64,000 nucleotides of DNA, from assembly GCA_965223725.1 (NCBI GenBank), contig CBDCXE010000003.1:305081-369080 (forward strand), in the 5' to 3' direction. Each line of letters starts with the position of its first letter. Positions within the stretch are counted from its first letter, which is position 1. The DNA is from CBDCXE01 sp965223725 [NCBI: Nitrospinota bacterium] (GTDB taxonomy: Bacteria > Nitrospinota_A > UBA7883). The notes under the pieces were generated by a model. The model was not told where the DNA came from and did not search any database. It saw only the letters and a list, made by a program, of their open reading frames with translations. Made by a program: the position numbers and the translations under genes. Shown here piece after piece: positions 1 to 64,000 of this stretch.

Positions 1-94
1 ATCGCAATCTCGATTTGCGCCGATACAATCGTTGGCCGACGCGCTGGACGCGGACAGGGAGGCGAGGGCGAAGGCTGGTGAAATAATCGAGAGC
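1..94. other. Short stretch at left edge, no gene seen
   Basis: GC-rich sequence downstream of the larC stop codon. I see no convincing reading frame, terminator hairpin or RNA here. It may be the end of a neighbouring gene cut by the window edge, but nothing supports that directly. Confidence 0.3.
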
Positions 95-1273
95 CTATAG
101 TTTGCGTTTATCGGCAGCTGTGATAGCTGACCGGTAGACCTGTTCAAACGGCTTGTCATGTTTCCGCGCCGCCTTTTGTACTGACTCATATTCCGGCATA
201 TTCCTGACGGAGCCATCCGGCAATTTTGCGACTTTTACATCAATGGTTCCATAGCCGGTTTTGACCTTAACGATTTTTCGATCAAGGCTGACCCTGTCCA
301 GCTCATAACGGCGCACGCCCAGGGTGGAGGTGTGGACGAACAATATCCGCTCCAACCCATCGGCTTTGCCTGGCTGGCACAAAGTTGTCAGCATGGTCCC
401 GGGCCGTCCCTTTTTCATCTGAACAGGCGTCAGTGTGACATCCAGGGCGCCTGCATCGAAAAGAAGTTTTGTGACAACATCGTATGCTTGCGGATTCATG
501 TCGTCGATATTTGTTTTAAGTTCTGTCAAGCGTTGACGCTGGATGTCAGGGCCATCGGTCCCGATGAAAATCCGGAGGATATTCGGGCGGTCATCGAAGT
601 CGTGCCCACCTGCGCCACAACCTACATTTTCGGTTATCATCATCGGCTGCGGGCCGAACCTTGACCCTAATGTTTTAAGGATAGCCGCCCCTGTGGGTGT
701 GGTCAGCTCCAGGTTTGGCCCTTCGGCGTATGATGGGATATTGTTCAACAACAGAGCGGTGGCCGGGGCGGGGACCGGCAATATTCCGTGGCTGGTTTTG
801 ACGACGCCTGAACCTGTGTTGACAGGCGAAGCTGTTATTTTGTCGATACCAAGCTCATGGATAGCTATGGCGGCGCCAACAATGTCAACTATGGAATCAA
901 CCGCGCCGACCTCATGGAAATGTACATCCTCGACATTTACAGCATGGACCTTCGCTTCCACCGTGGCTACAGTTTTGAAAATATCGAGGGCTCTCTCTTT
1001 AACCGGGCCTGAAAGTTTGCTGGCTGTTATCAGTTTTACTATATCGGAATAGCGCCGCCGCTTTTTATTTGTAGAGTCATCCACCTTCACAGTCAGCTTG
1101 GTGGCCGATATGCCGCATCGCTTAACCTTCCTTGCGCTGATTGAGTATCCTATGACCTTCAGTTTCGCAAGCTCGGCCCGCAGTGTTTTGGTTGACAACC
1201 CGGCGTCGATAAAGGCGCCCAGGGCCATGTCGCCGCTGATCCCGCAGAAACAATCGAAATGCGCGATTTTCAT
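95..1273 (-). CDS. larC: Nickel pincer cofactor biosynthesis protein LarC
   Basis: A 392-residue protein of the LarC (DUF111) family. In characterised members LarC is the CTP-dependent enzyme that inserts nickel into the pyridinium bis-thiocarboxylate mononucleotide, making the nickel pincer cofactor of lactate racemase and related enzymes. The N-terminus has the family opening MKIAHFDCFCGISGDM, and a histidine-rich motif VEDVHFHEVGAVDS follows near residue 115. I chose the ATG at 1273, which overlaps the larB stop as TAATG, because a longer in-frame extension gives a non-family arginine/glycine-rich N-terminus. It is one continuous frame, unlike the split larC1/larC2 of some Lactobacillus. 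The sulfur-transfer partner LarE is not in this window. Confidence 0.92.
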   Translation of the reverse strand: MKIAHFDCFCGISGDMALGAFIDAGLSTKTLRAELAKLKVIGYSISARKVKRCGISATKLTVKVDDSTNKKRRRYSDIVKLITASKLSGPVKERALDIFKTVATVEAKVHAVNVEDVHFHEVGAVDSIVDIVGAAIAIHELGIDKITASPVNTGSGVVKTSHGILPVPAPATALLLNNIPSYAEGPNLELTTPTGAAILKTLGSRFGPQPMMITENVGCGAGGHDFDDRPNILRIFIGTDGPDIQRQRLTELKTNIDDMNPQAYDVVTKLLFDAGALDVTLTPVQMKKGRPGTMLTTLCQPGKADGLERILFVHTSTLGVRRYELDRVSLDRKIVKVKTGYGTIDVKVAKLPDGSVRNMPEYESVQKAARKHDKPFEQVYRSAITAADKRKL

Positions 1274-2031
1274 TATTCGTTTTGATCTGGCAGGGAGTTT
1301 ATTTTGTGGGCCATCACCCCGGCGCCGAAACCGTTGTCTATATTCACCACCGCCACCCCGGCGGCGCATGAGTTCAGCATAGCCAACAATGCCGATACTC
1401 CGCCAAACGCCGCGCCGTAGCCCACCGATGTGGGAACAGCGATCACCGGACGCTCCACCAGCCCACCCACCACCGAGGCCAAGGCGCCATCCATCCCTGC
1501 CACTACAATGATGACCCTTGCTTTTTTGATTGTTTCCATATGGTCGAACAGGCGGTGTATCCCGGCCACCCCCACATCATATATCGTCTCGACGGCAGAG
1601 CCCATGACGCTGGAGGTGACCATGGCTTCTTCGGCCACTGGTATATCAGATGTGCCGGCAGAGATCACCAGCACCGATCCGGTTTTATCCTTCTCCTCGG
1701 TCTCCACCACTATTGCGCGAGACCGGGCATGAAACACAGCGCCAGGCGCAAATTTCTTAACTTCCTTGAAAAGCTTTGAAGATGCGCGGGTGGCAAGCAA
1801 CGGCGCTTCGCTCTCCACTATCTTTTTGGCGATTGCTATAACTTCTTTATCGGTTTTGCCTTCGCAATAGATCACCTCCGGGAAACCTTGCCGAATGCCG
1901 CGATGATGGTCTATCCGGGCGAACCCCAAGCTCTCTGTTGGGAAATGCCGCAGCTTGTCTAGCGCCTCGACCGGATTTAGCTCACCTTTGCTAACCAGCT
2001 CCAGAATCTTTTTCAGCTTGTGATTAGCCAG
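1273..2031 (-). CDS. larB: Nickel pincer cofactor biosynthesis protein LarB (non-standard start)
   Basis: LarB carboxylates and hydrolyses nicotinic acid adenine dinucleotide, the first step toward the nickel pincer cofactor. The core is unmistakable: GFARIDHHRGIRQGFPEV, then the AIR-carboxylase-like C-terminal half with SAGTSDIPVAEEA, VAGMDGALASVVGG and PTSVGYGAAFGG. The frame stays open and family-like upstream of the first TTG (1929), encoding KILELVSKGELNPVEALDKL, which matches the usual LarB N-terminal helix. That stretch holds no ATG, GTG or TTG before the stop at 2035-2037. I propose a CTG start at 2031, ten bases after an AGAGGAG ribosome site inside the end of gpsA. The alternative is a short protein from TTG 1929. 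It overlaps gpsA and larC, so the three are probably co-transcribed. Confidence 0.85.
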   Translation of the reverse strand: MANHKLKKILELVSKGELNPVEALDKLRHFPTESLGFARIDHHRGIRQGFPEVIYCEGKTDKEVIAIAKKIVESEAPLLATRASSKLFKEVKKFAPGAVFHARSRAIVVETEEKDKTGSVLVISAGTSDIPVAEEAMVTSSVMGSAVETIYDVGVAGIHRLFDHMETIKKARVIIVVAGMDGALASVVGGLVERPVIAVPTSVGYGAAFGGVSALLAMLNSCAAGVAVVNIDNGFGAGVMAHKINSLPDQNE

Positions 2032-3046
2032 TAGTTATAAACTCCTCTTTAAGCTCACGGCTCATCAGGTCAGACACCGCGCTTTTCGGGTCCTTCTTTT
2101 TGTATAGCGTTTTATAAACCTCTTCGCTGATCGGCATATCCACATCATGTTGAGCAGCCATATTGTGCAACGATAGCGATGTGGTCACTCCCTCAGCTAT
2201 AGAATTTGTGGTTCCAATAATAGTATCCAGGCTCTCTCCTTTACCCAAACGCAGTCCAACAGTCCGGTTACGTGACAAATCACCAGCGCAGGTCAATAAC
2301 AGGTCACCTATGCCGGACAGCCCATTAAAGGTTTGAGCGTCGCCACCCATGGCCACACCCAGCCGTGTCATCTCCGCCAATCCTCTGGTGATAATCGCGG
2401 CTCTGGTATTATGTCCGAAACCTAGCCCGTCACTGATGCCAGCGGCTATGGCAATTACATTCTTGACTGCCCCGCCAAGCTCGGTCCCGACTACGTCGCT
2501 GTTTGCGTACAGCCGCAGGTAAGGAGTAGAGAGTACATTTTGCGCCAGCACGATGGATGTATGATTTTTCGAAGCCACTGTGGCGGCGGTGGGGACCTGC
2601 TGCGCCAGCTCCCTGGCGAACGTTGGGCCAGACAAAAAGGCGCATTTCGCCACGATGCTGTCTGGCATGGTATCCGATATCATATCCATCGGCATTGCCA
2701 AGGTATCGTTTTCTATCCCTTTGGTCGCAGAGACCAAAACGGCGGCAGGAGGAATCACTTCAGCCAGATCTGTAAGGGCGGAGCGCATAAACTGTGAAGG
2801 CGTTACAAACAGCAGCAGTTCCATACCATCAACAGCCTCTCCCATATCTGTTGTGGCCTCGATATTTTCCGGTAATGCTATATCTGGCATGTAAGTACTG
2901 TTTTCCCGCTGGTTGTTAATAGAGTCGACAACATCTTCTTCGATGGACCATAACTTGACGTTGGTTCCATTAGACGCCACGGACCAGGCGAGCGCAGTAC
3001 CCCACGCCCCTGCGCCGATTATCCCTATCTTATTTATACCGCTCAT
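2024..3046 (-). CDS. gpsA: Glycerol-3-phosphate dehydrogenase [NAD(P)+]
   Basis: A 340-residue GpsA, the cytoplasmic enzyme that reduces dihydroxyacetone phosphate to sn-glycerol 3-phosphate for phospholipid synthesis. The N-terminal Rossmann motif GAGAWGTA lies at residues 11-18. The family segments SATKGIE, FLSGPTFARE, GGAVKNVIAIAAGI (with the catalytic lysine) and NTRAAIITRGLAEM all appear in order. Length matches the family. The ATG at 3046 sits after AGGAGG on the minus strand. Its last bases overlap the proposed larB start, so gpsA is likely the first gene of a gpsA-larB-larC transcript. Confidence 0.96.
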   Translation of the reverse strand: MSGINKIGIIGAGAWGTALAWSVASNGTNVKLWSIEEDVVDSINNQRENSTYMPDIALPENIEATTDMGEAVDGMELLLFVTPSQFMRSALTDLAEVIPPAAVLVSATKGIENDTLAMPMDMISDTMPDSIVAKCAFLSGPTFARELAQQVPTAATVASKNHTSIVLAQNVLSTPYLRLYANSDVVGTELGGAVKNVIAIAAGISDGLGFGHNTRAAIITRGLAEMTRLGVAMGGDAQTFNGLSGIGDLLLTCAGDLSRNRTVGLRLGKGESLDTIIGTTNSIAEGVTTSLSLHNMAAQHDVDMPISEEVYKTLYKKKDPKSAVSDLMSRELKEEFITTG

Positions 3047-3256
3047 TGAAAACCTCCTTTTGTATTTACCTGATTATTATATATCAGGCCGGATCGCATA
3101 TCATTATTGCTCTACACTCTTACCGTTACTATAAAATAGCATGTTTAATGAGCGCTATATTTTACTTCAACAGGTTTTGACAACGTTAATTATCTCTGCC
3201 ATAATCATCTATTGACAATTTTATTGAGCCAAAACAGCTCATTGTGAAAGGTATCC

Positions 3257-4012
3257 ATGGGCTCTAATACAGAACAAATCCAGAATAAAATGAACCCTGA
3301 CCTGGAAAAGCTTATCCTGCTCCAGGGTTTGGACAAAGAGATCGCTCGCAAGGCCGACCTGCTGGAGAATACTTTGCCAACGGAGATTGATAAACTGCGC
3401 TCTGGCCTGGAAACCGCCCGGGAAAACCTGAAGCGGTTCGATGAAGAGCTGGAAATGTTGAACAAAAACCGCAGAGAGCTGGAAGCTGAAGTCGAAATCA
3501 ATAAAGAGAATATCGCCAAAGCCAAACAAAAACTGCCCGATGTGAAAACCAATGTCGAGTACCGCGCCATATTAAAAGAGCTGGATACGTTCGAGAAGAA
3601 GATTGTGGCCATCGATGACAATCAGATTGAGCTTATGGAGGCCATGGATGGCAAGGATGATGAGAAGAAAGCGTTGGATGCGGCCTTGAAGAAAGAAGAA
3701 GCGGCTTTCAATAATCTGAAGGGCGAGAAAGAAGAAGCCATGGCCAGTCTGGAAAAAACTGTGGCTGAATTAAAAACGAAGCGCGCCACCATTGTAGATC
3801 AGATCAGCGGCGCTGTTTTGAGCAATTATGAGAAAGTTAGTCAGATGCGCGGCACAGGGGTCACCCAAGTGGTTGACCAGTCGTGCCAGTCGTGCTTTCA
3901 AATGATCCAGCCACAGCTATACTATCTGGTGCGGACATCGGACAAGATTTATCAATGCCCCCATTGCGACCGATATCTGTATCACGACCCGAAGGAAAAC
4001 GAAGAGGAATAA
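3257..4012 (+). CDS. Coiled-coil zinc-ribbon protein (CdsZ/DUF164 type)
   Basis: A 251-residue protein of two parts. Residues 15-200 form a long charged coiled coil. The C-terminus has two Cys pairs, CQSC and CPHC, separated by about 25 residues, forming a C4 zinc ribbon. This is the DUF164/CdsZ family, found widely in bacteria near nucleotide or RNA-handling genes; its exact role is not settled. The ATG at 3257 has AAAGG five bases before it, while a second ATG at 3290 would start at MNPDLEKL, which looks more like family members. It stands alone, divergent from gpsA. Confidence 0.8.
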   Translation: MGSNTEQIQNKMNPDLEKLILLQGLDKEIARKADLLENTLPTEIDKLRSGLETARENLKRFDEELEMLNKNRRELEAEVEINKENIAKAKQKLPDVKTNVEYRAILKELDTFEKKIVAIDDNQIELMEAMDGKDDEKKALDAALKKEEAAFNNLKGEKEEAMASLEKTVAELKTKRATIVDQISGAVLSNYEKVSQMRGTGVTQVVDQSCQSCFQMIQPQLYYLVRTSDKIYQCPHCDRYLYHDPKENEEE

Positions 4013-4266
4013 TACCCTGAAAAACGGCAGATTTACTCTCGCCTGATTAGCTGAGCCACGGTCCAGTTTTTGTTGTAGATGGCAATATCTTTAGCGATTA
4101 TAGATATGTGAATAAGTAAACATAAAGGCATATCCGCATGTCCCGTCAGGGCTGAAAGCGCCATCGTGACGCCTTCAAACGCTCACCTGCTATTTGCAAT
4201 TAATGTATTCTCTTGTAAAGTCAAATGTAGCGCATATGTAGCGCAGGAACAAGTATTGGATAAAGA

Positions 4267-5346
4267 ATGGAAAATTATAAAGGGCCACGGATATCAGCGT
4301 CCAGGATATCAAAAGGTATTGGTGTTGACGAGCTGATCGATAACTACTTCAACGCGTATAACGCAGCACGGTTGGCGGAAGTATGCAGAGTGTTGGCGAT
4401 AAAGGTTCTGGGCCAGGATACTCTGGTCGGCATGTCGCTCAGCGGCGCGCTGACCCCGGCCGGGCTTGGGTCGTCCGCCATCGTCACATGGATAGAAAAC
4501 GGGTGGGTGGACTATATAGTCTCCACCGGCGCCAACCTTTATCACGACCTGCATTTCGGGCTGAACCTGCCGCTGCACCGCTCCACACCTTTTGTGGATG
4601 ATGCAAAATTAAGGGAAAAAGAGCTGATCCGCGTCTATGACATCATCTTTGATTATGACGTATTGATACAGTCGGACAAATATCTGCAACGTATTTTCAA
4701 GGAGCCGGAGTTCAACGCCCCCATGGGCACAGCCGAGCTGCATCACAGGCTGGGCAGGTATGTGGACGCCACGGAGAAAGAATTAAAATGTGAAGGCGCC
4801 ACCCTGCTGGCCGCGGCATACCGCAACGCGGTACCGGTTTTTTGTCCATCACCGGGCGATTCCGCCATAGGGCTAAACATATCGGAACTCTCATTCGGTG
4901 GCTCCTATCCGATGGTAGATACAACGAAGGATGTAAATGATTCTGCAGCCATCGCCTATGAAGCGAAGAGTAACAGCAAAAGCGCCGTGCTGATATTTGG
5001 CGGCGGCAGCCCGAAGAATTTTCTGCTGCAGACCATACCATTCCTCGACGAGATAATGGAGATACCGGTCAAAGGGCACAACTATTTTATCCAGATAACA
5101 GACGCCCGGCCAGACACCGGCGGGCTGTCCGGCGCCACGCCCCAGGAGGCGGTCAGCTGGGGCAAGGTCGACCCGGGCCAGCTACCAGATTCTGTGGTAT
5201 GTTATACAGATAGTTCTATCGCAATTCCGCTGATCACCGCATATTTGCTGAACAGAACAAAGCCGCGTGCGCCCAAAAGATTGTATGACAAAAAAGACGA
5301 ACTGTATGAAAGGCTGGAGAAGAAATATCGTGAACGTAAAAAATAA
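4267..5346 (+). CDS. Deoxyhypusine synthase-like protein
   Basis: A 359-residue protein of the deoxyhypusine synthase fold. The NAD/polyamine pocket motifs are visible: SGALTPAGLGSSA, a central STGANLYHDLHFG, and the C-terminal pair GGGSPKNF (holding the lysine equivalent to the catalytic lysine of the eukaryotic enzyme) and ATPQEAVSWGKV. In eukaryotes the enzyme moves an aminobutyl group from spermidine to eIF5A. Bacteria lack eIF5A, so this homologue presumably acts on a small polyamine or an unknown acceptor; homospermidine-type chemistry is one possibility. That is inference. The ATG at 4267 follows AGGAACAAG. The downstream lipoprotein gene overlaps its 3' end, suggesting co-transcription. 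Confidence 0.85.
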   Translation: MENYKGPRISASRISKGIGVDELIDNYFNAYNAARLAEVCRVLAIKVLGQDTLVGMSLSGALTPAGLGSSAIVTWIENGWVDYIVSTGANLYHDLHFGLNLPLHRSTPFVDDAKLREKELIRVYDIIFDYDVLIQSDKYLQRIFKEPEFNAPMGTAELHHRLGRYVDATEKELKCEGATLLAAAYRNAVPVFCPSPGDSAIGLNISELSFGGSYPMVDTTKDVNDSAAIAYEAKSNSKSAVLIFGGGSPKNFLLQTIPFLDEIMEIPVKGHNYFIQITDARPDTGGLSGATPQEAVSWGKVDPGQLPDSVVCYTDSSIAIPLITAYLLNRTKPRAPKRLYDKKDELYERLEKKYRERKK

Positions 5347-5896
5347 ATACTTTATATACCTTGCCGCTTTGGCGGTCGGCGCAACGCTGCTGGCGGGGTG
5401 TCAGGACCATCACTGGAAAGCGTATGACGAAATGGAGGAGCATCCGGAAATAGCCACCGAACAAAAGGGCAAGGCCCCTGTTGCGCCACCGATCGAAAGT
5501 CAGTACGGCACGGCGGATATGCTGTCGGAGTATCGGGCGGATAACAAAAGCTCTGTATTGGTATCAGGTACGGTGGAGCTTGACCCATCGGCCGAAGGCG
5601 CCGACTATAACGGCTGGGTGTTATATGTTATAGCGCGGCCAGCCGAAGGCCAGGGCCTGCTGGCGGCTATCAAAGCGGAGAATGTGAAGTTTCCCTATGA
5701 ATTCCATATCATGCCGAAAGATATTATGTTTGGTGAGCCGAACCAGGACATGACCTATTTTGTGGACGCCCGGTTTGATTCCGATGGCGACCTTGATACG
5801 AAAGACGCCATCGACCTGTTTGGCCGCAATGATGGTGAGCCGCTGCCTATGGGTGCGGATAATGCATTGGTAACCATCAAAAAGAAAGAAAGTTAG
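5330..5896 (+). CDS. Lipoprotein with CcmH/CycH C-terminal-like domain
   Basis: From a GTG at 5330 (GGAG ten bases upstream) the protein opens with a lipoprotein signal: a basic start, a hydrophobic run and the lipobox LLAGC, with the modified cysteine at residue 24. A longer frame from 5267 would bury this signal, so I reject it. The mature region carries VSGTVELDP, LYVIARPAEGQG and KFPYEFHI, which resemble the periplasmic domain at the C-terminus of the cytochrome c maturation factor CcmH/CycH. No other ccm gene is nearby, so a role in cytochrome assembly is only a guess. It overlaps the deoxyhypusine synthase-like gene by 17 bases and converges with the glycosyltransferase gene, overlapping it by 4 bases. 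Confidence 0.7.
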   Translation: MNVKNKYFIYLAALAVGATLLAGCQDHHWKAYDEMEEHPEIATEQKGKAPVAPPIESQYGTADMLSEYRADNKSSVLVSGTVELDPSAEGADYNGWVLYVIARPAEGQGLLAAIKAENVKFPYEFHIMPKDIMFGEPNQDMTYFVDARFDSDGDLDTKDAIDLFGRNDGEPLPMGADNALVTIKKKES

Positions 5897-7020
5897 CGAA
5901 ACTTATGTCTCACCATGAATTGTTCAATCATCGTTTCCAGCTTCTGCTTGAACAGCGGGCGGGCAAACCGTAACGCCTGACGCCGCATAGCCTCCGGGCT
6001 TAATTTATCGCTGTTGGCTTCAAACCGGTCGACGGCTTTATCTAGATCATAAACCGTCTGATGATCGAAATAGAGACCGGTCGGGCTTTCCGAAAACTCG
6101 TCGCGCAACGGTATCACCGTCTCCAGCGCGCCGCCGACGCCATAGGAGATCACCGGCATGCCACAAGCCATAGCCTCCACCGGCACGATACCAAAATCTT
6201 CCATGCCAGGAAAGATCAGCGCCCTTGATGTGCGGTACAGCTCGCGGATACGTTCGGAGCTGACGGAGCCTTCAAACTTTATGTTCGGCCCGGCCAGTTT
6301 ACGCAGGCGCTTCTCGTCCTCCCCTTTGCCGACGATGGTCAACCGGTCGCGTCGGTTGTTGAAAGTTTCCACCGCCAGGTCGATCTTTTTATACGGCGCG
6401 AAAGCAGACACCACCAGATAGCCATCTCGTTTTGTGGTTGTGTCAAGGGTATAAAACTCGGTATCCACCGGTGGGTGGAGCACATCGGCTTCGACGTTAT
6501 AATGCTTCTGGATCCGGTTGGCGACGTTCAAGGAGTTGGCGACGAACCTGTCCACCCGGTTGGCTGTGCGCACATCCCAGCGGCGCAGGTACGGCATTAT
6601 TTTCTCGATCATGAAAAGTTTCGACCGCGAAAACCGGGCAGGATTGAAATAGTCGTCATACAGGTCCCAGGCGTACCGCATCGGTGTGTTGCAATAGCAG
6701 AGATGAGACGCCGCCCCAGGTATGATCCCTTTGGCGACGCAATGGCTGATCGAAAACACAAGGTCGTAGCCGCGCAGCTTGAACGACTCGATAGCTTTTG
6801 GCATCAGTGGCAGATAGTTGCGATACTTTTGTTCAGCGCCAGGAAGCTTTTGGATAAAAGACGTATATATTTTGCGGTCCTCGATGATCGGCGATACCGA
6901 CCCGGGGATGTGCAGCAATGTGTACATATCAGCGTCTGGAAACAGCTCGCACACCGCTTCCAATACATACTCGCCCCCGCGCATACCGGTGAGCCAGTCA
7001 TGCACCAACGCCACTTTCAT
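5893..7020 (-). CDS. Glycosyltransferase family 4
   Basis: A 375-residue GT-B glycosyltransferase. The N-terminal Rossmann domain begins MKVALVHDWLTGMRGGEYV. The C-terminal donor-binding domain holds GMEDFGIVPVEAMACGMPVI, the EX7E-type motif of the GT4 family. Such enzymes move a sugar (often mannose) from a nucleotide donor onto a growing polysaccharide or lipid carrier in the cytoplasm; the sugar here cannot be told from sequence. It overlaps the upstream glycosyltransferase by the four bases ATGA, so the two are translated in a coupled way and likely act in the same surface-polysaccharide pathway. Confidence 0.88.
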   Translation of the reverse strand: MKVALVHDWLTGMRGGEYVLEAVCELFPDADMYTLLHIPGSVSPIIEDRKIYTSFIQKLPGAEQKYRNYLPLMPKAIESFKLRGYDLVFSISHCVAKGIIPGAASHLCYCNTPMRYAWDLYDDYFNPARFSRSKLFMIEKIMPYLRRWDVRTANRVDRFVANSLNVANRIQKHYNVEADVLHPPVDTEFYTLDTTTKRDGYLVVSAFAPYKKIDLAVETFNNRRDRLTIVGKGEDEKRLRKLAGPNIKFEGSVSSERIRELYRTSRALIFPGMEDFGIVPVEAMACGMPVISYGVGGALETVIPLRDEFSESPTGLYFDHQTVYDLDKAVDRFEANSDKLSPEAMRRQALRFARPLFKQKLETMIEQFMVRHKFR

Positions 7021-8090
7021 TGCGCGACCTCCTCATATACCGCCAATGTTTTACGGGCTGTCTCTTCCCACGAGAACTGCTTTGCCCTATGGTAGCCTTT
7101 GGCGATAAGGTTTTCCCGAAATATTGCGTCATCCCGTATCTTGCGTAACGCCGCCGCCATCCCTGCCGCATCATCAGGGTCAATCAGTATGGCGCTGGCT
7201 CCGACAACCTCTGGAATGGATGATCGGTTTGAAGCCACAACCGGTGTTCCACAAGCCATGGCTTCCAATGGTGGCAATCCAAACCCTTCATGATATGAAG
7301 GGAAGAGTAGCGCCAGGGCGCCTGTATATAACGCCTGCATCTCATCGATCCTCACATTATCAAAAAATGTAACACGCCCATCAAACTGCCTATATTTGCG
7401 TTTGTTGTCATCGTTGATTCTTCCAACGATCACGAACCGGGCCGCCTCATCCATTTCTCGTAAAACCTTTTCGACAGCGTTCAGGTTTTTATGCGCCCTG
7501 TCTGATCCTACAAACAGATAATATCCTGGTTCCAGCCGCAGCTTTCCCATTGCCTTTTTCAACGAATCATCATCCAAAGGCGCAAAGTCAGATCCACCTC
7601 CATTCAGAGTGACATGGATCATGCCTGGAGATAAATTAAACTCTGTGATCAAGTTCTTTTTAGTGTACTCCGATACAGTCAACACTGCGCTGGAGCGTTT
7701 AATGGCAGAGCGTATCATAAACCGGGCGTACGCTCTGGCGGCCAACCCGAATGCAGGATCTTGCAAATGGATGATATCGTGGATTGTAACCACTGATTTC
7801 ATTTTCATCCCTATCGGAAGGACATAATGCGGAGCGTGAAACAGATCGAGACCGAGTGAGCTGGCTTTCCTTGATAACGCCATATGTTCCATCAATGAAT
7901 ATTTTTCTGCCCTCTCTTCAACTTTTTTTATACGGTCAGAAGTATAGATATATCGATCCATATCAGCCGTCGCAAAGAACAGAACGTACTCATTTTGATC
8001 ATCGATACGGGCCAGGTTTGAAACCAGGTTATCGATATATCTCCCGATGCCTGTATCGGAGATTTTCCTTACGTCAATTCCTATCCTCAC
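7017..8090 (-). CDS. Glycosyltransferase family 4
   Basis: A 357-residue GT-B enzyme, distinct from its neighbour. It starts MRIGIDVRKISDTGIGRY, typical of a GT4 branch that recognises a nucleotide-sugar donor and a saccharide acceptor. It has LFHAPHYVLP and VTIHDIIH in the N-terminal domain, and SYHEGFGLPPLEAMACGTPV in the C-terminal domain. It is the first gene of a two-gene unit reading leftward. Donor and product are unknown. The long gap to the IF2-N-like gene holds only the tRNA-Arg. Confidence 0.88.
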   Translation of the reverse strand: MRIGIDVRKISDTGIGRYIDNLVSNLARIDDQNEYVLFFATADMDRYIYTSDRIKKVEERAEKYSLMEHMALSRKASSLGLDLFHAPHYVLPIGMKMKSVVTIHDIIHLQDPAFGLAARAYARFMIRSAIKRSSAVLTVSEYTKKNLITEFNLSPGMIHVTLNGGGSDFAPLDDDSLKKAMGKLRLEPGYYLFVGSDRAHKNLNAVEKVLREMDEAARFVIVGRINDDNKRKYRQFDGRVTFFDNVRIDEMQALYTGALALLFPSYHEGFGLPPLEAMACGTPVVASNRSSIPEVVGASAILIDPDDAAGMAAALRKIRDDAIFRENLIAKGYHRAKQFSWEETARKTLAVYEEVAQ

Positions 8091-8155
8091 GCAATCTTCT
8101 CAATTCAAAAGATTTAATTTCCATGCAATGCCGTACATAACTAAATTGAAAAAAA

Positions 8156-8232
8156 TGGTACCCTCGACAGGGCTCGAACCTGTGACCTCCGGATTAGGAA
8201 TCCGGCGCTCTATCCTGCTGAGCTACGAGGGC
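8156..8232 (-). tRNA. tRNA-Arg (CCT)
   Basis: Reading the minus strand, a full cloverleaf of 77 bases is present: acceptor GCCCTCG paired with CGAGGGT (one G-T pair), D-arm AGCTC...GAGC, anticodon stem CCGGA/TCCGG around loop TTCCTAA (anticodon CCT), T-arm CAGGGTTCGAGCCCTG (read as ACAGGTTCGAGCCCTGT) and an encoded CCA end. It reads the rare arginine codon AGG. Confidence 0.96.
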
Positions 8233-8466
8233 ATTATAGATAGTCATTTTAATTCAGTTATGTATAACATCTTTCGAGCGTATTATCTATTGTTCAAATC
8301 TGATACGAGTTAACTTTATACGCATCATCTTTGTTTTCATCTTTTCATGGCCTCTGTGGGTCGGTTCAATGTTGTATTAAAAAATGTTGGCGCTTTTTGA
8401 TGGTGTGTTTATCTGCCTTGGTTTATCATTATAGGAAATAATTGAAATCTGATAATAAAGGTTGTT

Positions 8467-9327
8467 ATGTCAAGGATCAGGGTTTACGAAGCGGCGAAAA
8501 AGCTCAATATGGAAACCAAAGAGCTTTTGAAGATCTTAAACGAGAAAGGTGTGGTCGCTAAATCTCCTATATCGTTCATAGAACAATCCGAGTTCGATAA
8601 TATCCTGGAATCGATGACCGGTTCAACAGCGACATCGGCAGAAGAAACTGGCGAAGGAAAGATAATAGATTTTCAGGATAATCAAAAGGAAGCAGGTGAT
8701 GAAGCTGTGGCTTCGGCTGAAGATACGCAAAGTGAGAGTGAAGAGCTAAAGCTTGCCCTTGTCCCGCCACCTTCAAATGCTATTAAAACTGAAGGCGCGC
8801 CTGAACCGGAGAAAACGGAACCAGGTAGTCAAGAGCAAACAGAAAGCACTGAACAGGAGCCAGTAGCGGCAGAGCAAAAGGCCGAATCTGCCGAGCCAGA
8901 AAAGCCTGCAGCCGCCGCCCCTCAAGCGGAAAAGCAGTCGTCGGGCGGCGCCCTCTCCTATATCGCGTTGGGGCTGGCGGTGGCAACGTTAATAGCGATG
9001 CTGGCATTAAATTCCAACATCAACCAGAACACAGCCTTGATTGAATCCAATTCCGCCAAAGCCGCGCAGGCGACAGCGCTATTGGAAAAGGAGCTGGGTG
9101 TTGTCGGCGATGGAGTCAGAATCAACCAGGACATGATATTCGAAAATCAAGAAGGTATAGATGCTGTAAACAGTAGAATCAACGAGGCAGCCAGGGCCAG
9201 CGTCAAAGGCAATCTGGAAAAACAATCGACCGCTCTAAAAGAGCTGGTTCCATCTGTGGATGGTCAGGTGGCCGACAAGATTCTTGATATCTCCAACGGA
9301 TTAAGCGGCATCGCCACTTCGCTCTGA
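8467..9327 (+). CDS. Membrane protein with IF2 N-terminal-like domain and coiled coil
   Basis: A 286-residue protein with an unusual layout. Residues 1-50 (RIRVYEAAKKLNMETKELL, then LNEKGV) look like the small IF2_N winged-helix-like domain otherwise found at the front of translation initiation factor IF-2. Residues 55-160 are acidic, rich in Glu, Pro and Ala and probably disordered. Residues 162-181 form one membrane helix. The rest, 185-286, is a predicted coiled coil, presumably periplasmic. The rest of IF-2 (the GTPase) is absent. The ATG at 8467 follows AAAGG. Function is unknown: the arrangement suggests a cytoplasmic nucleic-acid or ribosome-binding head tethered to the inner membrane, which is inference. 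It converges with gspF. Confidence 0.65.
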   Translation: MSRIRVYEAAKKLNMETKELLKILNEKGVVAKSPISFIEQSEFDNILESMTGSTATSAEETGEGKIIDFQDNQKEAGDEAVASAEDTQSESEELKLALVPPPSNAIKTEGAPEPEKTEPGSQEQTESTEQEPVAAEQKAESAEPEKPAAAAPQAEKQSSGGALSYIALGLAVATLIAMLALNSNINQNTALIESNSAKAAQATALLEKELGVVGDGVRINQDMIFENQEGIDAVNSRINEAARASVKGNLEKQSTALKELVPSVDGQVADKILDISNGLSGIATSL

Positions 9328-9353
9328 ACCTGGCGGTAATAAGGCTAACGTAG

Positions 9354-10571
9354 TTATCGCACCAGTTGATTCATTTCGAATATTGGCATCAAGATCGCCA
9401 AAACGATGAGCAGCACCAGCATACCCATCACCAATATCATCACAGGCTCCAGCAATGATGTGAATGTGGCCACCCGGTATTCCAGCTCTTTATATTGTTG
9501 GCGCGCCGTTTTCTCCAGCATGGCGCCCAGCTGATCTGTCTCTTCGCCCGATGCTATAAACTGCACCAGCACAGGTGGGAACATACCAGAGTTTTCCAGT
9601 CCGGTGGCAAGGGCGCTTCCTTCGACCACTTCGGTCGTCGCTTCTTCAAGAGCTTTTCGCATGGGCAGGTTGCTGAGCACTTTTGTGCAGATTTCCAGCG
9701 CGTTGTTGAGCGGGACAGAGCCGCCCACCAGCACCGCCAAAGCGCTAGATAATCGCACAGAGTTAAACCCTTTGACCAGCTCACCGATTACCGGCAGCTT
9801 AAGCAGCCATGAATGGACCTTGAACCTGAAAGACTCGGTCTTCATAGCAATGTTGACGATCACGCCGATGATTATACCGGCCAGCAACAAAAACAAGCCG
9901 TAATCAATAATAAACTCACTGATAAATATCAGCGCTTTTGTGAGCCATGGCAGCTCTTGATTGGAATGCTTGAACACGACCACAACTTTCGGCACCACAT
10001 AGACCAGCAGGCCAGCGACCGCCATGAATGCCACAAAGGTGACGATAGCAGGATAGATGAAGGCAAGTACCATACTCCTTTTAATATCCTGGCTCTGGTC
10101 GATAAAGTCGGCAAGCTTCACCAGCACTTTGTCCAGCTCCCCCGATTTTTCACCCGCTTCTATTAACTTGCGGTATAGCTCCGAAAACATTCTCGGATAA
10201 CCAGCCATAGAGTCAGAGAGGGTTCTGCCCTCCAGCACACCGCTGTAGACGCCGGTCAGCGCTTCGCGCAGTTTTCTGGTCTGGGCCTGTTCCATGAGCG
10301 CTTTGAGGGCGCGCTCCAGCGGTATTTGCGCTTCCATCAAACCGGCAAACTGCCGGGTGACGAAGCTTAGCTTGCCGCTCATTAAACCAAACCCGACAGA
10401 CCCGACAGATTCTGATCCTTGTCGGGCTCCGGCCTTATCGTCTATTTCAACAGGCGTAAAATTCCGTTCACGCAGCTTTTTTCTCGCCTGGGTCCTCGAC
10501 TCGGCGTACAGCTCGCCCTTTTCGATCAGGCCGCTTTTGTTGTCTATAGCTTCGTATTTAAATACTGCCAT
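9354..10571 (-). CDS. gspF: Type II secretion inner-membrane platform protein GspF
   Basis: A 405-residue polytopic membrane protein of the GspF/PilC family. It opens MAVFKYEAID, then has two repeated T2SSF domains, each followed by a hydrophobic segment: AFIYPAIVTFVAFMAVAGLL near the middle and VMILVMGMLVLLIVLAILMP near the end. The repeat FTRQFAGLMEAQIPLERAL is the family signature. It would anchor the GspE ATPase and the pseudopilus. It lies 31 bases after gspE. The pseudopilin genes gspG onward are not in this window, so the set is split or continues elsewhere. Confidence 0.93.
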   Translation of the reverse strand: MAVFKYEAIDNKSGLIEKGELYAESRTQARKKLRERNFTPVEIDDKAGARQGSESVGSVGFGLMSGKLSFVTRQFAGLMEAQIPLERALKALMEQAQTRKLREALTGVYSGVLEGRTLSDSMAGYPRMFSELYRKLIEAGEKSGELDKVLVKLADFIDQSQDIKRSMVLAFIYPAIVTFVAFMAVAGLLVYVVPKVVVVFKHSNQELPWLTKALIFISEFIIDYGLFLLLAGIIIGVIVNIAMKTESFRFKVHSWLLKLPVIGELVKGFNSVRLSSALAVLVGGSVPLNNALEICTKVLSNLPMRKALEEATTEVVEGSALATGLENSGMFPPVLVQFIASGEETDQLGAMLEKTARQQYKELEYRVATFTSLLEPVMILVMGMLVLLIVLAILMPIFEMNQLVR

Positions 10572-10602
10572 CAGCCTATATAAAATCTGCCAACACTATA
10601 GG

Positions 10603-12117
10603 TCAAAGCATTTCCGCTTCTGTGGCCATCACAACTTCTTCAATGGATGTTATCCCCTCTTTAGCCAGCCGAAGCCCTTCTTTGCGCAAAGTATCCATTT
10701 TTTGTTTCGACGTGGCATAATCGCGAAGTTCATATTCCGGCCTTCCATCATGGATCAGTCGCGTCATCTCCTTATCTATCCGCAATAATTCAAACACGCC
10801 TATGCGGCCGGTGTATCCGGTGTCATGACAGTTGGAGCAACCCACAGGGGAGTATAATGTAATCGGCTCTGCATTGAACATGGCTTGTTCTGTCATGGTG
10901 GCCGCGCGCGGCTCCTTACAATCGTCGCACAATCGGCGCAGCAGCCTCTGCGCCAACACCGCAGACAAGCTGGAGGAGAGAAGGTATCGCTCCACACCCA
11001 TATCAATAAGCCGGGTAACAGCGCTCACCGAGTCGTTGGTATGCAATGTGGCCAGCACCAGATGACCCGTGAGGCTAGCCTGTACAGCGATACTGGCTGT
11101 GTCAAGGTCGCGGATCTCACCGATCATCACCACATCCGGATCTTGTCGCAGGATCGATCTTAAAGCTCTGGCAAAGGTCATCTCTATCCGCATGTTCACC
11201 TGCGTCTGGCTGATCCCCTCCAGGTTATACTCCACCGGGTCTTCCACCGTCATAACGTTCAGGTGGTTGATATCGACCTTGGTGATGGCGGCGTATAATG
11301 TGGTCGTTTTACCAGAGCCGGTCGGCCCGGTTACCAGGATGATGCCGTGGGGTTGATGTATAATTTCATTCAGGCTCTCCATCGTTGGTTTGCCCATGCC
11401 CAGGTTTTCCAGGGTCAGCAGCCCGGCGTCTTTATCCAGCAGCCGAAGCACCACCCGCTCGCCATGGGCGGAGGGCAGTGTGGAGACCCGGATGTCGATC
11501 GGGTGGTTGGCCAGACGAATGGCTATACGCCCATCCTGGGGCAGACGTTTGACGTCGATGTTCAGCTTTGCCATAACTTTTAGCCTGGAAACTATTGCGG
11601 TGTGTAGACCCAAGGGTGGCTCTACCTTGTCATGGAGCACGCCGTCTATCCGGAACCGCACCACCGCCCGGTTCTCGAACGACTCGAAATGGATATCAGA
11701 CGCGCGTTCACGCAATGCCTGGCCCATGATATTGTTGACCAGTTTTATAATCGGGGCGTCCTCTCCGCTTTCCAGCAGATCGGCGCTTTGCGGGATCGAC
11801 TGAACAAGCCGGCTCAGGTTCACATCCTGTTCAAGATCATCGAACACCGATTGGTACTCGTCATCGTTACGGTTGGCGGTGGAATAGGCGTTTTCCAATT
11901 CTTTACCGAAATGGCTTTCGGCCAGCATGCTGATCTTCAGCGGTTTGCCCAGCACTCTGCGAAGCTCCGCCAGGGCCAAGGCCTTTACCTTGCCCTCACA
12001 TGCGCGCACATTTATGGTAGAGTCGTCTTCCGATACTGCTATAACACCATTGTCCCTCGCGAAGCTGTATGGCACACGCCGCACAAGCTCAGGATCGATG
12101 CGCCCATTTTCAGTCAT
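10603..12117 (-). CDS. gspE: Type II secretion ATPase GspE
   Basis: A 504-residue secretion ATPase that powers pseudopilus assembly at the inner membrane. The order is an N-terminal T2SSE_N-like domain, then the ATPase core with ASDIHFE, Walker A GPTGSGKTTTLY (about residue 265), Asp box TVEDPVEY, Walker B RQDPDVVMIGEIRD and the His box ASLTGHLVLATLHTNDS. A four-cysteine zinc site, CDDCKE and CSNCHDTGY, separates GspE/PilB enzymes from PilT. The ATG at 12117 follows the gspD stop by 37 bases. Confidence 0.95.
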   Translation of the reverse strand: MTENGRIDPELVRRVPYSFARDNGVIAVSEDDSTINVRACEGKVKALALAELRRVLGKPLKISMLAESHFGKELENAYSTANRNDDEYQSVFDDLEQDVNLSRLVQSIPQSADLLESGEDAPIIKLVNNIMGQALRERASDIHFESFENRAVVRFRIDGVLHDKVEPPLGLHTAIVSRLKVMAKLNIDVKRLPQDGRIAIRLANHPIDIRVSTLPSAHGERVVLRLLDKDAGLLTLENLGMGKPTMESLNEIIHQPHGIILVTGPTGSGKTTTLYAAITKVDINHLNVMTVEDPVEYNLEGISQTQVNMRIEMTFARALRSILRQDPDVVMIGEIRDLDTASIAVQASLTGHLVLATLHTNDSVSAVTRLIDMGVERYLLSSSLSAVLAQRLLRRLCDDCKEPRAATMTEQAMFNAEPITLYSPVGCSNCHDTGYTGRIGVFELLRIDKEMTRLIHDGRPEYELRDYATSKQKMDTLRKEGLRLAKEGITSIEEVVMATEAEML

Positions 12118-12154
12118 CTTCTACGTCATGAAAATTGTAGTCCGGTCTGAACTT

Positions 12155-14401
12155 TTACTTTTCACTCTCCTTATCAGAAGGATCCACTTCCAGAATGTCA
12201 GGAACAGATATATATTTATCTTTTTTATACTGCAGCTCCGGCAATTGCGGCGTATCCATATTCGGCAGCAGCAGGTTAGGCCACGGTTTCACATCGCCCT
12301 CCTTATCTATTATATAATTATACGCCTTACCGGTGATGCCCAGCGAATCTTCGGCTTCACGGAAAATATGGGGCCGGATAAAAATAAGCAGGTTCGTCCG
12401 TTCCCGTTGACGCGATTCGTAGCGGAACAGATGGCCCAATATTGGAATATCGCCAAGCAAAGGCACTTTCTGCTCTGTGAGTTTAAGTGAATTTTGTATT
12501 AAACCGCCAAGCACAATGATCTGACCATCTTCCATCAGGATATCCGATTCCAGTGAACGTTTGTTTGTCACCACATCCCGCGCACCGGAAGCGACAGCGG
12601 CGGGAACCAACGCCGATATCTCCTGGAAAATCGACATGCGCACAGTATCAATATCAGTTATCTGTGGTTTGATCTTGAATGTTAGCCCAACATCCTTCCG
12701 TTCGATGGTCTGGAATGGGTTGATATTATTGCCTTCCGACCCGGTGTTGCCGGATGCCTGGGTTGTGAACTGCCCGGTAAGAAACGGCACATTTTGTCCT
12801 ACAGTGATCTTGGCCCACTCGTTGTCCAGCGCCAACAGTGTTGGAGTGGATAAGATATTTGCGTCAGCGTCGCTCTGCAAAGCGTGACCCAGAGCCAGCA
12901 GGTTTGGTATCACGGTGCCGTCTGGCAAGGTAATGGTTCCGTTTACAATACCTATGTTCAATCCTTGCCCCACAGATGATGGGGTTATCAAGCCAGCGCC
13001 ACCCTCGGCCGTGGAGACGCCACCCACGCTGTTCCCTGTGGTTGCGCCCAGGTTTGTTCCGCCTACGCCTATCACGTGTGGTTGTTTGGTCGCGTCCAGC
13101 CCTCGCAGAGATTGCCACTGTATTCCGAAATCGGCAATCCTGTCGGTCACGATTTCCGCTATCAACGCTTCAACAAAAATCTGCCGTGGCCTAACATCCA
13201 GCTTGGCTATTAATGTTCGCAGATATTTATACACATGGTCCGAGGCGATAATAATTACAGATTTTGTATTATCATCCGGCATGACCTTGGAATTGCCGGA
13301 CCACGAATCCGAGCTATCTTTCCTTGATTCTCCGCCTTCTCCACCACCACCTTCCAGGCCCAAAGCATCTGGAGGGATCGGTTGCGATACAGGCGCAGAA
13401 GTTGAAAAAGATGAGCCTTGACCACCTGAAGAAGAGATAATATTGCTAATCATCTTGGCGATCTTGGTGGGGTTGGCGTATTTGAGTTTTACCACATGGA
13501 TATTCCCCATATCTTTTGTAGGTACATCCAACTGTTCCACCAGGCTGTTTATGCGGTCCATTGTTACCGGGTCGTCCGTTTTCACTATCAGGCTGTTGCT
13601 TCGAGTCTCTGGTACGATTGTCCAACTGCTACCTTTCGCGGCGCCCGCATACACGCCACCCCCTGGGGCTCCACCTCGACCTTGCGGATCGCCCGGCATG
13701 ATTCCAGGGACGCCGCCTCTTGCAGCGCTACTCTTTTTTCCGTAAACCTTTTTGTAAATAGAGATAAAGTCTATCGCTGAAATATGCTCCAGTTTTATAA
13801 AGCGCGCCTTGCTGAGGTCAGGGACATCAATGGCGCTCAATATTTTGCCAACCCTTTTCAGGTTTCCTGCAAAGTCAGAAATGATCAAAATATTGGCCGC
13901 TGGTATTGCGGCGATAGTATTATGCGGGCTGACGAATGGGCGTAATACAAGCCGCAGTTCGTTGGCGGAGGCGTGTTTGAGCTGGTAAATCTGGGTAATT
14001 AATCTATCGCCTGATTGAACACTGTTTTCATCGACCACCGGGCCGGCGTTAGCTTTAGCGTCTTTCGCTGGAATAATTTTTGTTATTCCATTCTCTTCTA
14101 CTGCGGTAAAACCGCGCAAGCGTAATGCGGAAAGAAAAATATCGTATACCAGGTCCTCTGAAACCGGCGTTGATGAAACGATGGTTACTTTGCCCGACAC
14201 GTTGGGATGCAGAATAAACGTTTTGCCGGTGATGTCGCCAATTGCCTTTACCACAGCGCGGATATCGGCGCTCCGGAAATTAATATTAACCTTCTCCTCC
14301 GCCTGGCCGATATCTGTCAAAGCGATGAGTAGACAAAGCGAGACAACGGGAATAGCCGTAAAAGTCTTTCCAATAAATGTATGTATAAATTTGAACTGCA
14401 T
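12155..14401 (-). CDS. gspD: Type II secretion secretin GspD
   Basis: A 748-residue outer-membrane secretin. A signal peptide ends near residue 35 (TDIGQAEE). The N0 domain (INFRSADIRAVVKAIGDITG) and successive N1-N3 domains follow, with a Gly/Ser-rich insert (residues 240-260) and another at 340-370 that is typical of GspD N3. The secretin barrel ends with VPLLGDIPILGHLFRYESRQ, the family C-terminal signature. It would form the outer-membrane gate for folded exoproteins. The C-terminal tail of about 60 residues beyond the barrel may be an S-domain that binds a pilotin; no pilotin is evident unless the neighbouring lipoprotein serves. Confidence 0.95.
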   Translation of the reverse strand: MQFKFIHTFIGKTFTAIPVVSLCLLIALTDIGQAEEKVNINFRSADIRAVVKAIGDITGKTFILHPNVSGKVTIVSSTPVSEDLVYDIFLSALRLRGFTAVEENGITKIIPAKDAKANAGPVVDENSVQSGDRLITQIYQLKHASANELRLVLRPFVSPHNTIAAIPAANILIISDFAGNLKRVGKILSAIDVPDLSKARFIKLEHISAIDFISIYKKVYGKKSSAARGGVPGIMPGDPQGRGGAPGGGVYAGAAKGSSWTIVPETRSNSLIVKTDDPVTMDRINSLVEQLDVPTKDMGNIHVVKLKYANPTKIAKMISNIISSSGGQGSSFSTSAPVSQPIPPDALGLEGGGGEGGESRKDSSDSWSGNSKVMPDDNTKSVIIIASDHVYKYLRTLIAKLDVRPRQIFVEALIAEIVTDRIADFGIQWQSLRGLDATKQPHVIGVGGTNLGATTGNSVGGVSTAEGGAGLITPSSVGQGLNIGIVNGTITLPDGTVIPNLLALGHALQSDADANILSTPTLLALDNEWAKITVGQNVPFLTGQFTTQASGNTGSEGNNINPFQTIERKDVGLTFKIKPQITDIDTVRMSIFQEISALVPAAVASGARDVVTNKRSLESDILMEDGQIIVLGGLIQNSLKLTEQKVPLLGDIPILGHLFRYESRQRERTNLLIFIRPHIFREAEDSLGITGKAYNYIIDKEGDVKPWPNLLLPNMDTPQLPELQYKKDKYISVPDILEVDPSDKESEK

Positions 14402-14409
14402 AAATATTT

Positions 14410-15156
14410 CTAATACATGTTCTGTTCGGTCGGGATTGTGTCTGGTATTGCCATAGGTGGCGCCAATTGGTCAGGGGGGACTCCTTCCGGCCCTATTGCG
14501 CCAGGCGTTCCTTCTGCTACACCTGGAATATACGCTTCCATATTCCTGCGTTGTTGCTCCAAACGCATCAATTCATCTTGTTGGTTAATTCCCGCCGGGA
14601 AAGGATCGATATTACCCTGGGCAGCGGGGGCGCCGAAGGGATCCACACCCATGCCTGGCTGGCCTATAGTTCCAGCGCCAGAGCCTTTATGATCTTCTGA
14701 CAATGACTTCTTTTCCAACAAGCCGTCCTGTTTAATCATGGCGCCATCAGCTTCTACAGAATCGAGAATTCGACCACCATCGATATCTTCGCCAACTTTG
14801 ACAGCAGTATCCTGGCCGCCTTGAACAGAAAACAGCGCAACCGAAGTGTCTGGTTTCTCGTTGTATGACACAATACCGATCAGCTCCAGCTTTTTCTGTT
14901 TTTTAGAGGTTCGAGCTCTGGCAACCTTTTTATTTTGTGGTTTTTCAGATGATGGAGCAGGCACGATTTTGCTGGAAAATGATTTTATCGTGTTGCTGTT
15001 GGACGCAACCTGCATATTGTTGGACGTACCATTATCCGAGCCATTATTATTGCCAGACATGCTGAAAACATCCTTGGCCACCCAAGCGGCGGAGCCAGCC
15101 ACAGCAACAGCCAGGACTATATTAATCAATGTAAGGAGGTTTTTGTTTTGTTTCAT
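14410..15156 (-). CDS. gspC: GspC-like type II secretion protein
   Basis: A bitopic inner-membrane protein: a short basic cytoplasmic tail (MKQNKNL), one membrane helix about residues 10-32, a disordered Ser/Asn-rich linker, then a homology-region domain (LELIGIVSYNEKPDTSVALF, VGEDIDGGRILDSVE) typical of GspC, which touches the N0 domain of GspD. The end is a Pro/Gly/Gln-rich tail with no PDZ domain. I chose the ATG at 15156 over a TTG at 15189 because the latter adds only a few non-conserved residues. It sits 8 bases before gspD, as expected for gspC. Confidence 0.8.
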   Translation of the reverse strand: MKQNKNLLTLINIVLAVAVAGSAAWVAKDVFSMSGNNNGSDNGTSNNMQVASNSNTIKSFSSKIVPAPSSEKPQNKKVARARTSKKQKKLELIGIVSYNEKPDTSVALFSVQGGQDTAVKVGEDIDGGRILDSVEADGAMIKQDGLLEKKSLSEDHKGSGAGTIGQPGMGVDPFGAPAAQGNIDPFPAGINQQDELMRLEQQRRNMEAYIPGVAEGTPGAIGPEGVPPDQLAPPMAIPDTIPTEQNMY

Positions 15157-15160
15157 AAAA

Positions 15161-15913
15161 CTAACGTTGCACTTCTGCCACCGCAACAATAGATATATTC
15201 ACAGAAGCGGTCCCTGTTTTGTTATCACTGTCAGTCGCTTTCAAAGTTATGGTGTGCGAGCCTACAGACAGATTATTGTGCGAAATTGAATTTCCTTGCC
15301 CTATACTGCCATCCTTGCTTGATGACCATTTTAGTGAGTCCCCGGTTATAGGGCCATCCTGTTCATCATCGGCTGATCCGCTGAATGAAACCGACTCTCC
15401 TTGTTGATAAGACTCTCCATTCGTTGGGCTGGTGATCAAAACTGAAGGACTTCCAGGGCCACCGGAATCATCACCTCCTGTGCCGTCACAAAACCCAGTA
15501 TCGAAACAAGGTTCGCCTTCTACACAGACACCACGAAATGAGTGGGTTGCTATATCGCTTTCCACTGATTCGCTGTTTGTTACTCGCAACGAGACAGTAT
15601 AAAACCCAGGTTCATCAATGCATATGGTAGTTACTTTTTGGTCGGTATTGGACAGCTTGGCGCTGCTACCTTCTGGCTTTTGGTTCAATGACCATGCATG
15701 TGTGGTTAGCGCCAGTTTCTTTGGATCAAAACTGTCACTTCTAATGAGAAGCTGGGCGTTGATTGGATAAGTTTTCGAAGCGGTGATAATTGCTATCGGC
15801 TTCTCATCCAAAGGCTCGCTGCCAGGGTCGAGCACATCAACCACCGCAGGGCCGCAACTTAAACCGGCCAGACATAAAACAGCCATCGCAAGCCAGCCCA
15901 TCATTTTATTCAT
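15161..15913 (-). CDS. Lipoprotein with PKD/Ig-like repeats
   Basis: A 250-residue secreted lipoprotein. The lipobox is LAGLSC with the modified cysteine at residue 20. Two beta-sandwich repeats follow: residues 40-130 (FDPKKLALTTHAWSLNQKPE, ending GFYTVSLRVTNSESVESD) and residues 155-245 (SVLITSPTNGESYQQGE, then SHTITLKATDSDNKTGTAS), both PKD or Big-like. Between them lies a Cys- and Gly-rich linker with four cysteines. It is the first gene before gspC, four bases apart, so it may be a secretion-associated outer-membrane lipoprotein. A pilotin role is possible but unsupported by fold. Confidence 0.75.
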   Translation of the reverse strand: MNKMMGWLAMAVLCLAGLSCGPAVVDVLDPGSEPLDEKPIAIITASKTYPINAQLLIRSDSFDPKKLALTTHAWSLNQKPEGSSAKLSNTDQKVTTICIDEPGFYTVSLRVTNSESVESDIATHSFRGVCVEGEPCFDTGFCDGTGGDDSGGPGSPSVLITSPTNGESYQQGESVSFSGSADDEQDGPITGDSLKWSSSKDGSIGQGNSISHNNLSVGSHTITLKATDSDNKTGTASVNISIVAVAEVQR

Positions 15914-16044
15914 TTATTAATACTCACTAAATTCCAACCACTTAGAACTGAATAAATCATATAATAATAGCACATTTTGCATTATCTAATACTATTAATA
16001 CTATCCAGTAATTACAATTACAAGTTTAGGATTCAACACCTGGG

Positions 16045-16072
16045 TTGCTTTTCTGAAAAACCTGACTATAAT
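16045..16072 (+). promoter_or_regulatory. Sigma-70-type promoter for tRNA-Leu
   Basis: A TTGCTT -35 box at 16045-16050 and a perfect TATAAT -10 box at 16067-16072 are separated by 16 bases. The tRNA begins 11 bases after the -10 box, as expected for a tRNA with a very short leader. Confidence 0.6.
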
Positions 16073-16082
16073 TCATGCTTGG

Positions 16083-16169
16083 GCCGAAGTGGCGGAACTG
16101 GTAGACGCGCATGATTCAGGGTCATGTGCCCTTACGGGTGTGGGGGTTCGACTCCCCCCTTCGGCACCA
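16083..16169 (+). tRNA. tRNA-Leu (CAG)
   Basis: An 87-base class II tRNA: acceptor GCCGAAG/CTTCGGC, anticodon CAG, a long variable arm (TGTGCCCTTACGGGTGTG region), T-arm GGGGGTTCGACTCCCCC and an encoded CCA end. The long extra arm and discriminator A fit leucine. Confidence 0.96.
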
Positions 16170-16206
16170 TAAAACAAAAGTTTGGCGCTTTCTTCCCATT
16201 TTCGGA

Positions 16207-18036
16207 TTAACCTTCCACACGAAGCCGCGGCCACATTTCATCTACTTGCTTGACAGTTTCATCATCCATCACCAATTCATCGGGCCATTCTCTCGGGTGC
16301 CCTTCCGCTCTCATCTTCTGCGTAGCATCAATAAACAGCCTTCCATCCTCATGAAAGATATCGCGCTTTGGGTCCACATTATTAAAAAATTTCCAAAGCG
16401 CGGTCGAATGATCTGACGGATCTATTTCCTTATCCAGCGCCATAACTATTTTGATTGCATTGTCAGTATCACCTTCAATAGCCTCACGGGCGATTTTATG
16501 TCCATCCCACGCCGCTGTTTTGTCTATAGAGATCAAAGCCAGTGGATTGACCACATCGGTATATGGAATATTTTGGGCGATGACTGCTTTATGCTTCTGA
16601 CACCCTTCAATAAAAGGTTCAAAATTTCGATCGGCTGATGGCGCTCTGTTTTCCCTCTCTTCCCCTGGCAGCGGAGTGGTTGCGTCAATACCCAGCTTGG
16701 CGCCATGCAGTGGTTGTGGCGCGGAATGATCCAGAACGTCGAGCACGCCCTCTGTTATCACAAATCCGTTTTCCATATCAATTTTATTCAATAGCTCCCT
16801 GGCCACAATGTCATAATCATGCACATCGACAGATTCATCCACCGCCAGGATCATTTTAGCGAAGCTCATCTGTCCAGCGCCCCAGAGCGAGCTCATTAAT
16901 TTATTCGCATGGGCTGGATATCGTTTGTTGACAGAAACAATCACACAGTTATGGAACACCCCTTCCCAAGGCAAGCTATAGTCGATCACATCCGGGTTGA
17001 CCGTTTGCAGCAACGGCAGAAATATCCGCTCGGTCGCCTTGCCCATATAGCAATCTTCCATCGGCGGTTTGCCCACTATGGTTGTCAGATAGATCGGGTC
17101 GCGCCTATGTGTGATGGCGGTCACATGGAAGACCGGGTAATCCCCGGCCAGCGAATAGTAACCGGTATGGTCGCCAAACGGCCCTTCTATGCGGCTCTCG
17201 CCGATCTCGACATAACCCTCCAGCACGATCTCTGCGTCCGCCGGGACCTGCATATCGATACTCCTGCACTGGACCAGCTCCACCGGCTTGTTCCGGATAA
17301 ACCCGGCAAGGGTCAGCTCGTCCACGGCAGGGGGCAGCGGTGCGGTGGCGGCGTATACAGTGGCAGGGTCGCAACCGATGGCGACGGCCACCTCCATACG
17401 CTTGGCGCCGGCCCGGCGATGCTCGTCATAGTTACTGGCGCCATCTTTATGTATGTGCCAGTGCATGCCGGTGGTTTTGGCGTTATATATCTGCAGGCGG
17501 TACACGCCGACATTGCGGATCCCCTCTGGTGATTTTGTGATCACGCATGGCAAGGTTATGAACCTGCCGCCATCATCGGGCCAGCATTGCAATATCGGGA
17601 AGTCGAGCAGGTTAATCTGATTGCCTGTAAGCACAACCTCCTGGCATGGCGCGTTACCATTGACCACCTTTGGCGGAAATTTTGCCGCTTTCAGCAACAT
17701 CGGCAGCGCGGCGAGTTTATCGCCCAGCGTCTCCGGCTGTTTCATATGAAGCATCTGTTTTATATCGTCGGCGATCTCCTCCACATCCTCCACGCCCAGG
17801 CTCATCGCCATTCTTTTAGTGCTGCCAAACGCGTTAATAAGCACCGGCATGGCGCTGCCCTCTACGTTCTCGAACAGCAAGGCTTTGCCTCCGCCGGGCG
17901 ATTTCGATACCCGGTCGGTGATTTCCGTTATCTGCAAAACAGGTGATACCGGCTCTGTGATCCGGACCAGCTCATCCGACACTTCCAGCAGCGCAATAAA
18001 CTCACGCAATGAATTGAATTTTTCTCTATTACTCAT
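16207..18036 (-). CDS. UbiD-family decarboxylase (possible menaquinone MqnL type)
   Basis: A 609-residue UbiD-family enzyme, which uses prenylated FMN to decarboxylate aromatic or unsaturated acids. Family motifs run in order: EITDRVSKSPGGGKALLFENV, ILQCWPDDGGRFITLPCV, GMHWHIHKDGASNYDEHRR, then PFGDHTGYYSLAGDYPVFHV with the conserved acid region, and LWGAGQMSFAKMI. The length of about 600 residues, longer than UbiD itself (about 490), suits the menaquinone-pathway decarboxylase group; this is inference. Its start overlaps the radical SAM gene stop by ATGA, so it is the last gene of a gpmI-MBL-radical SAM-ubiD run. The prenyl-FMN synthase UbiX is not in the window. Confidence 0.87.
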   Translation of the reverse strand: MSNREKFNSLREFIALLEVSDELVRITEPVSPVLQITEITDRVSKSPGGGKALLFENVEGSAMPVLINAFGSTKRMAMSLGVEDVEEIADDIKQMLHMKQPETLGDKLAALPMLLKAAKFPPKVVNGNAPCQEVVLTGNQINLLDFPILQCWPDDGGRFITLPCVITKSPEGIRNVGVYRLQIYNAKTTGMHWHIHKDGASNYDEHRRAGAKRMEVAVAIGCDPATVYAATAPLPPAVDELTLAGFIRNKPVELVQCRSIDMQVPADAEIVLEGYVEIGESRIEGPFGDHTGYYSLAGDYPVFHVTAITHRRDPIYLTTIVGKPPMEDCYMGKATERIFLPLLQTVNPDVIDYSLPWEGVFHNCVIVSVNKRYPAHANKLMSSLWGAGQMSFAKMILAVDESVDVHDYDIVARELLNKIDMENGFVITEGVLDVLDHSAPQPLHGAKLGIDATTPLPGEERENRAPSADRNFEPFIEGCQKHKAVIAQNIPYTDVVNPLALISIDKTAAWDGHKIAREAIEGDTDNAIKIVMALDKEIDPSDHSTALWKFFNNVDPKRDIFHEDGRLFIDATQKMRAEGHPREWPDELVMDDETVKQVDEMWPRLRVEG

Positions 18037-19055
18037 TTTTTCCTTTTAAAAAAGCTCAGGTCGATATCCATCTGGTATGCGCATGTGCAACCGGGGCAAT
18101 CTTTCAAAAATCCTTTTTTTCTGTTGCTCACATATTCGGGCGAATCGAGGATCTGCGCAAGGCTTTTTTCTGTCAGGTTGCCAGAGGAAGGCATGGCCCA
18201 ACAGCCATGGTATACATTACCAAAGCTGTCTATATAAATGTTCATCAGCGCCCGGGCGCAGTAATACTCCGCCATCCGGCTGTCCTTATACAGCTCCGGC
18301 GCTTTCATAAAACCCTTCACTGATCCATTGACCACATCCGGGAACTGTTTCTTCAGCCTTACCAGCTCTTCGCTGACTTTTACCATGTCCCCTTCCGTTG
18401 GGAAAATCGATTCATCCAGGTCCTGAAAATAGTAGAGGTTGTTGTCCGGCATGTTGAAACTAACCGATACCCCCCTCTCCGCCGCCAGGTTGACGATATA
18501 CTCCAGGTCATCCAGGTTGCTTTTGATGATGGTAAACGCCAGCCGGACCGTAACCCCGATATCTTTAAGCTTGTCGATCACATCCAGGGTTCGCTGATGG
18601 CTGCCCCTGATTTTCACATAATCTTCATGGCTCTGCTCACGCCCATGAAACGATATTTCGACCAGATCGACTTTGTGTTCTTTCAGCGATTCGATATCAG
18701 CATCCCGGATCAGCGATCCGTTGGTAGAGATTTTGGCGCTCATCCCGTCTGCGTTTGCTTGGTCAATCAGTTGATACATGGTCTTCCGCCGCAAAAATGC
18801 TTCGCCGCCGGTGAACCGGACCGACAGACCATCCCGGTTTTTGAAATCGTCCAGCACGGCGCTCCACTGCTCGGTGGTCAACTCTTTCGTTTTGTCGCCG
18901 ATCTCGTAACAGTTGCATGTCACGCATCGATAGTTGCACCGGTCGGAGAGCATTATCACCAGGGTCGGCGCCATGAACCCGGTCGGGTCACGTTTTATAT
19001 TTTGCGCATAGAGCGCCTTCGCGCCGATGACGGCCTTTTTGAGGTTGATTGACAT
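18033..19055 (-). CDS. Radical SAM protein with C-terminal cysteine cluster
   Basis: A 340-residue radical SAM enzyme. The [4Fe-4S] motif C-x3-C-x2-C is at residues 40-47 (CNYRCVTC), after a basic N-terminal segment. RFTGGEAFLRRKT is the SAM-contact strand. The C-terminal part has several cysteines (CARALM, CWAMPSSGNL, CPGCTC), a SPASM-like extra cluster domain seen in peptide- or heme-modifying enzymes of the MoaA/PqqE/NirJ group. The substrate is unknown. Tight coupling to the UbiD-family gene hints at a shared quinone or cofactor pathway, but that is only context. Confidence 0.85.
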   Translation of the reverse strand: MSINLKKAVIGAKALYAQNIKRDPTGFMAPTLVIMLSDRCNYRCVTCNCYEIGDKTKELTTEQWSAVLDDFKNRDGLSVRFTGGEAFLRRKTMYQLIDQANADGMSAKISTNGSLIRDADIESLKEHKVDLVEISFHGREQSHEDYVKIRGSHQRTLDVIDKLKDIGVTVRLAFTIIKSNLDDLEYIVNLAAERGVSVSFNMPDNNLYYFQDLDESIFPTEGDMVKVSEELVRLKKQFPDVVNGSVKGFMKAPELYKDSRMAEYYCARALMNIYIDSFGNVYHGCWAMPSSGNLTEKSLAQILDSPEYVSNRKKGFLKDCPGCTCAYQMDIDLSFFKRKK

Positions 19056-19063
19056 ACAGTGGA

Positions 19064-19861
19064 TTATAACCCTATGGTCAAGGTTTCCCCGTCATTGGGG
19101 ATAAAAACTGTTGATATCAAGCCTTTGCTTTCCAGTTCCATTTTTAATTGCTGCCTAGTAATTTGGCAATGATTCAAAGCTTCAAGATGATTGGCGACAA
19201 CTTTGCCAGGAGCATTTAGGACAAATGTCACTATTTCCGTCATTGGCATTAATATCGGCCCGCCAACATCCAAGCTTGCGCCGCCGGACGCCACCACGGC
19301 CAGGTCAGGCTTGAATTCCACCAAAGCTCTTTCTACATCCTTTGTATACACGGTATCGCCACTGATATAAACAGAAGGTTCATCCGGCAGCTGAATATAG
19401 AGCCCGACACCATTAGCCATCAGGTTGTGTATCCAGCCATGACCATGCTGTGCCGGCACAGCCGTAATTTCACCATCCAGCATTCGCGCCGTCTGCCAGT
19501 CATTCAGAGCCAAGCAAATATTCAAGCCTTGTTTTGCCAAGTATGATACGTCTTGTTTGCGCGTTACCACCGGAATATTTTTATCTCGCAGAAAGGAGGT
19601 CCCGGCGTGATCAAGATGGTCTTTATGTTGCAAGGCTTTGATACCGAATTTTTGACTATGGGTAATCAGGCAATGTGTCACCTTGTCTAAAATATCGGCG
19701 GCATTATCCGGCAGTGAGACGGTGGGGTTTCTTTTCGGTTTATGCCTTGAATATGCAAAGGGAGAAAAGGCCCCTTTCCCGCCAAGCATCGGGTCTATCA
19801 AAATATGATGATCTTTCGACTCTATGACAAACGTGGCATTTCTTAAATGATGTATTTTCAT
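19064..19861 (-). CDS. Metallo-beta-lactamase fold hydrolase (UlaG-like)
   Basis: About 265 residues in a metallo-beta-lactamase fold. It starts MKIHHLRNATFVIESKDHH and ILIDPMLG, as in UlaG/UPF0173 proteins. The metal motif region is HKDHLDHAG, with further ligands likely in PAQHGHGWIHN, SGDTVYTK and VANHLEALNH. The usual T-H-x-H-x-D-H run is stretched by an insertion between THS and HKDHLDH. I use ATG 19861; a GTG at 19867 is possible. It lies between gpmI and the radical SAM gene with only short gaps. The substrate cannot be told. Confidence 0.75.
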   Translation of the reverse strand: MKIHHLRNATFVIESKDHHILIDPMLGGKGAFSPFAYSRHKPKRNPTVSLPDNAADILDKVTHCLITHSQKFGIKALQHKDHLDHAGTSFLRDKNIPVVTRKQDVSYLAKQGLNICLALNDWQTARMLDGEITAVPAQHGHGWIHNLMANGVGLYIQLPDEPSVYISGDTVYTKDVERALVEFKPDLAVVASGGASLDVGGPILMPMTEIVTFVLNAPGKVVANHLEALNHCQITRQQLKMELESKGLISTVFIPNDGETLTIGL

Positions 19862-19900
19862 GGTCACACAACCGCTTCGTTATCGGGGAACCGGGACATT

Positions 19901-21427
19901 CTATACGAGCAGACTGGCGCCGGTCATTTCATCCGGTTGCGCGATATCCAAAAGCTTCAATACCGTGGGCGCAATATCGGAGAGCCTGCCCCCTTCACGA
20001 AGTTTCAGGTCGTGATTACCAATATAATAGAAAGGCACTGGGTTAGTCGTATGGGCGGTCATCGGCTTGCCCCGCTCATCCACCATGGTCTCTATGTTCC
20101 CATGATCCGCGGTTATCAACAGATCGGCGCCCGCTTTGCCGCATGCGTCGATTATCCTCCCTACCGATTCATCCACCACACCAACAGCCTGCACTGCAGC
20201 ATCCCATACACCGGTATGGCCCACCATATCGCCATTGGCCAGGTTGACGATGATCACCCGATATTCACCGCTGTTAACTGCGTCGATAACCACATCCGCG
20301 ACCTGCGGGCAGCTCATCTCCGGTTGCAGGTCGTAGGTACGCACCCTTGGCGACGGGATCAGCTTTCTACTTTCACCATCGTTGGGCGGCTCCACACCGC
20401 CGTTGAAGAAAAATGTTACATGCGCATATTTCTCTGTCTCCGCCGTCCGCAGTTGGGCAAGGCCATTCTGCGCCAATATCTGGCCCAGACCGTTTTCCGG
20501 TACCGCGCTGTCATAGGCTACCGGCAGATCAAAGTTGGCGTCATACTCGGTCATGCAGGTGACGCTCAGTTTTGGGGCCGATTCCCGCTTAATCTCACGA
20601 AATTCTGTGTCATAAAGTGTCCGGACGATTTCGCGCATACGATCGGCGCGAAAGTTGAACATAATAACTTCGTCGCCATCTTTAAGCGTCCCAACAGACT
20701 CTCCATTCTCTTCAATAATGGAGGGCTCGATAAACTCGTCGGTTATTTCTTTTTCATAGCTCGACTTCACCGCCTCCACAGCTGAACCAAATCGCAACCC
20801 TTCACCGGCAGTCAACAGTCCGTAAGCCTTTTCCACCCGCTCCCAACGTTTGTCCCGATCCATAGCCCAGAACCGGCCGGTCACGGTGGCTATTCTGCCG
20901 ACTCCAATATCGGCCAGCGTTTTTTCCAGCTGTTCAATATATTCCAGGCCAGAGTCTGGCGGTGTATCCCGCCCATCCATGAAGGCATGGATGTATACTT
21001 TCTCTAAACCATTCTCTTTGGCAAGTTTTACCAGCGCGATCAGATGGTCGATATGGCTATGAACGCCGCCATCGGAGAGCAAGCCGAGGAAATGGATAGC
21101 GGCGTCATTCTCCAACGCTCGAACCATGGCCGATTTCAGCGCCTGGTTACTTTGAAATGAGCCATCCTCTATGGAGCGGGAAATACGCAGAAGATCCTGA
21201 TACACAATTCGCCCGGCGCCGATGTTCAGGTGCCCCACTTCGGAGTTGCCCATCTGCCCCACCGGTAGCCCCACCTTTTCACCAGAAGCGTCTATCTGAA
21301 GATACGGTTTTTCTGCATTCAGCCTGTCAAAAACAGGTGTGGCGCCCTGTGCAATGGCGTTCCATTCGTCATTTTCTGAAATACCCCACCCATCCAGGAT
21401 GCACAGCACCAGTGGTTTTTCTTTCAA
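19901..21427 (-). CDS. gpmI: 2,3-bisphosphoglycerate-independent phosphoglycerate mutase
   Basis: A 508-residue cofactor-independent phosphoglycerate mutase, which interconverts 3- and 2-phosphoglycerate in glycolysis using two manganese ions. The catalytic serine is S62 in MGNSEVGHLNIGAGR; metal ligands include D12 (CILDGWG) and the later ITADHGNIE segment. Length matches the family. The start codon is TTG at 21427, chosen because a strong AAGGAG ribosome site lies 7 bases ahead and the family start MKEKPLVLCILDGWG follows directly. Confidence 0.96.
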   Translation of the reverse strand: MKEKPLVLCILDGWGISENDEWNAIAQGATPVFDRLNAEKPYLQIDASGEKVGLPVGQMGNSEVGHLNIGAGRIVYQDLLRISRSIEDGSFQSNQALKSAMVRALENDAAIHFLGLLSDGGVHSHIDHLIALVKLAKENGLEKVYIHAFMDGRDTPPDSGLEYIEQLEKTLADIGVGRIATVTGRFWAMDRDKRWERVEKAYGLLTAGEGLRFGSAVEAVKSSYEKEITDEFIEPSIIEENGESVGTLKDGDEVIMFNFRADRMREIVRTLYDTEFREIKRESAPKLSVTCMTEYDANFDLPVAYDSAVPENGLGQILAQNGLAQLRTAETEKYAHVTFFFNGGVEPPNDGESRKLIPSPRVRTYDLQPEMSCPQVADVVIDAVNSGEYRVIIVNLANGDMVGHTGVWDAAVQAVGVVDESVGRIIDACGKAGADLLITADHGNIETMVDERGKPMTAHTTNPVPFYYIGNHDLKLREGGRLSDIAPTVLKLLDIAQPDEMTGASLLV

Positions 21428-21717
21428 ATTCTTCTCCTTAGTTCATCACTCTACACTCAGGCAACAAGGCAGTCAATCTCAAGCCGAATTAATAATGGCT
21501 AAGCCGTTTAATAATCGGATGGAGCGTACTGGATCAAATATATAATAGATATATTATCAGGAATTGCTAAAAAGATGGTATTTTAGCCGATTTTTTAATA
21601 AAAACGCTATTTTTTTGCTATTTTTGGTTGGTTTAGTGTAAAATCATCAAGCATTGAATTAATAGCTTTCATGTGCAGGAACCAATTCCCCGGTAACTTA
21701 TTAGAATAGTAGATGAT
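21428..21717 (+). promoter_or_regulatory. Divergent intergenic region with likely accB promoter
   Basis: AT-rich DNA between gpmI (leftward) and accB (rightward). A plausible promoter for accB is TTGCTA at 21615-21620, an 18-base spacer and TAAAAT at 21639-21644. I see no gene or strong hairpin in the remainder. Confidence 0.4.
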
Positions 21718-22194
21718 ATGAACCTTTCAGATATCAAAAAGCTTATCAAGCTGTTTGAAAACAGCGATGTCTCCGAACTGGAAGTGGAGCAGGAGGGGCT
21801 TCGGGTCCAGATGAGAAAAGGTGGAGCCGACAACTCGCCGCAACAAATCAGCACAATCATCAGCCCTCACCCATCCGCGCAAATAACCGATGCTCAAAAC
21901 ACAGCAGCAACCTCTGATCAGCCTGTACAAACCCCTGAAACCGGGAGTCCAAAAGGTTATATTATAAAATCACCCATGGTCGGGTCATTTTTCCGCTCTC
22001 CTTCACCCACAGCGCCACCATATGTGGAAGAAGGCGACCTGGTCCGGTCGGGGCATGTATTGTGTATTATAGAGGCCATGAAGCTGATGAACGAGATCGA
22101 GAGCGATGTCGAAGGTAAAATTGTCAAAATTTTCCCGGAGAACGGCAAGCCTGTGGAATATGATGAGCCGCTGTTCGAAATTGAGCCGGCATAG
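21718..22194 (+). CDS. accB: Acetyl-CoA carboxylase biotin carboxyl carrier protein
   Basis: A 158-residue BCCP. The N-terminal helix (LSDIKKLIKLFENSDVSELE) and strand that bind AccC are followed by a Gln/Pro/Ala-rich linker (residues 40-78) and the biotinyl domain. The biotinylated lysine is K122 in EAMKLMNEI. The domain keeps the protruding thumb segment (SPSPTAPPYVEEG). It lies 36 bases ahead of accC, the usual accBC operon. Confidence 0.96.
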   Translation: MNLSDIKKLIKLFENSDVSELEVEQEGLRVQMRKGGADNSPQQISTIISPHPSAQITDAQNTAATSDQPVQTPETGSPKGYIIKSPMVGSFFRSPSPTAPPYVEEGDLVRSGHVLCIIEAMKLMNEIESDVEGKIVKIFPENGKPVEYDEPLFEIEPA

Positions 22195-22230
22195 CCATCG
22201 TCTGATTCTGGTCCTTTACTGAAAAATAGC

Positions 22231-23574
22231 ATGTTCAAAAAAATATTAATCGCAAACCGTGGCGAAATCGCCATACGTATTATCCGCGCCTGCAAAGAGA
22301 TAGGCATAGCCACAGTGGCGGTCCATTCCACCGCCGATGAAGATTCGTTGCATGTCCGATTCGCCGACGAATCCGTGTGCATAGGCCCGGCGCCTTCCGA
22401 CAAGAGCTATCTGAACTCGGCGGCGATCATCAGCGCCGCGGAGGTCACCGGAACCGACGCCATCCATCCCGGCTACGGTTTTCTGGCGGAGAATTCTGGA
22501 TTCGCGGAAGTATGCGAGTCGTGCAAAATTGTATTCATCGGCCCAACGGCGGAGCACATCCGCCAAATGGGACACAAATCAAACGCCCGGGCGCTGGCGG
22601 AAAAGGTTGGCGTGCCTGTGATCCCTGGCTCCGCCACCAACATCGAATCGAACGAAGAGGCGGCGCAGATAGCGGATGAAATCGGATATCCGGTCATGTT
22701 GAAAGCTGCATTGGGTGGAGGCGGCCGGGGGATGCGCATCATCAAATCGAGCTCTGAACTTGAGAATGCTTTGGAGATTGTGAAGTCAGAAGCAGCCTCT
22801 GCGTTCGGCGATCCAAATATCTATATAGAAAAATATATCGAAGACCCGAAGCATATAGAGATACAGCTGATGGCGGATGTCCATGGAAACATGCTGAGTC
22901 TGGGCGAGCGGGACTGCTCTATCCAGCGCCGACACCAAAAACTGGTGGAGGAAGCTCCAGCGCCGACCATCAGTGATGACGCGCGAAAAAGAATGTCCGA
23001 TGACGCGTTGGCGCTTGCCAAGGCGATAGGGTACAGGAGCCTGGGCACTGTCGAATTTCTGTATGACAAGGATGGCGCACACTATTTCATCGAGATGAAC
23101 ACGCGCATACAGGTGGAGCATACAGTCACGGAATGTATCACCGGCCTCGATCTGGTGAAAGAGCAGATAATGATAGCGGCGGGTGAAAAACTGCGGTTCG
23201 GCCAGGAGAAGGTCCGCCGGTATGGCCACAGCATAGAATGCCGCATCAACGCAGAAGACCCTTACACATTTCTGCCCAGCCCCGGTCTGGTCACCGGGCT
23301 GAATATACCGGGCGGACCGGGTGTGCGGGTGGATACCGCTTTATATAATGAAGTGGAGATAATGCCATATTACGAATCGCTGGTGGCGAAGCTGGTGGTC
23401 CATGGCATCGACCGGGCGGAGGCCATGGCCAAGATGAACCGGGCATTGTCGGAGTTTCATATAGCAGGGATCAAGACCACGATACCGCTGTTGCTCGACG
23501 TGATGAACTCGGAGGAGTATACATCGGGCGCCTACTACACCGGCTCGCTCGACCGCATGATCGCAGGGATATAA
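22231..23574 (+). CDS. accC: Acetyl-CoA carboxylase, biotin carboxylase subunit
   Basis: A 447-residue biotin carboxylase, which uses ATP and bicarbonate to carboxylate biotin on AccB, the first step of fatty acid synthesis. It starts MFKKILIANRGEIAIRIIRA. The ATP-grasp glycine loop is ALGGGGRGMRI, followed by ERDCSIQRRHQKLVEEAP and the catalytic EMNTRIQVEHTVTE. Length is normal. Its stop overlaps the next gene as TAATG, so translation is likely coupled. Confidence 0.97.
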   Translation: MFKKILIANRGEIAIRIIRACKEIGIATVAVHSTADEDSLHVRFADESVCIGPAPSDKSYLNSAAIISAAEVTGTDAIHPGYGFLAENSGFAEVCESCKIVFIGPTAEHIRQMGHKSNARALAEKVGVPVIPGSATNIESNEEAAQIADEIGYPVMLKAALGGGGRGMRIIKSSSELENALEIVKSEAASAFGDPNIYIEKYIEDPKHIEIQLMADVHGNMLSLGERDCSIQRRHQKLVEEAPAPTISDDARKRMSDDALALAKAIGYRSLGTVEFLYDKDGAHYFIEMNTRIQVEHTVTECITGLDLVKEQIMIAAGEKLRFGQEKVRRYGHSIECRINAEDPYTFLPSPGLVTGLNIPGGPGVRVDTALYNEVEIMPYYESLVAKLVVHGIDRAEAMAKMNRALSEFHIAGIKTTIPLLLDVMNSEEYTSGAYYTGSLDRMIAGI

Positions 23575-24329
23575 TGGAGCTTACATTACTGGGCACAGGC
23601 ACATGTTCGCCGGTCCCGGAGAGGACACCCGCCTGCTATTTCCTGAAGGCAGGCGCCCGCCGGTTTCTCATCGACCCGGGCCCAGGGGCTGTGAACAGGC
23701 TCGCCCAGGCAGGGATCGATCCTTTTTCGGTGGACGCCATATTCATCAGCCATATGCACCCGGACCATTGCGCCGACCTGGTCCCCTGGCTGTTCAGTTA
23801 TAAGCATTGCCTGGGCGATCAGTTAAGGGGCGATATTGATATTATTGCGCCAGAGGGTTTCAAAGAGTTTTTCGATAACTTGATGATAGCCAACGGGCAG
23901 TGGGTACTGTCTGATAATTACGAAATCAAAATTGAAGAAGTACGTGATACCCGATGGAGCCAAGGCGGCGTATCTATAATATCTTCTCCGGTGCTCCATG
24001 GAGCGGGCGGGCTCGGCTATCGGTTCGAAAGGGATGGCAAATCGCTGGCGTATTCCGGCGATACCGGTTATTGCGAAGAGCTGATCGAGCTGGCCCGGGA
24101 CGCGGACGCGCTGTTGGTGGAATGCTCTGTGCCGGATGATCATGATGTCAATGGCCATATGCGCCCCGGGGAAGTGGCGCAAACCGGCATCCGGTCCGGG
24201 GTTCGGCGGCTGGTGCTGACCCACTTCTATCCAGTGGTGGATACCGACAAGGTGGCTGACATAGTCCGTGGAGCTGGTTATCAAGGTGAGATCACCGTCG
24301 GCGAAGATGGCATGACCATCGAGCTGTGA
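23574..24329 (+). CDS. MBL-fold hydrolase, RNase Z-like
   Basis: A 251-residue metallo-beta-lactamase fold protein. It begins MELTLLGTGTCSPVPERTP, like RNase Z/ElaC relatives. The metal site is SHMHPDHCADL, with further ligands in SPVLHG, YSGDTGYCEE and VLTHFYP. It is shorter than RNase Z (about 305 residues), and I see no clear flexible-arm segment, so tRNA 3' processing should not be assumed. Translational overlap with accC suggests regular co-expression with fatty acid synthesis genes. Confidence 0.8.
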   Translation: MELTLLGTGTCSPVPERTPACYFLKAGARRFLIDPGPGAVNRLAQAGIDPFSVDAIFISHMHPDHCADLVPWLFSYKHCLGDQLRGDIDIIAPEGFKEFFDNLMIANGQWVLSDNYEIKIEEVRDTRWSQGGVSIISSPVLHGAGGLGYRFERDGKSLAYSGDTGYCEELIELARDADALLVECSVPDDHDVNGHMRPGEVAQTGIRSGVRRLVLTHFYPVVDTDKVADIVRGAGYQGEITVGEDGMTIEL

Positions 24330-24367
24330 CGACCCTGCATCGGTAAAGTTCTGGGTAGTCCTGGTTT

Positions 24368-24958
24368 ATGAGTAATAAATATACCGATGTGATCAAGTCA
24401 TTAATCAAGCGTGACCCAGACCGAATGGAAATATTGCGTGTTACCCAATCGTTAGATTTGAATGATTGGTGTGTCGGCGCCGGCTTCGTCAGGAACTGTG
24501 TATGGGATTACCTGCATAATTATGACACTCCAACACCCCTTAACGACATTGACGTATGTTATTACGATCTTGCGGGCATGGATCCAGATTCTGATAAAGA
24601 GATGGAGCGGACACTGCGCGCAAAGCTGCCGGAACATCAGTGGTCACTGAAAAACCAGGCGCGAATGCATTTGAAAAACAATTGCGCGCAATATAAAAGC
24701 ACATTGGATGCGATGAGCTATTGGCCGGAGATTCAAACAACGGTGGGTGTTTCACTGGAAGATAATGATGATATTATCGTGCGCTCTGTATACCCACTGG
24801 AGCGTTTGTTTTCATACAAGATAGAGCCAAACCCAAAATGCAAATCAAACAATTTGGCCCTCTCCCGCATAAAACAGAAAAACTGGTTGCAGATTTGGCC
24901 AATGCTATCAGTTCATGATATAGATGTTAATGCCGTTTATGTGTCAAATGATGAATAG
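24368..24958 (+). CDS. Nucleotidyltransferase-like protein (DUF925 / NTP_transf_6)
   Basis: A 196-residue protein of the DUF925 family. The nucleotidyltransferase-like core shows VGAGFVRNCVWDYLH followed by PLNDIDVCYYD, the two-aspartate metal motif. A later QTTVGVSLED and RLFSYKIEPNP complete the family pattern. Family members resemble minimal polymerase-beta-type transferases, but no substrate is established. It is a single gene between the MBL hydrolase and tRNA-Ser. Confidence 0.78.
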   Translation: MSNKYTDVIKSLIKRDPDRMEILRVTQSLDLNDWCVGAGFVRNCVWDYLHNYDTPTPLNDIDVCYYDLAGMDPDSDKEMERTLRAKLPEHQWSLKNQARMHLKNNCAQYKSTLDAMSYWPEIQTTVGVSLEDNDDIIVRSVYPLERLFSYKIEPNPKCKSNNLALSRIKQKNWLQIWPMLSVHDIDVNAVYVSNDE

Positions 24959-24982
24959 ATAGAGTGATCATTACGTTGAAAT

Positions 24983-25076
<94 letters not shown>

Positions 25077-25193
25077 TTATACTGAATCCGATTGAAATAC
25101 ATGCCGGGCAGTATGGCCGTGATTATAGCATCAGGCGCCAATAAAGCAAAGAAGAGAACAACTGCGATATGCATTTACAAACCATTCCAGTTA

Positions 25194-25208
25194 TGGCACA
25201 CTATTTGC
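25194..25208 (+). promoter_or_regulatory. Candidate sigma-54 (-24/-12) promoter over lptC start
   Basis: TGGCAC at 25194-25199, five bases, then TTGC at 25205-25208. The invariant GG and GC are exactly ten bases apart, a full match to the sigma-54 consensus. The predicted transcript would start near 25219, just inside the proposed lptC start, so either lptC begins later or this is a chance match. rpoN itself lies downstream in the same run. Confidence 0.3.
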
Positions 25209-25211
25209 GTG

Positions 25212-25787
25212 ATGACAAGCGCCAGAAAAAACTTACGAATCGTATTGGTGGTTACGATAGTTTTGGTAGTTGGAATTATTTCCTGGTTTGTTGTTACAAC
25301 TAAAAATTCAATAGTTTCTGTGATTGACCCGGTTATTGATTTTAACCAGGATGAGATGGTTATCGACGGCGTGCATATTGTCGAAAAGAGTAGTATAGAT
25401 AAAACTATCGAGATCAAGGCGCAAAAAGCTGTTATAGCGTCGGATGAATCCCGCACTAGTTTGAAAAATTTTACGTTAGTCTCCACCGGTGGCAGCATGG
25501 GGCCTGTTACCATGGTAGCTGCTGATGGAACATTATACACCGGCACAAATGATGTTGACGCGGTTGGTCATGTATTACTGCATGATGCGAAGGGGAACAC
25601 ACTTTTAACAGATTCTTTAAACTGGAATAATGCAGATCAGCTTATATCAACCAATGATATAGTTCGAATGTTTGGTGAGCGGTTTATCATCAAAGGACAA
25701 GGAATGCTGGTTGATGTGGAGAAAGAGACAATGCTGCTGGAAAGTGATGTCACGGCTATATTTTATGAAAGCAGAGTAACAGAATGA
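25212..25787 (+). CDS. lptC: LPS export protein LptC
   Basis: LptC is the bitopic inner-membrane protein that takes LPS from the LptBFG transporter and hands it to LptA. From ATG 25212 the protein has a basic start and one membrane helix (RIVLVVTIVLVVGIISWFVV), then a periplasmic beta-jellyroll with the LptC/OstA pattern (IDGVHIVEK, IEIKAQKAVI, LYTGTNDVDAVGHVLLHDA). An earlier ATG at 25092 would add 40 non-family residues and place the helix internally, so I reject it. Its end overlaps lptA by four bases. Confidence 0.85.
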   Translation: MTSARKNLRIVLVVTIVLVVGIISWFVVTTKNSIVSVIDPVIDFNQDEMVIDGVHIVEKSSIDKTIEIKAQKAVIASDESRTSLKNFTLVSTGGSMGPVTMVAADGTLYTGTNDVDAVGHVLLHDAKGNTLLTDSLNWNNADQLISTNDIVRMFGERFIIKGQGMLVDVEKETMLLESDVTAIFYESRVTE

Positions 25788-26335
25788 AACATTTAATATT
25801 CACTGTTGCGTTGATATTATTGCTGCCACAAATAGGCGCAACGGCGAATAAACCATTATTCACAGAGGATAGTTCAGATAAAAACGCGCCTTTGGAAGTG
25901 ACATCAAACAGAATGATATCTGATAATAAAAACAACAATATAACTTTTTTGGGCGCTGTTATCGCCATTAAAGGAAAACTGAAGGTGGAGTCTGACAAAA
26001 TGGTGGTCCACACCGATGAATCCCAGAGTGATGTTAAAAATATCATTGCCACAGGGTCGGTGGTTATTACAAGAGGATACAAAGTGGCCACCGGAGAAAA
26101 AGCTGAATATTTCGCTGATGGACAGAAGATAGTATTGACCGGGAATCCGGTTCTGAAGGATTGCAACGACACGGCGTTGGGTGAGCGGATAATTTACTTT
26201 TTCGATAGAGAGGATATGGTCATTGTGGGTGGAAAGAAAGCGCGGTCAAAGGTTGTAATACATCCAAAAAACAAGAATAAAAAAGATTGCCCCGAAGAAG
26301 AAAAAGAGGGCAACAATTCAAAAAACAAAGAGTAA
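25784..26335 (+). CDS. lptA: LPS transport periplasmic protein LptA
   Basis: A 183-residue periplasmic bridge protein. A signal peptide (MKHLIFTVALILLLPQIGAT) precedes the OstA-like beta-jellyroll: PLEVTSNRMISDNKNNNITF, LKVESDKMVVH, IIATGSVVITRGYKVATGEK and QKIVLTGNPVL. The C-terminal 25 residues are highly charged (KNKNKKDCPEEEKE), which is longer and more acidic/basic than usual. It overlaps lptC by ATGA and lptB by TAATG, so the set is translationally coupled. Confidence 0.92.
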   Translation: MKHLIFTVALILLLPQIGATANKPLFTEDSSDKNAPLEVTSNRMISDNKNNNITFLGAVIAIKGKLKVESDKMVVHTDESQSDVKNIIATGSVVITRGYKVATGEKAEYFADGQKIVLTGNPVLKDCNDTALGERIIYFFDREDMVIVGGKKARSKVVIHPKNKNKKDCPEEEKEGNNSKNKE

Positions 26336-27063
26336 TGATACAGAACCTGCAAGCTTATGACCTGGTGAAATCTTATAAAGGTAGACAGGTGGTCAATAAG
26401 TTTTCGTTTAATATGACCAACCAGGAGATAGTCGGCTTGCTCGGCCCGAACGGCGCAGGGAAAACCACTATATTCTATATGATAATCGGCCTGACAAGGG
26501 GCGATAGCGGAACGGTGCTTATGGATGACCTGGACATTACCTATATGCCGATGTACCAGCGGGCTCGGATTGGAGTGGGCTATCTTCCGCAGGAGCCATC
26601 TATTTTCAGGAAGTTAACTGTATATGAAAATGTATTGGCAATCTTGGAGACCTTGCCATTAACACGGTATGAAAGAGAAACGAGAGCAAAGGAATTGCTG
26701 GAGGAACTTGGTATTCTGGAGCTTTCAGATAGTATGGCGCTATCCTTGTCTGGTGGTGAGCGGCGCAGGCTGGAGATCGCCAGAGCCTTGGCCACAGAGC
26801 CATCATTTATTTTGCTGGACGAGCCGTTTGCCGGGATCGACCCTATCGCAGTCAAGGAAATTCAAAGTATTATCAATCAGTTAAAGAACAGGAATATTGG
26901 AATCTTGATAACTGATCATAACGTTCGGGACACCCTGGGCATTACCAGCAGGGCATATATCATTAGTGAAGGCCAGTTGCTGGAAGAGGGCTCACCGGAG
27001 CATATCGCTTCCAGTGAAAAGGCCAGAAATATCTATCTTGGAGACGATTTTTCGCTAAAATGA
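26335..27063 (+). CDS. lptB: LPS export ABC transporter ATPase LptB
   Basis: The cytoplasmic ATPase of the LPS transporter. From ATG 26335 it begins MIQNLQAYDLVKSYKGRQVV. Walker A GPNGAGKTT is at residues 38-46, the Q-loop is GVGYLPQEPSIFRKLTV, the signature is LSLSGGERRRLEIARAL and Walker B is FILLDEPFAGIDPIAV. The segment THNVRDTLGI appears here as TDHNVRDTLGI, the LptB switch motif. An in-frame earlier start at 26287 overlaps lptA widely and adds a basic tail, so it is unlikely. Confidence 0.95.
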   Translation: MIQNLQAYDLVKSYKGRQVVNKFSFNMTNQEIVGLLGPNGAGKTTIFYMIIGLTRGDSGTVLMDDLDITYMPMYQRARIGVGYLPQEPSIFRKLTVYENVLAILETLPLTRYERETRAKELLEELGILELSDSMALSLSGGERRRLEIARALATEPSFILLDEPFAGIDPIAVKEIQSIINQLKNRNIGILITDHNVRDTLGITSRAYIISEGQLLEEGSPEHIASSEKARNIYLGDDFSLK

Positions 27064-27093
27064 TATATATGAAGTATTACAGTGGAGAGTCGG

Positions 27094-28557
27094 ATGAAGC
27101 TTGAGCTGAAGCTTAACATGCGCATGTCGCAAAGGCTGGTTATGACGCCGATGCTGCAACAAGCGATCAAGCTTCTGCCCATGACCCGGCTGGAGCTGGT
27201 GCAGGCGATCCACACCGAGCTGGAAGAGAATCCGATGCTCGAAGAGATAGAAAACGAGGTCGCGGAAAAGGAGGAGGCCCCCCAGGAAGAGAAAGCTGCG
27301 GAAGAAGCGCCAGCGGAGAAAGAAGCGGTTTTCGAAGAGCAGGCCAACCTGGGCGATACAGAAAATACACCAGCAAAAGAAGAGATTGACTGGGACAGCT
27401 ATATGCAAGCTGACCTGTATGAAGGGCGCACCGGAGAGGGCTATGTAGAATATCCCAGCCTGGAAAACACCCTAAAACAGAAAGAAAGCCTGGAAGAACA
27501 CCTGATGTGGCAGTTGAACTGCTCGGCTCTGTCCAAAGAAGAGGCGCATCTCGGATCCTTGATTATAGGTAATATCAATAATGAAGGTTATCTGGTGGAA
27601 GATTTGGAAACATTGGCTGAACAAGCGAATGTGAGCCTTGATGAGATGGAGGACACCCATATATTGATCCAAAGTTTTGATCCGCCGGGGGTTGGCGCCA
27701 GGGATATCAAGGAATGTCTTTTATTACAAGCTCATGGAAGCGACCTGAAGGGCACCCTGGTTGAAACGCTAATCAAGGACCACCTTATGGAGCTGGATGA
27801 AAAGAACTATAAGAAACTGGCTAAAACACTGGATGTTTCTGTGGAAGAAGTTATAAGCGCAGTCAAATCATTGAGGGAGCTGGACCCGAAGCCGGGACTT
27901 GAGTTCAACCCTGAAGAGATCCATTACATAACTCCTGACATCTATGTAGTAAAGATAGATAACGATTATCAGGTGTACCTTAACGATGATGATATGCCGA
28001 AGCTGAGGATTAACCCGTATTATCAGACGATCCTGAAAAACAAGAAAAAGGAGCAGGAGCAAACCCGCGAATATGTGGAAGGCAAGTTTCGCTCTGCGTT
28101 GTGGATGATAAAAAGCATAGAACAACGGCGGCAAACCATGCTGAAAGTGGGCCGCAGTATTTGCAAGTTTCAAAGGGATTTTCTGGATAAAGGATTGAAC
28201 TATTTGAAACCGATGATACTAAAAGACGTGGCTGAAGATATAGAAATGCACGAGTCAACGGTAAGCCGGGTCACCACAAACAAATATATACATACACCCC
28301 AGGGGCTGTTCGAGCTGAAATTTTTCTTTCATTCCGCCGTCAGCTCTTATATGGGTAATGATATGTCATCTGTTCGCGTCAAGGATATGATAAAAAAGAT
28401 CTGCAAAGATGAGGATCAGAAGAAGCCTTATACAGATGACCAGATAGTCAAAATATTGCAGGCGAAAAATGTAAAAATTGCGAGAAGGACTGTTACAAAA
28501 TATCGAAAAGAATTACAAATCCCGTCAACGTCTAAACGTAAACGGCTTTTCTTATAA
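27094..28557 (+). CDS. rpoN: RNA polymerase sigma-54 factor
   Basis: A 487-residue sigma-54. Region I is MKLELKLNMRMSQRLVMTPM then QQAIKLL, the glutamine/leucine-rich activator-response element. Region II is acidic (EENPMLEEIENEVAEKEEAP). Region III binds core and DNA, with the helix-turn-helix near KDVAEDIEMHESTVSRVTTN, and the RpoN box ARRTVTKYRKEL lies close to the C-terminus. The ATG at 27094 has GGAG six bases before it; a GTG at 27082 is the alternative. Placement after lptB and before hpf and ptsN is the common Gram-negative order. Confidence 0.97.
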   Translation: MKLELKLNMRMSQRLVMTPMLQQAIKLLPMTRLELVQAIHTELEENPMLEEIENEVAEKEEAPQEEKAAEEAPAEKEAVFEEQANLGDTENTPAKEEIDWDSYMQADLYEGRTGEGYVEYPSLENTLKQKESLEEHLMWQLNCSALSKEEAHLGSLIIGNINNEGYLVEDLETLAEQANVSLDEMEDTHILIQSFDPPGVGARDIKECLLLQAHGSDLKGTLVETLIKDHLMELDEKNYKKLAKTLDVSVEEVISAVKSLRELDPKPGLEFNPEEIHYITPDIYVVKIDNDYQVYLNDDDMPKLRINPYYQTILKNKKKEQEQTREYVEGKFRSALWMIKSIEQRRQTMLKVGRSICKFQRDFLDKGLNYLKPMILKDVAEDIEMHESTVSRVTTNKYIHTPQGLFELKFFFHSAVSSYMGNDMSSVRVKDMIKKICKDEDQKKPYTDDQIVKILQAKNVKIARRTVTKYRKELQIPSTSKRKRLFL

Positions 28558-28585
28558 CAATTAGCAAAACCTAGGAGTCGAAGTC

Positions 28586-28903
28586 ATGCAAATTTCAATC
28601 ACGGGTCACCATGTGGATGTAACACCAGCATTACGTGAATATACCGAAGAGAAAGTAGCGAAAGTCAGACGATACCTTAATACAACGATTAACGCTCACG
28701 TGATCCTGAAAGTTGAAAAATTAACTCATATAGCGGAAGTGACAATACATGCGAACAATGTAGATCTTCATGGTGTGGAGAAAACCGACAACCTGTATGC
28801 GGCGATAGATAGCGTGATGGATAAAATAGACCGTCAGGCCATAAAACATAAAGGCAAAATTCAGGCAAAACGCAAGGGAGGCAAACCAGCTGTCAACTAC
28901 TGA
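28586..28903 (+). CDS. hpf: Ribosome hibernation-promoting factor (short HPF)
   Basis: A 105-residue protein of the sigma-54 modulation/S30EA family. MQISITGHHVDVTPALREYT and HVILKVEKLTHIAEVTIH are typical. Length matches the short HPF that binds the 30S decoding site and promotes 100S dimers in stationary phase; the long-HPF dimerisation domain is absent. It has AGGAG ahead of its start and sits between rpoN and ptsN as in many proteobacteria. Confidence 0.95.
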   Translation: MQISITGHHVDVTPALREYTEEKVAKVRRYLNTTINAHVILKVEKLTHIAEVTIHANNVDLHGVEKTDNLYAAIDSVMDKIDRQAIKHKGKIQAKRKGGKPAVNY

Positions 28904-28947
28904 GTGATGATATTGGTGAACAGAATTTAACTGGATGATTGGCTGGA

Positions 28948-29412
28948 ATGAAAATAATCGATTTTATTAGTAAGGATAACTGCGTCGCATCCTTGACATC
29001 TACTGATAAAGAAGGCGCGTTAAGAGAGTTGGCGGCCTGCCTTGCACACAGCGGCGCCACCCCGGATGCCGATATTGTTTTCGAAGCCATTATCGAACGG
29101 GAGAACCTGGGCACAACCGGCGTAGGCGAGCATGTGGCCATACCACACGCTAAAATAAAAGGGCTGGAGTCGCTGGTGGCGGCGTTCGGGAAATCTGAAG
29201 ATGGTATCGAGTACAGCTCTGTGGACAACAAGCCTGTGCTATGGGTCTTCATGCTTCTGGCGCCGGAAAGTGTGACCGGGGTGCACTTGAAAGCGCTGGC
29301 GCGTATCTCCAAAATACTTAGAAGTGGCGGCTTTCGCGAAGGGATACGGAACGCATCCACCAGTGATGACATCATGGCGCTGATCGAGCAGGAAGATAAC
29401 AAGATTAATTAG
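28948..29412 (+). CDS. ptsN: Nitrogen-PTS EIIA protein PtsN
   Basis: A 154-residue EIIA of the fructose/nitrogen family. The phosphorylated histidine is H67 in GVGEHVAIPHAKI; the later segment VLWVFMLLAPESVTGVHLKALARISK is the family core. In the nitrogen PTS this protein is regulatory and not tied to a sugar permease; no EIIB/EIIC genes are near. ATG 28948 is used because the frame before it adds only a few residues from a TTG. Confidence 0.93.
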   Translation: MKIIDFISKDNCVASLTSTDKEGALRELAACLAHSGATPDADIVFEAIIERENLGTTGVGEHVAIPHAKIKGLESLVAAFGKSEDGIEYSSVDNKPVLWVFMLLAPESVTGVHLKALARISKILRSGGFREGIRNASTSDDIMALIEQEDNKIN

Positions 29413-29429
29413 ATGGCTGGTACCGTAGT

Positions 29430-29870
29430 ATGACTGAAAAGAAAAAAAAGAGTAAAAAACAGAACCAGTCTGCGCTCATTATAGCCCATGGAACATTAGC
29501 CCAGACAATGCTCGACGCTCTGATATACATAACCGGCCCACAGCCAGGTTTTCATGCTTTGGCGCTGGATCATGCGCTGGATGTGGATAAAGCGCGGGAT
29601 ATTATAATCTCCGCCATTGACGATATGATGGACGGTAGCGGAGTGCTGGTGCTTACAGACCTTTTTGGTGGCACACCCACCAACCTGGCGATATCAATTA
29701 TGGATGAAAAATTTATCGAGATCGTGGCTGGCGTAAATCTGCCTATGCTGATACATGCTGTTACGCTGGACAGTTCCCTTGCTCTCAAAGAGAAAGCAAA
29801 GCGTCTGAGGGAATATGGCAGAGATAATATTTTTATAGCGTCAGAAGTTTTATCCGGTAACAAAAAATAG
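29430..29870 (+). CDS. PTS mannose-family EIIA domain protein
   Basis: A 146-residue EIIA-Man domain preceded by a lysine-rich tail (TEKKKKSKKQ). The phosphorylation site is H20 in LIIAHGTLA. The family segment VLTDLFGGTPTNLAISI follows. No EIIB, EIIC or EIID components are nearby, so a regulatory or orphan role is likely, as in several delta-proteobacterial clusters. The TAG stop is followed directly, in the same reading frame, by HPr, which has no standard start codon of its own. Confidence 0.9.
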   Translation: MTEKKKKSKKQNQSALIIAHGTLAQTMLDALIYITGPQPGFHALALDHALDVDKARDIIISAIDDMMDGSGVLVLTDLFGGTPTNLAISIMDEKFIEIVAGVNLPMLIHAVTLDSSLALKEKAKRLREYGRDNIFIASEVLSGNKK

Positions 29871-29879
29871 GTAATCGCC

Positions 29880-30146
29880 ATCAAACGAGAAGTTACCGTT
29901 GCGAATAAATGGGGGCTCCATGCCAAGGCGTCGTTTTCCCTGGCAAAGCAAGCTGGCGCCTTCGATTCCACAATCACACTGGACAAAAATGGCGCCACGG
30001 CGGACGCTAAATGTATAGAAGACATCCTGACGCTGATGGCCGGTTATGGAGACACGATTGTAATCGTGGCGAACGGGCCAGACGAAAAACAGGCAATAGA
30101 CAACCTTGTGAACTTGATAGAATCCGGGTTTGACGAGGAAAGATGA
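29880..30146 (+). CDS. ptsH: Phosphocarrier protein HPr (no standard start codon)
   Basis: An HPr-family protein of about 88 residues: KREVTVANKWGLHAKASFSL contains the phosphorylated histidine (H14 here, H15 in the usual numbering), and IEDILTLMAGYGDTIVIVA gives the helix and strand that follow. There is no ATG, GTG or TTG between the TAG stop of the EIIA gene (29868-29870, same frame) and the conserved start. I place the start at the ATC at 29880, which yields a normal N-terminus; an ATC at 29874 or read-through of the TAG giving an EIIA-HPr fusion are alternatives. The Ser46 position is cysteine (AKCIED), so the usual HprK serine site is missing. It overlaps ptsI by ATGA. Confidence 0.85.
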   Translation: MKREVTVANKWGLHAKASFSLAKQAGAFDSTITLDKNGATADAKCIEDILTLMAGYGDTIVIVANGPDEKQAIDNLVNLIESGFDEER

Positions 30147-31951
30147 ATTTAGAAGAAACCAAACTATCATCGAATGTTACTAAAGGAATTTCAGCCTCCT
30201 CTGGTATTGTCATCGGTAAGGCGTATGTCCTTGATCGCCATTATTTCTGTGTCCTCGAGCAACTGCTGGAACCGGATGAAATTAATGACGAGGTAGAGCG
30301 GTTCCGGAGCGCTGTGGAAGCGTCACTGAATGAAATGGGAGAGACCAGAGAGCAAGCGACCGAAGAGTTGAACAGCGATTTACCGTTTACAATTTTCGAC
30401 TCTCATATGCGTATTTTGCAGGATCCCACCATGATCAAGGAGATCGAGGGTTATATTGTTAATAACAAATGCAATGCGGAGTGGGCGCTCAAACTTTTGC
30501 TCGAATCGTACCATGAACGCTTTTCAAAAATAAAAGATGGCTATTTCCGTGATCGATTGTTGGATATCGAGCAGGTGGTAACAAAAATCCAAAGGCAGTT
30601 GATACAAGACGAAATAAATGTCAACTTCTCGACATTGGCCGAGCCAGTCATACTGGTCACGCACGACCTGACCCCGGAGGATACTATGATGATCGATACC
30701 GCCAAAATCATCGGGATCGCCTCCGATGTGGGCGGCAAAACATCCCATGCAGGGATAATGGCGGCGTCCATGGATATTCCGGCGGTGGTAGGCCTGAAAG
30801 ATTTATCTTTCAAGGCAAGGACAGGCAGCCCGATTATCGTGGATGGTAACAGTGGGAAAGCTATCCTGAACCCGACAAAAGAGCAGTTTATAAAATACAA
30901 TAAAAAGCGCCAAAAGTTTATTTATGAAGATCAGGCGTTCCATGCCAACAGGCATCTGGCCGCCACCACCCTTGATGGCCATACCATAAAAATATTGGCG
31001 AATATAGAATCGTCCCACGATATATTGAGCCTTAACCAGCATGGCGCCGAGGGCGTGGGTCTATATCGGACAGAATATCTTTATCTGAACCGGCGAAGCT
31101 TGCCCAGTGAAGAAGAGCAGTTTGAAGATTATAAAAAGGTCGCTGAATCGGTCGATAAAAACCACGCCGTGATAAGAACATTTGACCTGGGCGGTGATAA
31201 GCTCTCTTCCTTGTCCGATCAGCACGATCATGAACAGAACCCTGCATTGGGTTTGCGGGCGATCCGGTTTTCCCTGGGCAATAAAGATCTTTTCAAAACA
31301 CAGCTTCGAGCTATATTACGGGCGTCCGCTTTCGGCAAGCTTAAGATTATGTATCCGCTAATTACATTGTCAGAAGAAGTGACAGAAGCAAACGCAGTGC
31401 TGACGGAAGTGAAGGAAGAGCTGACCGCAAGTAAAATAGATTTCGATGAATCGATCGAAGTGGGTATCATGATGGAAACACCAGCGGCGGCGATGATCGC
31501 CAATGAGCTGTCCAAATACTGCTCATTTTTTTCCATCGGGACAAATGACATGATCCAGTACCTGATGGCCATCGATCGGGTTAACGAAAGGGTCGCCTAT
31601 CTATATCAGCCGCTTTCGCCATCGATCTTGCGGATATTGGCGCAAATTATAAAATCTGCTGATGAAAACAATGTATCCATTTCGGTCTGCGGAAAAATGG
31701 CCGGTGACCCGACCTATGCCATGCTATTAATCGGGCTGGGCGGGGTGCGTGAGCTTTCGATGGATGTGCATTCGATCCCGATGATCAAAGCGTTCATCCG
31801 CTCCATCAGAATCACAGAAGCCAACGAGATCGCCACAGATGCGCTGAAGCTGGGCTCCGCAAAAGAGATAAGAGAGTTTATGGTGGGCAAGATCGGGAAG
31901 TTCCTGGTTAATGGCATCAGCTCTGACCTGGTGGAGAATGACACTGAGTGA
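30143..31951 (+). CDS. ptsI: PTS enzyme I
   Basis: A 602-residue phosphoenolpyruvate-protein phosphotransferase, longer at the front than the classical 575. It starts the chain by taking phosphate from PEP on H202 (GGKTSHAGIMAASMDIPAVVG region) and giving it to HPr. The PEP-binding domain shows EGVGLYRTEYLYL, IRTFDLGGDK, ALGLRAIRFSL, a metal-binding VGIMMETPAA, FFSIGTNDMIQYL and the catalytic cysteine in SVCGKMAGDP. The start overlaps the HPr stop by ATGA and the stop overlaps murJ by GTGA. Confidence 0.96.
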   Translation: MNLEETKLSSNVTKGISASSGIVIGKAYVLDRHYFCVLEQLLEPDEINDEVERFRSAVEASLNEMGETREQATEELNSDLPFTIFDSHMRILQDPTMIKEIEGYIVNNKCNAEWALKLLLESYHERFSKIKDGYFRDRLLDIEQVVTKIQRQLIQDEINVNFSTLAEPVILVTHDLTPEDTMMIDTAKIIGIASDVGGKTSHAGIMAASMDIPAVVGLKDLSFKARTGSPIIVDGNSGKAILNPTKEQFIKYNKKRQKFIYEDQAFHANRHLAATTLDGHTIKILANIESSHDILSLNQHGAEGVGLYRTEYLYLNRRSLPSEEEQFEDYKKVAESVDKNHAVIRTFDLGGDKLSSLSDQHDHEQNPALGLRAIRFSLGNKDLFKTQLRAILRASAFGKLKIMYPLITLSEEVTEANAVLTEVKEELTASKIDFDESIEVGIMMETPAAAMIANELSKYCSFFSIGTNDMIQYLMAIDRVNERVAYLYQPLSPSILRILAQIIKSADENNVSISVCGKMAGDPTYAMLLIGLGGVRELSMDVHSIPMIKAFIRSIRITEANEIATDALKLGSAKEIREFMVGKIGKFLVNGISSDLVENDTE

Positions 31952-33510
31952 ATGAATCCTCATCAAAGGATAAGCTAACCCGGGCCGCAGGATCGGTCAG
32001 CCTGGCGACGCTAATATCGCGGATACTTGGCTTTATCCGGGATATGATCATCGCCGACTTGTTCGGCGCCAAAGCCGCCGCCGACGCGTTTTTCGTCGCG
32101 TTTCGGATCCCCAACCTGCTGCGGCGATTCACCGCGGAGGGCGCATTGACCGCCGCTTTCGTCCCGGTCTATTCAGAAACGCTGGAGAAGGGGGGTAAAG
32201 CAAGGGCGTTCGCGCTGGCGTGTAATCTAATCACCATCCTTGCGCTATGCCTTATGATTATAACAGCGCTGGGAATTATCCTTGCCCCATGGATCGTCAA
32301 GGTCATCGCGCCAGGATTCACATACGACAAGTCAGTATTCGACCTTACCACCGTTTTGACCCAAATGATGTTCCCATACATTTTCCTGATATCGATCGCC
32401 GCTGTCATGATGGCCATGCTAAACGCCATGGGCCGTTTCTTTATTCCAGCCATCGCTCCGGCGGCCCTCAACCTGGCTATTATCACCTGCGCGCTTTTGT
32501 TGTACGACAGGTTTGCCGAGCCGACAATGTCGCTGGCGGTGGGTGTGCTGATAGGTGGTTTGCTCCAGCTTGCATTGCAATTTGCGCAGCTACGCAAGAC
32601 AGGGTGGAAATATAAACCGTCATTCGACCTCAAGGATAAGGCAACCATAAAAATCGGCGCCCTCATGGTTCCTGCGGCGTTCGGCATGGCGGTGGCGGAA
32701 GTTAATATTTTCATCGATACATTGCTGGCGTCAATGCTGCCTGAAGGGTCTGTTTCATATCTTTTTTATGGCAACCGGGTTGTACAGTTCCCGCTTGGTG
32801 TATTCGGTATAGCTGTGGGCATAGCCGCGCTTCCATCCATGTCGGGCGAAGTGGCCAGAGGGCAGGAGGAAAAGCTGGTTGAGCTGTTGTCCCATGCTTT
32901 GCGGTTGACCCTGTTTATATCGATACCATCCATGGTAGGGCTCCTTGTTCTGGCGGAGCCTGTTTGTAACGTGCTTTTCGAGCGGGGCGCCTTCGACGAA
33001 ACCGCCCGGGTCGGCTCTGCGTTTGCTCTGGCGCTATACGCTGTGGGGCTGACAGCATTTGCCGGTGTCAAGGTTGTTGTATCCGCTTTTTACTCGGTGA
33101 AAGATGTATCCACACCCACCAGAGTTGCTGTGTGGAGCATGGTCCTGAATATTGCGTTGAACCTTGCCCTCATCGGGCCTTTGCAGCATGGTGGCCTTGC
33201 GTTGGCCACATCGATTTCATCGATATTCAATGTTCTGATATTGCTTATACTGTTTCGCAAACGAGCTGGGTCCATCGATGGTCCAGCGATCTTCCGTTCC
33301 GCTTTAATCATGTCTTTATGCGCTTCGTTAATGGGAGCGGCCGTGTATGGATATACAACACTGTTTTTCTCTTTTGATGGTTCAATCGTATGGCGTGTCT
33401 ATCACCTGTTAATAGCTATCATAGTTGGGATAGCCACCTATGGTGGATCTATGCTGGTGGCGCGATCCAGGGAAGCGCTTTCTTTAAAAAAAAGGATCTT
33501 GGGTAATTAA
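31948..33510 (+). CDS. murJ: Lipid II flippase MurJ
   Basis: A 520-residue polytopic protein of the MurJ/MviN family, which flips the cell-wall precursor lipid II across the inner membrane. The first helix region SLATLISRILGFIRDMIIAD and FFVAFRIPNLLRRFTAEGAL, which includes catalytic arginines, match the family, as does GVFGIAVGIAALPSMS. About 14 hydrophobic segments follow. The GTG start at 31948 overlaps the ptsI stop. It is the end of the lptC-to-murJ run. Confidence 0.96.
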   Translation: MNESSSKDKLTRAAGSVSLATLISRILGFIRDMIIADLFGAKAAADAFFVAFRIPNLLRRFTAEGALTAAFVPVYSETLEKGGKARAFALACNLITILALCLMIITALGIILAPWIVKVIAPGFTYDKSVFDLTTVLTQMMFPYIFLISIAAVMMAMLNAMGRFFIPAIAPAALNLAIITCALLLYDRFAEPTMSLAVGVLIGGLLQLALQFAQLRKTGWKYKPSFDLKDKATIKIGALMVPAAFGMAVAEVNIFIDTLLASMLPEGSVSYLFYGNRVVQFPLGVFGIAVGIAALPSMSGEVARGQEEKLVELLSHALRLTLFISIPSMVGLLVLAEPVCNVLFERGAFDETARVGSAFALALYAVGLTAFAGVKVVVSAFYSVKDVSTPTRVAVWSMVLNIALNLALIGPLQHGGLALATSISSIFNVLILLILFRKRAGSIDGPAIFRSALIMSLCASLMGAAVYGYTTLFFSFDGSIVWRVYHLLIAIIVGIATYGGSMLVARSREALSLKKRILGN

Positions 33511-33659
33511 TTATTTTAAATCAGATTTTTTTCTGTCTAGTTATGATAAAATGGTCATCATATCTAAAGGTTGGATTAACTCTATATAGCCAATGTCTAT
33601 AACATGTTGGCGTCAATCGTCAGCATTTAGTAATATCATTTTTATAATGAGGAGAGATC

Positions 33660-34085
33660 ATGGAAATCCGCCAAAGGAACACATTGGAACTGGCAGAGTT
33701 GCTTCGTGAGTACGATATCACGGCTACACTGCAAAGAGTGGAAATCGCGCGTGTATTGTTCGAAGAGCATCACCATCATTCAGCCGAACAGATAATGACC
33801 AAGCTCAACGAAAAGCATGGAACAATGGTATCAAAAGCCACTATCTACAATACATTGCACCTTTTTGTTAAAAAAGGGCTTATCAAGGAATTGATTATAG
33901 ACTCTTCCAGGGTTTTCTATGAGCCAAAAACCACGGACCACCATCACTATTACAATATCGACACTGGTGAGTTAACCGATTTCGACGCGGATATTCTGGA
34001 AAAGGACGCACTGCCACCACTGCCAACCGGGATGTCTGTGGTTGGTGTTGATGTGACCGTTAGGGTTCGGCAAGCTACATCCTGA
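33660..34085 (+). CDS. Fur-family transcriptional regulator (Irr-like)
   Basis: A 141-residue Fur-family repressor. The winged helix ITATLQRVEIARVLFEEHHHHSA contains a four-histidine run, and SKATIYNTLHLFVKKGLIKE is the recognition-helix region. The dimer domain has TTDHHHYYNIDTGEL, with three histidines, as in Fur/Irr proteins. The C-terminal CxxC zinc pairs of many Fur proteins are absent. Metal or heme sensing is likely, but the ligand cannot be chosen from sequence. A GAGGAG ribosome site precedes the ATG. It stands alone, convergent with the barrel protein gene. Confidence 0.88.
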   Translation: MEIRQRNTLELAELLREYDITATLQRVEIARVLFEEHHHHSAEQIMTKLNEKHGTMVSKATIYNTLHLFVKKGLIKELIIDSSRVFYEPKTTDHHHYYNIDTGELTDFDADILEKDALPPLPTGMSVVGVDVTVRVRQATS

Positions 34086-34093
34086 TTGCCGCC

Positions 34094-35359
34094 TCAGAAA
34101 AATATCCGGTATTCAAGGTTTATCGCATAAGGGAAAAGACCATACTCACTGGTAATCCTGGCGCCCGCTGGCTCCTTGCCAAAGGGTAGCGATATGCCAG
34201 TAACCAGCTCCGACTCGTCACTGGTGAAATGAACTGCATTTAGTGATACAAGATATGAGTCATCGGTAAGATTAAACAGTATCAGCGCCTCCCCATTCGT
34301 TAATGGGGAGAACTGATAACCGGCGCCAACAGCGCTGTACAATTTGCCCAGGTATAGCGTGTCTCTTTGCCCCGATTGCAACGCTTCCGCATATTCCGCC
34401 GCGCTGCCGTTGCCACTGCCATGATAAAACTGGCTGAACCGGATGTTCAGAGAGCTGGGATACATATGATCCAGCTCTATGGCCAACTCTGTGTAAGCAT
34501 CTTCAGCGTCACCCTTCGGATCGGCATAGTGCCCTTCCGCGCGTATACCTAACCAACTGAAAAGCTCGCCTTGCAGCGAGCCACCGATTATTTGTCGTTT
34601 ATGGACATTACCTGCGATGACCGCCAGCTCAAAATCGTTGATGACGGTGGATAGACGTGCAATGGATGAAAGACGATCCCAGGCGACTGTATAGCTATAA
34701 CCATTTGGGGTTGTTGGGTATGTTTCATAACCGAGCGCGCCCAGCAGAGTCAGTTGCGTCAACGGCCCTAGACCCAGCTCCACTCTGGCCGCGTCCACCC
34801 CTGGCTTGTACAAACGGTAAAACGTCTGCGCCCGGAAGGGGGCGAAAAAATCGTTTGGCGCAAAATAGAAACTGACACCGAAATTCACCGGTTGCCTGCC
34901 TATTGTAATGTCCGCCCGGCCAAAAGTCGCCGACAAGTTGAAGTTGTCAATGACAACGCTGCCGATGTCTCTGCCTTCATCGATATATTTTAACTCCAAT
35001 GCCGGGCTGCGCTCCGTCTGGCCAACCTCCCGAGAGCTTTCAAAAAAAGCGGCTCCGGTGCTGTGAATGTTGGCGTTAAACGCGTTGAAGTTGAAGGTTA
35101 CACCGCGGCTTTTGCCTATCAGAATCAGACGACCAACACTTGTGGCGGAAGCGTCCTGCTCGTGCGGATAGAAAAAACGGTTCGACCGGTTCTGTGACAC
35201 AGCGCCCAACAGCCTGATGGCCAGACGCGCGTCAATATAGCCGTTTTCGGTATACCGCTCATAAAAAGCTGGCGCCGATGGTGGGGTTAGCGTAAGAATA
35301 AAAAAGATGAGAAGCAGAGTATAACTATACTTTTGTAATCTTGATAATATCATCGGCAA
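34094..35359 (-). CDS. Outer-membrane beta-barrel protein
   Basis: A 421-residue secreted protein: a signal peptide (LLLIFFILTLTPPSAPAF) followed by alternating amphipathic strands rich in aromatic residues and ending in phenylalanine (YAINLEYRIFF), the hallmark of an outer-membrane barrel. The segment RADITIGRQPVNFGVSFYFA resembles alginate/porin-like proteins. I cannot name a substrate. Its start codon lies inside the 3' end of the ABC ATPase gene (35 bases overlap), so the two are co-translated, suggesting that they act together in envelope transport. Confidence 0.72.
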   Translation of the reverse strand: MPMILSRLQKYSYTLLLIFFILTLTPPSAPAFYERYTENGYIDARLAIRLLGAVSQNRSNRFFYPHEQDASATSVGRLILIGKSRGVTFNFNAFNANIHSTGAAFFESSREVGQTERSPALELKYIDEGRDIGSVVIDNFNLSATFGRADITIGRQPVNFGVSFYFAPNDFFAPFRAQTFYRLYKPGVDAARVELGLGPLTQLTLLGALGYETYPTTPNGYSYTVAWDRLSSIARLSTVINDFELAVIAGNVHKRQIIGGSLQGELFSWLGIRAEGHYADPKGDAEDAYTELAIELDHMYPSSLNIRFSQFYHGSGNGSAAEYAEALQSGQRDTLYLGKLYSAVGAGYQFSPLTNGEALILFNLTDDSYLVSLNAVHFTSDESELVTGISLPFGKEPAGARITSEYGLFPYAINLEYRIFF

Positions 35360-36035
35360 GCTTCCCGTCGAGCATGGTCATGATCCGTTTGGCCCGGTTC
35401 ATCACCCTCTGGTCATGGGTGGAAAACAGGAACGTCATGTTTTTCATTTCGTTCAGTTCCGCCATTAGATCAAGCAACGAATCGGCGGTGGCGGAATCCA
35501 CATTAGCAGTCGGCTCATCCGCCAGTATAATGGCCGGCTCTGGCGCGATGGCCCTGGCAATGGCCACCCTCTGCTGCTGACCACCCGACAACTCGGCCGG
35601 CCGGCGGTCGTGCAACCCTTCCAGCCCGACTTCCTGCAGCACGCTCATCACCCGCTCGCGCCGTTCTTCTTCTGGCATGCCTTGCAGCGCCAGCACGAAC
35701 TCGGCGTTTTCATACGCGGTGAGCACCTGCACCAGGTTGTACGCCTGGAACACGAACCCGATCCGATCCCGCCGGGTTTGCGACAGCTCGGTCCGGCTCA
35801 TCGCACCAAGGTCTTTCCCTTCCAGTGTAACCTCCCCCGATGTAGGTACATCCAGGGCGCCGATCAGGTTTAATGTGGTGGTTTTGCCAGACCCGGATGG
35901 GCCGCACAGCGCCGAAAACTCGCCTTTGTCTATCTCTAGCGAAAGGTTGTCCACAGCTTTCACGTCCAGCATACCTTGGCGGTATATTTTGGAAACGTTC
36001 GAGAGCCTGACAATTACATTTGAAGGCTGGTTCAT
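35325..36035 (-). CDS. ABC transporter ATP-binding protein (LolD/MacB type)
   Basis: A 236-residue ATPase of the LolD/MacB/FtsE group. Walker A GPSGSGKT is at 45-52, Q-loop GFVFQAYNLVQVLTAYEN, signature LSGGQQQRVAIARA, Walker B AIILADEPTANVDSATA and H-loop FLFSTHDQ. This group partners with four-helix permeases of the FtsX/MacB family, but no permease gene is beside it. The start overlaps the preceding periplasmic protein gene by ATGA. The upstream and downstream partners are a small periplasmic protein and an outer-membrane barrel. Confidence 0.92.
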   Translation of the reverse strand: MNQPSNVIVRLSNVSKIYRQGMLDVKAVDNLSLEIDKGEFSALCGPSGSGKTTTLNLIGALDVPTSGEVTLEGKDLGAMSRTELSQTRRDRIGFVFQAYNLVQVLTAYENAEFVLALQGMPEEERRERVMSVLQEVGLEGLHDRRPAELSGGQQQRVAIARAIAPEPAIILADEPTANVDSATADSLLDLMAELNEMKNMTFLFSTHDQRVMNRAKRIMTMLDGKLADDIIKITKV

Positions 36036-36376
36036 TTGCTGAGAATGATCCGCCCGCCGTCACGAATGCTTTTGCTTTTATCTTCCTGCACCTTGTCCAT
36101 TCGCTTGATCAGCTGTTTGGCCTCTTCCTCCGACGTGGTGAACACCTGATACCCGGAGGCGCCCGTGGTCAGCACCTGATACACTTCGCCGACCTCATCT
36201 CCATCTTCGCATTTGGAGCTGGTCACCTTGAAAAGCTTGTCGGCGTCCACCGATGCGAACCCTTTGGTCCCGTCGCACGCCAGAGTCTTGAAAGAGATTT
36301 TTACAGTTGAAAGGTTGCCGGCCATCGCTTGACCAGCCACGAAAACCATAACAACGATCAAAATAAGTGAACGCAT
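36032..36376 (-). CDS. Small periplasmic protein, unknown function
   Basis: About 114 residues from ATG 36376: a signal peptide (MRSLILIVVMVFVAGQAMA) and a mature domain of about 95 residues with two cysteines (LACDGTKG and SSKCEDGD) that could form a disulfide. It resembles no family I know. A longer frame from 36484 adds a non-signal leader and is rejected. It is the first gene of a three-gene overlapping unit with the ABC ATPase and the barrel protein. Confidence 0.6.
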   Translation of the reverse strand: MRSLILIVVMVFVAGQAMAGNLSTVKISFKTLACDGTKGFASVDADKLFKVTSSKCEDGDEVGEVYQVLTTGASGYQVFTTSEEEAKQLIKRMDKVQEDKSKSIRDGGRIILSK

Positions 36377-36690
36377 AATCAACATCACGATATTAGTAAT
36401 ATATATGATTGTACCATGTAAACAGCGTAACCGTATATTGCAACTATACGCCGATATGATGCTGGCATAGCCACCACTGCACACCTGACGGGATGGTGGA
36501 ACGCCACATTTAGCCCTGTTTAGTTAGGTGCAAATGTTTTTAAGTTACCAGCAACTTTTTACCAACTTTTGTCCACATAAGAGTTATGTTCGCATCCATA
36601 CGCGCAAACACCGCTTCTTGCACGACTGGAAAGGAACAAGGCCAACACGGCAGTGTGCAAAAGCGTCGTTCCGGAGCATGCCTGTGGCAA
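36377..36690. other. Intergenic region between smc and the ABC unit
   Basis: 314 bases lie between the smc stop and the small periplasmic protein start, both genes reading leftward. I find no convincing gene, RNA or strong terminator. It should hold the promoter for the periplasmic protein-ABC-barrel unit and the smc transcript end. Confidence 0.35.
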
Positions 36691-39600
36691 TTATGCGACG
36701 GCGATGGTTTCCGTTTCGGTATGTCCATCCCGCTGGTCGTCCAGGTTGACAGCCAGGATCTTGGAGACACCTTCCTCTTCCTGAGTGACGCCATACAACC
36801 GCTCGGCGAAGCTCATGGTTTTCTGGCTGTGGGTGATAACGATGAATTGTGTTCCATCCCTCATCTCCATCAGCATATCGCGGAACCGACCGATGTTCGC
36901 TTCATCCAGCGGCGCGTCGATCTCGTCCAGCAGGCAAAATGGGCTCGGCTTCGACTGGAACACCGCGAACAGCAGCGCGATCGCCGTCATCGCCTTCTCT
37001 CCGGCGGATAGCAGGTTAAGGTTCTGGTTCTTCTTGCCGGGCGGTTGGGCCATGATCTCCACCCCCGGCTCCTGCTTGCCCTCTTCATAGACCAGCTTCA
37101 TCTGCGCCCGGCCGCCGCCAAACAGACGTTTGAACATAGCCTCGAAGTTGGCGGAGACCACCTCGAATGTCTCTTTGAACAGCCGGTTCGTTGTGGAGTT
37201 GATGTTCTCAATGGTCTTGTGCAACGTAGCGATGGAGGAGACCAGGTCGTCCCGTTGTGCGGTCAGAAAGCCGAACCGTTCGTCCACCTGCTCATACTCT
37301 TCCAGCGCGCTCAGGTTCACATCACCGATCCTGCCGAGCTGTTGTCGCAGGAAGTTCAGCCGGTCGCCCACTTCGTCCATATCACGCTCGGATGTATCGG
37401 TATCGCGCAGATCCTCGATAGGGATGTTGAACTCCGTATCGGCTTTCTCTAAGATGTTTTCGATTCGCAGCTCTGTTTCGCTCCGGTTCAGCGACATATC
37501 AGATATTTTCGGCTGAACCTGATCCAGCTCATTTTGCAAAGAGCGTATCTCTTCATTCAGGGCCGACGCCGTTTCAGTTTTCTCCGCCAGTTCTTCACTG
37601 ACAGATGTGATCTGCTTGGACAAATCGTCTATATCTTTTGCCATATTCACATTTTCAGCTCGCAACTTCTCGATGGAGTGGCTCATCTCTTCACGCTTGT
37701 TTTCCGAATCACGCACCGCTTCTTTCAGACGGGCAGAGCGGGATATCTGGTCTGCCTTGATCCCTTCCAGCCGTCGAATATCGAGGTTCAGGTTTTCCAG
37801 CTTGCCGCGGAACCCGGATACCTCCAGCTCTTTCTCCTGCAGTCTGTTTCTGGTTTCATCAAGCCGGGTCTGCATCTCGACTATCCTGGTCTGGACCGCT
37901 TCATTTTTCGATTCGATCTCTTCTTTGGAGAGCCCCAGGTTTTCTATTTGCAAGTTGGCCACGTCCAGTTGGGCGTTCAGTTCGGCCCGTTCGGCGATGA
38001 TGCGCCCTGTCTCATCCTTGAACTGTTTGACCGAGCTGGTGGCGCGCTCATTGTCCGCCTGTACCGCCTGCAGTTCCCGGCCTGTCTCATAGGCCGATCG
38101 TTCCACTTCACGGAGATTATTTTCCGCTAGGGTCAGCTTCTCTTCCAGTTCGCGCAGGGTGCTCTCCAGCTGGTTCCGGGCGCCCAGCGCTGATTCTTTT
38201 TTCCTATCAAGTTCCTGGGTTTGAACTGTCAACTCCGCAATGATTCTTTTCCTGGCCACAATAGCTTCCGCGCCAGAGCCGCCCGAACCGGCAAACAGAA
38301 ATCCAGAGCGGTCAATAACTTCCCCATCCAGTGTGACAACCGTAAACGCGCCAGGTGTTTGTTTCCATATCTCCAAGGCGCCATCAATGTCCTGGGCCAC
38401 CAGCGAATTTTTCAGAAACCCATATGCGCCGGCCACGCCATCACTCGGTGTAAAAAGCTCCGAAGCCAGCCCGATTAGCGAAGGATGAGAAGGGGCGCCA
38501 AGGCTATCAACGCCAGCCGGCGCCAGGTCGTCAGCCAGAAACCCGGTTCTGCCAATGTTATCCCGCTTCAAAAGCTTTACTGCTTCAGCAATCGACCCAG
38601 AGTTATTCAGCATCACCGCTTCCAGCCGGGCGCCTAACAGCGCTGTCATTGCGGTTTCATGCTCTGGTTTCGATATTATCGACTCCGCCAGCAAGCCACG
38701 CGCGTCCTCAAGGGCGTCGGCGCCTTTAGACTTCAGTTTCATCAATTCGCGAACGCCCTCGCCATAGCCTTCGAAGTTGCGCTCCAGCTCTGCTAAGGAG
38801 TCGAGGCGGGACTGTGATGCTGTCAAAAGCTCGCTGGTGGACCTTAAGTCGTTCTCTGCCTCGGTCAGCTCTTGTTTGGCCGCTTCCAGTTGCGTAGCTA
38901 TATCAGCCTGCGCTTTTTGATCGACCGCCAGCTTCGCCTCCAGCATGGCGTTTTTCCTGCCCAGCGCCGATTCCTGCTCTTCGAGTTCGCTGGCTGTGTC
39001 TGTTAGCTCCTGCTCCCGTTGCGCGATCTCTGTTTGTCTACTGTTGAGCATCTCCAGCTTGGCGTCCATGGAGGAGCGGGCGTTGCGTCGTACTGAAATA
39101 TCTTCCAGAATTTTCATGGCGGTGGCGGCGCCTTGTTCATACTCATCCCGGGTTTGGGCAAGGTTTTTATGCGCCTGTTCCATATCGATGCGCAATTTCC
39201 CAGCTTCATCCTGCGTTACATTTATCTGCTCCTGCGCGGTTTTCTGCTTCTTAATTTGTTGCGCCACCAGATCGTCACCATTTCTAATGTCTTCATCAAT
39301 ACGCTTTATCTCTGCCATGTCGTTTTCGCTGGTCTGTTTCAGTTCTTCAATATGCTTGGCCAGCAGGCGGCTATGGTTTTCGTTACGCTCTATGGATGAC
39401 TCGATCCCGCCCTTTCGCTCGCGCAGTTCGGAATTGGCCCGTTCTTTTTCAGAGATTTGCGCGTTTAACGCCTCTTGCTCATTTCGTTTGGTGGAAAGCT
39501 GAGCCAACAGCCGCGCCTCTTCTTCTTTTAGTTGTTCGATGGCCGTGGTTAATTCGCCCAGCGCTACTGACTTTTCCTGGTATTGGTCGGCGTAGTAGAT

Positions 39601-40293
39601 CAGCCCCTGGTCTCTTATCTCCGATTTGTATACCTTGTAGCGCTCCGCCTTTTTCGCCTGCCGATTCAGCGAGTTGCGCTGTCGCTCCAGCTCGCCGATG
39701 ATATCCTGGATCCTCAACAGGTTCTGCTGGCTGCCGTTGAGCTTGTTGATGGCGGCGTTCCGGCGTTGTTTATATTTCATGATGCCGGCCGCTTCGTCGA
39801 TGAAGACCTTCCGGTCGTCCGGCTTGGAGTTGACGATCCGTTCGACCTGGCCCTGCTCTATTATCGACAGCGATTTGGAGTTGATGCCAGTGTCCAGAAA
39901 GACTTCGACGATATCTTTCAGCCTACAAGGTACCTTGTTGATGAAATATTCCGACTCGCCGGTGCGGAACAGTTTGCGGGTGACGGTGATCTCGTCATAC
40001 TCGGAGTATGGATGGGCCGATATGACGCCGCTGATGTTGGTAAAGGTCAGCGACACTTCGGCGAACCCGGTCGGTTTGCGGGCGGATGAGCCGTTGAAAA
40101 TGAAATCTTCCATCTTGGAACCACGCATCGACTTGGCCGATTGCTCGCCCAATACCCAGCGCAGGGCATCGGCTATGTTACTTTTGCCGCAGCCGTTCGG
40201 CCCGATAATAGCGGTCACACCAGGCTCGAAAACCATTTTGGTTTCGTCGACAAATGATTTAAAACCGCGAAGTTCGATGCTTTTGAAATACAT
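36691..40293 (-). CDS. smc: Chromosome segregation ATPase SMC
   Basis: A 1200-residue SMC protein with all parts in order: N-terminal ATPase half with MYFKSIELRGFKSFVDET and Walker A GPNGCGKSNI; coiled coil about 170-500; hinge about 510-660 (including GFLADDLAPAG); return coiled coil about 680-1010; C-terminal half with signature LSAGEKAMTAIALLF and Walker B FCLLDEIDAPLDEANI. It forms the ring that organises and segregates chromosomes. The partner ScpAB genes are not in this window. Long antisense open frames within the gene are coding shadows. Confidence 0.97.
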   Translation of the reverse strand: MYFKSIELRGFKSFVDETKMVFEPGVTAIIGPNGCGKSNIADALRWVLGEQSAKSMRGSKMEDFIFNGSSARKPTGFAEVSLTFTNISGVISAHPYSEYDEITVTRKLFRTGESEYFINKVPCRLKDIVEVFLDTGINSKSLSIIEQGQVERIVNSKPDDRKVFIDEAAGIMKYKQRRNAAINKLNGSQQNLLRIQDIIGELERQRNSLNRQAKKAERYKVYKSEIRDQGLIYYADQYQEKSVALGELTTAIEQLKEEEARLLAQLSTKRNEQEALNAQISEKERANSELRERKGGIESSIERNENHSRLLAKHIEELKQTSENDMAEIKRIDEDIRNGDDLVAQQIKKQKTAQEQINVTQDEAGKLRIDMEQAHKNLAQTRDEYEQGAATAMKILEDISVRRNARSSMDAKLEMLNSRQTEIAQREQELTDTASELEEQESALGRKNAMLEAKLAVDQKAQADIATQLEAAKQELTEAENDLRSTSELLTASQSRLDSLAELERNFEGYGEGVRELMKLKSKGADALEDARGLLAESIISKPEHETAMTALLGARLEAVMLNNSGSIAEAVKLLKRDNIGRTGFLADDLAPAGVDSLGAPSHPSLIGLASELFTPSDGVAGAYGFLKNSLVAQDIDGALEIWKQTPGAFTVVTLDGEVIDRSGFLFAGSGGSGAEAIVARKRIIAELTVQTQELDRKKESALGARNQLESTLRELEEKLTLAENNLREVERSAYETGRELQAVQADNERATSSVKQFKDETGRIIAERAELNAQLDVANLQIENLGLSKEEIESKNEAVQTRIVEMQTRLDETRNRLQEKELEVSGFRGKLENLNLDIRRLEGIKADQISRSARLKEAVRDSENKREEMSHSIEKLRAENVNMAKDIDDLSKQITSVSEELAEKTETASALNEEIRSLQNELDQVQPKISDMSLNRSETELRIENILEKADTEFNIPIEDLRDTDTSERDMDEVGDRLNFLRQQLGRIGDVNLSALEEYEQVDERFGFLTAQRDDLVSSIATLHKTIENINSTTNRLFKETFEVVSANFEAMFKRLFGGGRAQMKLVYEEGKQEPGVEIMAQPPGKKNQNLNLLSAGEKAMTAIALLFAVFQSKPSPFCLLDEIDAPLDEANIGRFRDMLMEMRDGTQFIVITHSQKTMSFAERLYGVTQEEEGVSKILAVNLDDQRDGHTETETIAVA

Positions 40294-40377
40294 AGCTACA
40301 CTACCCTTTAACTATTCAAATGGACACCAGATTTTCGGCTAGCCTATCATGAGCCAATATGTAAGTAAAGCAGAAAA

Positions 40378-40425
40378 ATACATTATATAGTGTGCATGTG
40401 CTTGAAAGGACACAATATAATGTAT
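40378..40425. repeat. 16-bp inverted repeat upstream of smc
   Basis: Arms ATACATTATATAGTGT (40378-40393) and its reverse complement at 40410-40425, with one mismatch and a 16-base loop. It is AT-rich with no T-run, which argues against a normal terminator. It lies between the thiL stop and the smc start and could be a protein-binding operator for smc. No regulator is known. Confidence 0.5.
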
Positions 40426-40459
40426 ATGTTTGATTTAATTGAAATATTTCAGCTTATAA

Positions 40460-41461
40460 CTATTGTGAGTTATGTAAAAAGCCTTCATTTTCAACCAGGA
40501 CCGGTTCTCCATCCGGGTCTATTATCTCCAACGGTAAGCCATGTTTCGCCACTTTTCCGATGTAACCGGCTGAGATATTACCATTTTCAATTAGTTTTTC
40601 AATAACGGACTGCTTCCTGGCCGGAACTGTGAACATCAGCTCATAATCTTCTCCACCGCCAAGGATCCTGCTCCAGGCTGATTTGCCCTTTTTCTTCAAT
40701 AGTCCACGGGCGCTTTTGGAGAGTGGGAACTTGGTAAGGTCAAGCCGGGCCGAGACATTGGAACTTTCCAGAACCCTGCGCAGGTCGAGTACTACACCAT
40801 CGGAGATATCGATCATGGCGGAGGCAAGCCGCTTCTTCGATAACAGCTGACCCCATTCGGTCCTGGGTGTTGGCTCGATATGCCGTTTTATCAGCTTTCG
40901 CTCAGCAGGTGTATAACGCTTTTTTCTTTTCATTAGCAGATCGAGACCGAGCGCGGAATCGCCTGGTGTGCCGGTGACATATATCAGGTCGCCCGGTTTG
41001 GCGCCGGACCTGTCCACCCTTAATCCGGGCCTGATATCACCAATTGCCGTTACCGTAAACGACAGATCGCTTTCTGTACGTGCAATGTTGCCCCCGATCA
41101 ACGCGCAGCCATGCTCTATTGCCACGGAGTAAAGTCCTTGCAGATAACGCTTCACCCATCGCCTGTCAACATCATCGGTGATATTGATAGACATCATCAG
41201 AAACCTTGGCCGGCCGCCCATGGCGGCGATATCGGATAGATTAACACTGACCGACTTTTTACCCAGGGAGAAGGGAGAGATCCAACCGCGGTCAAAATGG
41301 ATTTTTTCGATTAATGTATCGGTGGTCAGCAGTAACTCGTGGCCTGCTTTGGGCTTGATAGCTGCGCAATCATCGCCCATGCCCAGCATAACCTCCCTTG
41401 ATGATTGGCTGAAAATTTTATCTATCAGCAGGACAAGGTCGAGTTCTCTGTTTTTTGTCAT
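40460..41461 (-). CDS. thiL: Thiamine-monophosphate kinase
   Basis: A 333-residue ThiL, which phosphorylates thiamine monophosphate to thiamine pyrophosphate, the last step of cofactor synthesis. It shows the family metal motif MGDDCAAI, then TTDTLIEKIHFDRGW, GKKSVSVNLSDIAAMGGRP, GGNIARTESDLSFTVTAIG, MIDISDGVVLDLRRVLE and the C-terminal GGGEDYELMFTVP. Length is normal. The start at 41461 is divergent from rodZ. Confidence 0.95.
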   Translation of the reverse strand: MTKNRELDLVLLIDKIFSQSSREVMLGMGDDCAAIKPKAGHELLLTTDTLIEKIHFDRGWISPFSLGKKSVSVNLSDIAAMGGRPRFLMMSINITDDVDRRWVKRYLQGLYSVAIEHGCALIGGNIARTESDLSFTVTAIGDIRPGLRVDRSGAKPGDLIYVTGTPGDSALGLDLLMKRKKRYTPAERKLIKRHIEPTPRTEWGQLLSKKRLASAMIDISDGVVLDLRRVLESSNVSARLDLTKFPLSKSARGLLKKKGKSAWSRILGGGEDYELMFTVPARKQSVIEKLIENGNISAGYIGKVAKHGLPLEIIDPDGEPVLVENEGFLHNSQ

Positions 41462-41696
41462 AATATGGGCGTTATTATATCAACAAGTGGAATTGGAAAC
41501 TGTTAGTATATAATATAGCCGATAAACGCTGCGCGCAGAAGCCAGCCGAAACAGAAAAATGCAATAAGTAAAAAGTTGAGGGAGCAGCCAGAATTAAAAA
41601 TTTTCTATTCTGTCTTCGATTGCCGTATTATAGTTATCGAAAATTATATTCTTGGATGAGAAATTCTAAATTTGAAAATTATTTCCGGTTTTTAGT

Positions 41697-42608
41697 ATGA
41701 GTGAGACCCTGGGACAGCGTCTTGCTTCTTCCCGCGAAAAACGGGGCATGACCATTGACGAAATATCTGAAATTACCAGGCTCAGCCCTCGCCTCATCAA
41801 GGCGGCGGAAGATGATCAGTTCGATCAACTGCCGGGCCGGGTTTTTGTCATTGGATTCTTACGTTCATACACTAAAGCGATAGGCATCGACGGCGATGAG
41901 TTTGTGGCCATGTACAAACAGGATGATTTCGAAGAGCCGAATATAACTCCTCCGTCCATTAATATGCCGATTCATCCAGACTCTACTAAATTCGCTAACA
42001 GGGCGATTGTGGCTCTATTTGTGACCTTGTTAATATTGCTGGCCGGGTATTATCTGGATATTACAAGTTACTTTGCCGACGAAAAGCGATCAGAAGCGTC
42101 ATCTGCAATAGATGAAACGTCTTTTATTAGCTATGCCAAAGTCATATCGGATGATAGTGAACCATTTACAAATCGCCCGCGGGATTTTGGCGCAAGGATA
42201 ACACGTAGGAGTGATGACGCCACAGCCAGGATAGATGAGGAAATAAAAGGAGAATTATTTGCGTCCACGGTGGATGGCGCAGTGGCGGGATCCAAGAAGA
42301 AAAACAAACAAACCACTGATTTAAAACAGGTGAAAACACCGCTTCCTTTGAACTTGAAAATTGTCGCGAAAAAAAACACATGGATCAAAGCGGAAGTGGA
42401 TGGTGGAATCACCAAAATTACAACACTGCTGGCAGGCAAAAATATGACACTGCGGGCGCGAAAAGGGTATGTCCTTTCCATAGGAAATGTATCTGGTACC
42501 AGACTGTTCCTGAATGATAAAGAAATTAAACTGAAACAGACCAGATCGAATGTTTTATCAGATTATAAACTGCCCAACCCTGCCAGCCCTTCCGCCTCCA
42601 TGCAATAA
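41697..42608 (+). CDS. RodZ-like helix-turn-helix membrane protein
   Basis: A 303-residue protein in the RodZ layout. Residues 1-75 are an Xre-type helix-turn-helix (LGQRLASSREKRGMTIDEIS and RVFVIGFLRSYTKAIG), which in RodZ binds MreB. One membrane helix follows at about 102-121. A long linker leads to a periplasmic DUF4115-like domain (NLKIVAKKNTWIKAEVDGG, TLRARKGYVLSIGN) at 220-285. It likely supports cell shape. It lies 25 bases ahead of the phosphorylase gene; I see no other rod-shape gene here. Confidence 0.85.
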   Translation: MSETLGQRLASSREKRGMTIDEISEITRLSPRLIKAAEDDQFDQLPGRVFVIGFLRSYTKAIGIDGDEFVAMYKQDDFEEPNITPPSINMPIHPDSTKFANRAIVALFVTLLILLAGYYLDITSYFADEKRSEASSAIDETSFISYAKVISDDSEPFTNRPRDFGARITRRSDDATARIDEEIKGELFASTVDGAVAGSKKKNKQTTDLKQVKTPLPLNLKIVAKKNTWIKAEVDGGITKITTLLAGKNMTLRARKGYVLSIGNVSGTRLFLNDKEIKLKQTRSNVLSDYKLPNPASPSASMQ

Positions 42609-42633
42609 TCGGAACAGGAGACATTTAAACCTA

Positions 42634-43950
42634 ATGATTGAATTTGACACAGAAAACAATGATAACGAACAGGAAATCAAAACAGAAAAAACAACAAGGA
42701 AAAGGGGAGAAAGGAGCGCCAAGAGAGCCAGCTCCAGATCCACTTCACTGAAACGAAAAAAACCTGGGGCGCCCGCGGAAGAGGCGGAGACGACTCCTCC
42801 TAAAACAAAAAAAACCACCACCCGGAAAAGGATTAAAAAAACAACAACCTCCGCCAGAAGTAAAACTTCGCGGGCAAAGCCTACATTGAAACGGGCAAAA
42901 CCAGCGGCGCCCAGCCGGGCCAAACCAACATATAATGAAGATGAATACGAGATAAAATCTCATCCGGATGGCACACAGTTCAAAGTAAAGATCACAGATA
43001 AAACCAAACAGCCAGCCCGGTTTGTGCCAAGGCGGAAAATATACGGGGACTCTGGGCCGGGGCCAGCCATGGTGGATCTGGATTCTGATGAAAACCAACT
43101 ACCCAATGGAGAGACTAAAGAACTGAACCTCGATTCGATAATTGCGCAGACCCGAAGATCGGTGACCTATTTGAAACGTAGACTGAAAGTGAAACCGGAA
43201 GTGGCCGTCATTCTGGGCTCCGGGCACAGCGCGGTAAGCGACCTTGTGGACAGCGACAGTTTGCCTTATGCAAAAATCCCAGGGTTCTCGACACCATCAG
43301 TGGAGGGTCATGAAGGCTTGGTCAGCGCTGGCGATGTTGAAGGTATTCCCACAATTTTCAGCGATGGCAGGCTCCACTATTACGAAACCGGCTCCATGGA
43401 AGAAGTAGCGCATCCCATAAGGACGTTTATCGCCATGGGCGTCCGGCGGATTATCCTGACAACTTCAGCGGGCGCGCTGAACTCTTCGTATAAAGCGGGC
43501 GATATAATGTTTGTAAAGGACCATATCAACATGATGGGTAATAACCCGATGTTCGGAATGGATGTCGATGTAGAGCCCACACCATTTGTTAATCTCTCCT
43601 CTGTTTATGATGAAGACGTTAATACGTCATCGGAGAGGGTGTGCAGGAGATTTCGAATACGGCGGCAGACAGGTGTGCTGGCGGGAGTGCGCGGCCCTGT
43701 ATACGAGACACCGGCGGAGCAGGCATGGATACGATCCGCTGGGGCCGACGCGGTCTGCATGTCTGTTATACCGGAGGCCTTGGCGGCGGCGCATGTGGGT
43801 GTACCGGTGACAGCTCTGGCGCTGATTACCAATCAGCCATCTTCCCAGTCGAACGGGGTGGAGCTGTCCCATGGGATGGTGCTGTCCAATGCCCAGAAAC
43901 ATGCGGCGAACCTGAAAAAGCTGATCAAAGGTATTTTCCAAAATTTCTAA
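42634..43950 (+). CDS. Purine nucleoside phosphorylase with basic N-terminal tail
   Basis: The C-terminal 260 residues are a trimeric-type purine nucleoside phosphorylase, cleaving purine nucleosides with phosphate: VAVILGSGHSA, VEGHEGLVSAG, FSDGRLHYYETGSMEEVAHP, TTSAGALNSSYKAGDIMFVK, RGPVYETPAEQAWI and VTALALITN. The N-terminal 160 residues are unusual: low-complexity and rich in Lys, Arg, Thr and Pro (TKKTTTRKRIKKTTTSARSK, RAKPTLKRAKPAAPSRAKP), like a histone H1 tail. I chose ATG 42634, two codons after a stretch without family likeness. The tail probably binds nucleic acid or the envelope; this is inference. Confidence 0.82.
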   Translation: MIEFDTENNDNEQEIKTEKTTRKRGERSAKRASSRSTSLKRKKPGAPAEEAETTPPKTKKTTTRKRIKKTTTSARSKTSRAKPTLKRAKPAAPSRAKPTYNEDEYEIKSHPDGTQFKVKITDKTKQPARFVPRRKIYGDSGPGPAMVDLDSDENQLPNGETKELNLDSIIAQTRRSVTYLKRRLKVKPEVAVILGSGHSAVSDLVDSDSLPYAKIPGFSTPSVEGHEGLVSAGDVEGIPTIFSDGRLHYYETGSMEEVAHPIRTFIAMGVRRIILTTSAGALNSSYKAGDIMFVKDHINMMGNNPMFGMDVDVEPTPFVNLSSVYDEDVNTSSERVCRRFRIRRQTGVLAGVRGPVYETPAEQAWIRSAGADAVCMSVIPEALAAAHVGVPVTALALITNQPSSQSNGVELSHGMVLSNAQKHAANLKKLIKGIFQNF

Positions 43951-43972
43951 TATATAAAGAGTAGCGTCATTA

Positions 43973-44000
43973 TTGACATGTGATAGGAGTGTGCTAATAT
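43973..44000 (+). promoter_or_regulatory. Sigma-70-type promoter for tRNA-Val
   Basis: A consensus TTGACA at 43973-43978, a 16-base spacer and TAATAT at 43995-44000. The tRNA begins 20 bases after the -10 box. Confidence 0.65.
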
Positions 44001-44019
44001 TCCTTTCTTTACGCTTCGT

Positions 44020-44095
44020 GGGCGGATAGCTCAGCTGGGAGAGCGCCGGCCTTACAAGCCGGATGTCGGGGGTTCGATCCCCTCTCCGCCCACCA
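44020..44095 (+). tRNA. tRNA-Val (TAC), likely integration site
   Basis: A 76-base tRNA: acceptor GGGCGGA/TCCGCCC, D-arm AGCTCAGCTGGGAGAGC, anticodon stem CCGGC/GCCGG around loop CTTACAA (anticodon TAC), T-arm GGGGGTTCGATCCCCTC and an encoded CCA. A tyrosine recombinase gene starts 78 bases beyond on the opposite strand, pointing toward the tRNA, the classic layout for an element integrated at a tRNA 3' end. Confidence 0.97.
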
Positions 44096-44172
44096 TTTTT
44101 CAATAGCTTACAAATCGTGAGCTTTTGAAAAAACCGAGTGACTACCAAAATGACTACCGTGACCTGGGCCTT

Positions 44173-45252
44173 TCATTTGTCCAGGGTTCCTACCAGCGCC
44201 CTCATTCTTTCATCCACCGGGTGGGTATACTTTCGGGTCATCCTGGGGTCGGAGTGACCGGCGATGTTTACCAAATCCCAGGTGGACGCGCCACGGGCGG
44301 CCAGATTCGACAAGCAAGTGTGGCGAAGATCGTGGAATCTTGCGCTGACCTTTGCCAACCTTGCCGCTCGCCGGAAAGCTTGAGAAGCAGAGTCTTTCTT
44401 GTACGGTTTTCCATTCTCATGCAAGAACACATACTCCGCGCTTTCCAATGGAACAACATTTCCTCTGTTCTGCCTGATCGACATTAACAGCTTGTACACG
44501 GTTTCGTTCATCGCAACCTTATGGCGTTTTCCATCGCCGGTCCCTTTGGCCACAACAGAAATAAAACGATTGGGAAAATCAATCTCCGACCATTTAAGGT
44601 TGATGATGTTCGACAGCCGAAGCGCAGTGTGCAGAGCCATCTCCACTATAGGAAGCATGGAGTCGGGCAGATGCTTTCTGATCCTGGAAAGATCATCACT
44701 GGAAACGTAGACTTCGCGAGAAGGATTCTGTTTTGGAAGTTTAAATTTCCGAAACGGTGTCTCTCTTAAAATCTCCCACTCTTCCACAGCGATTCTATAA
44801 GCATGCCGCAACAGCTTCAGGTCATGATAAATAGTGGTATTGGTCACTGGGCCGAGTATTCGCTTGCCAGATTTAATACCACCATCACGCCTTGCCTTCA
44901 CGAACCCAGAGAGATGTTTGGGCGAAAGTTTTGTCAGCTTGAAATTGCCTAATAGAACCTTCAGAACCTTGACGCTTGTTTCATCCCTGCTCCAGGATCG
45001 CTTGTTTTTCAAGCTGTGCTCTTCAAAATACCGGTCGAGAAGATCGCTCACGGTCAAGTAATCCCCCTTAACCTTCGTTTTAAACTTGCCTTCAATAACC
45101 TGCGCCTCTATCAAAACAGCTCTTTTCCTCGCTTCCTTCAGGTTGGATGTTTTCAAACTACGCCAAACAACCCGTCCATCAGGCAAATAGAACTTGCCAT
45201 ACCAAGATTTGCTTTTGCCTCCAGGCAGATTACGTTTATACACTCCTGCCAT
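44173..45252 (-). CDS. Phage-type tyrosine integrase
   Basis: A 359-residue tyrosine recombinase. An Arm-DNA/SAM-like N-terminal part (WYGKFYLPDGRVVWRSLKT and a core-binding helix bundle) is followed by the catalytic domain: first arginine in TALRLSNIINLKWSEID, then HDLRHTCLSNLAARG, and GHSDPRMTRKYTHP with the catalytic tyrosine. It would integrate and excise an element at the adjacent tRNA-Val. No matching second copy of the tRNA end was found in this window, so the far end of the element is presumably beyond 64 kb. Confidence 0.94.
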   Translation of the reverse strand: MAGVYKRNLPGGKSKSWYGKFYLPDGRVVWRSLKTSNLKEARKRAVLIEAQVIEGKFKTKVKGDYLTVSDLLDRYFEEHSLKNKRSWSRDETSVKVLKVLLGNFKLTKLSPKHLSGFVKARRDGGIKSGKRILGPVTNTTIYHDLKLLRHAYRIAVEEWEILRETPFRKFKLPKQNPSREVYVSSDDLSRIRKHLPDSMLPIVEMALHTALRLSNIINLKWSEIDFPNRFISVVAKGTGDGKRHKVAMNETVYKLLMSIRQNRGNVVPLESAEYVFLHENGKPYKKDSASQAFRRAARLAKVSARFHDLRHTCLSNLAARGASTWDLVNIAGHSDPRMTRKYTHPVDERMRALVGTLDK

Positions 45253-45307
45253 GTTTGCTACCCTCCTTTCTCAAGGGAGACTAAGCAGTCATCGCAGATA
45301 TTATACT

Positions 45308-45559
45308 TCATATGGTTCTCTGCAAGACACCAGCGACCACTGAATCTCTGCCATCAAGAAATGCCTTTCGTGATTCCATAAATTCGTCCAGGTCATCGCG
45401 GTCAAATCGAAGGCATTTTCTTTTTTTCCTGGCCATCCCGAGGTTCGGCAAATCAATACACTTGATGAGTCCGGCTTTTACAATTTCATCAAAGTAGGTT
45501 GTGCCAACTTTCAGATATCGAGCGGCGCTTTTACGGTCCAAATATTTTTCATCATGCAT
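45308..45559 (-). CDS. Small helix-turn-helix protein, excisionase-like
   Basis: An 83-residue protein with a MerR/AlpA-like helix-turn-helix: YLDRKSAARYLKVGTTYFDE then VKAGLIKCI, followed by RFDRDDLDEFMESR, the usual helix-wing-helix ending of HTH-17 excisionases. It lies directly upstream of the integrase, in the same direction. It most likely controls excision direction. The reading-frame start at 45559 is the only reasonable one. Confidence 0.7.
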   Translation of the reverse strand: MHDEKYLDRKSAARYLKVGTTYFDEIVKAGLIKCIDLPNLGMARKKRKCLRFDRDDLDEFMESRKAFLDGRDSVVAGVLQRTI

Positions 45560-45611
45560 TTTATTAAACCAACAAATTCAAGAATGATTGAAAATGGATG
45601 TCATATCGAAG

Positions 45612-46493
45612 TTATCTCCGTGATCCCAGATATTGTGAGCTGATATGTTTTCGTGAGTGGCCTAGCTGATCGGAGATGTACCAGCAGGCTTTGTCTGCCA
45701 ATTCCTTCTGTTCTTTCGTCATCTCCTTGAAGCTGGGGCCGCCGCTGACTTTTGGTTCCAACCCGGTCATTTCCCGGTATGTTTTGTGGGCCCAGCCGTG
45801 GCGAAGGTCGTGGCTTTTTATCTCCAGAACTTTGCGGAGCGTGTCGTGGTAGCCGCGTAACCAGCTTTTCAACGATACCCCTTTCGGGATCAGACTTTTG
45901 TTACCGGTTCTTTTGGCATATTCATGGACCCGCTTTATCCAGTCGCGTTGCGCTTCATTATTAATGTCCAGGTTGCGTACCCTTCCGCTCTTGCACCAGC
46001 TCCCCATGAGCGCAAGATAGTTCCCACGATCAGCAAGCTCTATCTGAAACTTCAACGCCTCCTGCGCCCTGGTTCCGAACAACATCTGGCCTTCGACAGC
46101 AAGCCGATATTCTTCCTTCGGGATACGCTGAATCTGCTCAGGCGTGGGATAGGCTGATCTGTTTTCTATCGCATAATACCTCCTTGAACCTACCCCGTAT
46201 TCTGCATTAGTCTTGTGGACTATGTTCGCTTTACCGATCCCTTTGGCCAGTGAGCGAAGGAAGGACAGGTTGTTTTTAAGCGAGCCTGTGGAGCGTCCCT
46301 TGCCTTTTAAGTGTTCTACATATGCGCTGACCATTTTCGGTTTCAGAGCGGAAAGTTTTGGTAGCGACCGATAATTTTCTATCAGCCAGTTGGCGAACTT
46401 GTGCAGACCCACCTCCAGGTCATGCTGCCCGGCGTAGCTTCTGCGTTCACTGTTGTTAATAACTTTCTGTATCTCGGCTTTCAATCTGTGCAT
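45612..46493 (-). CDS. Integrase-domain protein (second tyrosine recombinase)
   Basis: A 293-residue protein of the integrase-like group often found on integrative elements, with a core-binding N-terminus and a catalytic-type C-terminus. Likely catalytic residues are the arginine in LFGTRAQEALKFQ, the HDLRHGWAHKTYRE box and the final LGHSRKHISSQYLGSRR with a tyrosine. It is unrelated in sequence to the first integrase. It may be for a separate element or act with the other recombinase. Confidence 0.8.
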   Translation of the reverse strand: MHRLKAEIQKVINNSERRSYAGQHDLEVGLHKFANWLIENYRSLPKLSALKPKMVSAYVEHLKGKGRSTGSLKNNLSFLRSLAKGIGKANIVHKTNAEYGVGSRRYYAIENRSAYPTPEQIQRIPKEEYRLAVEGQMLFGTRAQEALKFQIELADRGNYLALMGSWCKSGRVRNLDINNEAQRDWIKRVHEYAKRTGNKSLIPKGVSLKSWLRGYHDTLRKVLEIKSHDLRHGWAHKTYREMTGLEPKVSGGPSFKEMTKEQKELADKACWYISDQLGHSRKHISSQYLGSRR

Positions 46494-46561
46494 ACGGACC
46501 CTTCCCTTTATTGGCCTTCAAATATAAAAGTTAAGTGTTACTGCCAACCGATGATGCGGTC

Positions 46562-47413
46562 ATGGTCAGAGCCGGTTTGGACGTACCAAACGCGGTTGAC
46601 CATCGTCCGGTCCTTAGCCGGACGGGCCTCTAGCCTGGCCAAACAGGCCTCCGGGGCATGCCCGGATGCCAGCCCACAAGCGCTGGCGTTGGAGAATCGA
46701 GTAGCCGCTATCCCGATTACCGGATTTTTGCAAAGGCGCGCCGGTACGCGCGGATGAAAAATGGATTTGAACATTACTGATGGCCGACATGGTGGACGGC
46801 GATATGCGCTGTACACCGCGAGCTTGTGGAAATGCTCACACGCGGATTATTGTCAGCGCCAGGCAACTGCTAAGGTAGCTGCGGCTATAAAACTGTGCAT
46901 GCTCTGTTGAACATTCACAGGTAATAAAGATTAGGCGAAGGGTATCCAAAACCTTCGCAATGTTCGAATACGCCAACCCGCCGGTCGGCTGTTGACACGC
47001 GGGGCTATTACCCGCGCCCTTGGTCTTCGGAATAAACCCGAAGAGTGCTCATGCTGAGCGGAAGCATTAGATTAAATTTATAACCGTTGATGGAAAAATG
47101 CAAGTGGAAAAACGGTTTATTGCCGATGTTTTTTTGTTTATTTTTGAGGGGATGTCCGTCACGAACGCGAGCGAGAGCTAACCTGTTGGGTTACCTTTCA
47201 TTTGTACTGTTTTTTTCTTTCGTCACTCCACGCTTCGGCGCTAAACCGCACCTCCGCTACAGTGACGAAAGCAGACGTAGGTAGACGAGCGCGAAAGCAT
47301 GAGCTGACAACAAGCACCGCAAATGTTTCTTGCAAGTTTGTTGAGTTTGTTAGTTGACGCACCAATAAACCAGATCGAAACCTACTACACTTTCCATCGT
47401 GGAAAACGGTGCG
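46562..47413. ncRNA. Candidate large structured RNA: dense run of hairpins
   Basis: About 850 bases with no plausible protein but at least 14 local inverted repeats, one after another. Strong ones: 46562-46603, a compound stem of 16 pairs (ATGGTCA/TGACCAT outside, GTTTGG/CCAAAC inside); 46604-46624, CGTCCGG/CCGGACG; 46651-46665, CCGGG/CCCGG; 46668-46687, GCCAGC/GCTGGC; 46816-46845, CCGCG/CGCGG with an inner TGTG/CACA; 46935-46958, GCGAAGG/CCTTCGC; 46998-47016, CGCGGG/CCCGCG; 47024-47044, TCTTCGG/CCGAAGA; 47217-47271, an 11-pair stem; 47308-47343, CAACAA/TTGTTG; 47358-47413, CGCACC/GGTGCG enclosing TTTCCA/TGGAAA. Strand is undecided. No match to tmRNA, RNase P, SRP RNA, rRNA or group I/II introns was seen by eye. 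Large phage- or island-borne RNAs such as GOLLD are one possible class. Confidence 0.4.
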
Positions 47414-47596
47414 CAAAGTACAATCGTCCCCATTTTTTGGCGGTGCAAAGTTAATTCGCCATCAGTTAATCAGGCTAGATTTAACTTTCGTGCTCCAAAA
47501 TATCCATATGGAAAGAAACTGTAAGCCTCTCTTAAAATAGCACCGTTAGTAATTAGAGTTTTCCTGCATAATTTATTTTTGAAAGGAGAACTTTTC

Positions 47597-47668
47597 ATGA
47601 AGAGATCAAGATATAGTGAATTGCAGATAGTTGGGATTCTCAAGCAGGTAGAATGTGGTCACAAATAG
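47597..47668 (+). pseudogene. Remnant of an IS3-family transposase orfA
   Basis: A 23-codon frame starting MKRSRYSELQIVGILKQVE, the typical opening of IS3-family (IS2/IS51-like) OrfA proteins, then a premature TAG after GHK. An AAAGGAG ribosome site still lies before the ATG. The rest of the element is missing or unrecognisable. This shows older IS activity within the island, separate from the intact IS3 element downstream. Confidence 0.6.
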
Positions 47669-47828
47669 ATTTATCCCGAATTGCAATAGCGAATCGTGTA
47701 TGGTTTTGTCCGATACTTCATTGCGGCATAGCCCGGCGGCTATTTGCAAAATACAGTAGCCATTGGTTTTTTCGCACATGTTATTTGTGGCGCTCCATCA
47801 GTCTGTTTTTGATCCTTTCCAGGCGGCT

Positions 47829-48095
47829 CTATATGCCGGAAAGCAGCTTGCCGAACTCGGCGGCGCTTACATAGCGGTTATCCGCCGCTTCGCGGTAATC
47901 CAATAGTTTGTTTAGGTATATAGCCTCGATTTTTGATGAGGTGATTTCCAGGTGCTGCGTTTTCTCTGTCAGCGCCTCCATACGGCGGCCAAGCTCTGCA
48001 ATGCGATAGCGCGCCACGGCGATGGCCGCCCCAATCGACACCCCGATAGAGCCGATCGCAATGGCCAGGTTTATCCAGAATGGGCTTTCCAGCAT
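47829..48095 (-). CDS. Small membrane protein with coiled coil
   Basis: An 88-residue protein: one membrane helix at residues 6-27 (WINLAIAIGSIGVSIGAAIA) followed by a charged coiled coil (RYRIAELGRRMEALTEKTQH) and a short conserved-looking tail. It resembles small phage or element-borne membrane proteins, but I do not recognise a family. GGAG precedes the start by about 10 bases. A hairpin at 48121-48147 (GGGGC...GCCCC) lies just upstream of its start, next to the IS end. Confidence 0.5.
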   Translation of the reverse strand: MLESPFWINLAIAIGSIGVSIGAAIAVARYRIAELGRRMEALTEKTQHLEITSSKIEAIYLNKLLDYREAADNRYVSAAEFGKLLSGI

Positions 48096-48182
48096 ATTTT
48101 CACATCTCCGTTATATATTTGGGGCCCCGCGAGGAGGACGGAGCCCCGTGGCAAACGGTCGATCAACAACAGCTTGGGGGTT

Positions 48183-49052
48183 TTACACCATTTTCCCGGA
48201 CAGTTTAGTTAAGTTTAATTGCTTCTGTTGATTCATTTCAAGCTGCCGTCTTTTCCTCGGATTATGGAACCGTTCGATATAGTCAAAAATATCGGCCCTG
48301 GCCTCAGATCTTGTCCTGTAATATCGACGATTAATCCGTTCCCGTTTCAGCATCCCAAAGAAGCCTTCACAAGCTGCATTGTCAGCACAGCTACCGACAG
48401 CGCTCATACTACAGATCAGGTTATGGCCTTTCAGGAACCGCTGGTATTCATCACTGGTAAACTGGCAGCCTCGATCTGAATGCAAAATGACAGGTTCATG
48501 ATTTTTTCGATGCCATAAAGCCATCAATACCGCCTGGATGACCAGATCACGCGTCTGGCGGTGGTTCATCGACCAGCCAACCACAATACCTGAAAACAGA
48601 TCGATGACGACACACAGGTAAAGCCAGTTTTCTCCGGTGCGAATATAGGTAATATCCGTAACCCATTTGGTATTGGCCTGATCTGCCGTGAAATCGCGGT
48701 CCAGGTGATTACAGATGTCTGCTGGCCGCTGACCCACATCTTTCTTTTTCCAGCGCTTTTTCTGTGGGATGCCTTGCAGCTTATTGGCGCCCATCAGTCG
48801 AGCAACTCGATTAATACCGCAGGGTATACCCTGGTACTGCAGTTCCTCCCAGATACGTGGCGCACCCAGGACGCCGTCACTTTCCTTGTGTAGCGCTTTT
48901 ATTTGCTTGAACAGGGCATGATTGGCTATTGCCCGGTTACTTGGACCTCGTCCACGCCATTCATAATAGCCGCTGGGTGACACGTCAAGATGACGACACA
49001 TCATACGTACGGGAAAAGCATCGCGGCAACGATCAATCATCCGATACTTCAT
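48183..49052 (-). CDS. IS3-family transposase OrfB (integrase catalytic domain)
   Basis: A 289-residue DDE transposase subunit. It carries an HTH_21 segment (MCRHLDVSPSGYYEW) and the rve core: first aspartate in WVTDITYIRTGENWLYLCVV, second in VILHSDRGCQFTSDEY, glutamate in CEGFFGMLKRERINRR. It is made either from its own ATG at 49052, overlapping orfA by ATGA, or as an OrfAB fusion by a -1 slip at the T6A4 run near 49075. The catalytic residues look intact. Confidence 0.93.
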   Translation of the reverse strand: MKYRMIDRCRDAFPVRMMCRHLDVSPSGYYEWRGRGPSNRAIANHALFKQIKALHKESDGVLGAPRIWEELQYQGIPCGINRVARLMGANKLQGIPQKKRWKKKDVGQRPADICNHLDRDFTADQANTKWVTDITYIRTGENWLYLCVVIDLFSGIVVGWSMNHRQTRDLVIQAVLMALWHRKNHEPVILHSDRGCQFTSDEYQRFLKGHNLICSMSAVGSCADNAACEGFFGMLKRERINRRYYRTRSEARADIFDYIERFHNPRKRRQLEMNQQKQLNLTKLSGKMV

Positions 49053-49336
49053 TTCGATTCCTTCGCGAAGAACGCCGCCGCTTCTTTTAAAAAATCCCGT
49101 TCCTTTTTCACCCTGGCCAACTCTCTCTTCAGAGCAGCCATTTCTTCATCTCTGGCTTTGCCTTTTCCCATGAAAGCCTTGTCTCCATGTTCGCCCAGCT
49201 CTTTTCGCCAACGGCCCAGCATGCCAGGGTTTATACCCAGTTCTTCAGCCACCTGTTTTAGAGAGACGCCTGATTGATTAGCCAGATTAACCGCCTCTAA
49301 TTTAAACTCATCAGAGTATTTTCTTCGTTGTTGCAT
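49049..49336 (-). CDS. IS3-family transposase OrfA (helix-turn-helix)
   Basis: A 95-residue protein with an N-terminal helix-turn-helix (RRKYSDEFKLEAVNLANQSG, VSLKQVAEELGINPGMLGRW) and a C-terminal leucine-zipper-like coiled coil (ALKRELARVKKERDFLKEAA). It recognises the IS ends and dimerises with OrfB. Its end overlaps orfB by four bases. Confidence 0.93.
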   Translation of the reverse strand: MQQRRKYSDEFKLEAVNLANQSGVSLKQVAEELGINPGMLGRWRKELGEHGDKAFMGKGKARDEEMAALKRELARVKKERDFLKEAAAFFAKESK

Positions 49337-49435
49337 AACACACCTCCACGGCCATTATCGACCTTTTTTGATGTGTCCGGAAGTTCAGTGTAGAACCCCT
49401 GGGGGCAAGCAAGGAATTTAGTAAGATATATAATT

Positions 49436-52400
49436 TGATCATCCCCACGTGTGTGGGGAACACGACTGCGGCCCATTCCAACCTGGACTCGCTGAAGGTT
49501 CATCCCCACGTGTGTGGGGAACACGAGGATTTGATCAACCAGGCTGTCGAAGAGACAGGTTCATCCCCACGTGTGTGGGGAACACGCTCTTTTCCTGATA
49601 TTAACGTTGATAGTAATAGGTTCATCCCCACGTGTGTGGGGAACACGTCCCGCCAACAAACTGGTTAGCCACAAGCGCAGGTTCATCCCCACGTGTGTGG
49701 GGAACACGCTCTTTTCCTGATATTAACGTTGATAGTAATAGGTTCATCCCCACGTGTGTGGGGAACACGATATATGTACTGTGCTTAGTTGGTTTGTCAT
49801 AGGTTCATCCCCACGTGTGTGGGGAACACTTTTACCGGCGTGCCTTGAACCTCCGTTGGGAAGGTTCATCCCCACGTGTGTGGGGAACACCGAAAACTCG
49901 TCTGGCGAATGCCGCCCTGATTAGGTTCATCCCCACGTGTGTGGGGAACACGCAGAGTCAGGCAAAAGCGAGCGGATGATAGAAGGTTCATCCCCACGTG
50001 TGTGGGGAACACAATAGATAAGTTCCCATCGGTTCTGTTGGAACAGGTTCATCCCCACGTGTGTGGGGAACACACATATAATGATAGAGTGATGATCACT
50101 CACCTAGGTTCATCCCCACGTGTGTGGGGAACACAGTTGCGCCAAGCGCTGAAAAGCGGGTTTAATAGGTTCATCCCCACGTGTGTGGGGAACACAAACA
50201 AACCGGGATGAGTGGCACAACAGGAACAGGTTCATCCCCACGTGTGTGGGGAACACATTAAATGGGCGTCCATACAATACCACTAATTAGGTTCATCCCC
50301 ACGTGTGTGGGGAACACTCTCGTAAGTGCCAATCGGCCGTTAATATTGCAGGTTCATCCCCACGTGTGTGGGGAACACAGCTGTTTTGCGTAAGGGCTGA
50401 TATCGTTAGCAGGTTCATCCCCACGTGTGTGGGGAACACTTACTAGCATCGATTGATTGCAATACTTGCAAAAGGTTCATCCCCACGTGTGTGGGGAACA
50501 CGCCATTGCTTGTCTCCTTTGGTTTTGGTTTAAAGGTTCATCCCCACGTGTGTGGGGAACACGCGTAATCCAGGCTGACATCGGCGATATAAGGAGGTTC
50601 ATCCCCACGTGTGTGGGGAACACCCGTCATTCACCAGCGCCCTCGGTACTGGTTGCGGTTCATCCCCACGTGTGTGGGGAACACGATTTACCAATTCCAT
50701 CAGGATCGCAGGTAGTAGGTTCATCCCCACGTGTGTGGGGAACACATTCCTTCAGCATCCCCAACATGACATAATCCAGGTTCATCCCCACGTGTGTGGG
50801 GAACACGCCGCGCCCGTTAATGTGCCGGTTATATGAATAGGTTCATCCCCACGTGTGTGGGGAACACGCCGCAGACCCGGCTTTCTGATGTTTCTCTAGC
50901 GGTTCATCCCCACGTGTGTGGGGAACACAGTATCATTAGCATTATCACTAACTAAAGATAAGGTTCATCCCCACGTGTGTGGGGAACACACGTTATCGTT
51001 GGCATCAACCTTGGCAACCACAGGTTCATCCCCACGTGTGTGGGGAACACCCTCGAATTTACTACCTGTTTTAAGTAATTTAAGGTTCATCCCCACGTGT
51101 GTGGGGAACACTCTTTTTCGTGATTGGTTATGATGTCCTGATACGGTTCATCCCCACGTGTGTGGGGAACACACGCAGTGGTTGAGGGTTGCTCATGATG
51201 ATAAAGGTTCATCCCCACGTGTGTGGGGAACACTTTGGATACATGGCTTGGTTCGGAATCATTGAAGGTTCATCCCCACGTGTGTGGGGAACACTTTCAG
51301 TTAACTTTTTAGAAAAAAAGGTCGTGAGGTTCATCCCCACGTGTGTGGGGAACACACTATCAACTCTGGCTTACCGTGGGCGGGAATAGGTTCATCCCCA
51401 CGTGTGTGGGGAACACTCCTCTTCCAGCAATGGCATAGGCAGCTCCCATGGTTCATCCCCACGTGTGTGGGGAACACTCAGGGATGACGTGACGGAAAAA
51501 GGTAAAGTGCGGTTCATCCCCACGTGTGTGGGGAACACAGGTATTAACATGTCAGGAGTGATTGAGGATTAGGTTCATCCCCACGTGTGTGGGGAACACA
51601 ACACGAGCCAGGCAAAGCCACCGTGATGAAAAGGTTCATCCCCACGTGTGTGGGGAACACTCAGCATCATGTCCGCCCGCTCCAGTTGCGGCAAGGTTCA
51701 TCCCCACGTGTGTGGGGAACACTCTTTATCCCAACAAGTCCATGATGGCTCAAAAGGTTCATCCCCACGTGTGTGGGGAACACTTTTTCTGCACTTCAAC
51801 AAGCTGATCTTTCAAAGGTTCATCCCCACGTGTGTGGGGAACACCTAAACACCCTGAATACTGTTGAGAGGATGTTAGGTTCATCCCCACGTGTGTGGGG
51901 AACACGGTTGTTTTTCCTTTCTCTCTCGTTACAGTGAAGGTTCATCCCCACGTGTGTGGGGAACACTTACCTGATCACTGGTTAATGTTTGATTGAAAAG
52001 GTTCATCCCCACGTGTGTGGGGAACACGTTACAATGGAAGAAAAGGCGGTAACAAATAAAGGTTCATCCCCACGTGTGTGGGGAACACCAGCGACTCCTT
52101 GTCTCTGATCTCGGTTGCAAAGGTTCATCCCCACGTGTGTGGGGAACACCCAACCAGCTTTGCCGCGATCAGCATCTCGATAGGTTCATCCCCACGTGTG
52201 TGGGGAACACGAACTGGAAAATGATGAAAGGGCAAGGTTTTCAGGTTCATCCCCACGTGTGTGGGGAACACGACGAATACGACGAAAAAACCGGCCACTA
52301 CATAGGTTCATCCCCACGTGTGTGGGGAACACCTCTCCGCCTACGACAACACCCCGGAAGAGCTAGGTTCATCCCCACGTGTGTGGGGAACACATGAGCG

Positions 52401-55400
52401 GTGCATGGATTTTCCTGGGAATATCAGGTTCATCCCCACGTGTGTGGGGAACACAGCTCCAGCTCCAGATACTCACCATCGCCCGCCGGTTCATCCCCAC
52501 GTGTGTGGGGAACACCCATATCCCGCTCTTCTTCACGTTTATCAGTCAGGTTCATCCCCACGTGTGTGGGGAACACGGTTAAGGCGGCTCTGACTGCAGG
52601 CGGGATGGCGGTTCATCCCCACGTGTGTGGGGAACACCTGCCCACTGTTCCGCTATATCGTTGCCATAAAGGTTCATCCCCACGTGTGTGGGGAACACAG
52701 AGCGCGCCAGGTTGCAGGCGTTTCCAGATGAGGTTCATCCCCACGTGTGTGGGGAACACCGATCCCTCCATCGTCGTCCGCGGGGGTTTTATGGTTCATC
52801 CCCACGTGTGTGGGGAACACTGGGCGCGGGCCAGCACAGGTTTGGCGCCTGCCGGTTCATCCCCACGTGTGTGGGGAACACCGCCGGCCTTTACTTCGCT
52901 TCGATCGATGGACAGGTTCATCCCCACGTGTGTGGGGAACACCGATCTCCCTCTCTTCTTCCCGTTCATCTGTCAGGTTCATCCCCACGTGTGTGGGGAA
53001 CACTACAAACTGTCGCGCGAAAACGGCATGTGGAAAGGTTCATCCCCACGTGTGTGGGGAACACGGGATCCTCACTGACGCCGACTATCCTGTAATAGGT
53101 TCATCCCCACGTGTGTGGGGAACACACGCATCAGACCGTTGACGTTGGTTTCACAGAAGGTTCATCCCCACGTGTGTGGGGAACACGCAGGATTTCCTGC
53201 GCCTACAACGCGGTTCACAGGTTCATCCCCACGTGTGTGGGGAACACGACCCGCAATTATTTTATAAACCTGGTTATTCAGGTTCATCCCCACGTGTGTG
53301 GGGAACACGCCCAGGCCGTCTTGCAGGGCGTTCTGCATGAAGGTTCATCCCCACGTGTGTGGGGAACACCCCACAGCGCGGCAGATGGAAGACAGCGTGC
53401 CCGGTTCATCCCCACGTGTGTGGGGAACACTTGATGACGCCATTGCAGAGAATAAAGTATTTAGGTTCATCCCCACGTGTGTGGGGAACACATGCTAGAA
53501 AGAGAGGGGGGTACCCCGTAGAAAGGTTCATCCCCACGTGTGTGGGGAACACTGGGCATGAGGCGGTTCACCAGATTAACAAACGGGTTCATCCCCACGT
53601 GTGTGGGGAACACGCGCCCACGGCCTCCGGCTCCTGCTTGGCGGCCGGTTCATCCCCACGTGTGTGGGGAACACTTCACGGCGAGGGCGCCGGTATCCAT
53701 TATCATAGGTTCATCCCCACGTGTGTGGGGAACACCGGCGGCGATCGCGCTGCTGGTCAGCGAGTCAAGGTTCATCCCCACGTGTGTGGGGAACACTTCA
53801 GCGGTCTGGCGACCGGAATAGCCGCTGCAGGTTCATCCCCACGTGTGTGGGGAACACGTACGGATCACGCACTGGCAAGAGGTTGAAATAGGTTCATCCC
53901 CACGTGTGTGGGGAACACGTCATGCCCCTGCCCGCTGCAGGTGCCCGAGCAGGTTCATCCCCACGTGTGTGGGGAACACTAGGGTATATCGCATGGTTTA
54001 TAGTGTGCCTGCGGTTCATCCCCACGTGTGTGGGGAACACGGTGAGAAGCGTGTATTTCAAAATGCTTGCAAAGGTTCATCCCCACGTGTGTGGGGAACA
54101 CGGAACTAACCATCCTCGGCAGAGTGGTCTGGCAGGTTCATCCCCACGTGTGTGGGGAACACCGGGTATAGACGAACGTGCTATTGGTAAATACCGGTTC
54201 ATCCCCACGTGTGTGGGGAACACCCCAGGCCGGGTTATGCCGGCGAGTTCAGTCAAGGTTCATCCCCACGTGTGTGGGGAACACATATTTTTAAAAACGC
54301 CCGCATCCTCTTGGGCGGGTTCATCCCCACGTGTGTGGGGAACACGTGAAACACGCCCGTCGCGAACACTTGCTAATAGGTTCATCCCCACGTGTGTGGG
54401 GAACACGGCATCGCAAAAAAGGGCGCGCTGATAGGCGCCGGTTCATCCCCACGTGTGTGGGGAACACCGGACCTCTCTGATGATGTTCGCCCCAAAACAA
54501 GGTTCATCCCCACGTGTGTGGGGAACACTAGACCTAACATCTGGCGCTGTTCCACATACCAGGTTCATCCCCACGTGTGTGGGGAACACCCATCACCCCG
54601 CTTGGTCTCTTTCGTTCGCGAAGGTTCATCCCCACGTGTGTGGGGAACACGTTCGTGGCGGAGGTTGATACCCTGGGAGACTAGGTTCATCCCCACGTGT
54701 GTGGGGAACACGTACCGTAGACCGGACCGGTGGTCAGGGTGGCCGGTTCATCCCCACGTGTGTGGGGAACACCCTCCTCACATATTTGGCGTCCACCGTA
54801 GGCCAGGTTCATCCCCACGTGTGTGGGGAACACCTGCAGTGTAAAGCGAACAAAGCCAATAGATAAGGTTCATCCCCACGTGTGTGGGGAACACGCGACG
54901 GTACTGGATCAGCCTGACGAGGTACCAGGTTCATCCCCACGTGTGTGGGGAACACCGCAGAACCGAAAGAGGCGTGACCGATGCGATAGGTTCATCCCCA
55001 CGTGTGTGGGGAACACGCTAACTTATCCAGCGAAACAGAATCTGGCAAAGGTTCATCCCCACGTGTGTGGGGAACACGCCACCCCTCAAATAGCGTATAC
55101 TGACGGCGAAGGTTCATCCCCACGTGTGTGGGGAACACTCCATAAATCAGGAGCGTGCGGTTTTCAACACCGGTTCATCCCCACGTGTGTGGGGAACACA
55201 TACGCGCCATCGTCTACCCATTCATCTCGTGCGGTTCATCCCCACGTGTGTGGGGAACACCATGGTGATTAATATTTGTATGAATGAAAATAAGGTTCAT
55301 CCCCACGTGTGTGGGGAACACGGACTCTATAACGCTCAATGAATTTGGCCGGCAGGTTCATCCCCACGTGTGTGGGGAACACTCATAAAATCCGTATCAG

Positions 55401-55609
55401 ATCCTTGCCTGCGACGGTTCATCCCCACGTGTGTGGGGAACACCTTTTTTCGCGTTTCTTTTCTTCTTTTATTACAGGTTCATCCCCACGTGTGTGGGGA
55501 ACACATTCCTCTAAATTCCCATGTAAATAGGTTCATCCCCACGTGTGTGGGGAACACGCCAGCACGGCATATACAGAAATAGGTTCATCCCCACGTGTGT
55601 GGGGAACAC
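49436..55609 (-). CRISPR. Type I-E CRISPR array, 102 repeats
   Basis: By stepping through the spacing I count 102 repeats of 28 bases and 101 spacers. The plus-strand repeat starts GGTTCATCCCC and has the palindromic core CCCCACGTGTGTGGGG; its complement starts GTGTTCCCC, the usual type I-E orientation, so the array is read leftward from the leader at its right end. Nearly every unit is 61 bases (33-base spacers). Exceptions are two 62-base units and the two leader-side spacers of 25 bases (55505-55529) and 24 bases (55558-55581). The distal repeat at 49436 has two mismatches in its first three bases. Spacers at 49586-49618 and 49708-49740 are identical. Short peptides read through the repeats are artefacts. 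Confidence 0.99.
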
Positions 55610-55712
55610 ACTTCCTGGAAGTCTTTGATTTTAAATAACTATACCAAAATCAAAAATCTTACCAACTTTTCCCGGTCCTAATATAACCATCTTTGCAACT
55701 CTATTTTCAATG
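55610..55712 (-). promoter_or_regulatory. CRISPR leader with promoter and possible IHF site
   Basis: AT-rich DNA between cas2 and the first repeat. On the minus strand a promoter TTGGTA (55660-55665), 16 bases, TATAGT (55638-55643) would start transcription just before the array. A near-match to the IHF site (AATCAAAGACTT, about 55619-55630) lies some ten bases before the first repeat, where IHF bends the leader for spacer insertion in E. coli type I-E. Confidence 0.55.
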
Positions 55713-56931
<1,219 letters not shown>

Positions 56932-56943
56932 CAGTTGTGTATC

Positions 56944-57624
56944 TTAATGCTTGCGCACCATCAGCATTCCGCAACCAAACCCTTTGGCAGGACCAATCCC
57001 CTGATAAAGCGCGGTCAGGAACTTGTCCGGGTTGGTGACGGTCAGGGCGCCAGTAAGATCAATGGTGCTGATGGATATATTCTTTTTCCCTTTTCCTTTA
57101 TACAGTGTCCTTTGGGTATAGCTGTCAGCCATGATACGGTTCTTGTCCACAGAGAACCCGTTAATATTGGCCCGTTTAATCAGCCAGTCTACGGCCTGTT
57201 CATGGGCGATTTCGTTTTTAGTGGGCCATTCATTTTTCGGGATGCCGCTATTCTCCAGCCGTTTCTTTTCGTCCATGACGATATCATGGCGTTTATGTTT
57301 GCCGTGCTCATCCCGTCGGGTGCGTACTGGATTAACGCGCAGTTTGAATGAAAGATGCATACCATCCGTAAGTTGCGGGTTGTATTCTTTTGTTTCTAGC
57401 TTCCATATATATTCTGTGTCGTTTGGTGGTTTGCCGGAAACAACATATATTCTGGGCCAGCGGCTGCACTCGTCGATATGATAAATAAAGCTGCGCTGGC
57501 TGCCATTGCCGGTACCAAACAGCTTCCAGATATGCTGGTGAACAGAATAGCCACCATCTTTTGAAACTCGTCTGTAGGTGTGTCGATTAACGTCGCGATT
57601 GAGGGTTAACCTGCTGAAATACAT
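56944..57624 (-). CDS. cas6e: CRISPR RNA endonuclease Cas6e
   Basis: A 226-residue Cas6e (Cse3/CasE), which cuts the pre-crRNA at the repeat hairpin and stays bound. Two ferredoxin-like folds are seen; likely catalytic residues are Y26 and H29/H31 (YSVHQHIWKLF), and the glycine-rich loop GIGPAKGFGCGMLMV lies near the end. It starts 13 bases upstream of cas1 and 3 bases after cas5e. The frame is intact. Confidence 0.95.
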   Translation of the reverse strand: MYFSRLTLNRDVNRHTYRRVSKDGGYSVHQHIWKLFGTGNGSQRSFIYHIDECSRWPRIYVVSGKPPNDTEYIWKLETKEYNPQLTDGMHLSFKLRVNPVRTRRDEHGKHKRHDIVMDEKKRLENSGIPKNEWPTKNEIAHEQAVDWLIKRANINGFSVDKNRIMADSYTQRTLYKGKGKKNISISTIDLTGALTVTNPDKFLTALYQGIGPAKGFGCGMLMVRKH

Positions 57625-57627
57625 AAT

Positions 57628-58371
57628 TCACTCCTCTTTATTATTCCTGACGCTGGTGTAATGTTCCTGCCGGTTCATGAATTGCCAGCGTGTCCGGCTT
57701 ATGGGCGTATCGCGTCTTGTATTGGTATGGGTCACCACAAGGCCTGACAGATCCGGATCAGCCGGCTCCTCCCAGTAGTAGTGGAAGATATTACCTTTAT
57801 CGAATTCGGGTAATAACTGATCTCCCCTGAATTTTGATAGTTCAAAAGCTTCCTTGATTGTTATAGCTGAAACGAGCTGTGGATCGAGGGGCAGCGCCAG
57901 TGGACACGATTTTCTGCCAAGGTAAAGAGTAAAGACAGGGTTTGTCAGCCTTGCCTTTAATTCAGATAGAGAATAAGCGGCAGCTTCATTTTTTGTCCAG
58001 ACGCATGCTGTGGAGAAAGCGTCACAATAGTAATCACGGGAAGAGAGGACCGTCCCAACTTTTTCCGCCGCCAGTTCTTCCCTGCGTGTATAAAACTTTA
58101 CGCCACGCTTTGCTTCTGGAACCTGGGCGGTGTGATAATCCTGCAGCAGGGTTCCGGGGCTGGTAACACGGAAAGCTGTAGCGTAGGAATCGCTTAGCTC
58201 TGCATGGCGTTCCTCTTCATCACGTTTTATACCAAGGGCGGCGGCGATCAGGCCGAGTATGGCGGAACGGGATGGCTGCGCGATTGATGGGCGACGCTCT
58301 CCCACTGCAATGTCACCCCAGGAAGCCATGGGGCCATATAACCAGAAAACCAGAAACTCACGCATCGTCAA
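57628..58371 (-). CDS. cas5e: Cascade subunit Cas5e
   Basis: A 247-residue Cas5e (CasD), which binds the 5' handle of the crRNA. The start REFLVFWLYGPMASWGDIAV and ERRPSIAQPSRSAILGLIAA are characteristic, as is DYHTAQVPEAKRGVKFYTRR. The frame overlaps the cas7e end by 14 bases. It looks intact. Confidence 0.94.
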   Translation of the reverse strand: MTMREFLVFWLYGPMASWGDIAVGERRPSIAQPSRSAILGLIAAALGIKRDEEERHAELSDSYATAFRVTSPGTLLQDYHTAQVPEAKRGVKFYTRREELAAEKVGTVLSSRDYYCDAFSTACVWTKNEAAAYSLSELKARLTNPVFTLYLGRKSCPLALPLDPQLVSAITIKEAFELSKFRGDQLLPEFDKGNIFHYYWEEPADPDLSGLVVTHTNTRRDTPISRTRWQFMNRQEHYTSVRNNKEE

Positions 58372-59431
58372 TGCCCCCTTTTACGAAGTCAACAATATCC
58401 TGCAGGCAGCCGGTTCCATCATGGGTGTTCATCACGCATGTTTCGCTCTCGGTCAGGCCGTACGCCTTGTCCATTTTTTCTTTCGTGTCCATCAGTTGTT
58501 TGATAGATGAATCCATCAGGTCCGTTCCGTTGGTAGGTTTCAGATAGGCGACAGAGAGAGAACGCGGCTGGTAATCGCCCTTTTCAGCGAGAATGTATGA
58601 CGCATGGGCGCGTGACGCAAAACTGTTCTGCTTGCCCGTAGGCGAGACAGTGGCGGCGCATTCGGCCAGGGCGGCGATGGTTCGTTTTGCAAGGTCCACA
58701 TCATCGCTGAGGTTCTCCCGCAACAGGTTGCAATCGACACATATGTACAGATAGTAAAGGCCAGCCGCGAACTCAGTCTCGCCGATATGCGCGGCGCCCA
58801 TATCGTCTTCGTTCAGGTTCAGGTCGTCAACCGCGGTGAAATAGTCATCTTCCGCCGCCACTTTATGGACAGTGATTGCGTGGGCCACCTGCACAGCCGC
58901 TTCGGTATTATATTTAGGAGAGCTGGCCAGCATGCGCCCAAACATGGCGATGTCAGCCGATTTATGCTCTTCGCGCAACAGCTCCAGGTCATCATCGGTA
59001 GGCCCTTCACCTGTTTCTGCCAGCTTTTCGACCAGGTCGTCTATACCCGCCTGTTCTTTCACGCTGAAATGAGCCAGTTGCTCCAGCGCAAGATCCTTTA
59101 CCTCTTTTTCTTTTTTTTCAGCCGATACAACTTTTCCAAATACATTTGCGATTTGCCAGGCCCATCTTAGCGCTTGTTTTTCTTTCACACCTTTTTCAAT
59201 TAAAGATTCATATGCTTCTATTCCCATTCTTTTCGTTCTGGTCCCTACATGACCCTTTAAAGTCGCCTCAAACGGTTCGGATGTGCGCCAGGCGCGTTTG
59301 AGGCTTTGCGAGGAGACCCGCATTCTGTTTGCGCCACCCATGACCGCCGACTTGGGGCGGCCCAGATCATCACGGTTGAGGTTGGAGGGTGGATACGATG
59401 TTAAAAGATGCAGTTGGGTAAATCTGGACAT
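58358..59431 (-). CDS. cas7e: Cascade backbone subunit Cas7e
   Basis: A 357-residue Cas7e (CasC/Cse4), six copies of which form the Cascade backbone on the crRNA. The start LHLLTSYPPSNLNRDDLGRP and GGANRMRVSSQSLKRAWRTS are the family hallmarks; GAAHIGETEFAAGLYYLYIC and TGKQNSFASRAHASYILAEK follow. It is intact and starts 26 bases after cse2. Confidence 0.96.
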   Translation of the reverse strand: MSRFTQLHLLTSYPPSNLNRDDLGRPKSAVMGGANRMRVSSQSLKRAWRTSEPFEATLKGHVGTRTKRMGIEAYESLIEKGVKEKQALRWAWQIANVFGKVVSAEKKEKEVKDLALEQLAHFSVKEQAGIDDLVEKLAETGEGPTDDDLELLREEHKSADIAMFGRMLASSPKYNTEAAVQVAHAITVHKVAAEDDYFTAVDDLNLNEDDMGAAHIGETEFAAGLYYLYICVDCNLLRENLSDDVDLAKRTIAALAECAATVSPTGKQNSFASRAHASYILAEKGDYQPRSLSVAYLKPTNGTDLMDSSIKQLMDTKEKMDKAYGLTESETCVMNTHDGTGCLQDIVDFVKGGIDDA

Positions 59432-59457
59432 TATTTTCTCCTTGGTTTAGATATTGG

Positions 59458-59964
59458 TTAATCCGCTGTTGGCGCGGCGCCGTAATAGTCATACGCCATC
59501 TGTTTTTTAGTTCGCTCGTTCCACCAGTAGACGACGCGGGCCAGGTCGATCACGTTCAGTTTGTTATCAAGAAGATGAACAACGCGGATCATATCCCGGT
59601 AAAGATCGGTATGTGATTGATGTTTGATAAGATGGCGGAACCGCAGACCACTAAGCCGCGCCTTGTCGGCGCCCTGTTTTGACTGCGCCATCTGCTCGGC
59701 GAGTGACGAGCCGGGGATGTGCTGTTTTACATGGGCCAATATCCCGGCCAGCGCCGCTGAACCATTTTCGTATACGGCGCCATGCTGTTTCAGCTCTCGC
59801 CAAAGTTCATGATACGCCTCTGTGAATACAATTTCGTCGAGGCTTTTACATCGGCGCAGTTGGGCCCGGTCACCACGCTTTTGGTCAAGCCCGTTCCACC
59901 AGCTCAACAGCTCCTTTGCTTCAGCGCTATCACTTTCGAATTTCAGGTAAGTCGTTTCAGTCAT
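59458..59964 (-). CDS. cse2: Cascade small subunit Cse2 (Cas11e)
   Basis: A 168-residue all-helical Cse2 (CasB). The segments LLSWWNGLDQKRGDRAQLRR and LSGLRFRHLIKHQSHTDLYR match the family, as does the C-terminal VIDLARVVYWWNERTKKQM. Two copies hold the non-target strand in Cascade. It overlaps the end of cas8e by 8 bases. The frame is open. Confidence 0.92.
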   Translation of the reverse strand: MTETTYLKFESDSAEAKELLSWWNGLDQKRGDRAQLRRCKSLDEIVFTEAYHELWRELKQHGAVYENGSAALAGILAHVKQHIPGSSLAEQMAQSKQGADKARLSGLRFRHLIKHQSHTDLYRDMIRVVHLLDNKLNVIDLARVVYWWNERTKKQMAYDYYGAAPTAD

Positions 59965-61571
59965 TATTCTCCACCTCCTTTTTCTTCATTTTTTTAGATT
60001 TTTCAGGTTTGGGCAGGCCCAGCAATTCTGTGACGATCTTATGTTTGTGGTTGAATTTTTGAAGGTCCCGGCGAGCTCTTGAAATACGTTTAGGGTCGGA
60101 ATATTCGATAGGGGAACTTAATACCACATCGTCGAAAAGCTTGATAGAGGCCTCCAACAGTCGCGCATGCCAGCTTTTTCGCAGATCGACAGTTTCGTTT
60201 CCACTTTCCAGTTCAGCCTTCAGCTTGGAAAGTGTGTCATAGAAATCTGGTTCTGTGGCGGACCAGAATGACCGATCGATGAACGATGTATCCCCTTTGG
60301 CGTCGCCCGGTCTTTTGAACCAGGCCTTTTTTACACAGCTTTTCAGGTTGCTGGCGACCTCCTTTGCTGAATTTACCAGCCGTAAAACCAGGTCTTCATA
60401 TTCATCCCTGATTGCGGCATCGACGTTGATAATTGGCATGCGCCCTTCGTACCAGCACTTTATTTTCGCCTTGCCAGGCTCTATATCACAACCAAACGCC
60501 CAGAGCCGATATTGGTACCCCTCCTGCGAAGCAATATCAATCCTCTCGCTTTCCAGAAACTGCGCAATTACCTTTGCCGGAGTTTTTGTCTGCTTTTTGT
60601 TAGTGGAGTCGTTATAAACAAGTCCAAGCCAGTGCTTGTAATCCAGGGTTCCGGGGGTTTTAATGGCCAGAAGGCCCTTTTCCGAATGATTATAGGGTGA
60701 AAGTGGATGGAACCATTGGTCGGAGTAGTTGATGCCGCCAGGACGAGTGTAAAATTCTTTTACTAAGCTGTTATGCTCATTGTTGCATAATGTGCATGGA
60801 GCATGTGGATTTTCTGATCTGATTATATAAATCCTTCTGGGCATCCCCCAAAATAAGTGCGCCGGAACAGCGTCTTCTGGTGTGATTTCGCGCTTTACTG
60901 CGGACCAATTAAAACTGTTCGGTTCAAGCCATGGAAAATACTTGCTACAGTATCCATTTTTTCGACTTTTTTTGTCGAAAGAACTGGCAATGATAGTATT
61001 CATCCATATGGTATGCCAAAGATTATTACCTAGTATAATGCTGGTTAATGGCCCTCCGCCCCGTATTGAGACGCGGTGGCCTGCTCCACCCACTGGGAGA
61101 GTTTGTCTGTAAAGTCATTATAGCGGCAGAACAGCATGACAAACACATCCTGTACATTGGCTTATTCTTTTCGAAGTGGCCTTGCGGTTCGTTAATCAGA
61201 AGGTTATCGATGGATTTATTTGAATCATTTTTCAATTCTTTCAATACTGTTCCATCCTGCATGAATCGAGGGCCGTCGCCGTCTAGGTTGAACGCGTGGG
61301 ATACCGGCGCAAACTTTGTGGCCAGCTCTTCCGGCGTCGGTGGCTCTGTGAACCAGTCGTACCAATGGTCCTCGTCTTCCGGTGGAGTCGCTGTCTGGAC
61401 CAGGCCTATCAGGAACTGGATCATGGCGCCGTTGAAATCGGGCCGCGGGAAATCGAGCGCCGTGACCGGATTGTCCAGATCGCTTGTGACTTGACTGGGC
61501 GCTATTTTATCGCGCATGCCGCTGCGTCGCCGAACAGGTATCCATTGTTCATTGATAAGGTTGAACACCAT
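59957..61571 (-). pseudogene. cas8e: Cascade large subunit Cas8e (Cse1), frameshifted
   Basis: Cas8e (CasA) recognises the PAM and recruits Cas3. The first part (61571 leftward) is normal: FNLINEQWIPVRRRSG, MCLSCCSAAIMTLQTNSPSG. It then shifts at about 61085: the family sequence GGAGHRVSIRGGGPLTSII continues in the next frame through 59957. The span of 1,615 bases is one more than a multiple of three, fitting a single inserted base near the GGGTGG at 61083-61088. The original frame stops about 20 codons later. The second frame has the CTLCNNEH zinc-type pair and runs to cse2. Either a real mutation or a sequencing error; if real, PAM recognition and Cas3 recruitment are lost. Confidence 0.9.
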
Positions 61572-64000
61572 TACTCTTCTCCTTCTTTTTTTATTTCGAA
61601 GCCCGTCTCCATCGAATATTTCACATGCACAGTTTTGTCATTTCCATCTGTCGCTTTTCCGTACCAGTCGCTGTCGTATCCTTTTTTCATTGGAATTAAC
61701 ACGCTCCATCTTCCTTTATCTGGCATGCTCTCCTTTGCTGTTTTCACCGCTTGCATGAGCATTTGGTTTTCGTGATCAGCCTCTTTGCTGATCAACGCTT
61801 GCCTGACACTGAGCTGGCTCATCTGCCATGGGTGGTGATCCTTATCGCGCCACGGTCTTAGATGATTGTTGACCCACTTGCCCAGGCGTACAGTTGTCTG
61901 GATTTCGCCCAGTCGGGTAACAGCTTTGGTATCATCTATCCATTGCGATTCGGTTGCCTTGTATCCTTCGTCGAGATCAAGTTCCGCCGCTTTTGCCAGC
62001 GAGCGCTCCGCCATTATCTGGCCGTACGCTTCATTAGCGTTATCAGCCAGCCCTTCAGGAACCGGCATGTCTGTGCCATAGATTTGCTCTATCATACTGC
62101 GCGAGTCATCCGGCGTGGTCCATCCGCCCATGGTTTTCAATAGCCGTGATGTGAGCCACAATTTCGCGTGATCTGGATAAACATAAGCCGCTTTTGAAAA
62201 CATCGATCTGTACCAGTCACCCCCTGGGTCCTCAACAGGGTCAGGGCCATACACAACAAGCAGAGGCTTGCCCCTTTGATCTTCTGCATCCGGGTCCAGC
62301 AAGTTACCTTTGTCGTCCCGCGCATGGCGACAAAGCCGCCCGGCGCGCTGTATCAAAAGGTCAATGGGGCGAGGTCCGACACAACCAGGTCGAAATCAAG
62401 ATCAAGCGACTGCTCCACCACCTGGGTGGCGATCAATACCTTGCCGCTGCGGATGTTCTCGTTGCTATCTTTACCGAACCTTCCAAGTGCGTCCTTCTCG
62501 ATATCGAGTCTGTCGCCCATGGCGAATCTGGCGTGAAAAAGATATACATTTTCCGGGTTGAGCATTTTCTGCAGATTTTCATAAGCTACGACAGCGTCTG
62601 AAACAGTGTTCCTGATCCATAACACACAATTGCCAGACCGCGCTCTGCCTAGTATGTGGCTATGTACATCGAATATATCTTCTGTAAGTTCGACTTTTAC
62701 GCTCCTCCGATTTCTTTTGCTTGATTCCACAGCTGTTTGTCCGGTATTGTTCCGGGACACCTGCGTTATCAAAGGATACCCGTCGGCAAGAGCCGCAGGA
62801 TCAATCTGTAAATCACCGTTCTGATAACCAGTGATCAATTGAGCTCGAACATTTTTTGGTAAAGTCGCAGACAGAATGATCGCGCTTCCACCAAGAGCAG
62901 CGTGAAATGAAAGCAACGCCTTTAATAATTGCGTCATATAATCATCGTAGGCGTGAGCTTCATCAACTATAAGTACCTTTGAAGCGAGCCCGATCAACCT
63001 TAAGGATTGATGTTTTGACGCCAGTATTGACAGTAGCGCCTGATCGATAGTGCCAACGCCTATATTCGCCAGAAACGACTTTTTGTTGCTGTCTGCGATC
63101 CATGCAGAGCACTGGGCGGCAGCTGAAGGCTCATCTTTGCCATAATTGGCGCTATCATCATCTGAATAGTCAAGTATAGATGCACGAAATTCTTCTAAAA
63201 GTTTACTGCCGCCGTGGGCCAAGGCCAGCGAAGGAGAGCTGCTCTCTGTGTATAATTTTCTATAGCTCTGCGCCAGCCGCCCATACATTGCGTTGGATGT
63301 GGCCATGGTGGGCAGGGCTATATATATGCCATCCGCCTGACCCCTGGCCATGATGCGATGCGCCAGAACCAGCGCTGCTTCGGTTTTGCCTGATCCTGTT
63401 ACATCTTCCACAATGAACAGCTGTGGGACCTGATACATATCGCACCTTTCGGCCTCTAGCTGTGCTGGACTGAGTTTGTCGAAGTTAAACAACCTGGCTG
63501 CGCCGGTCCGCTGCGAAACCTGGGATGGCAGGATACCAGATTTTTCAATCGCTTTGACAGCGTTCGGTAGGGCTGTATCATGCCAGTAGTCATCTATTGA
63601 AGTATGGTCAGATTTATACTGAAAATACCTCCGGTCAGAACCTATCCAGTCACACAATACAGAGAGGCCTGCCATGAGCCAGGAAGCTCGTTTAACACGT
63701 TTCAGCAACACCTTTGGATCGGGCAAGTGTGACGTCTGATTATGTGCGAGCAGTAATTCGGCTGATTGCGTTGCGAACTGCTCTGCTGATGAAATGTCCT
63801 CCTCCGTATAGTGGAGCCTGTACTTTACCGGGGGGTTGTTGGAAGGAGGTTTGCCGTGATGACCGGTAACCGGCTGGGCGAAATAATCGAACACTCTTTT
63901 CCATTGGCGTTCGGTTCCAGCTTCTGTTTCCTTTATGCCAAGCCAGTTTTTTTCATATAAAACCTTCCACAAATGCTGGCGCCAGAATGCGTAACCCAGG
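61571..64000 (-). pseudogene. cas3: CRISPR helicase-nuclease Cas3, frameshifted, cut by window edge
   Basis: Cas3 unwinds and degrades DNA found by Cascade. Visible parts are the end of the HD nuclease domain (VTGHHGKPP), then the helicase: Walker A VTGSGKTEAALV, DEAH box VLIVDEAHAYDDYM, motif III ILSATLPKNV and motif V EQSLDLDFDLVVSDLAP. The frame then breaks at about 62360: the next frame continues with QRAGRLCRHARDD (motif VI) to 61571. The length fits one missing base in CCCCATTGACC, where CCCCAATTGACC would restore the frame. The HD-domain start lies beyond the window. Its stop overlaps the cas8e start as TAATG. Confidence 0.9.

What the first reader, a model, noticed from the sequence alone, without database searches (positions are those of the whole stretch)
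46562..47413. About 850 bases of hairpins with no gene: candidate large structured RNA on the island
Seen in sequence: at least 14 perfect or near-perfect inverted repeats follow one another, including a compound 16-pair stem (46562-46603), three 7-pair stems (46604-46624, 46935-46958, 47024-47044), an 11-pair stem (47217-47271) and a nested pair (47358-47413). Coding frames here are short and unlike any protein. Random DNA would not give so many closed stems in series. I infer a large structured RNA; its place next to two recombinases and a tRNA suits RNAs carried by phages and islands, but I recognise no known class.
Basis: partly seen in the sequence, partly recalled or inferred. Interest (0 to 1): 0.72.

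Follow-up and report, generated by a model that had tools for sequence, protein, structure and literature searches.

The report
Structured RNA beside a recombinase's hairpin
Next to a DNA-cutting enzyme gene on a mobile island lies a conserved, folded, apparently non-coding RNA and a precisely conserved DNA hairpin; relatives sit on many small plasmids, and together they may be an overlooked way for DNA to move between bacteria.

Summary
Window 46530-47440 has no recognisable gene, matches no Rfam family and folds better than shuffles on both strands, more so on the MINUS strand (z -8.0; plus -5.5). A 74%-identical relative lies upstream of the same gene in a related bacterium. Minus-strand pairs are kept by paired changes (11 against 3.9 expected). 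So 'structured RNA' is supported; it most likely runs from about 47070 down to 46530, towards the tyrosine-recombinase gene 45612-46493.

That PF12834 recombinase shows what the region is. Of 31 loci examined, window included, 25 have one inverted repeat GTCAYT...ARTGAC 386-1,111 nt upstream; its outer five pairs change letters but stay paired in 120 of 125 cells. A motif AAMACTNAHC marks the RNA's 3' end. On plasmids a conjugation coupling protein follows the enzyme in 11 of 22 loci (8 of them Acinetobacter), yet 83 of 113 plasmids with relatives are typed non-mobilizable.

Best reading: a mobilization module (hairpin as oriT, recombinase as relaxase, RNA as relaxosome component), analogous to Salmonella Genomic Island 1 with MpsA and its essential sgm-sRNA. 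Transcription and transfer are inferred, not shown. Strong RNA folding is limited to part of the family.

The parts
45612..46493 (-). Tyrosine recombinase of the PF12834 kind, 293 aa, with residues R142, K168, H228, R231, H279 and Y288; candidate relaxase (Mob protein)
   Evidence: Pfam; residues invariant or nearly so in the alignment of 17; reading them as the catalytic set is established knowledge of tyrosine recombinases
46530..47070 (-). Structured, apparently non-coding RNA of about 540 nt (5' end near 47070, 3' end near 46530); ends inferred
   Evidence: sense fold z -5.5; 74% identity to L001; sense-strand compensating changes; no Pfam, no Rfam
46530..46539 (-). 3' motif AACACTTAAC (family form AAMACTNAHC), beginning 46 nt before the recombinase start
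   Evidence: within 260 nt of the gene in 23 of 31 loci; rare elsewhere
46543..46550 (-). 3' strand of a possible long-range closing stem with 46982-46989; competes with the local hairpin 46972-46989
   Evidence: read from sequence: GCCGACCG/CGGTTGGC here, GCCGACCG/CGGTCGGC in L001; inference
46562..46624 (-).
   Evidence: in the predicted folds of both strands
46935..46958 (-). Hairpin, paired also in L001 with changed letters
46972..46989 (-). Hairpin GCCGACC/GGTTGGC (GGTCGGC in L001, still paired)
46998..47045 (-). Two hairpins of the 5' domain (46998-47016, 47024-47045), also present in a second, partial copy in the relative's genome
47073..47104 (-). Promoter-like stretch CTTGCA ... TATAAATTTA, kept in L001; weak match to the sigma-70 consensus
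   Evidence: not found by the consensus scan
47156..47168 (-). Second core-like box GCGTTCGTGACGG between hairpin and promoter
   Evidence: identical in L001; CGTGAC-like boxes seen by eye in several plasmids
47217..47271 (-). Inverted repeat CTTTCGTCACT ... AGTGACGAAAG: candidate origin of transfer or recombination site
   Evidence: such a repeat in 25 of 31 loci, chance <= 0.003 each, 0 of 18 downstream controls; outer pairs covary, 120 of 125
44173..45252 (-). Phage-type integrase next to tRNA-Val (44020-44095), presumably the island's integrase
   Evidence: PF00589 E 2.4e-30; tRNA
45308..45559 (-). Small helix-turn-helix protein, excisionase-like
   Evidence: PF12728; TIGR01764 'excise' below its cut-off

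Best explanation
The region is the 5' part of a mobilization module of an integrated island. A hairpin with near-invariant core GTCACT/AGTGAC (47217-47271) is where the tyrosine recombinase 45612-46493 binds and nicks, i.e. an oriT. A structured RNA is transcribed from just inside the hairpin towards the recombinase gene, ends near the AAMACTNAHC motif, and acts as a cofactor or scaffold that joins recombinase, hairpin and the coupling protein of a conjugation system. Shown: conservation, hairpin covariation, strand-biased conservation of the window RNA's pairs, 3' motif, linkage to the recombinase, and on some plasmids linkage to coupling-protein genes. Inferred: transcription, nicking, transfer, and any action of the RNA.
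For: Homologue with the same order and 74% identity. Pairs of the window's sense fold in L001: 11 double changes kept (null 3.9, P 0.0002), 26 broken (null 40.8, 0 of 5,000); antisense weaker. Hairpin in 25 of 31 loci, 0 of 18 downstream controls; outer pairs Watson-Crick in 120 of 125 cells against 48 +- 7 with arms shuffled. 3' motif within 260 nt of the gene in 23 of 31 loci. Coupling-protein-type gene within two genes downstream in 11 of 22 annotated plasmid loci (Pfam on three). Plasmid records pSIO1, pIEC338SC2 and pAhaem5227a list such a coupling protein and no relaxase (PLSDB's gene table may be incomplete). Precedent: SGI1 needs an RNA encoded between oriT and the tyrosine-recombinase-type mpsA (PMC9299015); MobK nicks oriT DNA, oriT lying upstream of its gene (PMC8152469).
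Against: Unlike MobK, TcpM and MpsA, this protein keeps an N-terminal core-binding domain, as ordinary recombinases do. No coupling protein was seen near the recombinase in the window, L001 or L045, nor in 11 of 22 plasmid loci; 8 of the 11 that have one are related Acinetobacter plasmids. Some relatives sit beside another relaxase (MobA/MobL in L019) or on plasmids typed conjugative. Without the hairpin the interval has sense z <= -3 in only 7 of 18 loci, and in L024 the antisense strand folds better (-5.1 against -2.9). The Shewanella pair L024/L028 favours the antisense strand in one direction. The 5'-domain model finds nothing outside the window and the relative's genome. L047-L049 lack the hairpin, L045 has only its 6-bp core. 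The relative's recombinase is frameshifted.
Confidence: 0.5

Rival explanations
1. Site-specific recombination unit: the hairpin is a folded attachment or resolution site (compare integron attC, recalled) for the recombinase, used for plasmid multimer resolution or insertion; the RNA is the recombinase's 5' leader.
For: Catalytic residues and core-binding domain intact; one such hairpin per upstream region; loop length varies 9-132 nt, as in folded recombination sites.
Against: Coupling-protein genes as neighbours in 11 of 22 plasmid loci; the window, L001 and L045 have a second, ordinary integrase beside it.
Confidence: 0.27
2. Cis-regulatory leader: the RNA is only the long 5' untranslated region of the recombinase mRNA and regulates its synthesis.
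For: Same strand and directly upstream; alternative pairings of the 46982-46989 stem could switch.
Against: In Acinetobacter L038, L040 and L044 the 3' motif (one letter off in L038) is separated from the recombinase by a further annotated gene. In Shewanella L024 and L028 a terminator-like hairpin lies between motif and gene, though the L028 region gives no more such sites than its shuffles. A partial copy of the RNA's 5' end stands without a recombinase in L012.
Confidence: 0.15
3. Structure matters as single-stranded DNA: hairpins on the transferred strand serve as priming or conversion sites.
For: Hairpins conserved; conjugation transfers a single strand (established knowledge).
Against: A promoter of 11 of 12 consensus positions (GTGACA-16-TATAAT) sits just inside the hairpin in L020 and is largely kept in the 11 Acinetobacter loci.
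Confidence: 0.08

Closest known systems
SGI1 mobilization region: oriT, sgm-sRNA, MpsA/MpsB (PMC9299015, PMC6414798)
   Same: Island; tyrosine-recombinase-type Mob protein; inverted-repeat oriT and an RNA of hundreds of nt encoded between oriT and the Mob gene
   Different: MpsA lacks a core-binding domain and has MpsB; no sequence comparison with SGI1 was made here; sgm-sRNA is shown essential, this RNA is untested
MobK and oriT of plasmid pIGRK (PMC8152469)
   Same: Tyrosine-recombinase-like Mob on a small plasmid; oriT in the intergenic region just upstream, with inverted repeats
   Different: MobK lacks core-binding and arm-binding domains; no RNA in the sections I read; minimal oriT 186 bp
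TcpM / MOBM relaxases (PMC12857230, passages)
   Same: Relaxase derived from tyrosine recombinases
   Different: Clostridial conjugative plasmid pCW3; other recombinase residues dispensable there
Large phage and island RNAs (GOLLD, ROOL, HEARO, OLE; recalled)
   Same: Long structured RNA on mobile DNA
   Different: No Rfam match in the region
Integron integrase with attC sites (recalled)
   Same: Tyrosine recombinase with a hairpin site of variable loop
   Different: One site per upstream region, other core, no array of cassettes seen

Membership tests
Tyrosine recombinase, PF12834/PF12835 | N-terminal SAM-like core-binding domain | tested here: met
   PF12834 33.9 bits, cut-off 22
Tyrosine recombinase, PF12834/PF12835 | Catalytic R...K...HxxR...H/W...Y | tested here: met
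   R142, K168, H228, R231, H279, Y288
Tyrosine recombinase, PF12834/PF12835 | PF12835 catalytic-domain match | tested here: inconclusive
   met in L020 and L045; not listed for the window protein, which has a weak PF00589 match, E 0.09
Tyrosine-recombinase-type relaxase (MOBM, MobK, MpsA) | No core-binding domain | tested here: not met
   PF12834 present
Tyrosine-recombinase-type relaxase (MOBM, MobK, MpsA) | Nicks an oriT upstream of its gene and is needed for transfer | not testable with these tools
   only a candidate hairpin
sgm-sRNA of SGI1 | Sequence or structure homology | not tested
sgm-sRNA of SGI1 | RNA encoded between oriT and the recombinase-type Mob gene | tested here: inconclusive
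   same order of parts, but oriT and transcription unproven
Rfam families incl. GOLLD, ROOL, HEARO, OLE, group I/II introns | Covariance-model score over gathering | tested here: not met
   for the region; in the relatives scanned no match over gathering in the upstream intervals

The most novel reading that the evidence does not exclude
A widespread, undescribed RNA-dependent DNA-transfer module: a complete tyrosine recombinase turned relaxase, a covarying hairpin oriT and an obligate non-coding RNA that works in the relaxosome, found on islands and on small plasmids now typed as non-mobilizable across several proteobacterial families and a Nitrospirota-like lineage.
Probability: 0.28. Interest if true: 0.87.

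Novelty: new variant of a known kind. Interest (0 to 1): 0.66.

Why it matters
If right, it would explain how small plasmids with a coupling protein but no recognised relaxase move, give typing tools an oriT signature (GTCAYT hairpin plus AAMACTNAHC) to search, and make the puzzle of SGI1's essential RNA testable in a second system. Even if the mechanism is different, a recombinase family with a fixed-core, covarying hairpin and a linked non-coding RNA was not found described in the nine paper searches made (most subscription papers are not in that library).

Tried and rejected
Rfam classes: no match in the region; the PAGEV RNA on pSIO1 lies about 1.4 kb from the recombinase and is another element. 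DNA similarity of the region in plasmids and phages: only short matches, the best of them to what looks like an IS remnant outside the RNA. Two exact conserved strings in viral contigs: none; the window recombinase alone in viral contigs: none. Island end by a direct repeat of the tRNA: none found up to 64000. Covariance model of the 5' domain over 28 sources: only its own three sequences. RNAalifold of the Acinetobacter RNA gave a weak consensus. A hand-written structure was out of register for helices 4 and 5; it is not used. The promoter scan does not support the window promoter. Phage records: no relative of the recombinase.

Rows left out. IR and motif test (31 loci including the window): L029, L034, L046 and L050 were not used because the sequence begins less than 300 nt before the gene; L021 and L027 were used as one locus, pD74. 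L039's recombinase is not in its record; an assumed start (3939) was used. L017 was left out of the protein alignment (its range held the stop codon), L001 because it is frameshifted, L032-L034 as remote. Coupling-protein count (22): without L017 (record unannotated), L027 (same plasmid as L021), L039, and the remote L032-L034, none of which shows one; with those three it is 11 of 25. In L044 only one downstream gene lies in the stretch. One search counts loci already known to have the core (26; 25 distinct). The motif was formulated from the first loci, so its count is partly circular; of four later viral loci two have it (L045, L048), two do not (L047, L049).

Full report
OBSERVATION. The stretch 46530-47440 folds better than all 20 dinucleotide shuffles on the plus strand (z -5.5) and more so on the minus strand (z -8.0). 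The open frames there match no Pfam family, and no Rfam family reaches its gathering score in the region or comes close at E <= 10. It lies between the recombinase 45612-46493(-) and insertion-sequence debris; tRNA-Val is at 44020-44095 and a second, ordinary integrase at 44173-45252(-).

HOMOLOGUE. A scan of species genomes with the recombinase gave one locus, L001, from a MAG labelled Nitrospirae. The recombinase is 79% identical in the best segment, and the DNA between hairpin and gene 74% identical. The window comes from the same broad lineage: its PtsI is 65% identical to that genome's, the best by E-value of 24 genomes of the phylum. Of those 24 genomes only that one has the recombinase. 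It also holds a second, partial copy: the promoter-like stretch and first hairpins alone, behind a GmrSD/Schlafen-domain gene.

STRAND AND STRUCTURE. I folded the RNA of one species on each strand and asked how its base pairs fare in the other, against 5,000 permutations of the substitutions among paired positions. From the window fold, sense (window minus) strand: 11 pairs changed on both sides and stayed paired (expected 3.9, P 0.0002), 26 broke (expected 40.8, none of 5,000 as low). Antisense: 13 (6.3, P 0.004) and 50 (58.0, P 0.019). From the L001 fold, sense: 8 (2.8, P 0.003) and 30 broken (39.1, P 0.0004); antisense: 6 (3.1, P 0.07) and 33 (32.7, P 0.61). On the sense strand substitutions are rarer at paired sites (76 of 368) than at unpaired ones (77 of 226). 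This favours an RNA made towards the recombinase gene; a single DNA strand of the same sequence is not excluded.

THE FAMILY. tblastn of the recombinase finds relatives in 113 plasmid records, at under 60% identity, and in no phage record. MOB-suite typing, as given by PLSDB, of the 113 non-mobilizable, 20 conjugative and 10 mobilizable. I fetched annotated regions chosen along that ranking and from one DNA search with an Acinetobacter locus, and six loci from viral contigs, four of them with upstream DNA. In the first ten plasmids, seven have an annotation-free gap of 569 to at least 1,207 nt upstream of the gene (L018, L019, L020, L022-L025); L026 and pD74 have a small hypothetical ORF there, and L017's record is unannotated.

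HAIRPIN. In 25 of 31 loci with upstream DNA, the window included, there is an inverted repeat of at least 10 bp with core GTCAYT/ARTGAC, 386-1,111 nt before the gene; shuffled versions of each sequence gave it in at most 1 of 300 trials, and the 1,400 nt downstream of the gene in 0 of 18 loci. The six misses are L032 and L033 (remote relatives, 28-29% identical) and the viral-contig loci L045, L047, L048 and L049; L045 has the bare 6-bp core pair 822 nt upstream. Over 25 distinct hairpins (L045 included) the five pairs outside the core are Watson-Crick in 120 of 125 cells, against 48 +- 7 (largest 78) when right arms are shuffled among loci; positions 2 and 3 show all four Watson-Crick types. 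A core that hardly changes, with flanks that change only in pairs, is what a folded recognition site looks like. Eleven of these loci are related Acinetobacter plasmids; the pattern also holds in Rhizobiaceae, Pasteurellaceae, Shewanella, Vibrio, Legionella, Halioglobus, Pseudolysobacter, an IncP plasmid and the two islands.

PROMOTER AND 3' MOTIF. In the Acinetobacter group a largely conserved GTGACA-16-TATAAT (11 of 12 consensus positions in L020) starts just inside the hairpin and points to the gene; its first half overlaps a repeat of the core (CGTGAC). The window has CTTGCA...TATAAATTTA at the corresponding place, too weak for the consensus scan. A motif AAMACTNAHC lies within 260 nt of the gene in 23 of 31 loci. 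Of the eight misses, L038, L039, L040 and L044 have it, or one letter off, further upstream; L032 and L033 lack it; L047 and L049 lack the exact form. In 150,807 bases of 23 plasmid, island and viral loci it occurs 26 times in sense and 2 times in antisense; 23 of the 26 are the copies before the gene, so elsewhere it is rare on both strands. In L038, L040 and L044 an annotated gene stands between motif and recombinase, and in L024 and L028 a terminator-like hairpin does (the L028 region has no more such sites than its shuffles). The motif thus seems to belong to the RNA unit rather than to the start of the recombinase mRNA.

LIMITS OF THE RNA CLAIM. For 600 nt upstream of the gene, hairpin included in most, sense z was -5 or lower in 6 of 11 loci. 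Taking only the interval from hairpin to motif, sense z is -3 or lower in 7 of 18 loci (window -5.5, L001 -5.3, L017 -5.2, L045 -5.1, L030 -3.7, L047 -3.6, L022 -3.3) and 0 of 7 control stretches; the other eleven, from Rhizobiaceae, Acinetobacter, Vibrio, Shewanella, the IncP plasmid and L049, lie between -0.2 and -2.9, and in L024 the antisense strand is stronger (-5.1). Eighteen pairwise compensation tests, not independent, gave fewer broken pairs than the null at P < 0.05 in 8 on the sense and 3 on the antisense strand; the sense support comes from window/L001, Acinetobacter pairs and L019/L031 one way, while L018 pairs show none and the Shewanella pair favours antisense one way. A covariance model of the 5' domain finds only its own three sequences in 28 sources. 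So a strongly folded RNA is established for the window's own lineage and likely in a few others; for the rest of the family the conserved things are hairpin, 3' motif and, in Acinetobacter, promoter.

CONTEXT AND MECHANISM. In 11 of 22 annotated plasmid loci a coupling-protein-type gene lies within two genes downstream of the recombinase (L018, L020, L023, L029, L036, L037, L038, L040-L043; eight of these are Acinetobacter). Pfam confirms it in the three tested (TrwB_AAD_bind, T4SS-DNA_transf, TraG-D_C; DUF87 in L018). Three plasmid records (pSIO1, pIEC338SC2, pAhaem5227a) list it and no relaxase; PLSDB's gene table may be incomplete. Three islands share the order hairpin (only its core in L045) - noncoding interval - recombinase - integrase - tRNA (window; L001, its integrase in two frames; L045). 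I therefore read the unit as a mobilization module. The nearest precedent is SGI1, where an RNA encoded between oriT and mpsA, a tyrosine-recombinase-type gene, is essential for transfer (PMC9299015: abstract, first part of the introduction, and passages read), with MobK as a demonstrated nuclease and relaxase of that type (PMC8152469: abstract, first part of the results, and the discussion read). Seen only as passages: PMC6414798, PMC9769806, PMC11389934, PMC11104534, PMC12857230. The protein differs from MobK, TcpM and MpsA in keeping a core-binding domain, so it is not filed as a MOBM member; that it works like one is the inference.

NOVELTY. Nine searches of the paper library found no description of this recombinase family as a relaxase, of its hairpin or of its RNA. 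One paper notes the PF12834/PF12835 gene beside mcr-4.3 on the plasmid of L028 and suggests a role of phage integrases in moving that gene (PMC9769806, passages); another lists PF12835 among enzymes of marine elements classed as non-conjugative (PMC11104534, passage). Most subscription papers are not in that library.

Noticed in passing
window 49434 to about 55620; genes 56011-63972(-): A very long CRISPR array (about 100 repeats at 61-nt spacing) with Cas1 and Cas3 genes lies just beyond the island's IS element; type I-E by my own reading. The 92-nt stretches at 49556 and 49678 are identical, so a spacer is duplicated. Whether it is cargo of the island is unknown.
   Followed up: partly
window 48183-49336 and about 47598-47665: A two-ORF IS transposase (rve and HTH_Tnp_1 domains; IS3-like by recall) and, nearby, the first residues of a second such ORF (MKRSRYSELQIVGILKQVECG, by eye).
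   Followed up: no
L012:4638-4735: A lone copy of the RNA's promoter-like stretch and first hairpins follows a gene with GmrSD_N and Schlafen AlbA_2 domains, with no recombinase beside it.
   Followed up: partly
window 46972-46989 and 46543-46550: The strand GCCGACCG can pair with a neighbouring GGTTGGC or with a second CGGTTGGC about 430 nt downstream, next to the 3' motif; both options are kept in L001, as in a switch.
   Followed up: partly
L023:348-565: PAGEV RNA (RF03037) on pSIO1, a 4.9-kb plasmid on which no replication protein is listed.
   Followed up: no
L030:2136-3831: Legionella plasmid with two overlapping recombinase genes in tandem; the first is diverged (15% identical to the window's) and lacks some catalytic motifs.
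   Followed up: no
L022, L025 and L028: The unit occurs on plasmids that also carry resistance genes (sul2 and catA3; blaSHV and aph(6)-Id; mcr-4.3).
   Followed up: no
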